From NCBI RefSeq assembly GCF_003688405.1, contig NZ_REFC01000011.1, forward strand, positions 124,001-188,000: a stretch of DNA of 64,000 bases, in the 5' to 3' direction. The notes under the pieces were generated by a model. It worked only from the letters and a program-made list of their open reading frames with translations. It did no database searches and had not been told where the DNA came from. This document shows, piece by piece, positions 1 through 64,000 of this stretch. The translations under genes and the position numbers were made by a program. The stretch is from Ulvibacter antarcticus. Lineage in GTDB: Bacteria > Bacteroidota > Bacteroidia > Flavobacteriales > Flavobacteriaceae. Numbering within the stretch: the stretch's first letter is position 1; every line of letters begins with the position of its first letter.

Positions 1-455
1 TGATTATGCAAAGTTTCGGCAGGTGTTAAAAGTGTGGTGTTATATTTAGCAAAAGGCACTGTAAGCTCCGAAAAAACACCAAAACCACTTGTGAAAAAAT
101 ACCGAACCCCGAAGTGACCCCCGAAATTCTTCATACTAAGATACAATCCCGGATAAATATCTAGGTTTTCATCAACATTAATAACATTACCAATATTCGC
201 ATTGAATCTTCCTTTAATATCAAATCGATCAATGAACTCCGTCTCTAACACCTCGTCTACACCTAAAAGATAAGAGGACGAAACGCCAAATGAAATATTC
301 TCCCCAACTCCAAAATCGAGGCTTCCAGAAATTCCGGTGCCATTATTCTGTAGATTAGCCCCAACCTGAAACTTAACATCGCCTTTTCCAGTATAGGCCT
401 GACCGAAAATGCAGGTAGAAAACAATAGTATTATAACTAAAAAGGTATTTTTCAT
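1..455 (-). CDS. Outer-membrane protein, DUF6646-like (3' part outside window)
   Basis: The gene runs off the left edge; 151 codons are visible from the ATG at 453-455. The protein starts with a signal peptide (about residues 1-20, hydrophobic core LVIILLF, ending near IFGQ). It continues with alternating Gly/aromatic-rich strands (KGDVKFQVGANLQ, GVGENISFGVSSSYLLG, GHFGVRYFF) of the kind that form a small outer-membrane beta barrel. The GKGDVKFQVG start and the GVGENISFG segment match what I know of DUF6646 flavobacterial proteins, an uncharacterised family. The assignment is from memory of the family; the barrel topology is inferred. Confidence 0.7.
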   Translation of the reverse strand, partial: MKNTFLVIILLFSTCIFGQAYTGKGDVKFQVGANLQNNGTGISGSLDFGVGENISFGVSSSYLLGVDEVLETEFIDRFDIKGRFNANIGNVINVDENLDIYPGLYLSMKNFGGHFGVRYFFTSGFGVFSELTVPFAKYNTTLLTPAETLHN

Positions 456-497
456 ATTTCCGAATTTAGTGAACACTATAAAGATATTCCTTTTTAC

Positions 498-1352
498 TTA
501 ACTATACTTATTGGAACGAATCAATGCCTGTTCATTTTTCCAATTGATCCACTTTTGACCTTTTATTTTTCGCATCAATGTATCAAAATATCGCATAAAG
601 ACTAAGTTATATACGGCTTTGGCAAGATTCATTGGGTTTTTAGGAATGGATCGCAAACTCATCGAAAATCCGGGGCTTATATAACGCATATAGTGCCAAT
701 AACCTTCAGGCATATAAAGCATATTTCCGTGCTCCAAACAAGTCTTAAAACCCTTAGCTTTTTTCAAAGCCGGCCACTTGTCGTAATCGGGATTTGCAAA
801 GTCGATATCCTCTCTGGTAATAATTGAATGAGGTACCTTGTATAAAAAATCGTTTTGATCCTGATCGAATAAAATCACTTCTTTCTTGCCGTGAAATTGA
901 AAGTGAAAAATATTGGCTAGGTCAATGTCATAATGCATAAACGTATAAGAATTCTTGCCTCCAAAGAACAACATTGGTAATCCCTTCATTAATTTAAGAC
1001 CAAAATCGGGATATGTAAAATCCTTCTGTAGCTGAGGTACTTCTTTAAGCATATTCCATAAAAAAATACGGTACTTAGTGGGCTCACGCTTAAGTAAATC
1101 GATGTACTCGCTCATCCTCATTTTCGCATGCGGTTGATTGAACCCATCCTTATGATGAACCGGGCGATTGTCGTACAAAGGAACCATTTTATCTCCGGCA
1201 ATATCCGCCATATAGTCGAGGTTCCATTTTTTAAAAGCAGGCCAATCCTCTATAAATCTTTCGATAATTACAGGTTTTTGTGGTTTAAAATAATGGGTAA
1301 GGAATTCTTCCTTAGTGATAGTTTCTACTCTGTCTATTTCCTGTAGTTTCAT
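498..1352 (-). CDS. Cupin-like/JmjC-domain protein (putative Fe(II)/2-oxoglutarate hydroxylase)
   Basis: A 284-residue soluble protein of the cupin_8/JmjC-like family. An N-terminal segment with KPVIIERFIEDWPA is followed by the double-stranded beta helix. The metal triad can be read as the HxD of FMHYDID (about residues 140-142) and the later His in the MPEGYWHYMR segment (about 220). A Lys in HGKKEVILF fits 2-oxoglutarate binding. Relatives hydroxylate protein side chains or RNA; the substrate here is unknown. There is no signal peptide, so it should be cytoplasmic. It stands alone, with a 43-bp gap to the outer-membrane gene downstream. Confidence 0.85.
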   Translation of the reverse strand: MKLQEIDRVETITKEEFLTHYFKPQKPVIIERFIEDWPAFKKWNLDYMADIAGDKMVPLYDNRPVHHKDGFNQPHAKMRMSEYIDLLKREPTKYRIFLWNMLKEVPQLQKDFTYPDFGLKLMKGLPMLFFGGKNSYTFMHYDIDLANIFHFQFHGKKEVILFDQDQNDFLYKVPHSIITREDIDFANPDYDKWPALKKAKGFKTCLEHGNMLYMPEGYWHYMRYISPGFSMSLRSIPKNPMNLAKAVYNLVFMRYFDTLMRKIKGQKWINWKNEQALIRSNKYS

Positions 1353-1411
1353 AAGTGTTACGGACGTAGTAAACTTACGAAACTTGAGGGAAAGTAGTTT
1401 TTAAAATTGTC

Positions 1412-1445
1412 ACAAAAAAAAGCCGGCACATTTGCCGGCTTTTGA
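1412..1445 (-). terminator. Rho-independent terminator of the FN3 lipoprotein gene
   Basis: The perfect stem AGCCGGCA/TGCCGGCT (1421-1440) has a 4-nt loop. On the minus strand it is followed by a run of eight T. It sits 22 bp beyond the stop codon of the FN3 lipoprotein gene. The A-tract/T-tract on both sides would let it work in either direction. Confidence 0.85.
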
Positions 1446-1461
1446 ATTTTATAATAATTCA

Positions 1462-2094
1462 CTAAGGATTTGTAGTCACAACCAATGCAAGTGAATATTC
1501 ACTATACCCTCCAGATCCACAATTTGCTCTTACATATATTTCGTAGGTAGTAGAAGGGCTCAGTCCGGTTAGATTATAAGAGCTTTGTGAGGTTGGGAAT
1601 CCAGGATTCGCATCCGGCACATAAGGAGAAACACCAAATTTAATCTCCCAGGCGGTTTCATTGTTCTCGTTCCAACTGAATGCAACAGAATTTGATGTAA
1701 TTAACCCAAGTGTCAAATTTGTTGGTTTGTTACAATTCACAACAGTTTGCAGCGTCGTAAAATCATAACTTATATAATCACTAAAGCCATTACTTCCGCA
1801 ATTATTCCGCAGATGAACAGTATAAGCAGTTAATGGAGTCAAGCCGGTAATAAGAAAATCTTCCTCTGAAGTGGAAATTACTGTTCCGGTACCAAGATCA
1901 AATCCTGTAGGTCCATATTCGAACTGCCAGGCAGTTCCAGTGCTGGTGTCCCATTCAAAAGAAAGTGAAGTACTAGTTAGTAATATAGCGTCAATGGTTG
2001 TAGGGCCAGAACAATTAGAATTGGAACCTTCATCGTCTTTGTTGCATGAAACAAGGACAAGAATGGCACAAACAAGTAAAAGATACTTTTTCAT
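1462..2094 (-). CDS. Fibronectin type III domain lipoprotein
   Basis: 210 residues. The start MKKYLLLVCAILVLVSC is a classic Sec/SPII lipoprotein signal with the lipobox Cys at position 17, followed by NKDDEGSN. Two FN3-like beta-sandwich domains follow (about 30-115 and 120-205). Each carries the repeat signature W.FEYG/WEIKFG ... TGLTPLTAYTVHLRNNCG / TGLSPSTTYEIYVRANCG. Such tandem FN3 modules are common on T9SS substrates, but there is no sorting domain here, so it is probably a lipid-anchored surface or periplasmic protein. Function unknown. Confidence 0.85.
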   Translation of the reverse strand: MKKYLLLVCAILVLVSCNKDDEGSNSNCSGPTTIDAILLTSTSLSFEWDTSTGTAWQFEYGPTGFDLGTGTVISTSEEDFLITGLTPLTAYTVHLRNNCGSNGFSDYISYDFTTLQTVVNCNKPTNLTLGLITSNSVAFSWNENNETAWEIKFGVSPYVPDANPGFPTSQSSYNLTGLSPSTTYEIYVRANCGSGGYSEYSLALVVTTNP

Positions 2095-2688
2095 AGATTA
2101 TGAGGTTTTGTTTGTTCTTTAACGACAAGTCTGTCATTTTATTTAATAAGTTTAAAAAAATTGTTGTTCAGGTTTCTCTTTTGCCTCTTTAATTTTATTA
2201 AAAATGTCATAATCGTCGAAGTGAATTGGTTGTATTTGACAGGAGCCTATTCGTTTGTTTATTATAAAATAAGTACAGTCGATAAAATTCTTGTTGTTAT
2301 AGTTAATCTTTAACCAATTTATTTCAAACTAAGGACACTGATTAAACTGTTTTCAATTGCTTCGGAAGGGTTTGCTGGTTATTGTCAAATCATCACTTCA
2401 TTTCCATCAAACTACTCATACAACATTAAACAATTCCGGAATTAACACGACAATTAAAAGCCAATTTCCTCTAGAAAACGAAGCTTCGTATTCAATAAAA
2501 GTTCTAACGTAATATTGCAATATTTGAATTTAACAATTAAATAACGTAGCACTTCGAAAAAAGCTCAATCTTGATTTCATGTATTACTTCTGAAGCTTAG
2601 CAGCTAAAATCCATCAAAGAGAATGAAGGTGATAAGTATTTAAAAGAAAAACGAGTTTTGCAATTCTAAAATAAAAATATTGAAGTTT
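2095..2688. other. Long intergenic region upstream of the YozG-type regulator
   Basis: A 594-bp AT-rich stretch with no convincing intact gene. It holds a possible gene remnant on the minus strand (2152-2328) and one CTTCGGAA motif at 2360-2367. The operator/promoter region begins at 2689. The rest is featureless to the eye. Confidence 0.6.
2152..2328 (-). pseudogene. Possible 3' remnant of a degraded gene
   Basis: An open frame of 58 codons lies between an in-frame TAG (2329-2331) and the TAA at 2152-2154. It has no ATG start. The conceptual product contains segments such as CTYFIINKRIGSCQI and DIFNKIKEAKEKPEQ, whose composition looks coding rather than random. No family is recognised. It could also be chance: at this AT content I estimate about a 1% probability per frame for such a length. 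Reported as a weak candidate. Confidence 0.25.
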
Positions 2689-2738
2689 ATTATCGTTATT
2701 CGATAATTTTAAATACATTTGTTATTGTTAAACGATAA
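2689..2738 (+). promoter_or_regulatory. Twin operators around a -7 box for the HTH gene
   Basis: Two 17-bp inverted repeats, TTATCG-N5-CGATAA (2690-2706, extendable to 19 bp) and TTATTG-N5-CGATAA (2722-2738), flank the flavobacterial -7 element TACATTTG (2714-2721). Their centres lie 32 bp apart, about three helical turns. The upstream palindrome covers the position where a -33 element would be. This arrangement fits autorepression by the HTH protein encoded 30 bp downstream. The palindromes are seen directly; the ligand is inferred. Confidence 0.6.
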
Positions 2739-2768
2739 TTTTATCAAAAAAATTCAAACTTAAAACCA

Positions 2769-2972
2769 ATGCCAATTCAAATAAATCTTGACAACATCCT
2801 CGCCAATAAGGATATGAAAAGCAAAGAATTGGCTGAAATAATAAATCTAACCGAAGCCAATCTTTCCATACTAAAATCAGGAAAGGCAAAAGCTGTTCGA
2901 TTCTCGACTTTGGAAGCCATATGCAAGGCTCTTAAATGTCAACCCGGTGATATTTTAGAATATATTGACTAA
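2769..2972 (+). CDS. XRE-family HTH regulator (YozG-like)
   Basis: A 67-residue single-domain Cro/CI-type DNA-binding protein. The helix-turn-helix reads KSKELAEIINLTEANLSILK with recognition residues in SGKAKAVRFSTLEAICKALKCQPGDILEY. The C-terminal CKALKCQPGDILEY is typical of the YozG/HTH_26 group. Members are usually paired with a DUF2975 membrane protein, as here (31 bp downstream). It probably binds the two palindromes just upstream and controls the pair. Confidence 0.88.
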   Translation: MPIQINLDNILANKDMKSKELAEIINLTEANLSILKSGKAKAVRFSTLEAICKALKCQPGDILEYID

Positions 2973-3003
2973 TACTTATCAACCAATTCTTAAACTTAAA
3001 ACT

Positions 3004-3528
3004 ATGAAATCTACAACCACACCCATACTGTCTTTATTAAAAGTTATTTCCTGGATTATATTCATCGGACTACTTATTCAAGCCGGAGCGATCCTCACAT
3101 CGTTCACGATAAGCCTTTTTAATCCAATAGCAGCCCAAAATCTATATTTGGGACTTGATCTTTCGGAACTTTATAATTTGAGCCTCTGGTACTATATTTG
3201 TAGCGTGTCATTTTACATTTCATTTCTAATAATACAGGCTTATATTGCATATTTAGTGATTCAGGTTTTTGCCAAACTAAATTTACAGCAACCTTTCAGC
3301 GAAGCTATTTCATTACTAATTTCTAAAATAAGTCATGCCGCTTTAACAGCAGGCTTATTGGCAGTAATCGCACAGGGATATACTAAATGGCTCTCTAAAA
3401 CCGGCCTGAATGTTATTCAGGATTGGGGTAGTAGTGAGTTCCTTTTTTTAGCGGCAATTATTTTTATCATTGCACAAGTATTTAAAAGAGGGATTGAATT
3501 ACAAGCAGAAAACACTTTAACTATTTAA
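3004..3528 (+). CDS. DUF2975 membrane protein
   Basis: 174 residues from the ATG at 3004. The open frame extends 13 codons upstream, but that would overlap the HTH gene. Four hydrophobic segments are visible (about 18-42, 65-90, 110-130 and 145-160), beginning with LLKVISWIIFIGLLIQAGAIL. The family has no known biochemical role; its constant partnership with a YozG-type repressor suggests a two-gene membrane-stress or membrane-state module. It is co-transcribed with the regulator. Confidence 0.82.
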   Translation: MKSTTTPILSLLKVISWIIFIGLLIQAGAILTSFTISLFNPIAAQNLYLGLDLSELYNLSLWYYICSVSFYISFLIIQAYIAYLVIQVFAKLNLQQPFSEAISLLISKISHAALTAGLLAVIAQGYTKWLSKTGLNVIQDWGSSEFLFLAAIIFIIAQVFKRGIELQAENTLTI

Positions 3529-3556
3529 CTTAGTCTTAATTTATAAAACAAGACCG

Positions 3557-4087
3557 ATGATTACTTTTGATAGAGCATCAACTGAAGATGAGTTACAACA
3601 AATTCTTCAGCTTCAAAAAGCAAACCTTCCTTCTGCTATCACTTCCGAAGAAAAAGAAAATGAAGGCTTTGTTACTGTGGTTCACGATCTCAAGCTTCTC
3701 AAAGCTATGAATGATGTTTGTCAACACATTATCGCAAAAGAAAGCAACAAAGTAGTAGGATATGCCCTCTGCATGCACCCAAAATTTGGAGATCAAATTG
3801 TAGTGCTAAAACCTATGTTTGCTGAAATCTTCAAAGAAATGAATAATACTAATGGCTGGATAGTGATGGGCCAAATTTGTATAGACAAAGCATACCGAAA
3901 ACAAGGTATATTCCGTGGCTTATACAGTTCGATGCAGCAAGCAATACTTCCTGAATTCACTACCATCGTGACCGAAGTAGACGCATCAAACGTCCGATCA
4001 TTGAATGCCCATTATGGCGTCGGATTTAAAACTTTAACTACCTATGAGGCAGATGGAAAGACATGGGCATTGATATACTTAGACTAG
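3557..4087 (+). CDS. GNAT-family N-acetyltransferase
   Basis: A 176-residue GNAT fold. The acetyl-CoA pyrophosphate-binding motif A is VMGQICIDKAYRKQGIFRGL (about 115-134, R/Q-x-x-G-x-G/A variant), followed by the C-terminal beta-bulge region NVRSLNAHYGVGFKTL. It should transfer an acetyl group from acetyl-CoA to a small amine or a protein; the substrate is not predictable. Its stop overlaps the stop of the convergent gene by 4 bp (CTAG at 4084-4087). It may be read through from the HTH/DUF2975 pair, 28 bp upstream. Confidence 0.85.
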   Translation: MITFDRASTEDELQQILQLQKANLPSAITSEEKENEGFVTVVHDLKLLKAMNDVCQHIIAKESNKVVGYALCMHPKFGDQIVVLKPMFAEIFKEMNNTNGWIVMGQICIDKAYRKQGIFRGLYSSMQQAILPEFTTIVTEVDASNVRSLNAHYGVGFKTLTTYEADGKTWALIYLD

Positions 4088-5169
4088 AAGATCAAATCAC
4101 TATTGAGCATTTCTTCTTCAACTAGCTCTGTGTAAGAAATCAATTTTTTACCTTCGGGATGATTAATAAGATAAAGATCCGTTTTCAGGGTTTTTGCCAA
4201 GTCTTTTCCCGCTGATATCGCATCACTTAATTCTCCATAAATACCTAGTTTCAAACGATTTCGGGTATTGTACCACATAGATAACTGAAATTCGCCAAGT
4301 CTTTTAGTGTGCACTGAAACATGATTCAACTTTTTCATGACTTTCCATCTACCGTACGATATGAAGCCTATTCGATAAGAGACTTTAAATAAACTGTTTT
4401 TAAAGTCGAAACTATAATCCTTAACAACAGAAAAGAGTATCCCAAAACCAATAGCGTATATCAACAATTGTACAAGGCCTTGAATATTTGCAACACTTGC
4501 TTGCTGGTTCTTAAACCCTTCTAAAACCAATAAATACATGCAAAAGCTTGCAGCAGTAAAAAAAGATGCTGCTATAAAAGTCTGCCAAAATGGTCTTTCA
4601 CCTTCCGAAATAATCAAACTAATTTCACGTTCATTTTCTTCGATATATGGCACCGCATTTTCATCGAATATTTCGAATATCAAATTATTTAATGGAAGAG
4701 AAAGGGCATTACTTATTTTAGCAGCTTCTCTCAGCGCCTCACCTTCCTTTTTTATCTCAAATAAATGAACCGAATTTTTAATATTATCGTCATAAAATAA
4801 TTTACAATGATGAAAGGAATTAGTACTTCCATAAACAGAGACATAGTCAAGGCTTTTATAGATTTGACTTTGTTTTGAATAGATTACCGTACCCACGGCC
4901 TTGGTAATGCTCATTAAAGAATTAGTCTTGTCTATCAACAATCCTTTTTTAGTGCCTATAGTGACCCCTGCTATAAATGGAAGTACTGCTGCTAAAATTG
5001 GAGCAATCAGACTATAAGTTTCCTCTCTAAAACTACTTGAGAAAGGATAATATAAATATGAATATAAGAGTATAAAAGCCGCTAAAGAGATAAAAAGGAA
5101 AGAGAGAATACGTCTTCCATAGCTAATCTGTCTTTCAAACTTAAATATTGACTTTTTTGATTCTTTCAA
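4084..5169 (-). CDS. Uncharacterised four-TM membrane protein
   Basis: 361 residues, no family recognised. Two N-terminal membrane segments (about 20-40 and 55-72, in ILSFLFISLAAFILLYSYLY and LIAPILAAVLPFIAG) and a second pair (about 200-218 and 232-252) separate a middle soluble domain (75-195) from a C-terminal soluble domain (255-361). The second half starts with FSVVKDYSFDFKNSLFKV, which reads like a PH- or YcxB-like beta-rich fold, but that is only an impression. It is convergent with the GNAT gene. Confidence 0.6.
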   Translation of the reverse strand: MKESKKSIFKFERQISYGRRILSFLFISLAAFILLYSYLYYPFSSSFREETYSLIAPILAAVLPFIAGVTIGTKKGLLIDKTNSLMSITKAVGTVIYSKQSQIYKSLDYVSVYGSTNSFHHCKLFYDDNIKNSVHLFEIKKEGEALREAAKISNALSLPLNNLIFEIFDENAVPYIEENEREISLIISEGERPFWQTFIAASFFTAASFCMYLLVLEGFKNQQASVANIQGLVQLLIYAIGFGILFSVVKDYSFDFKNSLFKVSYRIGFISYGRWKVMKKLNHVSVHTKRLGEFQLSMWYNTRNRLKLGIYGELSDAISAGKDLAKTLKTDLYLINHPEGKKLISYTELVEEEMLNSDLIF

Positions 5170-5201
5170 CTGGAAGTTATATCAAACAAATTAAAGAAAA
5201 A

Positions 5202-5235
5202 ATCCCAAACTCCGGAAATTGGAATTTGGGATTTT
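5202..5235 (-). terminator. Terminator after atpC
   Basis: The stem AATCCCAAA.TCC / GGA.TTTGGGATT encloses a short loop (GGAAATT). It lies about 20 bp past the atpC stop and runs into a T-rich tail on the minus strand. Confidence 0.75.
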
Positions 5236-5256
5236 AAGTTTTGTGATTAAAAGCAG

Positions 5257-5532
5257 TTAATCAGCCAGTACAATCACTTTATTGTTACTCATTTCAAGAG
5301 TACCGCCATTGATCTCAAAGATCCACTTATCGCCTTCTTGTTTGAATTTACTTTTAAAACCTTCTGCAATCGTCGGATTTCCCTTAAACTTCACTTTTCC
5401 TGCGCTCAATAATGAAACGATAGGAGCATGATTGTTCAGCATTTGAAATTCCCCTTCCACACCTGGAACGGTTACACTTTCAACTTCGCCCGATACTAAA
5501 GAGGCTTCCGGAGTTACGATTTCTAAATACAT
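5257..5532 (-). CDS. atpC: ATP synthase F1 epsilon subunit
   Basis: A 91-residue epsilon subunit, shorter than the E. coli protein (about 139). It holds only the N-terminal beta-sandwich: MYLEIVTPEASLVSGEVESV, then PGVEGEFQMLNNHAPIVSLL with the conserved NHAP loop. The C-terminal helical hairpin that inhibits ATP hydrolysis in other bacteria is absent, as in many Bacteroidota. It acts in the central stalk of F1 with gamma and beta. It forms an operon with atpD upstream (75-bp gap containing an inverted repeat). Confidence 0.95.
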   Translation of the reverse strand: MYLEIVTPEASLVSGEVESVTVPGVEGEFQMLNNHAPIVSLLSAGKVKFKGNPTIAEGFKSKFKQEGDKWIFEINGGTLEMSNNKVIVLAD

Positions 5533-5543
5533 ATTATATAGTA

Positions 5544-5593
5544 TTGAGATATGAGATGTGAGATGTGAGAAAATCTAAAGTCTCATATCTCAA
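5544..5593. repeat. 13-bp inverted repeat between atpD and atpC
   Basis: TTGAGATATGAGA (5544-5556) is perfectly repeated in inverse as TCTCATATCTCAA (5581-5593) around a 24-nt loop. The loop itself holds two GATGTGAGA-like direct repeats. In the atpD-atpC transcript it forms a long hairpin with no T-tract, so it is more likely an mRNA processing/stability element or repeat relic than a terminator. Confidence 0.7.
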
Positions 5594-5607
5594 ATCTTAA
5601 ATCTAAT

Positions 5608-7158
<1,551 letters not shown>

Positions 7159-7174
7159 CTAATTTTCAACGGTG

Positions 7175-7206
7175 CAAAGATAGTTTTTTCTATTCTAATT
7201 TTGCAA
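7175..7206 (-). promoter_or_regulatory. atpDC promoter (TTG-N21-TATCTTTG)
   Basis: On the minus strand, a -33 TTG (7206-7204) is followed after 21 bp by the -7 box TATCTTTG (7182-7175), matching the Bacteroidota housekeeping consensus TTG-N17-23-TAnnTTTG. The predicted leader is about 55-60 nt before the atpD ATG. Confidence 0.7.
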
Positions 7207-7618
7207 CTGAATTGTTTAATTTTTTGAAAGGGGTTTTTAAAGAATACTAAGGGCGATTATTAGGCGGGCTTCTCTTTCACCGCCTCTAGCAGAGAAAGAG
7301 AACCGGGCTTTCGGCTGTATCCGCATAGTAGTCATAAAGTGAGCTCTGCTCTACTTCATGGCACTATACGGGATGCCGCCTCTATCCCTGCCCGAAACCC
7401 GACTATCCACCGTTATTGGCAATTTAGACTTTGAGCCCGCCTTGAGCAACTAACCCCTCCACCCTTTGGGCACCTCCCCTAAATTAGGGGAGGAAAAGTC
7501 GTAAAGTCTTTCAAAAAACAAAAAAATCTCCCCTCCTTTTTAAGGAGGGGTGCCGAAGGCGGGGTGGTTAGGTGCAAGGCGGGGTGATTAAATGCCCAGC
7601 AAATGCGGAGACATTACG
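7207..7618. repeat. Gene-free region built of palindromic intergenic repeats
   Basis: This stretch has no gene. It holds a 9-bp inverted repeat TTCTCTTTC/GAAAGAGAA (7270-7302) and a GC-richer segment (7303-7440) unlike coding DNA. After that come two palindromic modules. Module P (7453-7493) contains CTCCCCTAAATTAGGGGAG next to CCACCCTTTGGGCACC. Module Q (about 7526-7571) contains CCCCTCCTTTTTAAGGAGGGG followed by TGCCGAAGGCGGGGTGG. Both modules recur at 9296-9433 in the opposite arrangement, and in a degraded form at 31231-31367. Confidence 0.75.
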
Positions 7619-8512
7619 CTACAAAGGCTCACAATAGCTTTTCACATTCTTCTTAAACAAGTCCATAACTCGTTTCATGAACAAATCATCTTTAGGAATA
7701 CTTCTACCGTCAATTTCAACGATGGGTGTAAGTTCGCCCATAGTTCCTGTTGCGAAAACACCTTCTGCATTGATAAATTGTGATAACGAAATATCCTCTT
7801 CTTTGATCTCAATTCCTTCTTTTTCACACATTTCCATCACGGTGTTCCTTGTTATTCCTGGTAAGCAGGCATGTGCAAAAGGAGTGAGAATTTTCCCATG
7901 CTTTACCATAAACACATTGCTTCCGTTTAATTCGGCAACAAAACCACGCTCATCTAACATAAGTCCGGCATCTTTTCCAGCAACATTAGCTTGTATTTTC
8001 GCAATGATATTATTAAGTAGATTGTTATGGTGAATTTTACTGTCAAGAAACTGAGGTCCGTTGCGCCTCTGACTCGTACTTATCACTTTAATACCGCTAT
8101 TATTATCGTATACCAAAGGCTTCCATTCTGCCAGAACAATAAGGCAAGATCCACTTTGATTGAGCCGTGGATCCATACCGCTGGTTATTTTTTCGCCACG
8201 AGTCAAGGTAAGCCTGATATGTGTATCGTCATTCATCGCATTGGCATCCAAGGTTTGCTTTATCGCTTTTTTTATTTCTTCTTTGGAAGGAATATCGGAA
8301 AAGGCTAATGTTTTAGCAGATTCATGTAAACGTGTTAAGTGCTTATCCAAACAAACGATCCCTTCAGGATAAACCCGTAATCCTTCCCAAACGGCATCTC
8401 CGCCTTGAACAGCACTGTCGAAAACAGATATTTTCGCTTCATTTCTAGGGTATAACCTATCTTTAATATACACCTGTATATTGTCATTTTTGGGGTTTGA
8501 TTTCTGCAACAT
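7619..8512 (-). CDS. Class IV PLP aminotransferase (branched-chain/D-amino acid type)
   Basis: 297 residues, fold-type IV. Features include FDSAVQGGDAVWEGLRVY near the N terminus, the active-site Lys in the segment SKIHHNNLLNNIIAKIQA, the glycine-rich phosphate-binding segment ACLPGITRNTVMEMCEKEGI and the late GTMGELTPI loop. It transfers an amino group between an amino acid and a 2-oxo acid using PLP. Sequence alone does not separate an IlvE from a DAAT or ADC-lyase activity. Its start lies 1 bp after the stop of the sulfotransferase-like gene, so the two are one transcription unit. Confidence 0.85.
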   Translation of the reverse strand: MLQKSNPKNDNIQVYIKDRLYPRNEAKISVFDSAVQGGDAVWEGLRVYPEGIVCLDKHLTRLHESAKTLAFSDIPSKEEIKKAIKQTLDANAMNDDTHIRLTLTRGEKITSGMDPRLNQSGSCLIVLAEWKPLVYDNNSGIKVISTSQRRNGPQFLDSKIHHNNLLNNIIAKIQANVAGKDAGLMLDERGFVAELNGSNVFMVKHGKILTPFAHACLPGITRNTVMEMCEKEGIEIKEEDISLSQFINAEGVFATGTMGELTPIVEIDGRSIPKDDLFMKRVMDLFKKNVKSYCEPL

Positions 8513-8513
8513 A

Positions 8514-9239
8514 TTAATCGTTTTTTAGAATATAGTTTTTAAGAGTTTCATAGTGCGGCATTGCTTCTTCAAGTAATGGTTCCAATCTTTTAGGCAATGA
8601 TTGTGAGCTGCTTTTCTGAATAGCAAATCCTTCCGAATTATGCACATTTTTATACCAATATGGCGCCCAAACACCGTCTTCAGGAATACCTCCTTTTTTC
8701 CATGAGAGCATTTCTTCGGAAAAAGACAGCTTAAGAAGAGAACACAATTTCTTTAAATAATTCTCCGGATGCATTAAAAGGGCATCGCTATCGATTACTA
8801 TGGGGGTTTTGCCCTCCGCCTTTAAATATAAAAATAGTTCTGAAGCTTTTTTTATGCCTATATCTGTAAGTGATGGGTTTTCGATGACTTTAGCAAATGA
8901 GGCAATCAGTTTTTTAGGGTGACGGATTAATATCACATTTTCCCAGTTTAAGATAAATGCAGGTCGATCTGAAAGATAGTGATGTGCCATGCCTTTTACA
9001 AACACATTTGTGGTTTCAGAAAGTGAGTTTATCTCATTTATCACCTCATCCTCTGTTGCATGATTTGCTTTCAGAATTTCATCGTGAGCAGGATGAGACA
9101 CTTCTAGTGGAGCATTCCGAAGATAATATCCGTAAAAAGGTTCATCCAACACCTTCAAATCGGATAAGCCGGAAAACGAATACATCAACGCAGTCGATAA
9201 ATTTCGCGGGCCGGAAATGAGGTTGATCACTTTTTTCAT
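8514..9239 (-). CDS. P-loop sulfotransferase-like protein
   Basis: A 241-residue protein starting KKVINLISGPRNLSTALMYSF. GPRNLSTALMYS is the PAPS 5'-phosphosulfate-binding P-loop of the sulfotransferase superfamily, and a later NVILIRHPKKLIASFAKVI fits the 3'-phosphate-binding region. No signal peptide is present, so it is cytosolic. The real substrate is unknown. It is tightly coupled to the class IV aminotransferase (1-bp gap), a pairing I recall from other Bacteroidota. A TATCTTTA box ends about 5 nt before the ATG, suggesting an almost leaderless transcript. Confidence 0.75.
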   Translation of the reverse strand: MKKVINLISGPRNLSTALMYSFSGLSDLKVLDEPFYGYYLRNAPLEVSHPAHDEILKANHATEDEVINEINSLSETTNVFVKGMAHHYLSDRPAFILNWENVILIRHPKKLIASFAKVIENPSLTDIGIKKASELFLYLKAEGKTPIVIDSDALLMHPENYLKKLCSLLKLSFSEEMLSWKKGGIPEDGVWAPYWYKNVHNSEGFAIQKSSSQSLPKRLEPLLEEAMPHYETLKNYILKND

Positions 9240-9295
9240 TAGAGTAAAGATAGTTGAAAAAGAAAATATTCAGGATTGAATTTAGTAAGATGTTA

Positions 9296-9433
9296 ACCCC
9301 TCCGCCCTTTGGGCACCAACCACCCCGCCTTCGGCACCCCTCCTTAAAAAAAGGAGGGGAGATTATTTAATTACTAAATGGACATTCGATTTCCTCCCCT
9401 AATTTAGGGGAGGTGCCCAAAGGGCGGAGGGGT
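9296..9433. repeat. Nested palindromic repeat element
   Basis: A perfect 22-bp inverted repeat (9296-9317 and 9412-9433, core CCGCCCTTTGGGC) encloses module Q in reverse (CCCCGCCTTCGGCACCCC, then CCTCCTTAAAAAAAGGAGG, to about 9361). A second hairpin, CCTCCCCTAATTTAGGGGAGG (9392-9412), runs into the right arm. It is therefore a mosaic of the same P and Q modules seen at 7453-7571. Confidence 0.85.
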
Positions 9434-9468
9434 AAAAAAAGGCCCAAAACAATTAAGTCTTGAGCCTT
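9434..9468 (-). terminator. Terminator after glmS
   Basis: Read on the minus strand, AAGGCTCAA (9468-9460) pairs with TTGGGCCTT (9447-9439) with one mismatch and is followed by a run of seven T. It lies about 23 bp past the glmS stop codon. Confidence 0.7.
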
Positions 9469-9490
9469 ATATTCTAGTCCTCTTTTTTGT

Positions 9491-11338
9491 TTATTCTACC
9501 GTTACCGACTTCGCAAGATTACGGGGTTGATCCACATTCCTGTTAAGCATTACGGCTATATGATAAGATAACAACTGTAATGGGATTGTTGTAACTAAGG
9601 GGGTAAGTGTTTCTGGAGTGTTAGGCACTTCCATAATATAATCGGCCATTTCTCTAACCACTGTATCTCCTTTGGTAACCACAGCGATTATAACTCCTTT
9701 TCTGGATTTAATCTCCTGAATGTTACTCACTACTTTATCATAGTGGTTGCTATTGATCGCAATAACCACAACCGGCATATTCTCATCTATAAGTGCAATA
9801 GGGCCATGTTTCATTTCGGCAGCAGGATAACCCTCTGCGTGTATGTATGAAATTTCTTTTAGTTTTAATGCACCTTCTAAGGCAACAGGGAAATTGTAAC
9901 CCCTTCCGAGGTAAAGAAAATTCGAAGCATCTTTAAAAACTTCGGCTATCTCTTTAATCTTATCATTACTCTTTAAAGCCTCTTCTACGTGATTCGGAAT
10001 TTGCTCCAGTTCACGTAAATGCATCATATAGTTCGATTTTGAAATCGTACCTTTTATCTGCGCCAATTTTAAGGCAATCATCGTTAGTACTGTGATCTGT
10101 GTTGTAAATGCTTTTGTTGAAGCCACTCCAATTTCCGGACCTGCGTGTGTATAAGTTCCACTATGAGTTTCACGTGAAATGGTCGATCCCACTACATTAC
10201 AAATTCCGTAAACGAATGCTCCTTTTTCCTTAGCTAATTTGATAGCTGCTAGAGTATCGGCAGTTTCACCACTTTGAGAAATTGCGATTACCACGTCCTT
10301 TTCGGTGATTATAGGGTTTCTATATCTGAATTCGGATGCGTACTCCACTTCAACCGGGATACGTGCCCAATCTTCAAAAATATATTCGGCAACAAGACCG
10401 GCGTGCCATGATGTTCCACAGGCAACAATGATTATTCTATCAGCATTGATAAACTTCGGGATATATTCTTCCAGTCCTCCAAGTTTAATAATCCCTTCGT
10501 TGGCGAGTAATCTTCCTCTGTAAGTGTCTCTAATAACTGAAGGCTGTTCGTAAATCTCCTTTAACATAAAGTGATCGTAACCGCCTTTTTCTATCTGCTC
10601 GAGGTTTAATTTTAATTCATGAATATAAGGATTCACGAGACTATCATTTTTGATCTTTCTAATCTTTACTTCACGACCACGACGAATGATTGCCATTTCT
10701 TCATCTTCAAGATAAATAGCATTATTTGTGAATTCGATAAATGGAGAAGCATCACTTGCTACGAAAAACTCATCATCTCCAATACCAATTGCCAACGGAC
10801 TTCCCAGTTTTGCAACTACAATTTCATCGGGTTTATTACGATCAAAAAGGGCAATAGCATAAGCGCCTACCACTTGATTTAAAGCAATTTGAACCGCTTT
10901 ACCAAGCTTAACGCCTTCGGTCTTTTTTACTTCCTCGATAAGATTAACAAGTACTTCAGTATCTGTATCGGATGTAAAAGTATAACCCCGATTCATTAGC
11001 TCTTTTTTAATTGAAGCATAATTTTCGATGATACCATTGTGGATAATCACAAGATCCCCGCTATTCGAATAATGTGGATGTGAATTTACATCATTTGGTA
11101 CTCCGTGAGTAGCCCATCTGGTATGACCAATTCCCACGCTTCCTTTTATAGAGATTTCCTTTTCTACACGTTGTTCTAGATCGACAACCTTCCCTTTGGT
11201 TTTGCATAACTGAATCTGAGACCCATCGTACAATGCAATTCCTGCACTATCATAACCTCTGTATTCTAATCTTTTTAACCCATTAATAATAATAGGATAT
11301 GCTTCTCTTTTGCCAATGTAACCTACTATTCCACACAT
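9491..11338 (-). CDS. glmS: Glutamine-fructose-6-phosphate aminotransferase (isomerizing)
   Basis: 615 residues, full length. The N-terminal class II glutamine amidotransferase domain begins MCGIVGYIG (catalytic Cys2 after Met removal; 1-220). Two SIS isomerase domains follow (about 290-420 and 460-600) with CGTSWHAG, SQSGETADTLAA and EGYPAAEMKHGPIALIDE; the family's C-terminal tail is NLAKSVTVE. It makes glucosamine-6-phosphate, the first committed step to UDP-GlcNAc for peptidoglycan and LPS. It is 11 bp downstream of the DUF4270 lipoprotein gene, an arrangement common in Flavobacteriaceae. Confidence 0.98.
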   Translation of the reverse strand: MCGIVGYIGKREAYPIIINGLKRLEYRGYDSAGIALYDGSQIQLCKTKGKVVDLEQRVEKEISIKGSVGIGHTRWATHGVPNDVNSHPHYSNSGDLVIIHNGIIENYASIKKELMNRGYTFTSDTDTEVLVNLIEEVKKTEGVKLGKAVQIALNQVVGAYAIALFDRNKPDEIVVAKLGSPLAIGIGDDEFFVASDASPFIEFTNNAIYLEDEEMAIIRRGREVKIRKIKNDSLVNPYIHELKLNLEQIEKGGYDHFMLKEIYEQPSVIRDTYRGRLLANEGIIKLGGLEEYIPKFINADRIIIVACGTSWHAGLVAEYIFEDWARIPVEVEYASEFRYRNPIITEKDVVIAISQSGETADTLAAIKLAKEKGAFVYGICNVVGSTISRETHSGTYTHAGPEIGVASTKAFTTQITVLTMIALKLAQIKGTISKSNYMMHLRELEQIPNHVEEALKSNDKIKEIAEVFKDASNFLYLGRGYNFPVALEGALKLKEISYIHAEGYPAAEMKHGPIALIDENMPVVVIAINSNHYDKVVSNIQEIKSRKGVIIAVVTKGDTVVREMADYIMEVPNTPETLTPLVTTIPLQLLSYHIAVMLNRNVDQPRNLAKSVTVE

Positions 11339-11349
11339 ATTTTCAAGTC

Positions 11350-13026
11350 TTAATTAGGTAATGTATAATAAATTTGGAGCTTTAATCTTTTTTCTTCGTT
11401 GGAAGTATTATTCCCAAATAACACAGTACCTTCATGGGAACCCACAGCAGCAGAAGGAATGGATTTCAATTCAAAATCTGTAGTTCCATCATTGATTTGA
11501 TCGATCGAAATAGGATTTTGTAAAGTCTGATAATCAAACGATGGGTTACCGGAGCTCACATTAGCAAGCACATTTTGGTTTACAACAAGCGCCAAAGGAA
11601 CATTAGTTGAATCATTATGTACCAGATTACTAATGTGGTGGGTAATTCTTATTTTATAGAAATCCCCGTTCTCGTCGCTTCCACGATCCAGACGACCAAG
11701 ATGGTTGATTACAGAGTTCACTGCAACGTCGGATGCTGATAAATCCCGATCATAATCATTTAAAATAATTGAATTTATGGCATCATAAATAAATATCCTT
11801 TCTGGTTCAGCATCGCCACCTGTAACCTGACTCTGATCCACGTAAAAAATTAGATTGGCTTCATTGATTAGCCATCTTTCCAAACGCATTTGATCCAGTT
11901 CATCTGGTACATTGTTGTTGTCGGCATCTACATCGCCAAAAAGTTTGATAATAGAACCAATTCCGTCACCACCTCTTAGGTATAATGATTCTTCACCTTG
12001 CGTTGTGTTAGGGTTTGTAACCGCCGCTTCTATTGCTGGTGGCAAGGCATCATTTGTATATAAGTTTACATTATGATGAATTACCGAATTATTAATAAAG
12101 GTAAGTGTATAAATAGCACTTTCCCTTTCCACTTCACCAGTATTTGGATCTGAGGTTGTTGTTCCTACTTCAGTATCTTGAAAAGTATAATACATACTAA
12201 TACTTGCACCATCCAATTTAAACTCGAATAAGTTTCCGTTTGTTCCCATATCATCGACTTCAAAATAAAGTCCTCTAAAGTAATTTTTAAAATTACTGAA
12301 GCTTAGTAATTCGGGCATTCCTTCTTTGTCTAGTATTTTATCCCTAAAGAACTGCACAGGTAATTTCACTCTAAGTCCGGGTGCTACAATTGTTTCATCC
12401 GGATCTGTACCTTCGTCGTCCCCATCGGGTGTATAAAGTAAAATACTTTCATTGCTAGGAATAAAATCTTCAATTGTATAGATCAATGAACCTATATTGC
12501 TCTGATTTGCAAAGGCCGTATTTTTTAAATCTGAATAATATTTTTGTGTTTCCTGAAGTCCAGAATTGGGATCGAAATCTCTTAGGAGATAGTTGGATTC
12601 GTATATAGAGATATTAATTGGATCACTTCCATATACCGAATCTAAGGTATATGTAGTTATTTCATTCTCAATAGTTGCTTCTGAAAGATACGGAATATAC
12701 AAAACTACACTATCCAAATGAGTCCCAAAACCGAAGTCAGGCTCAGTAGTCGATAACAAAACCTGCGCTAACAATTCAACTTTTGTTTTTCCATAAACAG
12801 GATCAGTATATGTTCCTAGTTTGTAAACTGGTAACCCATTAGTCTGTATAGGGGCAAATTTCGAGCTATATGCGATGACTGTTTTGTCATTATTGTTCTC
12901 AACATTAAGAGGTTGTCCCCCAATAATATCGGACCCTAAGGTGCTAAAATCTTCCTGACATGAAGCCAAGGCAATTATTAAAAATAGGACTGCCAACAAT
13001 TGAGGCAATATATTTCTTAATTTCAT
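11350..13026 (-). CDS. DUF4270 lipoprotein
   Basis: 558 residues. The signal MKLRNILPQLLAVLFLIIALASC has its lipobox Cys at position 23, followed by QEDFSTLGSDIIGGQPL, the usual start of DUF4270 proteins. The mature part is a long beta-rich exported protein ending in GTVLFGNNTSNEEKRLKLQIYYTLP. Function unknown. It is encoded between a glycogen-synthase-like gene and glmS, a cluster kept in many Flavobacteriaceae, which hints at a role linked to the cell envelope or exported glycans (inference). Confidence 0.9.
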   Translation of the reverse strand: MKLRNILPQLLAVLFLIIALASCQEDFSTLGSDIIGGQPLNVENNNDKTVIAYSSKFAPIQTNGLPVYKLGTYTDPVYGKTKVELLAQVLLSTTEPDFGFGTHLDSVVLYIPYLSEATIENEITTYTLDSVYGSDPINISIYESNYLLRDFDPNSGLQETQKYYSDLKNTAFANQSNIGSLIYTIEDFIPSNESILLYTPDGDDEGTDPDETIVAPGLRVKLPVQFFRDKILDKEGMPELLSFSNFKNYFRGLYFEVDDMGTNGNLFEFKLDGASISMYYTFQDTEVGTTTSDPNTGEVERESAIYTLTFINNSVIHHNVNLYTNDALPPAIEAAVTNPNTTQGEESLYLRGGDGIGSIIKLFGDVDADNNNVPDELDQMRLERWLINEANLIFYVDQSQVTGGDAEPERIFIYDAINSIILNDYDRDLSASDVAVNSVINHLGRLDRGSDENGDFYKIRITHHISNLVHNDSTNVPLALVVNQNVLANVSSGNPSFDYQTLQNPISIDQINDGTTDFELKSIPSAAVGSHEGTVLFGNNTSNEEKRLKLQIYYTLPN

Positions 13027-13159
13027 CTGTATATGCTATTTATTTTTAAAGGAAGTTTCCTGTCTATTTTCCAAACAAGAATTGCCATCTAATCTCATCC
13101 TTTATTCTCTTGTTCGTTGCTATTGGGCATTTCAAAAGCAATTTTAAAAAGTGTACTTG

Positions 13160-13969
13160 TTATTGAAGAACTTTCGATTCGTAAAAATCTAAATAAGCCG
13201 GAGAAAAATCGTCCATATTATGATACTTTAACACTGGTTTATCTAATTTGTTAAGATATTCCTCCAGTTCACTTGGAATCTCTTCAGAACCAATAATAAT
13301 CGCATCCGAATTTTTAATTGCAATCTTCATTAGGTTCACATAATTAGGGTTTTCTAATTCGGTAATAGCGTCATCATCTATTGCATCAAACCTAATTTTA
13401 TCGATGGTTCCACTATCTAACGTACCGTCGAAGCCTTGATTGTATACGGAGGTAACTATTTTACTATTTTCGAACAAGGGCTCGTTTCCGTAATAGTTTC
13501 TTAAATAAAGAGGTAAAAATGAAGCCAACCACCCATGGACATGAATAATATCGGGAGACCAATTTAATTTCTTAACTGTTTCAATAACACCTTTTGCAAA
13601 AAATATAGCCCTTTCATCATTATCGGAGAAAAAATTTCCCTCTTCATCTGCAAAGGTCGCTTTTCGCTTAAAATAATCTTCATTATCAATAAAGTACACT
13701 TGCATACGCTCTTTAGGAATAGAAGCTACCTTAATAATTAGCGGCATATCAAGGTCGTTAATAACAAGATTCATTCCAGACAAACGGATCACCTCATGCA
13801 GTTGATGTCTGCGTTCGTTGATATTTCCATAACGGGGCATAAATATTCTAATCTGTCCGTTATTATTATTAACCATTCGTGGGGCTTCAAACGACATTGA
13901 AGAAATCTCGGTCTCCGGTAAGTAGGGTATCACTTCAGAAGACACATACAAGACTCTTTTATCTTTCAT
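13160..13969 (-). CDS. Glycogen/starch synthase-like protein, N-terminal GT5 domain only
   Basis: 269 residues, matching only the N-terminal Rossmann domain of GT5 glycogen synthases (usual length about 470-500). Recognisable are the start VLYVSSEVIPY, the FMPRYG strand, the FIDNEDYF motif, SPDIIHVHGW and a LRNYYG segment. The ADP-glucose-binding K-x-G-G-L motif expected after the first strand is replaced by PETEISSMSFEAPRMV, and the C-terminal GT-B domain is missing. Catalysis as a glycogen synthase is therefore doubtful. It is divergent from panC, with a TAATTTTG -7 box at 14013-14006. Confidence 0.85.
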   Translation of the reverse strand: MKDKRVLYVSSEVIPYLPETEISSMSFEAPRMVNNNNGQIRIFMPRYGNINERRHQLHEVIRLSGMNLVINDLDMPLIIKVASIPKERMQVYFIDNEDYFKRKATFADEEGNFFSDNDERAIFFAKGVIETVKKLNWSPDIIHVHGWLASFLPLYLRNYYGNEPLFENSKIVTSVYNQGFDGTLDSGTIDKIRFDAIDDDAITELENPNYVNLMKIAIKNSDAIIIGSEEIPSELEEYLNKLDKPVLKYHNMDDFSPAYLDFYESKVLQ

Positions 13970-14072
13970 CTATTTTGATTTTTGGGCATTTGTATTAAAA
14001 ACACGCAAAATTACGAAAATTTATGTAGATTGCTCGTAATATATTAATATTGCGGGTCATTAATTCCTTTCT

Positions 14073-14918
14073 ATGGTCATTCATACTACCCGAGAATCAC
14101 TTTCAACTACTCTTTTACCATTAAGAAAATCACAAAAAATAGGCTTAGTGCCAACAATGGGTGCATTGCATAAAGGACATCTAACTTTAGTTCAAAAGGC
14201 ATTGAACGAGAATGATTGCGTGGTCGTGAGCATTTTTGTGAACCCAACCCAGTTTGATAATAATGAAGATCTTTTAAAATATCCGAGAACACTTGATGAC
14301 GATGTGGCTTTGCTATCGAAATTGAAGGGTAATATTTTTGTTTTTTCTCCTGAAGCTTCAAATCTGTACCAAGGCACTATATCTTCTAAGTCTTATAACT
14401 TCGGAAACCTTGAAAATGAAATGGAAGGCAAATACAGAAAGGGCCATTTCGACGGTGTTGGAACAGTCGTTAATCTGCTTATCAGAGCTGTGAATCCTGA
14501 TAATTCATATTTTGGTGAAAAAGACTTCCAGCAGTTACAAATTGTTCGAAAACTAGCTGAAATTGAAGGTTTTACTTCAAATATTGTTGGCTGCCCTATT
14601 GTAAGAGAAACTAACGGATTAGCAATGAGCTCTCGAAACCAACGTTTGACTTCAGAACAGTTTGAAGCGGCAGCATTAATTTATAAAACCCTTTCCGAAG
14701 TAAAAGAAAAATTTAATTCCATCACCATTTCCGAAGCTAATAAGTTGGTCCAAAAACGATTCGAAGAAAACAAATTTCTTCAACCGGAATACTTTGAGAT
14801 CGCCAAGGAAAAAACTCTTAAAACTGCCAAAAGAAAACACAAAGGCAATCACTATAGAGCGTTCGTTGCTGTTTTTGCAGGTGATGTAAGACTTATTGAT
14901 AATATCGCATTGTACTAA
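14073..14918 (+). CDS. panC: Pantothenate synthetase
   Basis: 281 residues, normal length. Motifs are the HIGH-like GALHKGHLTL (about 28-37), VFVNPTQF-type IFVNPTQFDNNEDL, YFGEKDFQQL and the KMSKS-like AMSSRNQRL. It condenses D-pantoate and beta-alanine with ATP to give pantothenate, the coenzyme A precursor. panD, which supplies beta-alanine, follows after a 300-bp gap that contains a 7-bp tandem repeat starting directly after the stop codon. Confidence 0.97.
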   Translation: MVIHTTRESLSTTLLPLRKSQKIGLVPTMGALHKGHLTLVQKALNENDCVVVSIFVNPTQFDNNEDLLKYPRTLDDDVALLSKLKGNIFVFSPEASNLYQGTISSKSYNFGNLENEMEGKYRKGHFDGVGTVVNLLIRAVNPDNSYFGEKDFQQLQIVRKLAEIEGFTSNIVGCPIVRETNGLAMSSRNQRLTSEQFEAAALIYKTLSEVKEKFNSITISEANKLVQKRFEENKFLQPEYFEIAKEKTLKTAKRKHKGNHYRAFVAVFAGDVRLIDNIALY

Positions 14919-15012
14919 GCAGTGAGCAGTGAGCAGTGAGCAGTGAGCAGTGAGCAGTGAGCAGTGAGCAGTGAGCAGTGAGCAGTGAGCAGTGAGCAGT
15001 GAGCAGTGAGCA
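14919..15012. repeat. 7-bp tandem repeat (GCAGTGA)13.4
   Basis: Thirteen perfect copies of GCAGTGA (14919-15009) plus three bases begin at the nucleotide after the panC TAA stop. No copy is degenerate. The period is not a multiple of three. The array is inside the panC-panD gap and should be prone to slippage. The remaining gap (15013-15186) holds no gene; a GC-richer segment with CATCCATCCCTAGCCCCCTC and CTTCCTTCGATGGAAG (15057-15110) resembles a decayed copy of the palindromic repeats seen elsewhere. Confidence 0.95.
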
Positions 15013-15186
15013 AAACTAAAACTTTACAAATTAAGGTGAAAAATAAATTAAAAAAACATCCATCCCTAGCCCCCTCTCGAACGTTACGGGCTGGCTTCCT
15101 TCGATGGAAGAGAACTATTACCGTTGCATTTCATAAATCTTTATTTTATAGCCACTTTGCCTTAAGATAATTTTGAAGCTCTTATT

Positions 15187-15217
15187 TTGAATCTTGAAAA
15201 TTTAAAAAGTATCTTTG
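15187..15217 (+). promoter_or_regulatory. panD promoter with near-zero leader
   Basis: -33 TTG (15187-15189), 20-bp spacer, -7 TATCTTTG (15210-15217): a perfect flavobacterial consensus. The ATG at 15223 is only 5 nt past the box, so transcription would begin at or next to the start codon and the mRNA may be leaderless. Confidence 0.7.
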
Positions 15218-15222
15218 CGCCC

Positions 15223-15570
15223 ATGATGATACACGTAGTAAAATCGAAAATACATAGAGTTAAAGTCACAGGTGCAGACCTCAATTATATCGGCAGTATA
15301 ACGATAGATGAAGACTTGCTCGATGCCGCCAATATCACTGAAGGTGAAAAGGTGCAAATTGTAAATAATAACAATGGTGAACGACTCGAAACTTATGCTA
15401 TTCCAGGACCTCGCGGCAGTGGTGAAATAACGCTAAACGGTGCAGCAGCGCGTAAAGTGGCTCCCGGGGATATCCTTATTTTAATTACATATGCAATTAT
15501 GGAAAAAGAAGAAGCTAAGGCTTTTAGACCGGCGCTCGTTTTTCCAAACGAACACAACTTACTTAAATAG
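15223..15570 (+). CDS. panD: Aspartate 1-decarboxylase
   Basis: 115 residues from the ATG at 15223. With this start the self-cleavage site falls at Gly24-Ser25 in [10 protein letters not shown], as in E. coli. Lys9 and the [14 protein letters not shown] / [16 protein letters not shown] segments are also conserved. Self-processing forms the pyruvoyl cofactor; the enzyme makes beta-alanine from aspartate for PanC. A further ATG lies at 15226. An upstream TTG in frame is part of the promoter and is not a credible start. A GTG-started membrane protein follows 2 bp later. Confidence 0.96.
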
Positions 15571-15572
15571 CA

Positions 15573-16547
15573 GTGAAGAAAACGCTGGGCAAAATTCTGC
15601 AAATTGCACTTCCTTTGGGTTTGGGTGTTTTTTTAATCTGGTATATTTATAATTCTTTCACACCCGAACAACTTGCCGAAACCAAAACCTATTTTAGCAA
15701 CGCCAACTATGGTTTTGTTCTGCTTTCGGTACTTTTAAGTGTATTAAGCCACTTTTCACGATCTTATCGCTGGAGTTTTATGCTGGAACCATTGGGTTAT
15801 ACCCCTAAATTAGCCAATAATTTTATGGCAATCTCTGTAGCCTATCTTATGAATATTTTTATTCCGAAGAGTGGTGAAGTATCAAGAGGAATTATTTTGG
15901 ACAAATACGAGAATATTCCTTTCGAAAAAGGTTTTGGCACCATCATCTCAGAACGGGTAGTTGACCTCATCTTTTTGCTCGCCTTTACTGCCTTAGCGCT
16001 AATTATTAAGTTTGATGTATTGTCTGAACACCTTTCAGAAACAATTCCAGTTTCGGCGGTTTATTTCATAGTCATAGGCTTTGTCGTAATGGCAATTTTG
16101 ATTTTTGTCTTTCTGAAGTTTTCGAAATCCAATATCAACATAAAGTTAAAAACCTTTATTCTTGGACTCAAAGACGGCGTCCTTAGTATTGTTAAAATGA
16201 AGAAAAAAGGGGCGTTTATCTTCCATACTTTCCTAATCTGGGGATTATATCTACTTTCTTTTTATGTGGCACTTTTCGCATTACCGGAAACTGCTTCCAT
16301 TAGTTTTGGCACGATCATTATTACCTTTGTAGTAGGTAGTTTTACCTTTGCATTCACAAATAGTGGATTTGGCACCTACCCCGCAGCTATCGCAGGGATG
16401 CTTACAGTATTTGGGGTAGCATGGCCCGTGGGAGTTGCTTTTGGGTGGATCGTTTGGACATCGAATATAGCCTCTATTTTACTATTTGGATGTCTCTCCC
16501 TCTTCCTACTCCCAATCTATAACCGGAAGAAAATTATTGACACTTAG
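15573..16547 (+). CDS. Lysylphosphatidylglycerol-synthase-TM / flippase-like membrane protein
   Basis: 324 residues starting with GTG, 2 bp after panD, so translationally coupled. Seven to eight hydrophobic helices are visible (first at about 8-25, last near 295-315). SHFSRSYRWSFMLEPLGY and the FIPKSGEVSRGIILDKYENI region match the UPF0104/LPG_synthase_TM family. Members without a catalytic domain are thought to move or flip lipids or lipid-linked substrates; the substrate here is unknown. Its link with panCD may only be positional. Confidence 0.85.
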   Translation: MKKTLGKILQIALPLGLGVFLIWYIYNSFTPEQLAETKTYFSNANYGFVLLSVLLSVLSHFSRSYRWSFMLEPLGYTPKLANNFMAISVAYLMNIFIPKSGEVSRGIILDKYENIPFEKGFGTIISERVVDLIFLLAFTALALIIKFDVLSEHLSETIPVSAVYFIVIGFVVMAILIFVFLKFSKSNINIKLKTFILGLKDGVLSIVKMKKKGAFIFHTFLIWGLYLLSFYVALFALPETASISFGTIIITFVVGSFTFAFTNSGFGTYPAAIAGMLTVFGVAWPVGVAFGWIVWTSNIASILLFGCLSLFLLPIYNRKKIIDT

Positions 16548-16624
16548 CAAATCGGACCATACTTATATAGTGCCTCTAATATTTGATAATTTTACTATCT
16601 TTCCATTCCCAAAACATTTATAAC

Positions 16625-17773
16625 ATGAAGAAAACTCTTTTACTGCTGCTATGCCTCATTTTTGGTCTTAGCGCCTCAGCTCAAACTGTCTATGAAGAAT
16701 TCAATTCGGCTAAATTAGGCGAAACGCGAAAATTGAAGATTCAGCTACCTCGAAACTACGATACCAATACCGATAAAGTATATCCAATAGTTCTGGTATT
16801 AGATGCCGACTATCTTTTTGAACCCGTTGCCGGGAATGTAGATTATTTCGGTTACTGGGAAGATATGCCGGAATCGATCGTGGTAGGTATTATGCAGGGT
16901 GACAGCAGATATGATGATTGCGCATACGACGACACTAACTTTCTGCCGGCAGACAAAGGGGCCGATTTCTTCGAATTTATAGGGATGGAGCTAATGCCGT
17001 ATATCGATAATAATTATCGAACTGCTAAATTTATTATTGCCGTTGGCCATGATTTTACAGCCAACTTTATTAATTATTACTTGTTCAAAGATCCACCATT
17101 GTTTAATGGATATATCAATTTAAGTCCGGATTTTGCTCCTTCGATTGATACAAGTATTCCAGAACGGATTCCTAATATAAAGTCGAAGATATTTTATTAT
17201 CTGGCCACAGGAACAGATGACATACAGGGGCTTAGAGAAAGCGCAGAAAGCTTGAATAACGTACTAAAAGGTTTAAAAAGCGACAGTTTCGCTTACTATT
17301 ACAATAATTTTGAAGGTGCCACACATTATTCGTTGGTTGGAAGGGGAATTCCAAACGCTCTTGAAAAGATATTTGCCGTGTATAGACCTATCAGTAAAAA
17401 AGAATATACCGATGTTCTTTTAAAGATGGAAACGCCTATTCATCAATATTTAGTTGACAAGTACAAGACGATTGAAGACTTATTTGGTCTTACAAATCCA
17501 ATACGAATCAATGATTTTATAGCAACCGGAAGGGCTTCAGAAAAAACAAAACAATGGGAATCTCTTAAAGAAATTGCTGAATTGGCAAAAAGACAATATC
17601 CGGATACCGTTCTAGGCGATTATTTTCTTGGGCGTTATTATGAAGAAATGGGCGAACCTAAAAAAGCAATGCGTACTTTTCAAGCGGCATTCGATAAAGA
17701 AGAAGTGGATTTTATTACTGTAGACTTGATGCTTGAAAAGGCCGATCAGATTAAAATAGACTTTGGTTATTAA
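16625..17773 (+). CDS. Secreted alpha/beta-hydrolase (esterase family) with TPR-like tail
   Basis: 382 residues from the ATG at 16625, which gives the signal peptide KKTLLLLLCLIFGLSASAQ; a longer frame from 16583 would bury it. The esterase/enterochelin-esterase-like domain runs from about 25 to 270 (YPIVLVLDADYLFEPV, DDTNFLPADKGADFFEFI, EGATHYSLVGRGIP with a candidate catalytic His). The usual GxSxG nucleophile elbow reads VGHDFTANF, so the Ser is replaced by Asp. Two TPR-like helices end the protein (DYFLGRYYEEMGEPKKAMRT). It is probably periplasmic; the active site may be altered. Confidence 0.8.
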   Translation: MKKTLLLLLCLIFGLSASAQTVYEEFNSAKLGETRKLKIQLPRNYDTNTDKVYPIVLVLDADYLFEPVAGNVDYFGYWEDMPESIVVGIMQGDSRYDDCAYDDTNFLPADKGADFFEFIGMELMPYIDNNYRTAKFIIAVGHDFTANFINYYLFKDPPLFNGYINLSPDFAPSIDTSIPERIPNIKSKIFYYLATGTDDIQGLRESAESLNNVLKGLKSDSFAYYYNNFEGATHYSLVGRGIPNALEKIFAVYRPISKKEYTDVLLKMETPIHQYLVDKYKTIEDLFGLTNPIRINDFIATGRASEKTKQWESLKEIAELAKRQYPDTVLGDYFLGRYYEEMGEPKKAMRTFQAAFDKEEVDFITVDLMLEKADQIKIDFGY

Positions 17774-17793
17774 TTTTTATTAATCAAAAAAGT

Positions 17794-17833
17794 AAAGAGG
17801 CTATATAAAAGTTGAATTTTATATAGCCTCTTT
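17794..17833. terminator. Bidirectional terminator between convergent genes
   Basis: A perfect 17-bp stem, AAAGAGGCTATATAAAA (17794-17810) and its inverse (17817-17833), has a 6-nt loop. A-rich DNA lies to the left and T-rich DNA to the right. It separates the esterase gene (plus) from the repeat surface protein (minus). Confidence 0.9.
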
Positions 17834-17852
17834 AAGTATTGGGATAGTATTA

Positions 17853-20800
17853 TTACTCTTTAATAAGCTGTTTTGTAATCGTTCCTGCCGAAGATTCTAA
17901 TACTACAAAATATGTCGCACTCGATAAGCCTGACACATCGATAGTATTGTAGCCTCCAATTTCTTCCAGATTTGAATGCATTAACAATCTTCCGGTCGTA
18001 TCGTAAATATCAGCTCCTAAAAGCCATACATTGGTTGGTGAACGTATCTCTATTAAATCTGAAGCTGGATTCGGATACATGCTTATTGCATTTAAATTAG
18101 CATCACTAGTTTCTAATAATTCAGGCTTAAACTGAAGTATAAAACGGTTGTTATACGTTCCTGCTGCGGCCATAAATTGATACACACTTTCGGTTAAGTT
18201 TGTAGTAATCCCCATATAAGTGTCAATTAAATATACCGTTGATGTTTCAAGTGCCGAACCTTCAATATTTGCAATTGAAATAATATATGGCAATCCTTCA
18301 TCCACTTCTATTTGAGTAGAAAATCCTAATGGAATATAACTGTTAGGACTAAAATTTTCTCTCGATTGAATACCAAATTCACCTGTTCCATCTTCTAAAT
18401 GTGAATACAACGACACTATTGTAGCTAGTCTCCTACTATCAAATCCATTGTCTATACCCGCAGTGGCCTCTTCAGAAAAACCTATTAAAGCAGTGTTTTG
18501 CATATTATAGGTTCTATTCTGAACAGATAGCCAAATTCTATTTACCTCTAGATCGTTAAAACGCAATGTATTGTTGTTAGAGAGTCTTCGCATTGAATTG
18601 GTAAACAACGCTGTGCCAGAAGCTGTAGCCTTTATTCCAAATCCTTGACTGGTTGCTATAAAGCCATTGGGTTCAGAATCTGTCCCCGATGGGTCACTGG
18701 CAGCGGCAATTCCTCCCATCAAATTAAACATTGATATGTCCTCCATACTAAAGTTCGCATTGAGGTAGCCGGGAAGTGATGAGTTAGGGGTAGTGAGATG
18801 TTCCCAAAAATAAACCTCGTCGACCATTGCGTTTTGATTGATAAAATCGGGCGCTGAAATAGCTGAAGCATATGGGTTCGCCAAAATGTTTGGGCTATCA
18901 TTCTTAGTTGTGTTAAAAACAACTGGAAATTCAATATCTCCATTATTCAAAGTTCCTTCAGAATACGTCAAATTATATGAAGTGTTCCCTGAAGAAATAT
19001 TGGGTTGTGGCCAAACTAAGAAGCCTTCCGAAGGATTAATAATTCCAGTATATTGCGACCAATTATCACCGTTATCGTCTGCAAAATTTTCAGCATTTGG
19101 AAACGCAGCAGCAACCGTAGCATCCGGAACAAAATTCGCAGTAGTATGATGTAGAACTCTAAAGGCATTTCCAAAGACGTCAGCTCTGGTTTCAGTATCC
19201 ATCGGACTTCCTAGCACCATAAAATCTCTGGGCTTTAAAACAGGGGTGGTAATATGCACATTAATAGCGCCATTGTTAATAGCCAAAGCGGCAACGTCGC
19301 GTTGTACAAGATTTCCTTGATGTTCCACATTTAAGGTTCCGTTGTTATCTATCCCAAATGCAACTTCAACATATCTTTCTGAACTCACGGTGAGTGTGAT
19401 TCCAGAATCTATTGCGAGCGAACAAGACGTAAAACTTCCGTGCGTAGCTGTGTTATAATTAGATCGTATTATTACATTGGTTGAAATATCCGGGTCACCA
19501 TTATCCCAGGCTCCACCAATAAATTGGGTGGTTGTTGCACATGCGGCCAAAGGAGCTTCAATTGCTTTTATTCTGAAATTAATGAGATTGGCATAAATAC
19601 TTCTCTTGGTAACTCTTAAGTAATACGTAGTTCCGGACACGAGGTTAAAGAACAAGCCATTTCCATAGAAACAATCAAGTTCGGCACCACCACAACTATC
19701 AAACATAGCAACTCCATCTGATCCTGATATGTTCGAAATTTGGATATTTCCATTTACGGGCATCACAAACTCGTACCATAAATCTAAATACGTGTTAGAA
19801 GCGCTTCCATCACAACTACCATCAAGACTCTCCGTGGCTGTTCTGGAATCATTTGCAATTTCACTGTAATCAACAGTTCCGACATTAATTTCTGTTGCAT
19901 TCACGCATTCATCGTTGGCCGCGGTTTCAAAAGCTTCCAGATTAAAATTAACAACACCGGCGTAAATAGAACGGCTGGTAACTCGCATTATATAGGTTGT
20001 GCTCGCAGTAAGATTATAAACAAAACCATTACTATAGAAACAACTAATCTCCGTTCCACCACAACTGTCATATAGTGTAATTCCCGTAATTCCTCCTATA
20101 TTGGTTACTCGAAAATTTCCGTTTACAGGCATGGAAAATTCATACCAGGCATCCAAATAATTATTTGATGCAGCACCGTCACAACTACCATCAAGACTCT
20201 CGGTGGCAGCACGCAAATCGACCGAATACGAAGAGACGCCTCCTGTAGTCACCGTAATTGGAGTTCTATCTACACATTCATCATTGGCAAGGGTTTCAAA
20301 AGCTTCAAGATTAAAATTAACAACACCGGCGTAGATAGCACGGTTGGTAACTCGCAATACATAGGTTGTGCTCGCAGTAAGATTATAAACAAAACCATTA
20401 CTATAGAAACAACTAATCTCCGTTCCACCACAACTGTCATATAGTGTAATTCCCGTAATTCCTCCTATATTGGTTACTCGAATATTTCCGTTTACAGGCA
20501 TGGTAAATTCATACCAGGCATCTAAATAATTATTCGATGCAGCACCGTCACAACTACCATCAAGACTCTCGGTGGCAGCACGTAAATCGACCGAATACGA
20601 AGAGACGCCTCCTGTAGTTACCGTAATTGGAGTTCTATCTACACATTCATCATTGGCAAGGGTTTCAAAAGCTTCAAGATTAAAATTAACAACACCGGCG
20701 TAAATAGAACGGTTTGTAACGCGCATTATATAGGTTGTGCTCGCAGTAAGATTATAAACAAAACCATTACTATAGAAACAACTGATCTCCGTTCCACCAC

Positions 20801-21827
20801 AACTATCATATAGTGTAATTCCGGTTATTCCTCCTGTATTGGTTACTCGAATATTTCCGTCTACGGGCATGGTAAATTCATACCAGGCATCTAAATAATT
20901 ATTCGATGCAGCACCATCACAACTACCATCAAGACTCTCGGTGGCAGCCCGCAAATCGACCGAATACGAAGAGACGCCTCCTGTAGTTACCGTAATTGGA
21001 GTTCTATCTACACATTCATCATTGGCAAGGGTTTCAAAAGCTTCCAGATTAAAATTAACAACCCCCGCGTAGATAGCACGGTTGGTAACTCGCATTATAT
21101 AGGTTGTGCTCGCAGTAAGATTATAAACAAAGCCATTACCATAGAAACAACTAATCTCCGTTCCACCACAACTATCATATAGTGTAATTCCCGTAATTCC
21201 TCCTAAATTGGTTACTCGAAAATTTCCGTTTACAGGCATGGTGAATTCATACCAGGCATCTAAATAATTATTTGATGCAGCACCGTCACAACTACCATCA
21301 AGACTCTCGGTGGTAGCACGCAAATCGACTGAATACGAAGAGACGCCTCCTGTAGTTACCGTTATAGGAGTTTTACCAATACATTCATCATTGGCAAGGG
21401 TTTCAAAAGCCTGAAGGTTGAAATTAACGACACCTGCCACTGATTGGTTTCTAGAAACTCGCAGCACATACGCTGTGGATGCAGAAAGGCTATACACAAA
21501 ATCATTTCCATTAAAGCATTCGATTTCGGCTCCTCCACAACTATCATAAAAGGTATAGTTATCCGAACCACTTGTATTCGTTACTCTTACGTTTCCATCC
21601 ACTGGCATGGTAAATTCAAACCAAACATCTACATTATCATTGCTAGGATTTACACAACTCGAGTCGGTACTTTCGGTAGCATTTGTAAGATCGGTAGAAT
21701 AACTGGATACTGAAGCTGTAGTTACAGAGATAGATAAACGGTTTACACATTCATCATTGGCAGGTGTTTGAGCAATACTCATTAATGTACTACAAAAAAG
21801 GCATGCTAAAAGTAAAGTTGTTTTCAT
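17853..21827 (-). CDS. Large T9SS-secreted protein with six NDEC repeats
   Basis: 1324 residues. Signal peptide KTTLLLACLFCSTLMSIAQ; then six tandem beta-rich repeats of 122-123 residues (about 24-760). Each starts NDEC, contains DAWYEF.MPV.GN and the signature LYDSCGG, and ends V.NF.L.AFE; repeats 2-5 are nearly identical and repeats 1 and 6 diverged. A beta-helix-like section with GNLVQRDVAALAINNGAIN and a long unique region follow. The last 85 residues are a type A T9SS sorting domain (ISMYPNPASDLIEI ... TYFVVLESSAGTITKQLIKE). It should be exported by T9SS and attached or released at the surface; adhesion is a reasonable guess only. Confidence 0.9.
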   Translation of the reverse strand: MKTTLLLACLFCSTLMSIAQTPANDECVNRLSISVTTASVSSYSTDLTNATESTDSSCVNPSNDNVDVWFEFTMPVDGNVRVTNTSGSDNYTFYDSCGGAEIECFNGNDFVYSLSASTAYVLRVSRNQSVAGVVNFNLQAFETLANDECIGKTPITVTTGGVSSYSVDLRATTESLDGSCDGAASNNYLDAWYEFTMPVNGNFRVTNLGGITGITLYDSCGGTEISCFYGNGFVYNLTASTTYIMRVTNRAIYAGVVNFNLEAFETLANDECVDRTPITVTTGGVSSYSVDLRAATESLDGSCDGAASNNYLDAWYEFTMPVDGNIRVTNTGGITGITLYDSCGGTEISCFYSNGFVYNLTASTTYIMRVTNRSIYAGVVNFNLEAFETLANDECVDRTPITVTTGGVSSYSVDLRAATESLDGSCDGAASNNYLDAWYEFTMPVNGNIRVTNIGGITGITLYDSCGGTEISCFYSNGFVYNLTASTTYVLRVTNRAIYAGVVNFNLEAFETLANDECVDRTPITVTTGGVSSYSVDLRAATESLDGSCDGAASNNYLDAWYEFSMPVNGNFRVTNIGGITGITLYDSCGGTEISCFYSNGFVYNLTASTTYIMRVTSRSIYAGVVNFNLEAFETAANDECVNATEINVGTVDYSEIANDSRTATESLDGSCDGSASNTYLDLWYEFVMPVNGNIQISNISGSDGVAMFDSCGGAELDCFYGNGLFFNLVSGTTYYLRVTKRSIYANLINFRIKAIEAPLAACATTTQFIGGAWDNGDPDISTNVIIRSNYNTATHGSFTSCSLAIDSGITLTVSSERYVEVAFGIDNNGTLNVEHQGNLVQRDVAALAINNGAINVHITTPVLKPRDFMVLGSPMDTETRADVFGNAFRVLHHTTANFVPDATVAAAFPNAENFADDNGDNWSQYTGIINPSEGFLVWPQPNISSGNTSYNLTYSEGTLNNGDIEFPVVFNTTKNDSPNILANPYASAISAPDFINQNAMVDEVYFWEHLTTPNSSLPGYLNANFSMEDISMFNLMGGIAAASDPSGTDSEPNGFIATSQGFGIKATASGTALFTNSMRRLSNNNTLRFNDLEVNRIWLSVQNRTYNMQNTALIGFSEEATAGIDNGFDSRRLATIVSLYSHLEDGTGEFGIQSRENFSPNSYIPLGFSTQIEVDEGLPYIISIANIEGSALETSTVYLIDTYMGITTNLTESVYQFMAAAGTYNNRFILQFKPELLETSDANLNAISMYPNPASDLIEIRSPTNVWLLGADIYDTTGRLLMHSNLEEIGGYNTIDVSGLSSATYFVVLESSAGTITKQLIKE
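19912..21387 (-). repeat. Four 369-bp near-identical intragenic repeats
   Basis: The TCATTGGCA/TCGTTGGCC junction recurs at 19912, 20281, 20650, 21019 and 21388, exactly 369 bp apart, giving four units that encode repeats 2-5 of the surface protein. Long stretches are identical at DNA level, including synonymous sites, which indicates recent duplication or gene conversion. The first repeat (21388-21753) is 366 bp and diverged. Confidence 0.95.
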
Positions 21828-22012
21828 ATGATAAGGTTTTAAAAATTAAAAAAAACAGCTTAATTAATAAATAGCAATTATGTCTCTTTCAAATTAGTAA
21901 TTGTTAATTTCGAGGAGTTAACTGCTTCAATAATATAAAAAAAAAAGGAATAATGACAGTGATACCCACACGTACAAGAAAGTTATGAGTTTATGTAGGA
22001 TATTTCTTAAAA

Positions 22013-22096
22013 GAAAAAACCCTTTAAATTAAAGTAAAGGGTTTCCAATTTGGTTAGTTAGCAGCAAACAGTTAACTATTTACCGTGAATCTAACT
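22013..22096 (-). ncRNA. Candidate small RNA, unit 1
   Basis: A short transcript is predicted downstream of the TTG-N19-TATCTTTG promoter at 22130-22101. Start near 22096 and end at a 10-bp stem AAACCCTTTA/TAAAGGGTTT (22017-22044, 8-nt loop) followed by T-rich DNA on the minus strand gives about 80-85 nt. The 11-nt box ACTAACCAAAT (22058-22048) just before the hairpin is shared with unit 2. It could alternatively be a leader with an attenuator for the surface-protein gene starting at 21827. The segment 21828-22012 holds nothing else that I can name. Confidence 0.5.
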
Positions 22097-22100
22097 AATT

Positions 22101-22168
22101 CAAAGATATTGTAGAATTCTTTCAACTCAAATACGTATAACTACGTAATACATACGTAGCCCTACGTA
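22101..22168 (-). promoter_or_regulatory. TACGTA array 1 and promoter
   Basis: Four perfect TACGTA palindromes start at 22132, 22142, 22153 and 22163, i.e. 10, 11 and 10 bp apart, all on one DNA face. On the minus strand they sit immediately upstream of a consensus promoter: -33 TTG at 22130-22128, 19-bp spacer, -7 TATCTTTG at 22108-22101. The position fits binding sites of an activator contacting RNA polymerase; the adjacent NarL-type regulator is the obvious candidate (inference). Confidence 0.65.
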
Positions 22169-22198
22169 GACTAGGATTTTATAGAGTTATCACAAAAA

Positions 22199-22312
22199 AC
22201 AAAAGACCCTTCACAGATTAGCGAAGGGTCTTTCATTTGGTTAGTCATCTAATGTCACCACTCCTCAATAGTGAATTAAAATTTGATCAAGAGAATTATT
22301 TATAATTCCTGA
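22199..22312 (-). ncRNA. Candidate small RNA, unit 2
   Basis: Same plan as unit 1: -7 box TATCTTTG at 22324-22317, predicted start near 22312, the shared box ACTAACCAAAT (22245-22235), then an 11-bp stem AAAGACCCTTC/GAAGGGTCTTT (22202-22233, 10-nt loop) followed by a T-rich tail on the minus strand. Predicted length is about 110-115 nt. No -33 TTG is visible. The hairpin alone could serve as the terminator of the response regulator gene, which ends at 22386. Confidence 0.45.
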
Positions 22313-22316
22313 ATAT

Positions 22317-22363
22317 CAAAGATAAGGTTTTAATTAGACCGATTATATACGTAATTGTACGTA
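22317..22363 (-). promoter_or_regulatory. TACGTA array 2 and -7 box
   Basis: Two TACGTA palindromes, at 22348 and 22358 (10 bp apart), lie upstream of TATCTTTG (22324-22317). The spacing from the proximal palindrome to the -7 box is 23 nt, identical to array 1. The absence of a -33 element would make this promoter depend on an activator. Confidence 0.55.
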
Positions 22364-22385
22364 TTTTTTATAATCAAATAAGAAC

Positions 22386-23051
22386 CTATAGCCCCATTAT
22401 AACACTTTTATTATTCAGCGCCCAACTCGAAAGTATATTGGCGCCTCCCTCTATTTCCAATTTAGAGATAATATTACTTCTGTGTTTTTCAATGGTTCGT
22501 ATTGAAACAAAAAGAGATTCAGCTATTTCCTGATTGGTTTCTTGCTTAGCCGCAAGTTTTAATATAGTTACTTCGGAAGGAGTGAGTAATTTCAATTTGC
22601 GTAATTCTTCGGAAGCATTCTTAAGCATATTTGAAGCAAAACTAGAACTAAAGAAAGTCTCGTTATTCAATACTGCAATCATGCATTTTTCAATTTCATG
22701 AAACGAATCCTCTTTAAGTAAATAACCATTAATCTGAAGCGCCTTGGCCTGTGTAATATACTCGGTTTCTTTATGAAAAGATAGTACTATGAACTTGGTA
22801 TTGGCACCCTTTTCTTTGGCCGTTTTAATTACATCAAAACCAGTAAGCAATGGCATATCGATGTCTAAGAAGGCAATAGTAGGTCTCTCTGTTAAAATAA
22901 GTTCCAGTGCCTGCATTCCATTTTCAGCACTACCACAAATATTGTATCCATGATATGTAAATTCATCATATAACCCTTTAAGTAAAATGGGGTGATCATC
23001 TGCAATAACAATGGAGAGGTTCTTTTTGTCTATCATAAAATTCACTTTCAA
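22386..23051 (-). CDS. NarL/FixJ-type response regulator
   Basis: 221 residues. Receiver domain about 12-130 with acidic pair DD (18-19), phosphoacceptor Asp63 in AFLDIDMP, the switch Ser in IVLSFHKE and Lys in LKEDSF. LuxR-type HTH about 155-220 (LTPSEVTILKLAAKQETNQEIAE, then VSIRTIEKHRSNIISKLEI). A second possible start is Met6. Phosphorylation by the HisKA_3 kinase encoded upstream (171-bp gap, same strand) should allow dimerisation and DNA binding. The TACGTA arrays that begin 23 bp past its stop are candidate targets. Confidence 0.93.
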   Translation of the reverse strand: MKVNFMIDKKNLSIVIADDHPILLKGLYDEFTYHGYNICGSAENGMQALELILTERPTIAFLDIDMPLLTGFDVIKTAKEKGANTKFIVLSFHKETEYITQAKALQINGYLLKEDSFHEIEKCMIAVLNNETFFSSSFASNMLKNASEELRKLKLLTPSEVTILKLAAKQETNQEIAESLFVSIRTIEKHRSNIISKLEIEGGANILSSWALNNKSVIMGL

Positions 23052-23222
23052 ACTAACTGAGCCTAATCATCTGATTTGGGTAGTTTCAGAATAAATATTT
23101 AAAATTAGTTGTCAAAAAAGACAAAAAATACAGGATATCAATAAGTTAGAAACATCCTTTTATAAAGATACAGAAATTAATTACGCTCTAAAAATTAGAA
23201 TCGCTTCTTTGGAGCTTAAATT

Positions 23223-26084
23223 TTAGGTAGGAATTGACAGATAAATGGTCGTTCCTTTATTGGGTTCACTTTGAATGTTCAATTTCGAGTGCAAAATCTT
23301 AGCTCTTTCCATTAATGTCTTCATTCCTAAGCTACTAGTAATTTTCGATTTTTCAGAATACGAAAACCCTTTTCCATTATCCTTAATTACAGTATAAATT
23401 CCATTGCTTTTGGCTTCTATAGTAACTGAAGCCGCCTTGGCTTCCGAATGTTTTACCATATTATTTAATACCTCTTGGACAATGCGATACAAATGGAGCG
23501 AAGCATCTTTGCTCAATAAGTGATCAATGTTTTCTATCTCATTAGTGAAGAATATATTGGTATTCTGATCTACTTCATTGATCATGGAAACAATTGCAGC
23601 AGTCACACCCAAACGTTTCATAGTTGCCGGATGCAGCCCTCTGGAAATACTACGTAGTTCTTCGAGCGTATTTCCGGCAAGTGCTTCCATTTCCAGATTA
23701 CCAGTAGCCTTTGTTTTTTTTGTAAGTAACATTAATTTCTGGCCCACACTGTCATGAAGCTCTCTTGCAACTCTGGTTCGTTCGTTTTCCTGTGCCTGTA
23801 TAAGATCGTGAGCAAATTTTTCCTGTCTAATTCTTGCCGATTTGTTTCGTTCAAAAATGACTAGAATAATTCCTAGAGAGGCTAGTGTTAGAAATGCAAA
23901 CCAGAATCCCCAAGTACGCCAAAAAGGTACCTTAATCACAAAGGAATACACATATGGTTCTTCTTGCCAAACTCCATTACCGTTATCGGCGGTAAACTCA
24001 AAAGTGTAACTTCCAGGTGGAATATAAGAGAATACGGCCTGAGAATCTTCTGAAGGTACGGACCAGCCGTCACCATCTCTCAAGCCCTTCAGACGGTATT
24101 TGTATTTTACATTTTCTGGATAAGTGAAAGTAATAGCCTCCATCATAAAACTTAAGTAGTTCATTTTGTAGGGTAGCACAATTCCTTCCGAAGTACGATA
24201 CAAACTGTCATTCAAAGGTTCAGAAAAAAGCAAAACCTCAGGCATTTCCAAACGTGGTGGGAGTGTATTTTCCGTAAAATTTCTTCGATCAAAAGCAATC
24301 ATACCATCTCTGGATGTACCGAGAAGGATTCCTTCATCAACAATTCTAAGGCCAGACGCGTCAATTCCATTTTTCATAAAGCTCGCGGTCGTTCTATACA
24401 CGGTGGTTTTTATGCTATCTGACTTTCTAAAAAGGTCAATATCGAGGGAAACAAGTTGACCGCGACTTCCCATCCAAAGATTATTTCCATCAACTCTTAG
24501 TATATTGAGGTATTCGAAATTTCCAAATTTTTTTATATCGTGTTTCTTAATTTTATAGGTATTGTCATTCAACTCAATAAGAAAAACATACTTATCATTT
24601 ACCGCAATCACCGAATTATCATCTAAGGCATCCATATCACGAAAATTATTATATTCCTTGGGGTTCAATCCCGGAATAATATCGAATTTTCCATGCCTCA
24701 GCTGCCTAATAAAACGAAATTGGGCTGTGATAAATCGATCTCCTATTTTTTCTAAGGCATATGTTTTTTCATTGCCAATAGTATAAGAAGTATCTTTATT
24801 TATAACTCTTAAATTCCTGCTTGCATTAAGAAAAGTATAATCGTCGATTACTTTTAAGAAACTAAAAACTCCTTTATATTTTATAGACTGCTTTCCATTC
24901 TTCGAGAGTTCGTAAACGCCATCTTCTTCGGCAATTAGTAGATTTCCTTCGGAATTTTCTGTAAAACCTCTCACCAGTTTATTTGAAACAATTGGCTCGC
25001 TCACTACCCCATCTTTAATCGATACCATCCCATTATCAGTTCCCACCATCCATCGATCCTCCCATAAGTAAGCATCATTAGTACTGTTAGCAGGAAGCCC
25101 TAGTGTTTCATCATAAAGTGAATATGCCGTATTTCTGAATCTCACAATTCCAGCACCATAAGTAGCCATCCAGAAATTTCCCTCATTGTCCTTCTCTATA
25201 TTATAAATGTATTTGGTAGGAAGTCCATTTTTTTCATTGATCATCTCATAATCTCCGGATTCCTTCTGAAACACCGCAAATCCGTTTCCTTCAAAGCCCA
25301 AATACAATGTATCGTCTCCTTCCTGATAAATAGAGTAGACCCTATTCAAGTCATATTCGTCCTTATTGAATTTGTATTTCGTGATATCATCGCCTTTAAT
25401 TTTATACAACTCTCCATAAGCACCAACCCATATATTTTTGTCGGAGTCGATTTCTATAGCGTAACATATATTATTAATTCCATGGGAAGCATTATCCATG
25501 TATTCCTCTTTATAGGGATTCAAGGTAATTTTTACAACACCTCTGGAATTCGATGCCAGATAAATTGTGTTGTCATCGTACCATACCGCATCATGGGTGT
25601 TGATAATTAGGTTTTGATCGTTTCCACGAATGACTTCAGTAACACCATCTTTTACAGCGGCAATACCTTTTGAAAAGAAAATATAAACGGTTCCATCTTT
25701 AGCCTCAAGAAAACATCGCACCATTCCAAGCTCTTCTGTCTCTTTTTGGGAAGGAATAAATACCTTACCATTTTCAATGATTGCGTAACCTTTATTAACC
25801 GTACCGACCCAAATTCTGTCATTAGAATCTTCAAAAATTCGAAAGGCTAAATTTGAGGGCAGACCATTTTCTGTAGTATAGTTGGTGAAATTCTTGCCAT
25901 CGAAACTACTAACACCATCTAAAGAGCCAATCCAAAGTAATCCGTTACTCGCTTGAATTATCGAATAAGTTTCATTCCCGGCTAAGCCTTGCTCTATACC
26001 ATATTGTTTAAAATGATACTTTTGCGCACTCGCCATCAATGGCAGTAAATAACAAAGTGTTAAGAGAAGTATTTTTTTTACCAC
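23223..26084 (-). CDS. Propeller-type sensor histidine kinase (Reg_prop, Y_Y_Y, HisKA_3)
   Basis: 953 residues. Signal peptide VKKILLLTLCYLLPLMASA; periplasmic two-component-regulator propeller blades (about 25-610, repeated ASNGLLWIGSLDGVSSF, DSNDRIWVGT, DNEGNFWMATYGAGIVRF); Y_Y_Y domain (about 650-715); one membrane helix (about 727-745); HisKA_3 dimerisation with H777 in RVARELHDSVGQ; HATPase_c with N box EVLNNMVKHSEA and DNGKGF. It is a LuxR-coupled kinase, not a SusR-like hybrid, as it lacks receiver and AraC domains. It senses an unknown envelope ligand and pairs with the regulator downstream. Confidence 0.93.
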   Translation of the reverse strand: MVKKILLLTLCYLLPLMASAQKYHFKQYGIEQGLAGNETYSIIQASNGLLWIGSLDGVSSFDGKNFTNYTTENGLPSNLAFRIFEDSNDRIWVGTVNKGYAIIENGKVFIPSQKETEELGMVRCFLEAKDGTVYIFFSKGIAAVKDGVTEVIRGNDQNLIINTHDAVWYDDNTIYLASNSRGVVKITLNPYKEEYMDNASHGINNICYAIEIDSDKNIWVGAYGELYKIKGDDITKYKFNKDEYDLNRVYSIYQEGDDTLYLGFEGNGFAVFQKESGDYEMINEKNGLPTKYIYNIEKDNEGNFWMATYGAGIVRFRNTAYSLYDETLGLPANSTNDAYLWEDRWMVGTDNGMVSIKDGVVSEPIVSNKLVRGFTENSEGNLLIAEEDGVYELSKNGKQSIKYKGVFSFLKVIDDYTFLNASRNLRVINKDTSYTIGNEKTYALEKIGDRFITAQFRFIRQLRHGKFDIIPGLNPKEYNNFRDMDALDDNSVIAVNDKYVFLIELNDNTYKIKKHDIKKFGNFEYLNILRVDGNNLWMGSRGQLVSLDIDLFRKSDSIKTTVYRTTASFMKNGIDASGLRIVDEGILLGTSRDGMIAFDRRNFTENTLPPRLEMPEVLLFSEPLNDSLYRTSEGIVLPYKMNYLSFMMEAITFTYPENVKYKYRLKGLRDGDGWSVPSEDSQAVFSYIPPGSYTFEFTADNGNGVWQEEPYVYSFVIKVPFWRTWGFWFAFLTLASLGIILVIFERNKSARIRQEKFAHDLIQAQENERTRVARELHDSVGQKLMLLTKKTKATGNLEMEALAGNTLEELRSISRGLHPATMKRLGVTAAIVSMINEVDQNTNIFFTNEIENIDHLLSKDASLHLYRIVQEVLNNMVKHSEAKAASVTIEAKSNGIYTVIKDNGKGFSYSEKSKITSSLGMKTLMERAKILHSKLNIQSEPNKGTTIYLSIPT

Positions 26085-26117
26085 GACTTAAATATAGCTA
26101 TTTTAGCCAAAGGAATT

Positions 26118-27479
26118 ATGGCTAAAACAAAAACGACTTTTTTTTGTCAGAACTGCGGAACACAGTTCTCAAAATGGCAGGGGCAATGTACCTCCTGTAA
26201 GGAATGGAATACAATCGCTGAAGAAGTAATTCAGAAGGCCGAAAAGGTGAGTTGGAAATCTGAAAAGACTACATCCAAAAGGGCTTCAAAACCTCAACGT
26301 ATAGCCGAAATTTCAACTACTTCCGAAGCTAGATTAAACACTAAAAATAACGAACTTAACAGAGTATTAGGCGGCGGATTAGTACCTGGATCGCTCACAT
26401 TACTCGGAGGAGAACCGGGAATTGGCAAGAGTACTCTTATGCTTCAGATTGCCTTACAATTACCTTATAAAACACTTTATGTCTCAGGGGAAGAAAGCGC
26501 TCAGCAAATTAAAATGAGAGCGGATAGAATCTTTCCAAATTCAGAAAATTGCTATATACTTACCGAAACTAAAACTCAGAATATCTTCAGAAATATAGAA
26601 GAAATGCAACCGGATATTGTGGTGATAGATTCCATTCAAACCCTGCACACCGATTATATTGAAAGCAGTGCCGGAAGTATCTCTCAAATTCGTGAAACAA
26701 CAACCGAACTAATCAAATTCGCGAAAGAAACAGCCACTCCCGTAATTTTAATTGGTCATATTACTAAAGACGGTAACATAGCCGGTCCGAAGATTTTGGA
26801 GCATATGGTCGATACCGTGCTTCAATTTGAAGGTGACCGTAATCATATTTACAGAATTCTTCGAGCTAATAAAAACCGCTTCGGATCAACTAACGAACTG
26901 GGGATTTACGAAATGCAAGGCAGTGGTTTACGAGAAGTTTCTAACCCTTCGGAAATACTAATTTCGAAAAACGAAGAAGAGCTTAGTGGAACTGCTATTT
27001 CGGCTACGCTTGAAGGAATGCGGCCCTTAATGATTGAAATTCAAGCCTTGGTGAGTAGCGCAGTTTATGGAACCCCTCAACGCTCTGCGACGGGTTACAA
27101 TGCCAAACGCCTAAATATGATATTGGCCGTACTCGAAAAAAGAGCGGGCTTTAAATTAGGTGCCAAAGACGTCTTCTTAAACGTCACAGGAGGAATTACC
27201 GTAGATGATCCTGCTATTGACCTGGCTGTTGTAGCAGCCGTATTGTCATCGAATATTGACATCGCTATTGACAAACGAATGTGCTTTGCGGCTGAAGTTG
27301 GATTAGCAGGTGAGGTTAGACCTGTGACCAGAGTTGAACAAAGAATCTTAGAAGCAGAAAAATTGGGATTCGAAAGCATAGTAATCTCTAAATACTGCAA
27401 ACTTCCGAAGCAAAACTATGTAATAAACATAATTAAAGTTGCCAAAGTGCACGATGTTGTACATCACTTGTTTGGATAA
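26118..27479 (+). CDS. radA: DNA repair protein RadA
   Basis: 453 residues. N-terminal zinc finger CQNCG...CTSC (about 10-30), RecA-like ATPase with Walker A GGEPGIGKST (about 95-104), the RadA-specific KNRFG motif in RANKNRFGSTNELG, and the C-terminal Lon-protease-like domain (about 280-453, GGITVDDPAIDLAVVAAVLSS). RadA is a hexameric helicase that promotes branch migration in recombination and supports DNA uptake recombination in competent species. It is divergent from the sensor kinase with a 33-bp gap. Confidence 0.97.
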   Translation: MAKTKTTFFCQNCGTQFSKWQGQCTSCKEWNTIAEEVIQKAEKVSWKSEKTTSKRASKPQRIAEISTTSEARLNTKNNELNRVLGGGLVPGSLTLLGGEPGIGKSTLMLQIALQLPYKTLYVSGEESAQQIKMRADRIFPNSENCYILTETKTQNIFRNIEEMQPDIVVIDSIQTLHTDYIESSAGSISQIRETTTELIKFAKETATPVILIGHITKDGNIAGPKILEHMVDTVLQFEGDRNHIYRILRANKNRFGSTNELGIYEMQGSGLREVSNPSEILISKNEEELSGTAISATLEGMRPLMIEIQALVSSAVYGTPQRSATGYNAKRLNMILAVLEKRAGFKLGAKDVFLNVTGGITVDDPAIDLAVVAAVLSSNIDIAIDKRMCFAAEVGLAGEVRPVTRVEQRILEAEKLGFESIVISKYCKLPKQNYVINIIKVAKVHDVVHHLFG

Positions 27480-27512
27480 TTTTAACCCAAATTCTGTTAT
27501 ATTTAGCCTCCT

Positions 27513-28646
27513 ATGAAAGTTCACTCTTGGATTTTTTTTCTACTTCTTTCGATCACTTATTTTTCCTGTGATCAAATACAGAATGCCACAGATGTGGTAA
27601 CAAAACCCGATGCTCGTGATTTATACAAGCGTCAATTTGAAAAAAGAGATTCCAGTTTACTTCGGTGGAAGAAAGCATATGAATATGCTAAAAAAGATAG
27701 CCTCTTAATCACGCTTCCTTATTCTGAAAGCGGTATCTTTTCGAATAGTATTCCAACAACCTACAGCTACGATGTGCGATTACGAGAAGATGAGCAAATT
27801 GTGATTTCGATTGAAACAGAAATCGACACAGCCTTAGTTTTTATTTCGTTATTTCAAAAAACCAGGAATCGAGGCATACCATTAAAGCTACTAAAAATTT
27901 CCAAGGAAGCAGACTCAAAACTCGCTCACCAAGTAAAGAATTATGCCTATTATAAAATTATCGTACAGCCAGAAATTAGCTTAAATTCACCCTTTACTTT
28001 AAAGATATACACGGCACCTGTGTATTCCTTTCCAATAAGCGGTGGCGAAAATAAAGATATTCGAGGGTTTTGGGCAGATCCACGCGATGCCGGAGCTCGC
28101 TCGCACGATGGTGTAGATATTTTTGCTCCCAAAGGAACCCCATTAGTAGCCGCTACCAAAGGAGTTATTTCATCCAGCGGAGATCATGGGCTGGGCGGAA
28201 AGCAAGTTTGGCTAAAAGATGGGGTTTATGGAAAGACCCTTTATTATGCACATTTGGACAGTATTTTTGTAGCCCAAGGAGATAGGGTGAAACAAGGAGA
28301 TACCATTGGATTAGTTGGAAATACGGGAAATGCCATTACTACAGAGCCTCATCTGCATTTTGGAATTTATGAAGGTAAAAGAAAGGCTGTTAATCCTTTA
28401 CCTTATATAAAAAAAGCAGCCCCAGAGCCGATAAAAACGCCCAATACGATCTCAAAAGGATTCATTACTACTAATCGGGCCAATTTACGTAAAGGCCCTG
28501 CAGAGGTATTTCCGGTTTATGGATCATTGAAAAAAAATGATACTGTAATTATCTTAGGAAGACATCGTGATTGGTTTCATATTCAATTCTCAGATAGCTT
28601 AAAAGGTTTTATTGAACCTAAATTTTTGAGCGAGTTACCAAATTAA
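27513..28646 (+). CDS. M23 family metallopeptidase lipoprotein with SH3 domain
   Basis: 377 residues. Lipoprotein signal with Cys at 20 (LLLSITYFSC). LytM/M23 domain about 175-305 with the zinc ligands H and D in RSHDGVDIFAPKG and the catalytic HLHFGIYEG; C-terminal SH3b domain (about 315-377, TNRANLRKGPAEVFPVYGSLK). It should cleave peptidoglycan cross-links in the envelope. A TATATTTA box (27498-27505) ends 7 nt before the ATG, so the 5' leader would be very short. Confidence 0.9.
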   Translation: MKVHSWIFFLLLSITYFSCDQIQNATDVVTKPDARDLYKRQFEKRDSSLLRWKKAYEYAKKDSLLITLPYSESGIFSNSIPTTYSYDVRLREDEQIVISIETEIDTALVFISLFQKTRNRGIPLKLLKISKEADSKLAHQVKNYAYYKIIVQPEISLNSPFTLKIYTAPVYSFPISGGENKDIRGFWADPRDAGARSHDGVDIFAPKGTPLVAATKGVISSSGDHGLGGKQVWLKDGVYGKTLYYAHLDSIFVAQGDRVKQGDTIGLVGNTGNAITTEPHLHFGIYEGKRKAVNPLPYIKKAAPEPIKTPNTISKGFITTNRANLRKGPAEVFPVYGSLKKNDTVIILGRHRDWFHIQFSDSLKGFIEPKFLSELPN

Positions 28647-28708
28647 CAGTTCCTTAAGCCCACTTCAATATCTTAGCCTTTATCTTTAGGAAACTAAATC
28701 TTAAAGCT

Positions 28709-30073
28709 ATGTCGGTATTTTCAAAAATTAAAGAAACCTTTTCTGTTTTAAAATCGGTTGATATTAAAGCCATCGCTCGCCTCTCTGAAAAAATAGACCT
28801 TTCCGAAGTTATGAAAAGTGTGGGAGAACTTGATGATAAGCAACTCGCAGGTCTTATGCGAATGCTAAAAACAAAGGCTAGAAAAGGGCAACATAAATTG
28901 CCGCCAATCGATGGAGATTTTTACGATTTAAGTTTGAAGCTTACGCCGGAACAAAGGAAGATTCAGTTGAAAATTCGAAATTTCATGGAGGATGAAATTA
29001 AACCAATCGCCAATGAATATTGGAATCGTGCCGAATTTCCGCATCATATCATTCCGAAGATGGCCAAACTCAATATCTGCGGAATGGCATACGAGGGCTA
29101 TGGATGTCCAAACGAAAGCTTCTTGATGGAAGGAATTCTAGCTATGGAATTAGCGCGGGTAGATGTATCAATTTCCACTTTTTTTGGAGTGCATAGCGGA
29201 CTAGCAATGGGCTCTATTTATCTCTGCGGAAGTGATGAACAAAAAGAGGAATGGCTTCCTAAAATGCAACGGATGGAAGTAATTGGCGCCTTCGGACTTA
29301 CAGAACCCAATGTAGGATCGGCGGTAGCTGGAGGTATGGAAACTACTTGCTATTTGGAAGGTGACGAATGGATTTTGAATGGTGAAAAGAAATGGATTGG
29401 AAACGCCACTTTTAGTGATATAACCATTATCTGGGCGAGAGAGAAAGTTACCAATATGGTAAAAGGCTTTATTGTTCGAAAGGATAATCCAGGTTTTAAG
29501 GCAGAGAAAATGGAAAATAAAATGGCACTTCGGACAGTTCAAAATGCGCGGATCACATTAACTGAGTGTAGAATTCCGGAAAGTGATCGTCTTCAAAAGT
29601 GTGATAGTTTTAAAGACACTGCCAAAGTACTTAAAATGACACGAGCTGCGGTTGCATGGCAGGCGGTAGGTTGCGCAAGAGGTGCGTACGAAAGCGCTTT
29701 GAAATACACCAAGAAAAGAGAACAATTTGGGAGACCTATTGCGAGATTTCAACTTATTCAAAATCATTTGGTCGAAATGGTTGCCAATCTCACAGCTATG
29801 CAAACCATGTGTTTTCGGCTTTCAGAAATGCAGGATCAGGATATTTTATTAGACGAACATGCTTCGCTTGCCAAAGTATTTTGCAGTATGCGAACCCGCG
29901 ATATAGTGAGTCGTGCTCGTGAAGTCATGGGCGGCAACGGAATTTTACTCGAATACGATGTCGCGAGATTTGTAGCCGATGCCGAAGCGATTTATTCCTA
30001 TGAAGGCACAAAAGAAATTAATACATTAATTGTTGGTCGGGCGATTACCGGTTATAGTGCTTTTGTGGGATGA
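28709..30073 (+). CDS. Acyl-CoA dehydrogenase (glutaryl-CoA dehydrogenase-like)
   Basis: 454 residues. A roughly 70-residue N-terminal extension precedes the FAD-binding acyl-CoA dehydrogenase fold. GAFGLTEPNVGS and WILNGEKKWIGNATFSD bind FAD; KKREQFGRPIARFQLIQ and REVMGGNGILLEYDV are family signatures. The catalytic base is the Glu in SYEGTKEINTLIVGRAITG, whose tail resembles glutaryl-CoA dehydrogenases. It oxidises an acyl-CoA at the alpha-beta bond, probably in lysine/tryptophan or fatty-acid breakdown; the exact substrate is not settled. Confidence 0.9.
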   Translation: MSVFSKIKETFSVLKSVDIKAIARLSEKIDLSEVMKSVGELDDKQLAGLMRMLKTKARKGQHKLPPIDGDFYDLSLKLTPEQRKIQLKIRNFMEDEIKPIANEYWNRAEFPHHIIPKMAKLNICGMAYEGYGCPNESFLMEGILAMELARVDVSISTFFGVHSGLAMGSIYLCGSDEQKEEWLPKMQRMEVIGAFGLTEPNVGSAVAGGMETTCYLEGDEWILNGEKKWIGNATFSDITIIWAREKVTNMVKGFIVRKDNPGFKAEKMENKMALRTVQNARITLTECRIPESDRLQKCDSFKDTAKVLKMTRAAVAWQAVGCARGAYESALKYTKKREQFGRPIARFQLIQNHLVEMVANLTAMQTMCFRLSEMQDQDILLDEHASLAKVFCSMRTRDIVSRAREVMGGNGILLEYDVARFVADAEAIYSYEGTKEINTLIVGRAITGYSAFVG

Positions 30074-30097
30074 TTCGATTTGAAAATTTGAAAATGA

Positions 30098-30182
30098 AAT
30101 CCCCCCTGACTTCCTTCGAAGGAAGGGATATGGTTTTAAGTAATTTTCAAGTCTCCCTTTGAAGGGAGATTTAGAGGGATGT
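30098..30182. repeat. Palindromic intergenic repeat
   Basis: Two hairpins, CTTCCTTCGAAGGAAG (30110-30125) and CTCCCTTTGAAGGGAG (30153-30168), are bounded by ATCCCCCC and GAGGGAT ends. It resembles the 99-bp repeat around the DUF559 gene in layout, not in detail. It lies between two convergent genes. Confidence 0.7.
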
Positions 30183-30183
30183 A

Positions 30184-31221
30184 TTAAGGTGCCGGATTTG
30201 GAATTGCTTGATGTACCTCGTTTATTTCATTAATTATTTCTTCGGAAAGATTTAGGTGTACACTATCTATGTTTTCTGAAAGTTGTTCGATTGTTGTTGC
30301 TCCAATGATGGTAGATGTTACGAAGTCTTGCTGTCGTACAAAAGCAAGGGACAATTGGGCAAGACTGATGTTATGTTTCTTTGCGATTTCGTTATATCTG
30401 AAGGTAGCTTCAGCCGAACCCGCTCCGCTATATCTGGAGTAATTCGGAAACAAAACCACTCTTCCGTTTGCCGGTCTTGCTCCGTTGAGGTACTTTCCGG
30501 AGAGATGACCAAAAGCCAAAGGAGAATACGGTAAATAACCAACATTTTCCTGAAGCAAAACCTCACTAAGTCCGATCTCATCCCTTCTGTTTAGAAGAGA
30601 ATAGGCATTTTGAACAGAAACCATTTTAAGAGCACCTTTGCGAGCCTCTTCCATATATCGCATAAGTCCGAACGGCGTTTCGTTGGAAAGCCCAATATGA
30701 CGAACTTTCCCTTCTTTCACAAAATTTTCCAAGCGCTCCAGTACTTCCGAAATATTATCATCCCACGCTTTGTTCTCCGAATGACTATACTCTCGAACGC
30801 CGAAGATATTTACAGCACGCTCCGGCCAATGCAATTGATACAAATCCAAATAATCGGTCTGCAGACGTTTTAAACTTTTATGCAATGCGTCTTCCAAAGA
30901 AGCTTTGCTGAAATCGAGGTTCTTTCGAATGTGATCAAAATTACGCGCAGGACCAGTTACTTTAGATGTTAATATAACTTTATCACGGTTGTCGCGTTTG
31001 GCAAACCAAGTACCAATAATTTTTTCTGTACTTCCTTGTGTTTCTGCCTTTCCTGGCACCGAATACATTTCGGCGGTATCTATAAAATTAACGCCCTTTT
31101 CAAGTGCAAAGTCCAACTGTTCATGACCTTCTGCTTCGGTATTTTGTTGTCCCCAGGTCATGGTTCCAAGACATATTTTGCTTACGTTTAAATCGGTATT
31201 TGGTAGTTTGGTGTATTTCAT
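30184..31221 (-). CDS. Aldo/keto reductase (Tas-like)
   Basis: 345 residues, TIM barrel. The catalytic tetrad can be read as Asp48 and Tyr53 (FIDTAEMYSVP), Lys87 (LTSKVTG) and His131 (YQLHWPE). NADPH-binding residues sit near the C terminus (STIIGATTIEQLSENI). The length and the WGQQNTEAEGHEQLDFAL start fit the AKR Tas/YghZ branch. It reduces an unknown carbonyl. Monocistronic by appearance, flanked by palindromic repeats on both sides. Confidence 0.92.
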   Translation of the reverse strand: MKYTKLPNTDLNVSKICLGTMTWGQQNTEAEGHEQLDFALEKGVNFIDTAEMYSVPGKAETQGSTEKIIGTWFAKRDNRDKVILTSKVTGPARNFDHIRKNLDFSKASLEDALHKSLKRLQTDYLDLYQLHWPERAVNIFGVREYSHSENKAWDDNISEVLERLENFVKEGKVRHIGLSNETPFGLMRYMEEARKGALKMVSVQNAYSLLNRRDEIGLSEVLLQENVGYLPYSPLAFGHLSGKYLNGARPANGRVVLFPNYSRYSGAGSAEATFRYNEIAKKHNISLAQLSLAFVRQQDFVTSTIIGATTIEQLSENIDSVHLNLSEEIINEINEVHQAIPNPAP

Positions 31222-31230
31222 TAATTATTA

Positions 31231-31367
31231 TTTGTCCCCTTCTTTTAAAGGAGAGGTGTCCATAGGACGGGGTGGTTATAGCTTATTAGTTTAACTTATG
31301 CCATTGAATTAATTACTGTAAAAAATAACCCCTCAGCCTAACGGCAGCTCCCCTTAATAAAGGGAGC
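31231..31367. repeat. Degraded P/Q palindromic repeats
   Basis: A Q-like module (31231-31278: CCCCTTCTTTTAAAGGAG then GTCCATAGGACGGGGTGG) and an inverted P-like module (31326-31367: ACCCCTCAGCCTAACGGCAG then CTCCCCTTAATAAAGGGAG) share the layout of the copies at 7453 and 9296 but have drifted. No gene is present between the two flanking genes. Confidence 0.65.
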
Positions 31368-31374
31368 AAAAAAG

Positions 31375-32337
31375 TTACATCTCGTTTAAAAGCTTGTTAA
31401 TTTCATCCAGTTTTGGAGTTAACACGACTTCAATTCTTCTGTTTTTTGCACGTCCTTCGGAAGTTGCATTAGATCCAACTGGTGCGTATTCTCCACGTCC
31501 GGCAGCCGTTAAATTATCCTTGGGGATTCCCGAATTTTCAGTCAGGATTGAAACTACTGCTGTTGCACGTTTAGCCGAAAGATCCCAATTGTCCTTTAAA
31601 GCACCGCTGCCACCGTAAGGCACATTGTCGGTATGACCTTCGATAAGTACCGCAATTTCAGGGTTTTGCGCTAATACTTTTCCTAATTCAACTATGGCTT
31701 CTCGACCTCTGCTATTAACCGCCCAGCTTCCGCTTTCAAAAAGCAATTTGTTTTCCATTGAGACATATACTTTTCCATCTCTTTGTTCAACTGTTAAACC
31801 ATTACCTTCAAAATTTGTTAATGCGGCAGAAATTGCATCTTTCAATTTACGCATTTTCGCATCCTTGGACGCAATGATACCTTCCAATTCTGCTACTCGT
31901 TCCGATCTGGCAGCTAAATCCTTTTGAAGTTGCTTTAAACGGGCTTCTTCTGCAGATAAGGCTCTTTCTTTTGCTTCTAATTGAGTGAGCAGATTTCGAT
32001 TGCGTTCCAGATTTTCGGTTAAAGCCTCCGAGCTATTTGCTTCTAAAGCATCATACGATTCCTTTAAGCGATCATAATTACTTTTGGTTGCCGCCAAGTC
32101 CATTTCGAGACGACTCTTCTCACCATTTAGCTTATCTATCTCTTTCCGAAGATTGGCAATGCTATAGGTTTCACCATTTCCACTGCTACCGTCTAATTGC
32201 GAATTTAAAGATTCGTTTTCGGCTCTCAAGGCATCGTATTTTCCTTTCAAATCTTCGTAGATCTTGGAAGATACGCAGGAGGTTGTTACTAGTGCGATTG
32301 CAATTCCGAAGAAAAGCTTATTCAAAATTTTGTGCAT
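31375..32337 (-). CDS. OmpA-family lipoprotein with coiled coil
   Basis: 320 residues. Lipoprotein signal (GIAIALVTTSC, Cys21), a long coiled coil (about 25-165, heptads such as EKSRLEMDLAATKSNYDRLK and EARLKQLQKDLAARSERVAE), then an OmpA/MotB peptidoglycan-binding domain (about 185-310) with LIEGHTDNVPYGG and AKNRRIEVVL. It should tether the outer membrane to peptidoglycan. No barrel is present. Confidence 0.93.
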   Translation of the reverse strand: MHKILNKLFFGIAIALVTTSCVSSKIYEDLKGKYDALRAENESLNSQLDGSSGNGETYSIANLRKEIDKLNGEKSRLEMDLAATKSNYDRLKESYDALEANSSEALTENLERNRNLLTQLEAKERALSAEEARLKQLQKDLAARSERVAELEGIIASKDAKMRKLKDAISAALTNFEGNGLTVEQRDGKVYVSMENKLLFESGSWAVNSRGREAIVELGKVLAQNPEIAVLIEGHTDNVPYGGSGALKDNWDLSAKRATAVVSILTENSGIPKDNLTAAGRGEYAPVGSNATSEGRAKNRRIEVVLTPKLDEINKLLNEM

Positions 32338-32364
32338 ATATAAAATGATGTTTGGGGTTTAAAT

Positions 32365-32742
32365 TTAATTTTCTTTGTAAAAAAATTCTATGGTAAAATC
32401 GGCGTATTCCGGCTGACTTATACCCTGAGCATAATAAATATTTTCTTTTTCTGTGTATCTTTTAACGTAGGCCTCGTTTATTTTTTGATGAAATGAATCC
32501 GTTTTTTTTAACTTCTTACCCTCTACTTCAATTACCTCATCGCCATATTGCAATTTCCCTATACCACTATTTAGAAAAGCAGTAAACCAACTACGTTCAC
32601 TTTTATCCCAGCTTCGGGCGAAAACTCTTTTATTTACAGCGACAACCCAGATTTCTAAAAAAGTTTCTCTTTCTCTTCCGCCTATAATGCCGGTATAATT
32701 ATTCACCTTTAAATGGGAATAAAAACTGTTTGGAAAACTCAT
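32365..32742 (-). CDS. DUF2255-like protein
   Basis: 125 residues, small and soluble. The central LEIWVVAVNKRVFARSW followed by SWFTAFLNSGIGKL matches the DUF2255 pattern (IWVV.V...V..RSW, then a Trp-Phe/Tyr pair). Function unknown in the family. It lies between xth and the OmpA gene, 24 and 27 bp from its neighbours, so the three may form one unit. Confidence 0.7.
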   Translation of the reverse strand: MSFPNSFYSHLKVNNYTGIIGGRERETFLEIWVVAVNKRVFARSWDKSERSWFTAFLNSGIGKLQYGDEVIEVEGKKLKKTDSFHQKINEAYVKRYTEKENIYYAQGISQPEYADFTIEFFYKEN

Positions 32743-32766
32743 TTTTAAAGTTAATTATTATAATTT

Positions 32767-33531
32767 TTAAAACTTAAGTTCCACCAGCAATGGACAATGA
32801 TCACTATGCATGGCTTCGGATAGTATAACGGCCCTTTTCAAGTTTTCTTGTAGTGGCTTTGACACCATGTTATAATCGATACGCCAGCCTTTGTTATTTG
32901 CTCGGGAATTCGCTCGATAACTCCACCAAGTATAATTATCCGGCTCTTTATTAAAATGTCTAAAAGAATCTATAAAACCGCTCTCAATAAAATTACCAAT
33001 CCATTCTCTTTCAACAGGTAAAAATCCTGAAACAGTTTTATTTCGTACCGGATCATGGATATCAATTGCTTCATGACAAATATTATAATCTCCACAGATG
33101 ACTAAATTTGGAATTTCCTTTTTTAGATTATTAATATACTGCTGAAACATCGCCATATATTCAAGCTTATGGTCTAATCGCGCCATATTCGAGCCACTTG
33201 GCAAGTACAAACTCATCACAGAAACCTCATCAAAATCAACTCTTATATTCCTTCCTTCGGCATCCATCGATTCTATTCCTGTTCCATATTCAATATGATT
33301 TGGCTTTACTTTTGAAAAGATTGCAACACCGCTATAGCCCTTTTTTACCGCGCTAAACCAATAATGGTAAGGATATCCGGCTGCCTCAATGGCTTCCACT
33401 TCTACCTGATCAAAATTAGCCTTGGTTTCTTGTATGCAAATCACGTCTGGATTTGCCTTTTGTAACCAGTCTAGCAATCCTTTACGCATTGCTGCACGGA
33501 TTCCGTTTACGTTGTACGATATTATGTTCAT
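32767..33531 (-). CDS. xth: Exodeoxyribonuclease III
   Basis: 254 residues of the EEP nuclease fold. Metal and catalytic residues: Asn7 (SYNVNGIRA), Glu (CIQETKA, about 35), Asp/Asn in CGDYNICHEAIDIHDP and the final SDHCPLLVEL with the His-Asp pair. RIDYNMVS is the substrate loop. It acts as AP endonuclease and 3'-5' exonuclease in base-excision repair. Confidence 0.95.
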   Translation of the reverse strand: MNIISYNVNGIRAAMRKGLLDWLQKANPDVICIQETKANFDQVEVEAIEAAGYPYHYWFSAVKKGYSGVAIFSKVKPNHIEYGTGIESMDAEGRNIRVDFDEVSVMSLYLPSGSNMARLDHKLEYMAMFQQYINNLKKEIPNLVICGDYNICHEAIDIHDPVRNKTVSGFLPVEREWIGNFIESGFIDSFRHFNKEPDNYTWWSYRANSRANNKGWRIDYNMVSKPLQENLKRAVILSEAMHSDHCPLLVELKF

Positions 33532-33683
33532 GTAAGCTGTTTTGAATTATTGCTACTAAATTAAATAACATTGTATTTTTACAGGGCATATCGCAAGAAA
33601 GATTTTAAAAAAGAATCAACAAAATATTCCGGGATGTGTTAAGTTGTATATAGTATAGGATTCCGCCCTCAGGGAAAATAAGT

Positions 33684-36600
33684 ATGAAGTTATGTCTCTT
33701 TCTTTTTATGTGTTGTATTGCCAGTCTGGGGTATGCACAAGATGTATCTTCGAACGAACGAAGTAAGAAGGTCGCTATACACGATACTATTACTATTGAC
33801 ACAGTGAGTATCAACCCGGCAAAATTTCAAATATTAGACGCCAGAGGTCGTGCCATTGATACCCTACAATACACTGTTGATTTCAGAAAAAGTAGTATTC
33901 TCTTTTCTGAAGAAATACAAAAATTAAACGACTCTGTTACGATAGAATATTTACGTTATCCAGAATTGCTCACCCGCGATTATTTTCAATTGGATCCTAA
34001 AATCATCGTCGAAAACACTGGAGTGGTAGATCGATTGTATTCTTTGGAACAAAGTGACAACAAGAGTCTGTTTACACCATTTGAAGGCTTAAACACTGCC
34101 GGAAGCATCACTCGTGGTATTACAATAGGGAATAATCAAAACGCCGTTGTCAATTCGGAACTTGATTTACAGATTACTGGAAAGCTGAGTGATGACGTCT
34201 CCATTAGAGCCTCTATTCAGGATGCTAATATTCCAACTCAGGAAGGTGGTTATTCGCAGAGTCTGGATGAATTCGATCAGATATTTATCGAACTTTTTAG
34301 TGACAATTGGAATATTCGAGCGGGTGATATAGACCTTCAAAATAATAACAGCTATTTCGGACGTTTTCAGAAAAAAGTTCAAGGAATCTCCTTAAGAGGC
34401 ACTGTAACCCATAAAAACGGTGCTAAAACTTCTGCTTTTGCTGCAGGAGCTCTCGTTCGAGGTGTTTTTGCAAAGAGCGCTTTTGTTGGGCAAGAAGGGA
34501 ATCAGGGTCCTTATAAACTGGTGGGTCCCAACGGAGAGTTGTTTATTCTAATCGTTTCAGGAAGTGAGCGGGTGTATGTTAACGGACTTTTACTTGAGCG
34601 TGGAGAAACTGAAGATTACCTTATCGATTACAACGCAGGGGAGATTAAATTTAATTCCACATATCCGGTTACTGCTAATATGCGAATTAGCGTAGAATAC
34701 CAATATACAGATCGAAATTACACACGTTTTATTGGTTATGGCGGCGGAAACTATAGCAGTGACAATCTCGATATTGGGGTCTATGTTTATTCTGAAAATG
34801 ACGCAAAAAACCAGCCTCTACAGCAAAATCTTTCTGAAACACAAGTTGATATTCTTCAAAATGCGGGTGATGATCGAACGCAAATGATCGCTCCTTCGGC
34901 TGTGCCTGATACTTTTTCCGAAAACAGAATTTTATATAAAATGGAAGTTATTAATGGAGAACAGGTTTTTGTTTATTCAACCGATCCAACCGACGAACTG
35001 TTTAATGTTCGTTTCACTTTGATAGGAGAAAATGCTGGGAATTATATACTTAGTGAGAGTAATGCTATTAGTAGAATATTTGAATATGTAGCTCCAGTAA
35101 ATGGCTTACCTCAAGGTCGCTATGACCCGGTTATCCAACTTAGCGCACCTACCAAATTACAGATTGGAGGCTTGAATGGAAGTTACCATCCTTCCGAAAA
35201 AACGCGCATTGACTTCGAAGTTGCCGGAAGCCGAAACGATCTGAATTTGTTTTCTAATCTGGACGATAGTAATAACGATGGTTTTGCAGGACGACTTAAT
35301 GCGAAGCAACGAATATTAACAAGCTCCGACAGTTTGCATGTCGATGGTTTCGGCTCCATAGATTTTATTAATGAAGATTTTCGAAATATAGAGCGTATTT
35401 ACAACATTGAGTTTAACCGTGATTGGAATCTAACAAATCCCATGGGAAATCAACGGTTCGTTACTAGCGGGATTGAAGTTTCTCATCCTAAACATGGAGG
35501 AGGAAGGTATGCATTTCAAAATTTGGAATACTCTGAGAATTTTATGGGCTCCCGACATGAGGTCGTTTCAGATGTGCGCATTAAAAAAATAAGAGCTACT
35601 ACCAACGCTAGTTATCTTAACAGTACAGGAGATCAATTTGATTCGGAGTTTTTCAGAATACATAACCGAACAGCCTACTCTATGAAAAAAGCATGGGTTG
35701 GCGGAAAATTCAACTTAGAGAATAATCAAATAAAGAAGGCTTCTAAAGACAGTTTAACATTGGGAAGTCAGAAATACTATTCCTGGGAAACCTTCGCAGG
35801 GATTGGAGATAGTACCGCAGTTTTTGTGGAAGGTGGCTATCAATACCGTTTAAACGATAGTCTTCGAAATGCAAAACTGCGGGAAGTAAGTAGTTCGCAC
35901 ACTTATTTTATGAAATCCAGACCGCTAAATGGAAAGAATGCACAGCTTACCCTTTTTGCAAACTATCGCCTTTTAAAAGATAAGGATGGGAATGACGAAA
36001 ATGAAAAGTCGTTAAATTCAAGAATTTTGTATAACCAGGCACTTTTCGATAATGGGATTCGATTGAATACGGCCATCGAAACGAATAACGGAGTGATACC
36101 ACGGCAGGAATTTACTTATGTTCAAGTTGAAGCCGGGCAAGGTGTTTTTACTTGGAATGATTATAACAATAATGGAGTTCAGGAATTGGAAGAATTTGAG
36201 GTGGCTCAGTTTCAGGATGAGGCTACCTACGTACGGATTTTGCTTCCTAATCAGGTGTTTTTAAAGATTCGGGAGAACAAATTTAGCCAGATACTTACCT
36301 TGAATCCTCAGGCGTGGTCCGGGAAAGAAGGATTTTTAAAGCTGCTGTCGCATTTTTACAATCAGACGTCGTATGTGATAGACCGAAAAGTCAAACGTCG
36401 CAATGACACCTTTAATATTAACCCATTTGAAGATGGTGGTGAAGATCAATTGGGGCTTACCTTGAACTTCAGAAATGCACTCTTTTACAATCGAGGGAAA
36501 CAGCTTTTTACGACGAGTTATACTTATTTATCTACTTCAGGAAGCAATTTGTTGTCGTTGGGTCTACAGGAGAATAAATTGAAGAGTCATCAATTGCATT

Positions 36601-37100
36601 TTAATCATAAATTTTGGGAGAGTTGGCTTCTGAATCTAAAGTCTTCCCTTGGAACCAATGAAAGTATTTCAGAAAATTTTGAGAATAGAAATTACAGTCT
36701 TGACACCTACGAGATCTTTCCGAAGCTATCGTATTTATTGACAAAACAGACGCGATTTGATGTATTCTATCAATTTATGAATAAGGATAATTCGCTAGGT
36801 GAGATGGAATCGTTAGATCAACAAAAACTCGGATTCTCTTTTTCATATACCAATGCCGAAAAGATATCTATTAACGGGGAATTCAATTACATAGATAACA
36901 ACTTTAAAGGAAGCGCATTCTCTCCTGTTGCATATCAGATCCTTGAAGGTTTGCAGCCAGGAGTTAACTTTACTTGGAGATTACTATTTCAAAAAAGAAT
37001 CACTAAATATCTGGATGCCAATCTCTCTTACTTCGGAAGGGATAGTAAAAGTGCAAAGACAATCCATACAGGAAGTGTGCAACTTCGAGCTTATTTCTAA
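33684..37100 (+). CDS. Large outer-membrane beta-barrel protein, uncharacterised
   Basis: 1138 residues. Signal peptide KLCLFLFMCCIASLGYAQ. The N-terminal third has a mixed domain with ITRGITIGNNQNAVVNSELD, LQITGKLSDDVSIRASIQDA and NWNIRAGDIDLQ, which recalls segments of the gliding/T9SS translocon protein SprA, though it is half its size. The rest is many amphipathic strands (for example LSYFGRDSKSAKTIHTGSVQ) ending in aromatic LRAYF, the C-terminal Phe expected for BAM insertion. It is a conserved-looking outer-membrane channel or assembly factor; I recognise no named family. A small lipoprotein gene follows. Confidence 0.7.
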   Translation: MKLCLFLFMCCIASLGYAQDVSSNERSKKVAIHDTITIDTVSINPAKFQILDARGRAIDTLQYTVDFRKSSILFSEEIQKLNDSVTIEYLRYPELLTRDYFQLDPKIIVENTGVVDRLYSLEQSDNKSLFTPFEGLNTAGSITRGITIGNNQNAVVNSELDLQITGKLSDDVSIRASIQDANIPTQEGGYSQSLDEFDQIFIELFSDNWNIRAGDIDLQNNNSYFGRFQKKVQGISLRGTVTHKNGAKTSAFAAGALVRGVFAKSAFVGQEGNQGPYKLVGPNGELFILIVSGSERVYVNGLLLERGETEDYLIDYNAGEIKFNSTYPVTANMRISVEYQYTDRNYTRFIGYGGGNYSSDNLDIGVYVYSENDAKNQPLQQNLSETQVDILQNAGDDRTQMIAPSAVPDTFSENRILYKMEVINGEQVFVYSTDPTDELFNVRFTLIGENAGNYILSESNAISRIFEYVAPVNGLPQGRYDPVIQLSAPTKLQIGGLNGSYHPSEKTRIDFEVAGSRNDLNLFSNLDDSNNDGFAGRLNAKQRILTSSDSLHVDGFGSIDFINEDFRNIERIYNIEFNRDWNLTNPMGNQRFVTSGIEVSHPKHGGGRYAFQNLEYSENFMGSRHEVVSDVRIKKIRATTNASYLNSTGDQFDSEFFRIHNRTAYSMKKAWVGGKFNLENNQIKKASKDSLTLGSQKYYSWETFAGIGDSTAVFVEGGYQYRLNDSLRNAKLREVSSSHTYFMKSRPLNGKNAQLTLFANYRLLKDKDGNDENEKSLNSRILYNQALFDNGIRLNTAIETNNGVIPRQEFTYVQVEAGQGVFTWNDYNNNGVQELEEFEVAQFQDEATYVRILLPNQVFLKIRENKFSQILTLNPQAWSGKEGFLKLLSHFYNQTSYVIDRKVKRRNDTFNINPFEDGGEDQLGLTLNFRNALFYNRGKQLFTTSYTYLSTSGSNLLSLGLQENKLKSHQLHFNHKFWESWLLNLKSSLGTNESISENFENRNYSLDTYEIFPKLSYLLTKQTRFDVFYQFMNKDNSLGEMESLDQQKLGFSFSYTNAEKISINGEFNYIDNNFKGSAFSPVAYQILEGLQPGVNFTWRLLFQKRITKYLDANLSYFGRDSKSAKTIHTGSVQLRAYF

Positions 37101-37202
37101 CATTCTTTCTCGCATCTACAAAAGATCGGTACGCTTATACATTTACTATTTCATCTACCTAAAGTGGAAACTATCTTTAAGGAAACAATTAAACAAACTA
37201 TT

Positions 37203-37679
37203 ATGAAAATCTTAAAAGTAACCCTCGTTGCGACTTTCGCAATGTTCGCATTAGGCTCCTGTACTCAGGACTCAGAAATTATGAATACAACCGCAGCAGC
37301 CGACCTGTCTTTTAAAGGCTCAACTCCTGCCTATTGTGATGATAATTATACGCTCAATTTCGTTGATGGACCACATTATCGATCTAAAGTTGTGTGTACC
37401 TGGGATTCAGGTTATGATGGAGGAGCCCCACCTGAGGTGATAGTCCATGAAATCGAATGGCAAGCAAATGATGATGTAATTTATCCTAAAACCGTCGAAT
37501 TAGTTCAAGGAGATCTAGGTGTTATTGTCGAATTTACATCGGCTGAACTTGAGGGTAAAGTAGAAGGAAGATGGAGAGTTCGTGTTCAAGGGGGAGGCGG
37601 AAATCCTGATTGTGAATGGAGTGACTGGGTAGATCATTGGTATGTTGGTTTGCAACAAACCACCGAGATAAACTTATAA
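37203..37679 (+). CDS. Small secreted lipoprotein, unknown
   Basis: 158 residues from the ATG at 37203. That start gives the lipoprotein signal KILKVTLVATFAMFALGSC (Cys20), while the in-frame upstream ATG at 37164 does not. The mature part has four Cys, and the beta-rich body ends RVRVQGGGGNPDCEWSDWVD. No family recognised. It is 102 bp downstream of the large outer-membrane protein on the same strand. Confidence 0.65.
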   Translation: MKILKVTLVATFAMFALGSCTQDSEIMNTTAAADLSFKGSTPAYCDDNYTLNFVDGPHYRSKVVCTWDSGYDGGAPPEVIVHEIEWQANDDVIYPKTVELVQGDLGVIVEFTSAELEGKVEGRWRVRVQGGGGNPDCEWSDWVDHWYVGLQQTTEINL

Positions 37680-37697
37680 AATCCCCGGTTAAAAAAC

Positions 37698-37827
37698 AAG
37701 GGTGTTTAAAAAGTAAATTCTATCGTTTTGTCAGGTCGAGCGGAGACGAGACCTCATTGACAGTCAGTAACTAAAAGTTCTCGACTGCGCTCGAACAGAC
37801 AGAAAAATCTACTTTTTAAACACTCTT
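37698..37827. repeat. MITE-like inverted repeat
   Basis: Imperfect 18-bp terminal inverted repeats (37698-37715, AAGGGTGTTTAAAAAGTA; 37810-37827, one mismatch) enclose about 94 bp. That inner segment itself contains opposed TCAGGTCGAGCG (37731-37742) and CGCTCGAACAGAC (37789-37801). It sits between two convergent genes and may also stop transcription from both sides. TCGAGCG-type elements are widespread in flavobacterial genomes as far as I recall. Confidence 0.75.
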
Positions 37828-37842
37828 ATTATTCTATTACTA

Positions 37843-39378
37843 TTAAGAAAGCCATTTTTTAAACGAAATGGTTTCTTCCATTTTTGAAGCGATATCTTCA
37901 ATAGCGATACGTTCCTGCTCCATACTATCTCGGTAACGAATGGTCACGGTATTATCTTCTTTAGTTTGGTGATCTACCGTAATACAAAATGGTGTCCCAT
38001 TCGCATCCTGACGACGATAACGTCTTCCAACGGCATCCTTCTCATCATAAGTTACATTGTAGTCCCATTTAAGATCTTCGATTATTTTTTCTGCGATTTC
38101 TGGCAGGCCGTCCTTTTTTACCAATGGCAAAACAGCTGCCTTAACTGGCGCAAGAATTGATGGCAACTTAAGTACAGTACGAGTACTTCCGTCTTCCAGC
38201 GTTTCTTCTTCCAATGAATTACTCATTACAGCCAAGAACATACGATCTAATCCAATGGATGTTTCCACTACATAAGGTGTATAGTTCTTATTAGTTTCAT
38301 GATCGAAGAATTGTAATTTTTTACCGGAGAATTCTTCGTGCGCCTTTAAATCGAAATCGGTACGGGAGTGTATTCCTTCTAATTCTTTAAATCCGAATGG
38401 GAAATTAAATTCAATATCAGCCGCAGCATTTGCATAGTGAGCAAGCTTTTCATGATCGTGGAAGCGATAATTTTCTTTTCCTAAACCTAAAGAATGGTGC
38501 CAATTTAAACGGGTTTCCTTCCAGTATTCGTACCATTTCATTTCCTCGCCCGGCTTGACGAAAAATTGCATTTCCATTTGTTCGAATTCCCGCATTCTAA
38601 ATATAAACTGTCTTGCTACGATTTCATTACGAAAGGCTTTACCGGTTTGAGCGATTCCAAAAGGAATTTTCATTCTACCCGACTTTTGAACATTTAGGAA
38701 GTTTACAAAGATACCTTGGGCCGTTTCCGGACGAAGGTATAAATCTGTAGCGCTTTCGGCAGAAGCTCCCAGTTTAGTTCCAAACATCAGGTTGAATTGT
38801 CGCACGTCTGTCCAATTCTTCGAACCAGTATCAGGATCGGCAATTCCAAGTTCCTCAATAAGTGCTTTTACATCAGCCAGATCTTCTGCTTCTAGAGATC
38901 GCGCCATGCGTTCAAGAATCTCCTTTTGTTCTTTCTTATATCGTACAACTCTATCGTTTGTGGCAACAAATTGTGCTTCGTCGAAGCTCTCGCCAAAGCG
39001 CTTTTTGGCTTTATCAATTTCTTTTTGTGCCTTCTGATGAATTTTTTCGGCATAATCTTCAATCAGCACATCGGCACGAAACCTTTTTTTAGAATCTTTA
39101 TTATCGATTAGTGGATCATTAAAGGCATCTACGTGCCCAGAAGCTTTCCAGGTAGTTGGGTGCATTAATATTGCCGCGTCAAGACCAACAATGTTTTGAT
39201 GCATATACACCATGCTGCGCCACCAATATTCTCTAATATTCTTTTTAAGCTCTACCCCGTTCTGACCGTAATCGTAAACGGCGCTTAGCCCATCGTAAAT
39301 TTCACTAGACCCAAAAATGTACCCGTACTCTTTTGCGTGTGATATTACCTTTTTAAATTGATCTTCGTTATTTGCCAT
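37843..39378 (-). CDS. glyS: Glycyl-tRNA synthetase (alpha2 type)
   Basis: 511 residues from the ATG at 39376-39378 (MANNEDQFKKVISHAKEYG); an upstream ATG would add 16 residues with no homology. It is a class II enzyme of the homodimeric archaeal/eukaryotic type: AKEYGYIFGSSEIYDGLSA near the N terminus, motif 2 GIAQTGKAFRNEIVARQFIF followed by REFEQMEMQFF, and an anticodon-binding C-terminal domain (about 395-511). It charges tRNA-Gly. Confidence 0.96.
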   Translation of the reverse strand: MANNEDQFKKVISHAKEYGYIFGSSEIYDGLSAVYDYGQNGVELKKNIREYWWRSMVYMHQNIVGLDAAILMHPTTWKASGHVDAFNDPLIDNKDSKKRFRADVLIEDYAEKIHQKAQKEIDKAKKRFGESFDEAQFVATNDRVVRYKKEQKEILERMARSLEAEDLADVKALIEELGIADPDTGSKNWTDVRQFNLMFGTKLGASAESATDLYLRPETAQGIFVNFLNVQKSGRMKIPFGIAQTGKAFRNEIVARQFIFRMREFEQMEMQFFVKPGEEMKWYEYWKETRLNWHHSLGLGKENYRFHDHEKLAHYANAAADIEFNFPFGFKELEGIHSRTDFDLKAHEEFSGKKLQFFDHETNKNYTPYVVETSIGLDRMFLAVMSNSLEEETLEDGSTRTVLKLPSILAPVKAAVLPLVKKDGLPEIAEKIIEDLKWDYNVTYDEKDAVGRRYRRQDANGTPFCITVDHQTKEDNTVTIRYRDSMEQERIAIEDIASKMEETISFKKWLS

Positions 39379-39441
39379 CCGGCAAAAATAAGGAATGCCC
39401 TTCAACCCCCAAAGAGGGAGATACAATTAAATGTAAAAAAA

Positions 39442-39480
39442 AACTTCCAAATCCTTAATCGGATTTGGAAGTTCATTTTT
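39442..39480 (-). terminator. Terminator of the coiled-coil membrane protein gene
   Basis: A perfect 13-bp stem AACTTCCAAATCC/GGATTTGGAAGTT with a 6-nt loop is followed on the minus strand by a run of nine or more T. Confidence 0.9.
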
Positions 39481-39519
39481 ACAGTGTCTTTCTTCTTATT
39501 AAAGCGAGATTAGCTCCTT

Positions 39520-40398
39520 TTATTTCAAGGTCATAGTTGAAGTTGCAACCTGTTTAGCACCATCAAAAACATTGATGGTATAAGTTCCTCCTACAAGATC
39601 ATCTTCATCGGCATTTACAAGTATACAAACATCAAGTTCGTCATTCTCATAAAAAACATTCGTTGAAGCGCTATAAGTAAGCTCCTTTTCATCAAATGTA
39701 ATAGATGTTTTATCTCCTAATAGATTATTTTCAGGGTTTATTACCTGCACATACAATTCTCGATCGCCTTTTTCTGCAATTGAATTAGGTGCTAGTGTAA
39801 AACAAGCTCTTACTTTATCCGCCCGACTTGCACGTCTAGTATCCACTATTTTACCGCTATTTCTAATAATTACAGCATCGCCTTTTAGATCGGTGGCGTT
39901 AATTGCAGATCCTTTTTTAATAGTTTCCGCTAGGGCAAGGTTTGTTTGGTTCACAGAATCTACAACCTTATAGGTTTTTGTAAGTACATTAGTTGTACTA
40001 TCGCGTTCCAGTGCCAATCTTTGATTCGCCACAATAAGGCTATCGGCTCTTTTAAAGAGCATCTTACGCTCACTTTTTAATCTGCTTATTTCGGCTTTAT
40101 AACGACCAATTAAAGCTACGTTGGCTTCAGATTTCTTCACCGAATCCAATAGAATCTCGATACGCTCTCTTGCAGCTAATAAATCCTTATCTTTTAGTTC
40201 ATTATCCTGAATAACTTCATCATAATTTGCAATCAAAGATTCCAATTCAGTTTCGATATCAGCTTTTTGTTGCTCAAGCCCGGAAACAGTATTCTTGCTA
40301 TCATTATATAAGGAAACGGTATAAACACCTAAACCTATTAACAATACAGACAGTATTCCTATTAATATCTTAAATTTTCCACTATTATTCTCTTCCAT
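39520..40398 (-). CDS. Membrane-anchored coiled-coil protein, uncharacterised
   Basis: 292 residues. One N-terminal membrane helix (about 10-30, ILIGILSVLLIGLGVYTVSL), a long coiled coil (about 38-165) and a C-terminal beta domain (about 190-292, ACFTLAPNSIAEKGDRELYV, then TYTINVFDGAKQVATSTMTL). It is inserted once in the inner membrane with the bulk outside. No named family; similar proteins are frequent in Flavobacteriaceae. It is divergent from the ComF gene. Confidence 0.7.
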   Translation of the reverse strand: MEENNSGKFKILIGILSVLLIGLGVYTVSLYNDSKNTVSGLEQQKADIETELESLIANYDEVIQDNELKDKDLLAARERIEILLDSVKKSEANVALIGRYKAEISRLKSERKMLFKRADSLIVANQRLALERDSTTNVLTKTYKVVDSVNQTNLALAETIKKGSAINATDLKGDAVIIRNSGKIVDTRRASRADKVRACFTLAPNSIAEKGDRELYVQVINPENNLLGDKTSITFDEKELTYSASTNVFYENDELDVCILVNADEDDLVGGTYTINVFDGAKQVATSTMTLK

Positions 40399-40486
40399 GA
40401 GATTTTATATTATATTAGTTTCAATCAGCTAATGTAGTAAGTGTGTTAAAATAAAACGTTTATAAAATGATAAAAAAAATTAAATT

Positions 40487-41149
40487 ATGTTAAATCTTTT
40501 ATTTCCTAAGGTTTGTCAAGGGTGTAAAATGGTCCTTTCTAAAGAGGAAAACATCCTTTGTGTTTCCTGTAGACATAAGCTACCATTAGCTTCACACCAT
40601 ACTACGGGCAGCCATGGAATGAAAGATATTTTTTACGGGCGATTTAAAGTCGAAGCCGCTACTGCCTTGATTTATTTTCAGAAAAAAGGAATCACACAAG
40701 AGTTGCTACACAACCTCAAGTATCGAGGTAAAAAGGAAATAAGCTATTTTTTCGGAAAATGGCTCGGCAATGAACTCGCTGATATTGAAGACTATAAATC
40801 CTGTGATATGGTGATTCCGGTACCCCTTCACAAGCAGAAACTAAAAAAAAGAGGCTATAACCAAGTTGAGGGTTTTGGAAAAGAAATCGCCAACGCATTA
40901 GAAATTCCTTATCGGGACGACATCCTTATCAAAGTTTCAAAAACCGGTTCTCAGGTTTTTAAGCAGCGTTTTACACGTTTTAATTCGGAAGAAATTTTTA
41001 CTGTTCAACATGCTGATGAACTAGTTGGAAAACACATTTTATTAGTAGATGACATTGTAACCACTGGTGCTACTCTCGAAAATTGTGCTCTAAAACTGCT
41101 TAAAAATCCTTCAACAAAACTGAGCATTGCTACTATTGCGGTTGCATAA
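40487..41149 (+). CDS. ComF-family phosphoribosyltransferase
   Basis: 220 residues. N-terminal zinc-binding Cys pairs (VCQGC and CVSC, about residues 9-31) and a PRTase domain with the PRPP loop HILLVDDIVTTGATLENC (about 185-202). VIPVPLHKQKLKKRGYNQ is the ComF/GntX signature. ComF is a late competence protein needed for DNA uptake in several species; the exact activity is unsettled. Confidence 0.93.
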   Translation: MLNLLFPKVCQGCKMVLSKEENILCVSCRHKLPLASHHTTGSHGMKDIFYGRFKVEAATALIYFQKKGITQELLHNLKYRGKKEISYFFGKWLGNELADIEDYKSCDMVIPVPLHKQKLKKRGYNQVEGFGKEIANALEIPYRDDILIKVSKTGSQVFKQRFTRFNSEEIFTVQHADELVGKHILLVDDIVTTGATLENCALKLLKNPSTKLSIATIAVA

Positions 41150-41215
41150 ATTCCAGCTTTAATTCCGAAGATAAAAAGACATCAATCCTGACTAAAATCT
41201 TATTACTTTTGTGGC

Positions 41216-42820
41216 ATGAAGCACCGCTTACTTTATATTCCTATTTTATTTCTATTCTCACTGTCTTTTGTGGATTGTGCTAAAAAAGGAACCCCTTCAG
41301 GTGGAAAACGCGATAGTATCCCTCCCGTAATCGTTAAAAGTAATCCAGAAAATTACAGTATCAATTTTAAAGGGGACGAAATTCGAATCTATTTCGACGA
41401 ATATATAAAATTAAAAGACCTTCAGAAAGAACTCATCATATCACCCCCACTAAAAAGTCAGCCGAGCATTACACCCTTAAGTGCTTCCAAAATTTTAAAA
41501 ATAAAAATTTCAGATACCCTAAAAGAAAACACCACCTATTCCTTTAACTTCGGAAACAGTATTGTTGACAATAATGAGGGAAATGCCTTCGAATATTTTA
41601 AGTACGTAATTTCCACCGGAAGCTATATCGATAGTCTAAAACTTTCAGGAACTGTTGTGGATGCTAAACTTCTTAAACCAGAACTGCCGGTTACTGTCAT
41701 GTTATATGAAGTGAATGATACTTTTAAGGATTCGTTGGTGCTTTCAGAAAAACCTACGTATATCACGACTACAAAGGACAGTATTGGAACATTCGAACTC
41801 ACTAATTTAAAAGAAGGAGACTACCTTTTATTGGCTTTAAAAGAAAAAAATAACGATTATACGTTTCAGCCGCGAAGTGATAAAATTGCTTACGAAAAAT
41901 CCATTGTAACTCTTCCAACAGACAGTTCGTATGTTTTGACACTTTTTAAGGAACAAGTTGAATATAAAATCGCGAGACCTAAACAACTAAACAAGAATGA
42001 GATCATTTTTGGTTATGAAGGTCCTGCTAATGATCTATCGGTTGAACTTATATCTGAAGTGCCGCCAGATTTTGAAGCTAAAGTATTCAGAGACAGAATT
42101 AAAGACACATTACATTATTGGTTTAAACCTGCAATTAGCAACGATTCCTTACTGTTTCTAGCAAAAACCAAGAATCAAGTGGATACTCTTACCGTAAAAC
42201 TGCGGGATATGTTTCGTGATTCTTTAAAAATATCGGCGATAAATGCCGGTGTTTTAACCCCTAAGGACACCCTGAAAATAAGCGCGAATACTCCTATTAT
42301 TTCGGTGGCTTCGGAAAGGATTACCGTGCAAAATAAAGATTCGGTTGCTATTGAATCCACTGTAGTAATCGACACAATTTATAATATTGCTAAGCTAATT
42401 TTTCCGAAGCAAATGGAACAACGATATAAAGTACAGTTGCTACCGGGCGCCATCACCGATTTCTTCGGAAAGGAGAACGACACTCTTGATTACACAATTA
42501 CGACCAAAACGGTTTCAGATTATGGGACCTTAGGACTTACTTTAAGTAATTTAAAAGAACTGCCGATTATTGTCCAATTGACCGACGATAAATTTAAGGT
42601 GGTTTCAGAAAAATATCTCAACGAAAATGATGCTGTATTGTTCGATTATTTGAATCCGGGATATTATTACCTTCGTATTGTTTACGACACTAATGAAAAT
42701 GGCATATGGGATTCGGGTAACTTTCTAAATCGAATAGCGCCAGAACGCATTAAATATTACCCTTCCAAAATTGAAATGCGCGCCAATTGGAGCTTAAATG
42801 AAACCTTTATTCTAGAGTAA
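41216..42820 (+). CDS. Ig-like (Big_5/SbsA-type) lipoprotein
   Basis: 534 residues. Lipoprotein signal with Cys22 (LFLFSLSFVDC) and a following KKGTPSGGKRDSIPPVIV, the usual start of an N-terminal Ig-like domain with VKSNPENYSINFKGDEIRIY and EYIKLKDLQKELIISPP. Three or more beta-sandwich domains follow. Function unknown; widely present in Bacteroidota. A TACTTTTG box (41204-41211) ends only 4 nt before the ATG. The 3' end overlaps the convergent omega-amidase gene by 14 bp. Confidence 0.85.
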   Translation: MKHRLLYIPILFLFSLSFVDCAKKGTPSGGKRDSIPPVIVKSNPENYSINFKGDEIRIYFDEYIKLKDLQKELIISPPLKSQPSITPLSASKILKIKISDTLKENTTYSFNFGNSIVDNNEGNAFEYFKYVISTGSYIDSLKLSGTVVDAKLLKPELPVTVMLYEVNDTFKDSLVLSEKPTYITTTKDSIGTFELTNLKEGDYLLLALKEKNNDYTFQPRSDKIAYEKSIVTLPTDSSYVLTLFKEQVEYKIARPKQLNKNEIIFGYEGPANDLSVELISEVPPDFEAKVFRDRIKDTLHYWFKPAISNDSLLFLAKTKNQVDTLTVKLRDMFRDSLKISAINAGVLTPKDTLKISANTPIISVASERITVQNKDSVAIESTVVIDTIYNIAKLIFPKQMEQRYKVQLLPGAITDFFGKENDTLDYTITTKTVSDYGTLGLTLSNLKELPIIVQLTDDKFKVVSEKYLNENDAVLFDYLNPGYYYLRIVYDTNENGIWDSGNFLNRIAPERIKYYPSKIEMRANWSLNETFILE

Positions 42821-43583
42821 AAGCATCGCGATCATTGAGAAACTGAAGATGCTTGCGGTTTTTTGTGATATGTTCCTTTTTTAATTCAATAGTTTCGACA
42901 AATTCCCTTTCGAAATCGGTGGTTGAGACCTGTTCCCCTAAGATATCATATATCGCAGAATGTCCAGTATATGCATGACCATTTCCATCGAGTCCCACCC
43001 TATTTACACCTACACAATACGCCATATTTTCAATCGCCCGTGCTCTTAGAAGTGCATCCCAGGCAGCGATTCGTTTGTCAGGCCAATTTGCAACATATAT
43101 TAACACATCATACTCCTGAGTATTTCGCGCCCAAACCGGAAATCGGAGGTCGTAGCAAATCAACGGACAAATTTTCCACCCTTTATAATTGACAATTAGG
43201 TGTTTGTCACCTGCAGTAAAAGTGTTATGCTCGCCAGCCAAAGTAAAAGTGTGACGTTTATCATAATATTTATAATCTCCGTCGGGCAGGACAAAATACA
43301 GTCGGTTGTAGAATTTACCTTGATCTTTTATGATAAGACTTCCTATGATCGCGGCATTTTTCTTTTTAGCTTCGGAAAGCATCCATTGCACAGTTTCTCC
43401 CTCTTTCTCTTCGGAAAGCATTTCGGCATTCATTGAAAATCCGGTGGTAAACATTTCCGGAAGCACAATGAGATTGGTATCATCAGAAATGTTTTCAATT
43501 TTTTCTGAAAGACTAGCCCGATTCGCCACAGCGTTCTCCCAATGAAGATGTGATTGAATGATACTTACTTTAAGATTGTCCAT
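42807..43583 (-). CDS. Omega-amidase / nitrilase family hydrolase (YafV-like)
   Basis: 258 residues of the carbon-nitrogen hydrolase fold. The catalytic triad is visible as Glu43 (VLPEMFTTGFS), Lys109 (YYDKRHTF) and Cys143 (PLICYDLRFPV). The YDKRHTFTLAGEHNTF segment matches omega-amidases, which remove toxic alpha-keto acid amides such as 2-oxoglutaramate from transaminations of glutamine/methionine. A transaminase of the matching type is encoded 3 kb away (46596-47735), so a methionine-salvage link is plausible. Confidence 0.93.
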   Translation of the reverse strand: MDNLKVSIIQSHLHWENAVANRASLSEKIENISDDTNLIVLPEMFTTGFSMNAEMLSEEKEGETVQWMLSEAKKKNAAIIGSLIIKDQGKFYNRLYFVLPDGDYKYYDKRHTFTLAGEHNTFTAGDKHLIVNYKGWKICPLICYDLRFPVWARNTQEYDVLIYVANWPDKRIAAWDALLRARAIENMAYCVGVNRVGLDGNGHAYTGHSAIYDILGEQVSTTDFEREFVETIELKKEHITKNRKHLQFLNDRDAFTLE

Positions 43584-43646
43584 TTGTAATTTGTTTCGAT
43601 ATAAAGCTCAGGATTCTATTTGAATTTCATTATATACTTAGAATTC

Positions 43647-44117
43647 TTAATGTTGTTCTAGAATTGCTATAATTTCATTTACCCCCTGCATCTTTGCATG
43701 GTCTTTAGCTACCAAACCTTTGTCGTCTGCCAAAGATGGATCTGCACCACATTCCAGAAGTAAATTTACGATATCTTTCCTGCCAAAAGTTGCGGCAAAA
43801 ATAAGTGCGGTTGCCCCATTATAGTTGGTAGCATTTACATTTGCTCCGTTCTCAATCAACAATTTCACAATAGAATTGTATCCTTTAAAACAGACGCCCA
43901 TCAAGGCTGTATTGCCGGATGCATCTTGTGTGTCGATATTTTGTGGGTATCCCAGAATTATTTTAGTGATGGCTTCGAAACCATAATAGGTAGCCAATAA
44001 TAATGGCGTTGACCCTCTAGCATCTTTTATAGTAACTAGTTCGGGAGATTGGCGGAGTACGGCCTCCACTTTAGTAGGATCTTCAGATCGTATTGCAGTA
44101 AAAAGTTGATCTTTCAT
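43647..44117 (-). CDS. Ankyrin-repeat protein (AnkB-like)
   Basis: 156 residues made of four to five ankyrin repeats (ARGSTPLLLATYYGFEAITK, NTALMGVCFKGYNSIVKLLIENGA, GATALIFAATFGRKDIVNLLLECGADPSL). There is no signal peptide. In Pseudomonas an ankyrin protein (AnkB) is encoded with a catalase and needed for its full activity; the same neighbourhood here (katG upstream) suggests a similar helper role. A strong hairpin (44137-44167) lies between katG and this gene. Confidence 0.88.
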   Translation of the reverse strand: MKDQLFTAIRSEDPTKVEAVLRQSPELVTIKDARGSTPLLLATYYGFEAITKIILGYPQNIDTQDASGNTALMGVCFKGYNSIVKLLIENGANVNATNYNGATALIFAATFGRKDIVNLLLECGADPSLADDKGLVAKDHAKMQGVNEIIAILEQH

Positions 44118-44130
44118 AATAGTTAAATAT

Positions 44131-44167
44131 AAAAAATCAAAGCAACATATATGGTATGTTGCTTTGA
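44131..44167 (-). terminator. Hairpin with T-tract between katG and the ankyrin gene
   Basis: A perfect 13-bp stem TCAAAGCAACATA/TATGTTGCTTTGA (loop 5 nt) is followed on the minus strand by TTTTTT. It ends 14 nt before the ankyrin ATG, so most katG transcripts should stop just short of the ankyrin gene. Confidence 0.9.
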
Positions 44168-44214
44168 AGATTAGTATGGAAATATTTCCAAACTATGCTG
44201 GGGAGTCCTGTAAA

Positions 44215-46509
<2,295 letters not shown>

Positions 46510-46595
46510 TTAAAAACGTTCGAGCACAGCTTTTCGATCGTATCTAATAATTATTAAATTGATAAAGTCTATAACGGGAACCAAGCGAAACTCTT

Positions 46596-47735
46596 TTAAA
46601 TAGATTTTAAGATTTTAGCAGCAGCTTCCAGTGTGGCTTCAGTTTTGGCAAAACACACTCTTATTTGTTTAAAATCTGCTCCTTCTTTATTAAATACTGA
46701 AGTAGGTATCGTTGCAATTTTATATTCTTTGGTCAGTCTTTCAGTAAAAGCAATATCTCCTTCATCAGATATTTCGGAATAATCTAATAGTTGAAAATAA
46801 GTTCCGCTTGATGGAATTATCCCAAAGCGTGAGTCTTTCAGAAGAGATAAAAAATAATTGCGTTTTTGCTGATAGAATGCGCCTAAATTCAAATAATTCT
46901 CAGGGGTTTTCAGATACGTCGCCAAAGCCTTTTGCATTGGATGGTTAACACAAAACACATTAAACTGATGCACCATTTGAAACTTTTTCATAAGTGCTTC
47001 GGAAGCAACACAATAGCCAAGCTTCCATCCGGTGTTGTGAAAAGTTTTTCCGAAGGAGGCAATTATAAAAGTACGTTGTGATAGCTTCGGAAACTTAGCC
47101 GCACTATAATGCTGTAAGCCGTCAAAAACAATATGTTCATAGACTTCATCACTAATAACCAAAAGATCATGTTTTTCTGCAATAGCCTCCAACTGAAGCA
47201 TATCCTTTTCAGAAAAAATCATCCCACTTGGGTTGTGTGGAGAGTTAATAATAATCATTCGAGTTTTGGAGGTTATCTTGCCTTCCACTTCTGCCCAATC
47301 AACGTGATACCCGGGAGGACGCAACTGAATTGGCACAGAAATGCCACCAAAAAGGCGAATTGTAGGTTCATAGCAATCATAGGCCGGTGTGAATATTATA
47401 ACCTCATCATTTTTGTGAATAGTAGCCGCAATGGCAGTAAATATGGCTTGCGTCGCTCCGGCAGTTATTGTGATTTCCGTTTCTGCTTTGAAAATTTTCT
47501 TATAAAGAAGTTCTATTTTTAAGGAAATTTGAGTTCGTAGTTCAAAATCGCCTGCCATTGGAGCATATTGATTATGTCCATTTCGCATGGCAGCTTCTAC
47601 CAAATTTATAAGATCTGGATCACTATCAAAATTTGGAAAGCCTTGCGACAGGTTAATTGCCTCATATTTAGTGGCCATTTTACTCATTACTGTAAATATA
47701 CTTTCCTTAATATTGTTTGTATTTGTAGCCTTCAT
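46596..47735 (-). CDS. Methionine-type class I/II aminotransferase
   Basis: 379 residues, fold-type I PLP enzyme. PLP Lys is in SFGKTFHNTGWKLGY; NSPHNPSGMIF and ISDEVYEHIVFDG are family motifs. It is similar to YbdL/kynurenine aminotransferases that use methionine with broad 2-oxo acids, probably feeding the methionine-salvage cycle. An omega-amidase gene is nearby. Monocistronic. Confidence 0.9.
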   Translation of the reverse strand: MKATNTNNIKESIFTVMSKMATKYEAINLSQGFPNFDSDPDLINLVEAAMRNGHNQYAPMAGDFELRTQISLKIELLYKKIFKAETEITITAGATQAIFTAIAATIHKNDEVIIFTPAYDCYEPTIRLFGGISVPIQLRPPGYHVDWAEVEGKITSKTRMIIINSPHNPSGMIFSEKDMLQLEAIAEKHDLLVISDEVYEHIVFDGLQHYSAAKFPKLSQRTFIIASFGKTFHNTGWKLGYCVASEALMKKFQMVHQFNVFCVNHPMQKALATYLKTPENYLNLGAFYQQKRNYFLSLLKDSRFGIIPSSGTYFQLLDYSEISDEGDIAFTERLTKEYKIATIPTSVFNKEGADFKQIRVCFAKTEATLEAAAKILKSI

Positions 47736-47839
47736 CTTACAATTTTAATGTTTTTTATCGTTTAAGTCCAAAAAAGTCCGATTTTCGAGCCAATTACGTA
47801 AAAATGTGTATCTTAGCTCTAACCAAATTTACCGACCCA

Positions 47840-50092
47840 ATGACGAAATTATATAATTTCTTCTTGTTTTTTAGTTTTTGTTTCGGGCTAACTGCTCAGA
47901 ACACACTATTCGTTGATACCCAAATAGACATTGATGAAAAGGATATTTCTGCCTATTTCACGACGATGCTTGATTCATCAAATGTATATCATGCACAAGG
48001 GAATTACAAGCGATCATTAGAATTGAATATTGACTTGCTTTTAAAGGCTTTTGCTTCTGAAAACCCTCTTTATATTCATGAAGGATATCGATTACTCGGA
48101 GCCAATTATTGGGCCATGAATGACACGATTCTTGCCCGGGAGAGTTTTGAAAAATCTAAAATATTCGCCGAACAAGCTAATGATGCCCGTGCGATGGCAT
48201 ATTCTTACATGGATTTGGCCAGCATATATTCTGAAAATAACGCCCTTGAAAAAGCATTTATATATCATGAAGAATCTATAGAACTTTTTGAACTATCGAA
48301 TGATCTTGAAGGTCTCGCTAAAGCCCATTATAAAACAGTTCTTTCTTCAATTAAAATGAAGGATTATAGAAGAGCTTACTTACATATATTAAAAGCACGA
48401 AAACTTAATAAATTCGACGAAAATAGCGCTTTGAGTGTAGGTTTAGATTTTTACACTGGAATTTATTATGCACAAAAAGATAATTTTGAAATGGCCGACA
48501 CTTATTTCATGAAGGCAATAAGGGAAGCAGAAAAAGCCAATCTATCGGTCGAATTACAACGTGCATATGAAGAATACAATAAGAGTTTATTAAGACAAGG
48601 GAAATTTGAAGAAGCGGCTATTGCTCAAACGATGTACGAAATGTACAGACAGGTTAATAATGAGGATGTACGGCTTTTGGAAACCGAAACGCTCACAGCG
48701 AAACTTCAAGTAGCCGAATACAGAAAAGATGTTCAAGCAGCCGAATTACAAAATCAGTTACAGTCGGAAATAGTTGAAAATAAAAGTAAGCTAAACACTT
48801 TTCTTCTTATAGTAACTGCCTGTTTCTTGGTGCTGTTTGTCGCATTATTCTTAGCATATAGAAATAGAAAATCTCTTGTAAGTGAATTGAAACTTAAGAA
48901 TAAAGAGTACTTAAAGGCAAAAGAAAAATCTGAAAAACTGGCAAAGGCAAAGAGTAAATTTTTCTCCACTGTTAGTCATGAGCTTAGAACCCCATTATAT
49001 GGTGTGATTGGTTTAAGCACTATTTTATTAGAAGATAAGACTTTAAAGAAACACGAGAGCGATCTTAAATCGCTAAAATTCTCGGCAGATTATCTATTAG
49101 CCTTGATTAATGACGTGCTTCAGATCAATAAGATTGACTCTAACAATTTAGAAGATGAACAAACATCATTCAATTTGAGAGAACTAATAAAAACAATCTC
49201 TTCCTCTTTTGAGTACATGCGCCTTCAGAATAAGAATAAAATACACATACATATATCTGATAATATTCCGCAGTTTATTAGAGGAAACTCAGTGCGATTG
49301 TCACAAATATTAATGAACCTTATTGGAAATGCTTGTAAATTTACCGAGAATGGTGATATCTATATTATAGCTGAAACTACCGAAGTTACTGAGATGGTCA
49401 CCGCTATTAAATTCTACATAAAAGATACAGGAATTGGTATCCCGGCCGATAAACAAGAAAGCGTTTTTGAAGAATTTTCTCAGGCTGATTCTATTAACTA
49501 TAAGTACCAAGGTACCGGCTTAGGATTGCCTATTGTTAAAAAACTACTTGCTTTATCTAATTCATCTGTTTCTTTGGAAAGTGAATTTGGTGAAGGATCT
49601 ATGTTCTCATTCACACTTTTATTTGAAGCAATACAACAAATTGAAGAGAAAAAAGAGATTATAATTACAGATGCTTCTTTATTGATCAATAAAAACATTC
49701 TTATCGTAGATGACAATCGAATTAACCAAACGGTAACCAAAAAAATCCTTGAGAAAAATAAGGTGATTTGTGATATTGCACAAAATGGAGAAGAGGCGGT
49801 TTGTAAGGCTCGAGAAAACGAATACGATCTTATTTTAATGGATATTAACATGCCCGTAAAAAACGGAATGCAGGCTACCAAAGAAATTCGTGCCTTCGAC
49901 AAAAAGATTCCAATTGTCGCACTAACGGCTGTGGAAGTAGAAGAAATGCGTTTTAAAATTTACGAATCGGGAATGAATGATATTATTGTAAAGCCCTATG
50001 ATATTTCAAAGTTCGTACAGACAATATTAAAACACATTGCCATGGATGATCCAGGATCATCCAGAAAGAGTTCGAATCTAAGAGCTGTTTAG
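47840..50092 (+). CDS. Orphan hybrid histidine kinase with TPR sensor
   Basis: 750 residues from the ATG at 47840, which gives a signal peptide (TKLYNFFLFFSFCFGLTAQ). A periplasmic TPR region (about 30-290: MAYSYMDLASIYSENNALEK, AYLHILKARKLNKF) is followed by a coiled coil, one membrane helix (about 320-340), HisKA with H380 (TVSHELRTPLYG), HATPase_c (LMNLIGNACKF, DTGIGIPADKQ) and a C-terminal receiver with D668 (LILMDINMPVKNG). No output domain is present and no partner regulator is close. The 3' end is 3 bp from the convergent sdhB. Confidence 0.9.
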   Translation: MTKLYNFFLFFSFCFGLTAQNTLFVDTQIDIDEKDISAYFTTMLDSSNVYHAQGNYKRSLELNIDLLLKAFASENPLYIHEGYRLLGANYWAMNDTILARESFEKSKIFAEQANDARAMAYSYMDLASIYSENNALEKAFIYHEESIELFELSNDLEGLAKAHYKTVLSSIKMKDYRRAYLHILKARKLNKFDENSALSVGLDFYTGIYYAQKDNFEMADTYFMKAIREAEKANLSVELQRAYEEYNKSLLRQGKFEEAAIAQTMYEMYRQVNNEDVRLLETETLTAKLQVAEYRKDVQAAELQNQLQSEIVENKSKLNTFLLIVTACFLVLFVALFLAYRNRKSLVSELKLKNKEYLKAKEKSEKLAKAKSKFFSTVSHELRTPLYGVIGLSTILLEDKTLKKHESDLKSLKFSADYLLALINDVLQINKIDSNNLEDEQTSFNLRELIKTISSSFEYMRLQNKNKIHIHISDNIPQFIRGNSVRLSQILMNLIGNACKFTENGDIYIIAETTEVTEMVTAIKFYIKDTGIGIPADKQESVFEEFSQADSINYKYQGTGLGLPIVKKLLALSNSSVSLESEFGEGSMFSFTLLFEAIQQIEEKKEIIITDASLLINKNILIVDDNRINQTVTKKILEKNKVICDIAQNGEEAVCKARENEYDLILMDINMPVKNGMQATKEIRAFDKKIPIVALTAVEVEEMRFKIYESGMNDIIVKPYDISKFVQTILKHIAMDDPGSSRKSSNLRAV

Positions 50093-50095
50093 AAA

Positions 50096-50842
50096 TTATC
50101 CTTTAAGACTAGCCTTCAGATATTCTCTGTTCATTCGGGCAATATTTTCCAGGGAAATCCCCTTAGGACATTCGATTTCACAAGCACCGGTATTGGTACA
50201 GTTTCCGAAGCCTTCCTTATCCATTTGTGCTACCATACTTAAAACACGCTCTGTGGCTTCAACCTGACCTTGAGGTAACAAGGCATATTGAGAAACCTTA
50301 GCTCCAACAAACAACATTGCTGATGCATTTTTACAGGCAGCAACACAGGCTCCACAACCAATACAAGTAGCGGCATCCATAGCGTGATCGGCCACATGTT
50401 TGTCGATAGGAATCGCATTCGCATCCTGAGTATTACCAGATGTATTCACGGAGATAAATCCTCCCGCGTGCTGAATTCTCTCGAAAGCAGTTCTATCAAC
50501 CACTAAATCCTTAATTACTGGAAAAGCTTTTGCTCTAAATGGTTCAATAGTAATAGTATCTCCATCTTTAAACATTCTCATGTGCAGTTGACAAGTCGTC
50601 ACTCCACGATCCGGTCCATGAGGTTCTCCATTGATCTGCATGGAACACATTCCACAAATTCCTTCACGGCAATCATGATCGAAAGCAACCGGTTCATCAC
50701 CGGAATTAACCAATTGTTCGTTCAAGACGTCCATCATTTCTAAAAAAGACATATGTTCTGAAATTTCAGATACCTTATACGAGACCATCTGACCTTTCGA
50801 TCGTCCGTCTTTCTGTCTCCAAATTTTTAACGTTAAATTCAT
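50096..50842 (-). CDS. sdhB: Succinate dehydrogenase iron-sulfur subunit
   Basis: 248 residues. The 2Fe-2S ligands are in [17 protein letters not shown]; the 4Fe-4S and 3Fe-4S ligands are in [13 protein letters not shown] and [16 protein letters not shown]. It passes electrons from SdhA to menaquinone via SdhC. Length and the long 2Fe-2S/4Fe-4S linker fit the B-type enzymes of Bacteroidota. Last gene of the sdhCAB operon, 9 bp after sdhA. Confidence 0.97.
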
Positions 50843-50851
50843 AATGTCTTC

Positions 50852-52867
50852 TTATTTATACGAACGTTGTTTTAACTCAATATCTTTAAATTCTAATTGC
50901 TCCTTATGAAGTACAGCATCTCCGGGTTCTCCTTTATACTCCCAGGCAGAAACAAATGCGAAATCTTCATCATTACGTTTGGCTTCACCTTTTTGTTCAC
51001 CATCCAATTCTACAGATTCCTCTCTAAAATGTCCTCCCGCAGATTCTTCTCTATTCAATGCATCTTTCGCGAATAACTCGCCTAATTCTAAGAAATCTGC
51101 TACACGACCTGCTTTCTCAAGCTCAGGATTAAACTCATTTGCATCTCCCGGAACTTTCACATTTTTCCAGAAATCTTCACGAAGTGCTTTTATTTCAGAC
51201 ATGGCTTCGGTAAGCCCTTTAGCATTTCTTGCCATTCCTACCTTTTCCCACATTATTTTTCCAAGCTTCTTATGGTAGTAATCCACAGAATGCTCTCCTT
51301 TATTATTTACAAAGAAATCAATGCGATCTTTCACCTCCTTTTCGGCAGCATCAAATTCAGGAGTATTCGTTGAAATTTTACCGGTTCTAATATCATGCGA
51401 CAGATAATCCCCGATAGTATATGGCAATACAAAATAACCATCTGCCAGGCCTTGCATCAACGCAGAAGCTCCCAATCTGTTCGCTCCATGGTCTGAGAAG
51501 TTTGCCTCTCCAATACAATACAATCCCTCAACAGTAGTCATTAAGTTGTAATCTACCCAAACGCCACCCATCGTATAATGAGTTGCCGGATAAATCATCA
51601 TTGGTGTTTTATAAGGATCCTGATCTACGATTTTCTCGTACATCTGGAATAGGTTACCATACTTTTCTTTTACTATGTCTGCTCCAAGCTCTATTATTTT
51701 TGCTTCGGAAGCATTTTCAACATTATGTAATTTTGCTTGCTCCTTTCCGTACCTCTGAATCGCAGATTTGAAATCTAAATACACGGCTTCTCCGGTAGCA
51801 TTTACTCCATAGCCGGCATCACAACGTTCCTTCGCAGCGCGTGAAGCAACATCACGAGGCACCAGGTTTCCGAAGGCAGGATAACGACGCTCTAAATAAT
51901 AATCTCTATTTTCTTCAGCGATTTCCGTAGGCTTTAGTTTTCCTTCTCGTATTGCCATTACATCGTCCATATTCTTAGGCACCCAGATGCGACCATCATT
52001 CCGAAGCGATTCAGACATCAATGTAAGTTTAGACTGATAATCGCCCGATCTTGGAATACATGTCGGGTGAATCTGCGTATAACATGGGTTGGCGAAAAAT
52101 GCACCTTTTTTATGAATTTTCCAAGCAGCAGTGGCATTAGACCCCATCGCATTTGTCGATAGATAATAAACGTTTCCATATCCGCCGGAAGCAATCACCA
52201 CTGCGTGTGCAGAGTGACGTTCAATCTCACCGGTAATTAAATTACGAGCGATAATTCCACGAGCTTTTCCATCTACTTTTACAACATCCAACATTTCGTG
52301 ACGATTAAACATCTCGATTTTTCCACGAGCGATCTGACGATTCATTGCCGAATATGCTCCAAGTAATAACTGTTGTCCTGTTTGTCCTTTTGCATAAAAG
52401 GTACGGGATACTAGCACCCCTCCAAACGATCGATTGTCTAATAAACCACCATAATCACGTGCAAAAGGAACACCTTGTGCTACACATTGATCAATGATAT
52501 TAGCAGAAACCTCAGCCAAACGATAAACGTTAGACTCGCGTGAGCGGTAATCTCCTCCTTTTACAGTGTCGTAAAATAATCGATACGTCGAATCTCCATC
52601 CCCCTGATAGTTCTTCGCTGCGTTAATTCCTCCTTGAGCTGCAATAGAGTGCGCACGGCGTGGAGAATCCTGATAGCAGTAAGCCTTTACGTTATAACCA
52701 AGTTCTGCCAAAGTTGCGGCGGCACTTCCACCTGCTAATCCAGTTCCTACAACGATAACATCGATGTTTCGTTTGTTGGCAGGATTGACAAGGTTAATTT
52801 CGTTTTTATAATTTGTCCACTTATCGGCTAAGGGTCCTTTAGGTGTTTTAGAATCTAATATCGACAT
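50852..52867 (-). CDS. sdhA: Succinate dehydrogenase flavoprotein subunit
   Basis: 671 residues. FAD-binding [18 protein letters not shown], the covalent FAD attachment region [18 protein letters not shown], and the active-site segment [20 protein letters not shown] with [11 protein letters not shown] later. It is the catalytic subunit of succinate:menaquinone oxidoreductase (B type), linking the TCA cycle to respiration. It lies between sdhC and sdhB with 11- and 9-bp gaps. Confidence 0.98.
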
Positions 52868-52878
52868 AGCTAATGCTT

Positions 52879-53544
52879 TTAGTGGTGTAATTGATTGAAA
52901 TGGTGATAAACTGCAATAAAAATAAATCCAAGAGGAATTACTATCGCATATACTTTTGCGAATCCTGTTAAGGCTTTCGAATACTTATTGTTGAATCCAA
53001 CGCTCTGAAAGGAGGATGCGAAGCCATGCCAAAGGTGAAGCATAAGTAACACAAAGGCAATCACGTAAAGACCTGTTCTTACCGGACTTTCAAATTTATG
53101 AACTACCTCTGGAAAATATCGTGTTGCGTCCTCAGGATTAGACTCTATATACTTGTACATAATTTCAGGCACCCAGAAATCGTAAAAGTGGAGTCCTAAA
53201 AAGGCAAGGATCACAAGGCCGGAAATAATCATATTTCGCGATGCCCAGCTGGAATTTGCGCTTCCGTTATAAGATTTATAGTTAATCGCTCTGGCATTTC
53301 GGTTTCTAATCTCGAGAACAAGGCCCATCACAAAGTGAAAAATCACTCCAAAAATAAGAACAGGCTGTAATATTCCTTGAACAAGCCCATTGGTACCCAT
53401 AAAATGAGACCAACTATTAAAAGTGTCTGATGCAATGACCGAAGTTAAATTGATGACAAAATGCTGACCCAGAAAAAATACAAGAAACAAGCCCGAAAGC
53501 GCCATTGCGACTTTTCTGGCAATTGAAGAGGATAGTATTCCCAT
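52879..53544 (-). CDS. sdhC: Succinate dehydrogenase cytochrome b subunit
   Basis: 221 residues with five membrane helices (about 10-28, 60-80, 105-125, 160-180, 195-215). Conserved His residues for two hemes b are seen in [25 protein letters not shown] and LMLHLWHGF. It anchors SdhAB to the inner membrane and reduces menaquinone; the single-subunit di-heme form is the type B enzyme. First gene of the operon, with a consensus promoter at 53573-53603. Confidence 0.95.
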
Positions 53545-53572
53545 TATGTTTTATATCAAAATTTAATATTAA

Positions 53573-53603
53573 CAAAAATACGGCTCTATTAAACGTTTGC
53601 CAA
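53573..53603 (-). promoter_or_regulatory. sdhCAB promoter (TTG-N20-TATTTTTG)
   Basis: -33 TTG at 53603-53601, a 20-bp spacer, and -7 TATTTTTG at 53580-53573, matching the Bacteroidota consensus. The predicted leader is about 25 nt to the sdhC ATG (53544). Confidence 0.65.
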
Positions 53604-53683
53604 AAAATAATCTTTATATCTCGTTATTTAGATTAATAATAAGTTAATAAGGTAGTTTACAAAAATAGCTTCAGCTAAATTAA

Positions 53684-53714
53684 AAAAGCCATCCGCCTTG
53701 GGCGGATGGCTTTT
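53684..53714 (-). terminator. Terminator of the beta-propeller T9SS gene
   Basis: A stem of GCCATCCGCC/GGCGGATGGC (53688-53710) with a 3-nt loop is flanked by A-tract and T-tract. It is 25 bp beyond the stop of the gene at 53739. Confidence 0.9.
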
Positions 53715-53738
53715 AATCTAAACTAGAATTAATGTCGT

Positions 53739-54941
53739 TTATTTTACGATCAACTTTTTAGTAGCAGTTGCATTATTTTGAGTTACTTGAACCATGTACA
53801 CACCTTCTTGTAATGAAGAAATGTTTAATTCAGAACCTTCTATAGTAGCGGAAATAACAGTTTTTCCTAATATATCAAAGACAGTTACTTGTTTAGCTCC
53901 TTGAGTAGCAGTTTCAATAAAAACAGTTCCTCTAGAGGCTGGGTTTGGATATAAAGAAAAATCTGTGCTGTTAAAAGTATCTACACTAAGAATAGGAACA
54001 CCTGCAGCAGAGAACATGCCAAATTCAGCATTTAGTGGCGTTGTATCTCCTATTAAAGTTGCCAATCCGGTTGTTTTATCTACACTATGAATTCCTCCAG
54101 TACCACCTCCGGTGTAAGCTGCCATAATTATCTCATTTGTGTCAGGATCTACAGTTGCTTCTTGAGCAAAACTAATGTCAAGCCCTAAAGCTCCAATAAG
54201 GGTGGAAAGACCTGTAGTTAAATCAACAGAATGAAAGGTATCATCGCTAATATCGGCCACAAAAGCATTACCATCGTTGTCGATAACTAGCCAAATACTG
54301 GTTGCGGTAGACATAGTTCCAATTGGCGTAACAGTCCCAGCCGTAACATCCACACTATACAAAACATTTGCTGCTGTTGCATACATGGTATTAGTCGTAA
54401 AATCGAATGCTAAGCCTGTAGGTGTTGCACCGGCTATGTCGGCTAAAATATCTCCAACCACTGTAACGGTTCCATCAGTAATATCTACAGTTACCAATTC
54501 TCTTCTAGTTGCAGTTCCACCACTGTCGTTCTCAAAAGACAATGCATATAAAACTCCATTCTCATCGAAGTCATCCGCAAAAATAGACACCGAAAGGGGT
54601 GCAAATATGGTGTTAATTCCTGCAAAAGGTGGAGTGGCATCTAATGTTCCAAAATCATTGGCAGAGGCTCTAAGATTTAAAACATAATATTCACTAACCA
54701 ATCTTCCGGAATTCGTTCCAGTCTGAGATGTCGCCATCTGATTTGCAATATAATCGTTCAGAATAGCGGCTTCACTTTGGTTAAAGTTTTGTCTAATAAC
54801 CTCGGCTTCCGAAAGCGGGGTGTTGGATAAACCTTTTAATTCTTCCAATAAAGTATCGATACTTCTTTCTTGAGCCATCGATTGAAATGACATGAGAGAC
54901 ACTATTAATATCCCAAAAACTAATTGTAATTTTTTCATCAT
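53739..54941 (-). CDS. Secreted beta-propeller-like protein with T9SS sorting domain
   Basis: 400 residues. Signal peptide (KKLQLVFGILIVSLMSFQSMAQ), an N-terminal helical stretch, then repeated blade-like strands (YALSFENDSGGTATRRELVTV, ANVLYSVDVTAGTVTPIG, DDTFHSVDLTTGLSTLIG, GGIHSVDKTTGLATLIG) resembling DUF4394/propeller proteins. A type A T9SS sorting domain closes it (LYPNPASRGTVFIE ... GVYMVQVTQNNATATKKLIV). It should be exported and surface-linked; ligand unknown. Confidence 0.85.
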   Translation of the reverse strand: MMKKLQLVFGILIVSLMSFQSMAQERSIDTLLEELKGLSNTPLSEAEVIRQNFNQSEAAILNDYIANQMATSQTGTNSGRLVSEYYVLNLRASANDFGTLDATPPFAGINTIFAPLSVSIFADDFDENGVLYALSFENDSGGTATRRELVTVDITDGTVTVVGDILADIAGATPTGLAFDFTTNTMYATAANVLYSVDVTAGTVTPIGTMSTATSIWLVIDNDGNAFVADISDDTFHSVDLTTGLSTLIGALGLDISFAQEATVDPDTNEIIMAAYTGGGTGGIHSVDKTTGLATLIGDTTPLNAEFGMFSAAGVPILSVDTFNSTDFSLYPNPASRGTVFIETATQGAKQVTVFDILGKTVISATIEGSELNISSLQEGVYMVQVTQNNATATKKLIVK

Positions 54942-54977
54942 ATAAGTTTTTTAGTTAAAGAACTTAAATATAGTAAA

Positions 54978-57818
54978 TTATTTTATTGAAAACACTTTCT
55001 TTACTTCCATTGAATTAATTTTCACCTTTATTATGTATTCTCCTACAGGGAGATACGTTTTTCCATTATTGCTTTTTCTAATTTTCAAGTCTTCCTTCTT
55101 CAATTGTTTTATTCCTTTTTCTGAAATATGAGCGTCGTATTCGAATACATTAACTCCTTTAGAAGCATTTACCGTTAATAGTTGCAGTTGTTTTCCGTCT
55201 TTAGTTTCTACTGAAACAGTTCCTTCTCCATCTTGAGGGGAATAAAACTGAAGCATTACCGAAGGCTCATTATACTCGCTCCATTGACTAAATCTATCTC
55301 CCCATCGTCTCGATGCAGTCACATCTTCTATATCAGCTAGTATTAGCCCGTTCATTTTTGAAGTATCCATTTCCTGTAATAATAAAATGTCTGCAATATA
55401 AATCGATCTTCCATGAGTTCCCAAAACAAGATCTTTAGCATCTTTTTGAACCACAAGATCATGTACAGCCACATTTGGCAAACCTTTAGAAAAGGCCTCC
55501 CAGCTTTCACCTCTATTGAATGAAACATAAGCTCCATTGTCTGTTCCTAAATACAACACATTTTCGTTTACAGGATCTTCTTTTATCACATTAACCGGTG
55601 ATGCAGGTAAATTATTACTTATATCCTTCCAACTCGCACCATAGGATTCACTTACATAAACATAGGGTTTAAAATTATCCCAACGATAGCCGTTTAAAGT
55701 TGAGTATACACGTTCTTTTTTATGCGTGGATGCGACTATTCTACTTACCCACAAATCTGCCGGCAGACTCCCCGAAATATTTGTCCAGCTGCCACCACTG
55801 TTTTTCGACACATGAATCATCCCATCATCACTACCGGCATAGAGTAATCCGAATTGAAATTTCGATTCGCTAATACAAGTTAAAGTGCCATAAGCAACAT
55901 TTCCTGGTTTACCGCCTTTTGTAATATCATCTGAAATCGCTTGCCAATTATCTCCCTTGTCCATACTACGCATCAGTTTGTTTCCTCCGAGATACAAGAT
56001 ATCTTGATTATGTGAACTCAATAAAATAGGCGTCTGCCAGTTAAATCGGTATGGACTTTCACCTAACTCATGTTTAGGTTGGATATTGGTGCTTTCCTCA
56101 GTTTCACGATTGAGACGGTAATAATTTCCGAATTGAAACCCGGTATAAACAATGTTTGAATTTCGGTTATCGATTTCCACTTGCATTCCGTCACCACCCA
56201 TGATGAATTTAAAAGGATAATTTCCGTTTTGTAACCAACCTTTATCATCTTCAGAATTGTGAGCTCCTACCCAAACACCATTGTCCTGCAAACCACCATA
56301 TACATTATAGGGAGTTTCATTATCTACATTCACAGCGTAGAACTGCCCAACAGATGGAGCATTGTTTTTTATCCAATTGTCACCGTCGTCGTAAGTGATA
56401 TTTACACCTCCATCATTTCCATTGATAAGATGTCCCGGTAGCTTCGGATTGATCCATAAAGCGTGATGATCTACATGTACATTTTCTGCACTGATAGAAG
56501 TAAAAGTTTTTCCGCCGTCTTTCGATTTTAAAATTGGCACACCATAGATATAAATGTTGTTCCGTTCCTGAGGCGCAACGTGAATTTTTCCGAAGTAATA
56601 ACCATAAGAATAATAGATATCATCCAAATAACCAGTATGTGTTTTAGACCAACTTATACCGCCATCTGTACTTTTATATACCTCTGCGCCCACCACAGGC
56701 GTATCGAATAACATAGTATTGGCATCTTCAAGGTATTTGGCAAGATCAATTGGCTGAACGTTTCCGCTTCGCACCATTTGTTTTACATTTTCGGCTTTGT
56801 ATTTTTCCTGAAAGCCATTATTCAGAAGATATTGGTCTAATTTTTTATTATCGAGCTCCAAGAACTGAGAAGAAGACATCGTTTTAAACTGCTCTTTTGT
56901 AAGTCCGTCGTCGTCGGTATTTGGAGTTTCATCTTTTCTTCTATTCTGATTATCAATGATAGCATAAACAGTGTTTTCATCATAGACGGCAAGTCCAATT
57001 CTTCCGGCACCTCCTCCTGATGGGAAACCACTTCCTTCCACAGAGACTTTATCCCATGTATTTCCGCCATTAGTACTTTTAAAAATAGCACTTCCGGAAC
57101 CATCGCCCCTAAAATTCCATGCCTTTCTATCTTTATCCCATGAAGAAGCATACATTAGGTTAAAGTTATTGGGGTCACTAACCATTTCAATAATTCCTGA
57201 CTGTTGATCGACAAATAATGTTTTGTTCCAGGTTTTTCCCCCATCGGTACTTTTGAAAACACCTCGTTCCGAATTTGTTGAATACAAATGCCCAACAGCA
57301 CTTACAACTATCTCATCAGAATTAACTGGATTGATTAAAATACTACTAATATGATGTGAATCTGTGAGCCCCATATTTCCCCAAGACTCTCCATTATCTG
57401 TTGATTTCAGAAGTCCGATTCCGGCGTAAGAAGAACGTGAAGCATTTACCTCACCAGTTCCTACCCATAAGGTTTTCGTTTTCCAATCCATCACAAGACA
57501 TCCAACATTTTGAGTCGGGCTACTATCCAAAATCGGCTTAAAAGTGGTTCCATTATTTTCGGTATGCCAAACTCCGCCACTGGCATAACCAACATAAAAC
57601 TCGACCGGATTTTGAGGATTCACGGCGAAACCTACAACGCGACCACTCATAATAGTGGGCCCAATATTTTTAAAAGGCAGGTTTTTTACAAGTGAAGTTT
57701 TTGTAAGTATTTCTTTTTTCTGAAGACTTTCGACGATTTCGGCTGTCGTAGTAGCAGGTTGTTGTGAAAAAACTGAAATTGTACAAATACTGAAAAATGC
57801 CAGGAGTAAACTTTTCAT
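54978..57818 (-). CDS. Secreted BNR/VPS10-like propeller protein
   Basis: 946 residues. Signal peptide KSLLLAFFSICTISVFSQ, then a double seven- to ten-bladed propeller (about 45-800) with many Asp-box-type turns (STDNGESWGNM, STDGGKTWNKT, STNGGNTWDKV, SKDGGKTFTSI, SKNSGGSWTNI, FNRGESWEAF). The C-terminal 140 residues form a beta domain ending KVKINSMEVKKVFSIK. Relatives are annotated as glycosyl hydrolases or sortilin-like; no catalytic residues can be identified here. There is no full T9SS type A tail, though the C-terminal strands resemble one. Confidence 0.85.
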   Translation of the reverse strand: MKSLLLAFFSICTISVFSQQPATTTAEIVESLQKKEILTKTSLVKNLPFKNIGPTIMSGRVVGFAVNPQNPVEFYVGYASGGVWHTENNGTTFKPILDSSPTQNVGCLVMDWKTKTLWVGTGEVNASRSSYAGIGLLKSTDNGESWGNMGLTDSHHISSILINPVNSDEIVVSAVGHLYSTNSERGVFKSTDGGKTWNKTLFVDQQSGIIEMVSDPNNFNLMYASSWDKDRKAWNFRGDGSGSAIFKSTNGGNTWDKVSVEGSGFPSGGGAGRIGLAVYDENTVYAIIDNQNRRKDETPNTDDDGLTKEQFKTMSSSQFLELDNKKLDQYLLNNGFQEKYKAENVKQMVRSGNVQPIDLAKYLEDANTMLFDTPVVGAEVYKSTDGGISWSKTHTGYLDDIYYSYGYYFGKIHVAPQERNNIYIYGVPILKSKDGGKTFTSISAENVHVDHHALWINPKLPGHLINGNDGGVNITYDDGDNWIKNNAPSVGQFYAVNVDNETPYNVYGGLQDNGVWVGAHNSEDDKGWLQNGNYPFKFIMGGDGMQVEIDNRNSNIVYTGFQFGNYYRLNRETEESTNIQPKHELGESPYRFNWQTPILLSSHNQDILYLGGNKLMRSMDKGDNWQAISDDITKGGKPGNVAYGTLTCISESKFQFGLLYAGSDDGMIHVSKNSGGSWTNISGSLPADLWVSRIVASTHKKERVYSTLNGYRWDNFKPYVYVSESYGASWKDISNNLPASPVNVIKEDPVNENVLYLGTDNGAYVSFNRGESWEAFSKGLPNVAVHDLVVQKDAKDLVLGTHGRSIYIADILLLQEMDTSKMNGLILADIEDVTASRRWGDRFSQWSEYNEPSVMLQFYSPQDGEGTVSVETKDGKQLQLLTVNASKGVNVFEYDAHISEKGIKQLKKEDLKIRKSNNGKTYLPVGEYIIKVKINSMEVKKVFSIK

Positions 57819-57916
57819 AAGCTAAGGATTAAAATGAGGAAATTACTTAAATGCAACGGGATAGGCAAAACTTTATTTAAACACCCCAACTTAGCTCAGT
57901 AGAAATAAAAGTTAGA

Positions 57917-58015
57917 ACAACATCCCTCCCCGGCCCTCCCTTCGAAGGGAGGGAGTATAATTCTAACTAAAACTATTAGCCCCCTCTTCCGAAGAGGGGG
58001 TTTGGGGGAGATGTT
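57917..58015. repeat. 99-bp direct repeat, copy A
   Basis: Contains hairpins CCCTCCCTTCGAAGGGAGGG and CCCCCTCTTCCGAAGAGGGGG and ends in AACATC/GATGTT. It is identical to copy B (58406-58504) except for one base. Copy A stops 1 bp before the stop codon of the DUF559 gene. Confidence 0.95.
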
Positions 58016-58016
58016 C

Positions 58017-58382
58017 TCACGAAATGCTTTCATCTACATACTCTTTAATCGTTTTAAGAACCCCAGGGAGGTTAGTAAATATTTCTTTATTAGAAAACCT
58101 TAAAAGCCTAACTCCATATTCCTCAATTCTCCCCTGTCTTTTTCCATCCTCTAAAACTTGAGAATCATGAACACTTCCGTCGATTTCGATAACTAATCCA
58201 ATTTCATGACAATAAAAATCAACTATATAGTCTAGAATTGGAACTTGGCGATGAAATTCAACTCTTAATGAGCTCTTTCTAATTTCGTTCCACAATACAA
58301 TCTCAGTTTCAGTTGGGTTATTCCGTAAGTATTGTGCCCTCAATTTTAAATCCTTACGATATGGTATTATTTTATTCGCCAT
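58017..58382 (-). CDS. DUF559 endonuclease-like protein
   Basis: 121 residues. The family pattern is RKDLKLRAQYLRNNPTETE, then LWNEIRKSSL, followed by VEFHRQVPILDYIVDFYC and GLVIEIDGSVHD. The PD-(D/E)xK-type residues are D in YIVDFYC and E-x-D in VIEIDGS, as in Vsr-like nucleases. Activity is unproven in the family. It is sandwiched between two 99-bp direct repeats, copy A 1 bp downstream of its stop and copy B 23 bp upstream of its start, forming a 588-bp unit. Confidence 0.9.
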   Translation of the reverse strand: MANKIIPYRKDLKLRAQYLRNNPTETEIVLWNEIRKSSLRVEFHRQVPILDYIVDFYCHEIGLVIEIDGSVHDSQVLEDGKRQGRIEEYGVRLLRFSNKEIFTNLPGVLKTIKEYVDESIS

Positions 58383-58405
58383 ATATAAATATAAGAAGAA
58401 CTAGG

Positions 58406-58504
58406 ACAACATCCCTCCCCGGCCCTCCCTTCGAAGGGAGGGAGTATTATTCTAACTAAAACTATTAGCCCCCTCTTCCGAAGAGGGGGTTTGGGGGAGA
58501 TGTT
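58406..58504. repeat. 99-bp direct repeat, copy B
   Basis: 98 of 99 bases equal copy A, in the same orientation. It carries the same two hairpins and the AACATC/GATGTT ends. A T-tract follows the end on the plus strand. Confidence 0.95.
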
Positions 58505-58624
58505 TTTAAATGATTATTACACAATGAACGCATCAAGTTGTTATAAGTATCCTAAAAAATAAGGTCACAGTAATGATTTCCTAATTATTCTAATTAATTT
58601 TGAGGAAATTCAGAAAAGACAATC

Positions 58625-59917
58625 ATGAAATACGATCCTATTAACAGCAAACTTTATATAAAAAATCGAAAAAACTTCGCGGCTAAAATGAAGCCAAACA
58701 GTTTGGCAATTTTTAATTCCAATGATATTTATCCAATTAGTGCTGACAGTACGATGCCTTTTCAGCAGCACAGAGACATATTATTTTTAAGTGGCGTAGA
58801 TCAGGAAGAAAGTGTGTTGGTTTTATTTCCCGATTGTCCGAATGAAAAACACCGTGAGATTTTATTTCTTAAAGAAACGAACGATCATATTGCGGTTTGG
58901 GAAGGTGAAAAATTAACCAAAGAAGCTGCTTTAAAGACAAGTGGTATAAAGACTGTTTACTGGTTGCAAGAAATGGAAAAAGTGTTGTTCGAAATTATGA
59001 CACAAAGCGATACCGTTTATATAAATACAAATGAACATTATCGTGCGAATGTAGAAACGGAAACGCGTGAAGCGAGATTCACTAAATGGCTCTTAAATAA
59101 ATATCCCGCGCACTCAGTGGCGAAAAGTAATCCTATTTTGCAGCGATTGAGATCGGTGAAGGATAAAATTGAGCTCGATCTAATTCAGAACGCATGTGAT
59201 ATCACTCAAAAAGGATTTAGACGTATCCTCTCATTTGTAAAACCGGGAGTTTGGGAATATGAAATTGAAGCTGAGTTTATGCATGAGTTTTTAAGAAACC
59301 GTTCCCGAGGATTTGCGTATACTCCTATAGTTGCGAGTGGAAATAGCGCGAATGTATTGCATTATATCGAGAACAACCAACAATGCAAAAAGGGGGATCT
59401 TATCTTATTAGATGTTGGTGCAGAATACGCCAATTACGCTAGCGATATGACAAGAACCATACCTGTGAGCGGTAAATTCTCAAAACGGCAGAGAGAAGTA
59501 TATGATGCCGTAAAACGAGTAAAAGATGAAGCGACAGCAATGTTGGTACCTGGTGCTTTTTGGAAAGAATATCACGAAGAAGTGGGTAATTTAATGACGC
59601 GGGAATTATTAAAACTGAAGCTAATCGACAAAGCAGACGTAAAAAACGAAAATCCGGAATGGCCAGCATATAAAAAATACTTTATGCATGGGACTTCTCA
59701 TCACATGGGATTGGACACTCACGACTACGGACTACTATGGGAACCCATGAAAGCTGATATGGTATTCACTGTTGAGCCTGGGATTTATATTCCTAATGAA
59801 GGCTTCGGAATACGTTTGGAGGATGATGTCGTAATTCAGAAAAAAGGAGAACCTTTTAATTTAATGCGAAACATTCCTATTGAAGCTGAAGAAATTGAAG
59901 AGCTGATGAACAGCTAG
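58625..59917 (+). CDS. pepP: Aminopeptidase P (Xaa-Pro aminopeptidase)
   Basis: 430 residues. N-terminal creatinase-like domain (1-165), then the pita-bread metallopeptidase domain with the metal ligands in LLDVGAEYANYASDMTRT (two Asp), HGTSHHMGLDTHD (His), FTVEPGIYIP (Glu) and FGIRLEDDVVI (Glu). It cleaves the N-terminal residue from peptides with proline in second position. A TAATTTTG -7 box lies at 58595-58602. Its terminator overlaps the end of brnQ. Confidence 0.95.
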   Translation: MKYDPINSKLYIKNRKNFAAKMKPNSLAIFNSNDIYPISADSTMPFQQHRDILFLSGVDQEESVLVLFPDCPNEKHREILFLKETNDHIAVWEGEKLTKEAALKTSGIKTVYWLQEMEKVLFEIMTQSDTVYINTNEHYRANVETETREARFTKWLLNKYPAHSVAKSNPILQRLRSVKDKIELDLIQNACDITQKGFRRILSFVKPGVWEYEIEAEFMHEFLRNRSRGFAYTPIVASGNSANVLHYIENNQQCKKGDLILLDVGAEYANYASDMTRTIPVSGKFSKRQREVYDAVKRVKDEATAMLVPGAFWKEYHEEVGNLMTRELLKLKLIDKADVKNENPEWPAYKKYFMHGTSHHMGLDTHDYGLLWEPMKADMVFTVEPGIYIPNEGFGIRLEDDVVIQKKGEPFNLMRNIPIEAEEIEELMNS

Positions 59918-59941
59918 AAATTATCATTTTATAAATTGAAT

Positions 59942-59980
59942 ATCCGACCTGACTAATTAATTTTAAGGTCGGATTTTTTA
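59942..59980 (+). terminator. pepP terminator enclosing the brnQ stop codon
   Basis: ATCCGACCT (59942-59950) pairs with AGGTCGGAT (59966-59974) and a T-run follows on the plus strand. The loop (59951-59965) contains the brnQ stop codon, TAG on the minus strand at 59953-59955. Confidence 0.75.
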
Positions 59981-61242
59981 TTTCTCTTTGAAAACAAATT
60001 AATCAGAACGAAAACCAAAATGACGGGCAGCACCCATCCCATGCTAAATTTGGATAAGGGAATATAAGATTTAATAGAAGTTACAAATGCTTCAGAAGCA
60101 AAAAACTGTAAAAAATCCGGAATACTAAATACAAAAGCTGTCAAGGTTACGAGTTGAAATACCTTTTTTGTCGCGTATTCCTTCGGAATTGCATTCAGCA
60201 AAATCAAAACAATTGTAATTGGATAAATAAACATTAATGCCGGTAATGCGATGTCGATAATAAATCCAACGTTAAATTGTCCCACAGCAACCCCAATTAT
60301 ACAACCTAAAATCGCCGTGATTTTATACGCCAACTGAGAATTACTAAACAAGCCTTTTACAAAATCTGACGTTCCGGTAACTACTCCAACAGCCGTTGTA
60401 AAACAGGCCAGAGCGACTAAAACTGCCAAAAAAGAGGTTCCAATAGCACCCAGAGATGCTGTACTTAGCAAAGTAAGAAACTCAGTTCGGTTTTCAACAT
60501 TAAGTGTCCCACTATTCATAGCGCCTAAAGCTATGAGTCCGCCGTAAATAATGAAAAGACCTAGACCTGCAATGAGACCTGCTTTCGCGATGATCGATTT
60601 TCGCTCAATATATGTATGTGTTCCTTGTAGCGTGAGAGAAATTACGATCACACCACCAACAACAACTCCTCCTATAGCATCGAAAGTTTGGTAGCCTTCA
60701 AGAATTCCTTCTGTAAATGAATTCTCAAAGATGGAAGTACGTAAAGTTTCAGTTTCGCCAAAAACACCGATTCCGATAATACATAGAAGGATAATAATAA
60801 TTAGAGGGGTTAAGAATTTTCCGACCAGATTTAAAATTTTAGAACGGTTTAGCACAAAGACCAACACCAATAAAAAATAGATCACACTTACCCAAAGGGA
60901 GGATATATCGAAATAAGGCTGAATCGCCATTTCGTATGTGACTGAAGCCGTACGAGGAGAGGGTAAGGAAATAGAGATTGCGTAAACTAGAACCGAGTAA
61001 ATAATTGCAAAAACCGGAGAAACTTTATTAGCGAAATCAAGCATCGTCCCCTGAAGTCTTGCATAGCCATAAATAGCTAATATTGGTATAATTACGGCTG
61101 AAACAGCAAATCCTAATGTCACCCAGATCCAACTTTCGCCGGCGTTATAACCTAAAAAAGGGGGTAAAATTAAATTACCTGCTCCAAAAAAAAGTGAAAA
61201 TAATGCAAATGCGGTTATAAAGGTTTGCTTACTATTATTCAT
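59953..61242 (-). CDS. brnQ: Branched-chain amino acid Na+/H+ symporter (LIVCS)
   Basis: 429 residues with about twelve hydrophobic helices. LFFGAGNLILPPFLGYNAG near the N terminus and YQTFDAIGGVVVGGVIVISL in the centre are LIVCS-family signatures. It imports leucine, isoleucine and valine with a cation. It is divergent from the hydrolase gene with a 31-bp gap, and convergent with pepP. Confidence 0.94.
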   Translation of the reverse strand: MNNSKQTFITAFALFSLFFGAGNLILPPFLGYNAGESWIWVTLGFAVSAVIIPILAIYGYARLQGTMLDFANKVSPVFAIIYSVLVYAISISLPSPRTASVTYEMAIQPYFDISSLWVSVIYFLLVLVFVLNRSKILNLVGKFLTPLIIIILLCIIGIGVFGETETLRTSIFENSFTEGILEGYQTFDAIGGVVVGGVIVISLTLQGTHTYIERKSIIAKAGLIAGLGLFIIYGGLIALGAMNSGTLNVENRTEFLTLLSTASLGAIGTSFLAVLVALACFTTAVGVVTGTSDFVKGLFSNSQLAYKITAILGCIIGVAVGQFNVGFIIDIALPALMFIYPITIVLILLNAIPKEYATKKVFQLVTLTAFVFSIPDFLQFFASEAFVTSIKSYIPLSKFSMGWVLPVILVFVLINLFSKRNKKSDLKIN

Positions 61243-61273
61243 ACGTGGATATTTGCGGATCGAATATAGATAA

Positions 61274-62041
61274 ATGATACTGAATTATCACAACACCCAA
61301 ATTTATTATAAACTAAGCGGTACAGGACCGGCAATTGTTCTCCTTCACGGGTTTCTTGAAAGCAGTCGTATGTGGGATTATTTTGTGCCAATATTAGCTC
61401 AAAATAGTACCGTGATCACTATTGATCTCCCCGGACATGGTAAAAGTGGATTTATCGGAAAAGAACACGGCATGGAATTAATGGCCGATGTTGTTTTTTC
61501 TATTCTGAATAAGCACCAAATCCAAAAAGGTGTTTTCGCAGGGCATTCCATGGGTGGTTATGTCGCTTTGGCAATTGCTGAAAAATATGCAGATAGTATT
61601 GACAAACTCATTCTGATAAATTCTACTCCGGCTGAAGATTCCGAAGAGAGAAAAATAAATCGTGACAGAGCCATAAAAGTAATCGTAAAAAATCCGGAAG
61701 CATTTATAAGTATGGCGATTAGCAATTTGTTTGCCGAAGAAACAAGAGACTTATACAAATCCGAGATCCTTCGGTTGAAAAAAGAGGCGATGAAATTTCC
61801 AGTTGAAGGCATAATTGCCACAATTTCAGGCATGAAAAATCGAAAAGATCGCATTTCGGTATTAAAAAAAATAAATACGCCAAAATTTATGATCTGCGGA
61901 ATTGACGATCCAATAATTCCTTATGAGACCTGTAAAATAGAGGCTTCAGAAACAAATACTACCCTTATAAGCACTCCTGGAGGGCATATGAGTTGGATAG
62001 AAAATCAGGCTATAATTGCTAAAATTCTCACTTTAACGTAA
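61274..62041 (+). CDS. Alpha/beta-hydrolase
   Basis: 255 residues. Oxyanion segment IVLLHGFLESSRMW, nucleophile Ser92 in AGHSMGGYVALA, Asp in ICGIDDPIIPYE and His238 in PGGHMSWIE complete the triad. It is a hydrolase of the MenH/esterase-like class, cytosolic, substrate unknown. It starts 31 bp from the divergent brnQ start. Confidence 0.88.
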   Translation: MILNYHNTQIYYKLSGTGPAIVLLHGFLESSRMWDYFVPILAQNSTVITIDLPGHGKSGFIGKEHGMELMADVVFSILNKHQIQKGVFAGHSMGGYVALAIAEKYADSIDKLILINSTPAEDSEERKINRDRAIKVIVKNPEAFISMAISNLFAEETRDLYKSEILRLKKEAMKFPVEGIIATISGMKNRKDRISVLKKINTPKFMICGIDDPIIPYETCKIEASETNTTLISTPGGHMSWIENQAIIAKILTLT

Positions 62042-62111
62042 AAATCAGGCACTTAGTCGATTTTATTCGGAAAATTTTGTTATATTTATCCCAACAAAAA
62101 ACCCGAATCTT

Positions 62112-62357
62112 ATGAAAACTACTTCCCCACGGACTGCCAATCCAATTATAGGTGTTGTTTGCTCCACCTTCGGTCACAAATATGTGGTCACTCGTAAAAT
62201 CACGAATCACATCAATGAATATAGATGTAGTCATTGTAAAAAAGAAGTAACAGAAAATCTTACCGGTTCATTAGAAGCTCTCACATTGAAGACAAAAAAA
62301 GTAAACTCGGTAGTATCATCCTTTTTTCAGAAAAGAGCAGAACGAACCTTAGCGTAG
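62112..62357 (+). CDS. Small zinc-ribbon protein (DUF1660-like), copy 1
   Basis: 81 residues. The pattern VCSTFGHKYVV ... EYRCSHCKKEVTE gives a C-x4-H pair and a CxxC knuckle, four potential zinc ligands, as in short phage and bacterial DUF1660-type zinc ribbons. Clear relation in layout to the next gene, 5 bp downstream. Function unknown. Confidence 0.65.
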   Translation: MKTTSPRTANPIIGVVCSTFGHKYVVTRKITNHINEYRCSHCKKEVTENLTGSLEALTLKTKKVNSVVSSFFQKRAERTLA

Positions 62358-62362
62358 AAATT

Positions 62363-62581
62363 ATGATATCATTAAGCTGTAAAATAAAAGGACATAAGTT
62401 AAGCTCTATTCAGAAGGAATCCATTTTTATAGAAGAATTTGAATGTGCAAATTGTAACCAAAAATTCACCACAGATGGTTATGGAAAAATGGTTAAGCTA
62501 AACCCGTATTGGGAAAAGAACAATAAAATGTTCGAACGCATTCTCCATTCGAATAGCTTAGAAAAAGCACAAGCTTCCTAG
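62363..62581 (+). CDS. Small zinc-ribbon protein (DUF1660-like), copy 2
   Basis: 72 residues. LSCKIKGHKLSS ... FECANCNQKFTTDGYGKMV repeats the C-x4-H / CxxC layout of the previous gene, and both tails are Lys/Asn-rich. The pair look like tandem paralogues. Its stop codon abuts the thiL stop codon with no base between. Confidence 0.65.
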   Translation: MISLSCKIKGHKLSSIQKESIFIEEFECANCNQKFTTDGYGKMVKLNPYWEKNNKMFERILHSNSLEKAQAS

Positions 62582-63628
62582 TTAATCCTTATTCAAAGCA
62601 TTCCACCCTCGGGCAACCAAAGGAATTTTTGTGTTAGCTCTGGTGATTAAATGCACCCCTTCATTTTCATTTGTCATATGCCCTATCACGGTTAGATTAG
62701 GATTTGCCTTTATTCTAGGAAAATCCTCATTTTTAATGGTAAAGAGAAGTTCATAGTCTTCACCCCCACTTAACGCTATAGTTGTACTATCTAATTTAAA
62801 TTCTTCACAGGTATTAATTACCTGAGGATCTAAAGGAATTTTATCCTCATATAAATTACATCCTACTTTCGAATTTTTACAAATGTGTAATACTTCCGAA
62901 GATAGACCATCACTAATATCAATCATCGCTGTTGGCTTAACTTCCAGCTCCTTTAATAATTGAATAATATCTTTTCTGGCTTCAGGCTTTAATTGTCTTT
63001 CAATTAAATAAGTATATGCATCCAGATCGGGCTGAGACGCCGGGTTTACTTTAAACACTTGTTTTTCACGTTCTAATACCTGCAATCCTAAATAGGCAGC
63101 ACCCAGATCTCCAGACACTACCAATAAATCGTTTTCTTTAGCGCCGTCACGATACACAATCTCCTTTTCATCTGCCTGTCCTATGGCCGTTATGCTAATC
63201 ATCATTCCGGAGGTAGAAGAAGTGGTGTCCCCTCCTACCACATCGATCTCGTATAATTTTGCCGCAGTGGCGATTCCTGCGTATAATTCCTCAAGTGCCT
63301 CAACCGGAAATCGATTCGAAACCGCTAAGGAAACCGTAATTTGTGTAGGAATTGCATTCATGGCATAGACATCAGAAAGATTTACTATTACCGCTTTATA
63401 TCCTAAATGTTTTAGAGGCATATAACTTAGGTCGAAATGCACACCTTCCACCAATAGATCTGTGGTCACAATCATTTTCCCCTCTGGCGAAATTACGGCA
63501 GCATCATCTCCAATCCCTTTTATGGTGGTTTTGTGTTTGACTTCGAATTGTGAAGTAAGGTGATCGATTAACCCAAATTCACCAAGTTCAGAAATATCGG
63601 TTTTCGCGTTATTTTTATTCTCTAACAT
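62582..63628 (-). CDS. thiL: Thiamine-monophosphate kinase
   Basis: 348 residues. N-terminal ATP/Mg-binding segment GIGDDAAVISPEGKMIVTTD, the VEGVHFDLSYMPLKHLGYKA motif, GGDTTSSTSGMMISITAIG, DISDGLSSE and the final SGGEDYELLFTI. It phosphorylates thiamine monophosphate to thiamine diphosphate. A TATTTTTG box lies at 63656-63649. Confidence 0.96.
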   Translation of the reverse strand: MLENKNNAKTDISELGEFGLIDHLTSQFEVKHKTTIKGIGDDAAVISPEGKMIVTTDLLVEGVHFDLSYMPLKHLGYKAVIVNLSDVYAMNAIPTQITVSLAVSNRFPVEALEELYAGIATAAKLYEIDVVGGDTTSSTSGMMISITAIGQADEKEIVYRDGAKENDLLVVSGDLGAAYLGLQVLEREKQVFKVNPASQPDLDAYTYLIERQLKPEARKDIIQLLKELEVKPTAMIDISDGLSSEVLHICKNSKVGCNLYEDKIPLDPQVINTCEEFKLDSTTIALSGGEDYELLFTIKNEDFPRIKANPNLTVIGHMTNENEGVHLITRANTKIPLVARGWNALNKD

Positions 63629-63844
63629 GTGCTTTTTCTTTGAAGCTGCAAAAATAGGCTAAGTAAAATAATTATAGCCTCTATCGTCTTTCATTTTAAA
63701 AATAATTCCGAAACATATCAAATTATATTATTATCACTTTATTCTACAAAAACGATAGGGTAATTATGCATTTATGTTAAAAACCGCGAAATCATTAAAT
63801 TTTTCATAATTTAACGCTATTATTACCTAACTATAAAAGATTCC

Positions 63845-64000
63845 ATGATGAAAAAATTTCTACATTTACTGTTTTTTATAAGTTGCACAGTATCAATCGG
63901 TCAAACTCCATGTGTTAACAATATGGCCGGACCCTACCCGTGTAGTGGCTATGATTTACTATCTTTTATTCCTTTTACAGATCTTGGAGGAACAAACTCT
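63845..64000 (+). CDS. Secreted protein, choice-of-anchor B-like (5' part only)
   Basis: Fifty-two codons are visible before the window ends. Signal peptide MMKKFLHLLFFISCTVSIGQ followed by TPCVNNMAGPYPCSGYDLLS, which resembles the start of choice-of-anchor B proteins known as T9SS substrates. The rest of the gene, including any sorting domain, is outside the window. Confidence 0.7.
   Translation, partial: MMKKFLHLLFFISCTVSIGQTPCVNNMAGPYPCSGYDLLSFIPFTDLGGTNS

Follow-up and report, generated by a model that had tools for sequence, protein, structure and literature searches.

The window, that is, the whole 64-kb stretch of DNA that was analysed, carries on its minus strand a two-component system followed by two short tandem units. 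The sensor histidine kinase (23223..26084; Reg_prop, Y_Y_Y, HisKA_3 and HATPase_c) is of the propeller/Y_Y_Y/HisKA_3 type and is the partner of a NarL/LuxR-type response regulator (22386..23051; Response_reg and GerE), whose likely start is the ATG at 23036. Directly behind the stop codon of the regulator gene, and on the same strand, lie unit 2 (22363-22197) and unit 1 (22168-22015). Further on, also on the minus strand, a T9SS-type secreted surface protein is encoded (17853..21827; six GBD_T9SS_assoc stretches and a Por_Secre_tail), which is a possible target of the units. This protein has many paralogues that share its C-terminal part, including six in a row in the window genome (G000 C4, about 190000-220000) and several clusters in Ulvibacter litoralis.

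In unit 2, the array (22348..22363) consists of two TACGTA, at 22348 and 22358 and 10 bp apart, which were read directly and are predicted to be response-regulator sites, as arrays also stand behind homologous regulators. The -7 box TATCTTTG (22317..22324) lies 23 nt from the proximal TACGTA. The predicted small RNA of about 115 nt (22198..22312), whose 5' end is placed from the box, contains a G-rich-loop hairpin, UCACUAUU-GAGG-AGUGGUGA (TATTGAGGAGT; 22255..22274), and the element ACTAACCAAAT (22235..22245; an exact or near copy occurs in 7/7 of the units aligned below), which precedes an intrinsic terminator (22197..22238). In unit 1, the array (22132..22168) holds four TACGTA (22132, 22142, 22153 and 22163; 10, 11 and 10 bp apart), again with TATCTTTG (22101..22108) 23 nt from the proximal site, a predicted RNA of about 85 nt (22013..22096, 5' end likewise placed from the promoter), ACTAACCAAAT (22048..22058) and a terminator (22015..22046). 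A TTG with a 19-nt spacer is also present in unit 1. The terminator stems are perfect, one of 11 bp (AAAGACCCTTC/GAAGGGTCTTT) and one of 10 bp (AAACCCTTTA/TAAAGGGTTT). The features described in the initial annotation were reproduced by a direct reading of the letters: the TACGTA positions of both arrays, the boxes at 22108-22101 and 22324-22317 exactly 23 nt past the proximal site, the identical 11-mer at 22058-22048 and 22245-22235, the TTG with its spacer and the stems, both of which were also recovered by the terminator scan.

Several statistics set these units apart from their surroundings. By itself, TACGTA shows no more than a mild excess in the window, with 16 occurrences where 9.7 would be expected, a number reached in 2 of 100 shuffles. 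All four TACGTA-N4/5-TACGTA pairs of the window, however, fall at these units, and among 200 single-base shuffles of the full 64 kb just 2 contained any such pair. Between 21800 and 22600 the terminator scan returned three terminators against 0.3 expected, two of them being those of the units. Both RNAs fold much better than shuffled sequences (z -5.5 for unit 2 and -5.4 for unit 1). The view that no protein gene lies here also holds, since the ORFs of at least 20 aa in 21990-22380 are two, of 25 and 22 aa, and the 25-aa ORF of unit 2 has no matching start in unit 1. The two bodies have ACTAACCAAAT and the terminator frame in common and little else (72% over 50 nt). With a promoter of their own bearing putative regulator sites, an intrinsic terminator and no conserved ORF, the units have the makings of small-RNA genes.

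As a mechanism of activation, the phosphorylated NarL-type regulator would bind the phased TACGTA sites, and the proximal site would replace the -33 element and activate the TATCTTTG promoter from a class II position. Class II activation, an established concept, is suggested here because a box 23 nt further on places the proximal site over the -33 region. The search through Flavobacteriaceae for array plus box that the initial annotation had proposed bears on this operator: TACGTA-N4/5-TACGTA-N22-24-TANNTTTG occurs in 47 of 397 genomes, and the reversed pattern, used as a control, scored zero in every row of the tabulated counts over the same 397. With a site defined as TACGTA, TACGTG or CACGTA within 130 nt of the stop codon, at least two sites stand behind 67 of 131 regulators of the subfamily, against 5 of 486 other ORFs of at least 200 aa. 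As 26 of the 131 come from loci fetched by the array or an RNA model, the count was also taken over loci fetched by the regulator protein alone, where it is 52/105 against 4/447. Successive sites are spaced by 10, 11, 20 or 21 bp in 89 of 97 cases, so they lie on one face of the helix, as had been proposed for the window, and in 24 loci comprising both RNA types described below the first array starts 0-135 nt behind the regulator stop codon. No site was counted behind 44 of the 131 regulators; the labels in that count come from regular expressions, by which L189_104 is called type 1 although it is not, and several clade-B rows labelled tac1 or none do have arrays, some overlapping the stop codon. 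The arrays behind 52/105 protein-fetched regulators, together with the array, 23-nt spacing, box, element and terminator kept in relatives, lend support to the earlier proposal that the adjacent NarL-type regulator drives a pair of small RNAs, as far as sequence comparison can carry it.

The same promoter also drives secreted-looking protein genes in three genomes (G000, G003 and G103), and the array-driven protein on contig C46 of G003 belongs to the surface-protein family. In this U. litoralis locus (L232, G003 C46:48783), the 23-nt spacer of the TACGTA promoter contains the ACTAACCA of type-1 RNAs. Large, secreted-looking, array-driven proteins likewise follow several clade-A regulators. 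A second regulator of the subfamily in the window genome is followed by an array promoter that drives a 46-aa membrane-like protein. Behind this regulator (L228) and in L233, L006, L308, L309 and L313 there is a TACGTG/TACGTA or TACGTG/CACGTA pair, and short frames similar to the one in L228 were seen by eye in the other five loci.

The regulator was sought in 60 relatives and in GTDB contigs, from which at least 79 loci were kept. Units of the window's kind, termed type 1, stand behind the regulator in U. litoralis (one; L002 = L089), in the congener G002 (two, as in the window), in Altibacter lentus (L087 = L207), in an Altibacter MAG (L090) and in G326 (L214). In G002 a frameshift close to the end of the contig interrupts the regulator orthologue (L035, G002 C10:734-1242), yet the two RNA units look intact. 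The kinase gene next to the conserved regulator is not the same throughout: that of the window encodes a propeller sensor of 953 aa, while L087, L089, L090 and L214 have ORFs of about 680-690 aa at this place, which suggests that the sensor has been swapped. In an alignment of seven units from five genomes (the window, U. litoralis, G002 and two Altibacter, G326 being excluded), the boxes are TATCTTTG, TATATTGC, TATCTTAG and TATCTTTC, each with the proximal site, which is CACGTA in A. lentus, 23 nt before it. This comparison demonstrates that array and promoter are conserved. ACTAACCA or a near copy is found in 7/7 aligned units, and the hairpin TATTGAGGAGT in 4/7 (window unit 2, the first unit of G002 and both Altibacter) as well as in G326, G115 and G317; the U. 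litoralis unit lacks the GAGG hairpin. The RNA bodies of the aligned units diverge fast between lineages.

G115 and G317 have the type-1 unit in the same setting as the window, flanked by radA and an esterase gene, but with the array reduced to one TACGTA and no kinase-regulator operon beside it. The best regulator matches of these two genomes are found on other contigs, at about 236 bits against 348-398 bits for close orthologues in five other genomes. As the RNA persists there without an adjacent regulator, another activator may serve it. The initial annotation had made its reading depend on conservation in relatives that keep the regulator. This stood in part: array, spacing, box, element and terminator are kept in the relatives named above, but in 16/16 Aequorivita loci, where the regulator is retained at 62-67% identity, the 1500 nt that follow it contain no TACGTA. 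In A. aquimaris (G030), an array-driven short hairpin unit stands in front of ruvB. Such units, with a G-rich stretch and ruvB immediately downstream, were seen in L235 (G030) and L238 (G115), and some 800 nt upstream of ruvB in L066 and L067; the identity of ruvB rests on Pfam RuvB in L235, L238 and L066.

A second, commoner RNA emerged from the wider comparison. R1, a covariance model of the seven type-1 units, which it finds by construction, matches at E <=0.01 in 68 of 397 genomes, with tandem runs of seven in G370 (138-140 bp apart), seven in G387 and four in G193 and in G196, where reading shows five. Among 74 units found by script in the fetched loci, 9 match type-1 words and 53 (50 distinct) are of type 2, an RNA of about 63 nt whose inferred 5' end carries GCUAUUAAU and which has a terminator and, in most cases, a hairpin with GGG in its loop. 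R2, a covariance model built on 34 type-2 units, has hits in 131 of 397 Flavobacteriaceae genomes and 88 of 237 genera, with up to nine matches per genome, nine being the number of candidates scored. Nine stand in a row in G370, where tandem R1/R2 matches are about 138-143 bp apart. The structure of type 2 demonstrably covaries: 92.7% of alignment cells are paired against 77.2% after shuffling, the covariation score is 0.593 against 0.273 for shuffled alignments (0/500) and 0.07-0.15 when slid by 1-3 columns, and both-sided changes occur in 4/7 pairs of the loop hairpin and 10/11 of the terminator. In a quick tree of the 131 regulators, 18 of 26 type-2-labelled rows fall in clade B (36 rows, local support 99), while the window regulator belongs to clade A (84 rows, support 96). 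R2 matches type-1 units weakly. As this cross-match rests mainly on promoter and terminator, the two types appear to follow the same plan, with bodies not proven homologous. Rfam gave no match in the window at the gathering score and, in 12 loci with such units, three at E <=0.5, all under the gathering score; within this scope of the window and 12 loci, the RNA types match no catalogued family. One further observation is a Flavo-1 RNA match below threshold (36 bits, gathering score 42) in L044 (1325-1403, minus), close behind an array-driven hairpin unit. At two type-2 loci (L058, 357-806 plus; L211, 2968-3423 plus), the gene before the regulator encodes a small aspartyl-protease-like protein (Asp_protease_2) and no kinase.

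At many clade-B loci the regulator gene has a leader of its own, and 60 nt of such leaders were compared with type 2 (34 clade-B leaders, some lacking a type-2 array, from species that are not independent). The reverse complement of the type-2 5' end, ATTAATAGC, is present in 7/34 against 0.03 expected from shuffling, at least 8 nt of it in 10/34 against 0.18, and TCCCT, the loop complement, within 40 nt of the start codon in 13/34 against 0.73. Sense, reversed and complement versions of these words show no enrichment in the 34 leaders, and in clade A the counts are 0/82 for ATTAATAGC, 3/82 for at least 8 nt of it and 4/82 for TCCCT. The sites stand at varying distances from the start codon in otherwise dissimilar leaders, and were seen solely where the regulator has its own leader; regulators of the window lineage lack the 8- or 9-mer. 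Duplexes between RNA and leader beat dinucleotide-shuffled leaders at p <=0.05 in 8 of 31 loci, with a combined p of 4e-5 over related species that are not independent, and 23 of the 31 tests are not significant singly. Complementarity above chance to mRNA leaders is in this way demonstrated for type 2 on the regulator leaders. Both RNA elements, the 5' end GCUAUUAAU and the G-rich loop, would pair with the leader of the regulator's own mRNA, and since both are complementary to it, the most likely action of type-2 RNAs is repression of their activator. In clade B, feedback on the regulator is thus likely; because the leader words are enriched in antisense and the duplex energies beat shuffles, negative feedback on the activator is the best-supported putative function of type 2 and the regulator's own mRNA its best-supported candidate target.

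A genome-wide search for the bipartite site gave 74 matches in 30 carriers (reversed control 14; 29 are R2-positive and G015 is not) and 50 in 30 non-carriers (control 28; R2-negative genomes that may hold divergent units), that is, 1.5 times as many in carriers. Given the control and non-carrier counts, most matches are background and the site was rejected as a genome-wide target finder; most of the 30 matches that were fetched fall within ORFs or at a long distance from any start. Secreted-looking proteins of 141 and 145 aa, for which no Pfam family was found, have the site at their start codon in G093 and G196, respectively, which is no more than a lead picked after the fact, and in G306 the matched string also contains an ATG at that place.

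For the window pair, a type divergent from type 2 on what would be the same plan, the target is a separate matter. The window regulator leader lacks ATTAATAGC, and the regulator is outside the best 8 of 49 window genes by duplex energy for either RNA. The initial annotation had named the surface protein at 17853-21827 as possibly controlled, and repression through base pairing at the 5' end of its leader is conceivable, if on the doubtful side. Unit 1 would pair with AAGCAGUUAACU and unit 2 with ACUCCUCGA, two stretches that overlap by ACU and adjoin at the inferred 5' end of the leader, which beats shuffles at p 0.03 and 0.04 for the two units; the U. litoralis leader, though diverged elsewhere, retains ACTCCTC, and window unit 2 reaches p 0.002 against it. 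The window leader, however, ranks just 3rd and 9th among the 49 genes, the U. litoralis RNA scores p 0.34 against its own surface-protein leader, 8 bases of the unit 1 match are palindromic, and ACTCCTC is found in 0/20 paralogue upstream regions, delimited from start codons that a script had guessed. Across the fetched loci, ACTCCTC occurs upstream of secreted genes in 0/594, and C-rich or seed-complement words were discarded as candidates, being at most weakly enriched (CCCC 14/221 against 6.2 shuffled).

Pairing has further been weighed against other modes of action. The RNAs could act by titration, their G-rich hairpin loops sequestering an RNA-binding protein in the way that RsmX/Y/Z sequester CsrA, with tandem copies raising the dose of the sponge. 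GGG- or GGA-bearing loops do recur in otherwise different RNAs behind arrays, and the tandem copies and the NarL-type regulator would suit such a role, but the conserved 5' ends and complementary leaders favour pairing and some tandem members lack a G loop, which makes titration improbable. A CsrA sponge proper was rejected, as CsrA (PF02599) exceeds the cut-off in 0/40 relatives, with one match under it, against 3/14 control genomes. Slightly less credible still is a repressor that binds GCTATTAAT/ATTAATAGC as a DNA operator, facing one way where the RNA begins and the other way within the regulator leader, with the RNAs as possible by-products. The two words are one double-stranded sequence, located at the inferred start of the RNA gene and near the regulator start codon. 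Against this, orientation is fixed (at least 8 nt antisense in 10/34 leaders, sense in 0/34), the loop AGGGA is likewise met by TCCCT, and the hairpins covary. Least probable of all is that no functional small RNA exists, the hairpins serving simply as terminators and the arrays acting on something other: an array-driven protein gene does follow many related regulators and RNA bodies diverge quickly between lineages, but the internal hairpin has been conserved, covariation extends to the terminators, and every unit of a tandem comes with a promoter and a terminator of its own.

The preferred reading is base pairing by small RNAs. At the window, two tandem small-RNA genes are quite probably activated by the adjacent two-component system, as part of a wider Flavobacteriaceae design in which the regulator gene would be followed by one to about nine such units, each giving a terminated RNA, here of about 85-115 nt, that would act by pairing; transcription, binding and repression are all inferred from sequence. 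For the full module we lean, at little better than even confidence, towards a widespread and uncatalogued arrangement: behind a two-component regulator gene would stand a tandem array of small RNAs, variable in copy number, which the regulator activates through helically phased TACGTA; the RNAs would repress the regulator and other mRNAs through two pairing elements (GCUAUUAAU and the G-rich loop), and the same operator would also switch secreted surface proteins. What the comparison adds to the initial annotation is that the predicted design is widespread and often multi-copy, and that protein genes too are under its promoter.

Small-RNA regulation in Bacteroidota outside Bacteroides is, in our impression, little mapped. 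The analysis offers a concrete operator (phased TACGTA, 23 nt from a -7 box), a regulator subfamily and a candidate feedback target, for an RNA class (type 2) found in about a third of the 397 sampled genomes of the family. One to about nine copies in a row would make RNA dosage an evolvable trait, and the operator allows regulon prediction for secreted proteins of marine bacteria. We found no publication linking TACGTA to response regulators of Flavobacterium or of the NarL type, and among the papers listed under small, multicopy or tandem RNAs and two-component feedback in Bacteroidota or Flavobacteriaceae no title or abstract opening describes this module, although subscription journals, supplements and further papers may differ.

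Among known systems, the RNAs RsmX, RsmY and RsmZ sequester CsrA under the control of GacA, a NarL-type regulator. The module resembles this system in its regulator, which is of NarL/LuxR type and is linked to the arrays by position, in the upstream palindromic element and in several paralogous short RNAs with GGA-type loops. It differs in the location of the units directly behind the regulator gene, the phased multi-site arrays, the complementarity to the regulator mRNA and the lack of a CsrA over the cut-off in the 40 relatives, so that CsrA/RsmA in the host, which membership of Gac/Rsm would entail, was not found. The Qrr RNAs of Vibrio under LuxO, and OmrA/OmrB under OmpR, are multi-copy or paired RNAs that feed back on the mRNA of their regulator. 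By description, the RNAs treated here are likewise multi-copy or paired, and putatively activated by a response regulator and directed at its mRNA; regulator class, promoter type and host phylum differ, and here the copies stand in tandem behind the regulator. Within the same bacterial family, the Rfp RNAs of Flavobacterium psychrophilum include Rfp18, a conserved small RNA that affects secreted proteases and is predicted to pair via its third stem-loop (PMC9723704, main text). Rfp18 would differ from the present RNAs in that way of pairing, and the main text of that report contains neither TACGTA nor 'response regulator'. FopS/GibS of Bacteroides belong to the same phylum. Sections of the report on them describe RNAs present in several copies, about 65-70 nt long, that have a conserved 5' seed as well as a terminator; the FopS copies are intergenic, antisense or 3'-derived, and their regulator is called unknown (PMC11697453). 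Membership of this group would call for its R1 seed and for binding of RbpB. Compared by description with those sections, the present RNAs share the phylum, the multicopy nature, a similar length, the conserved 5' end and the terminator (PMC11697453).
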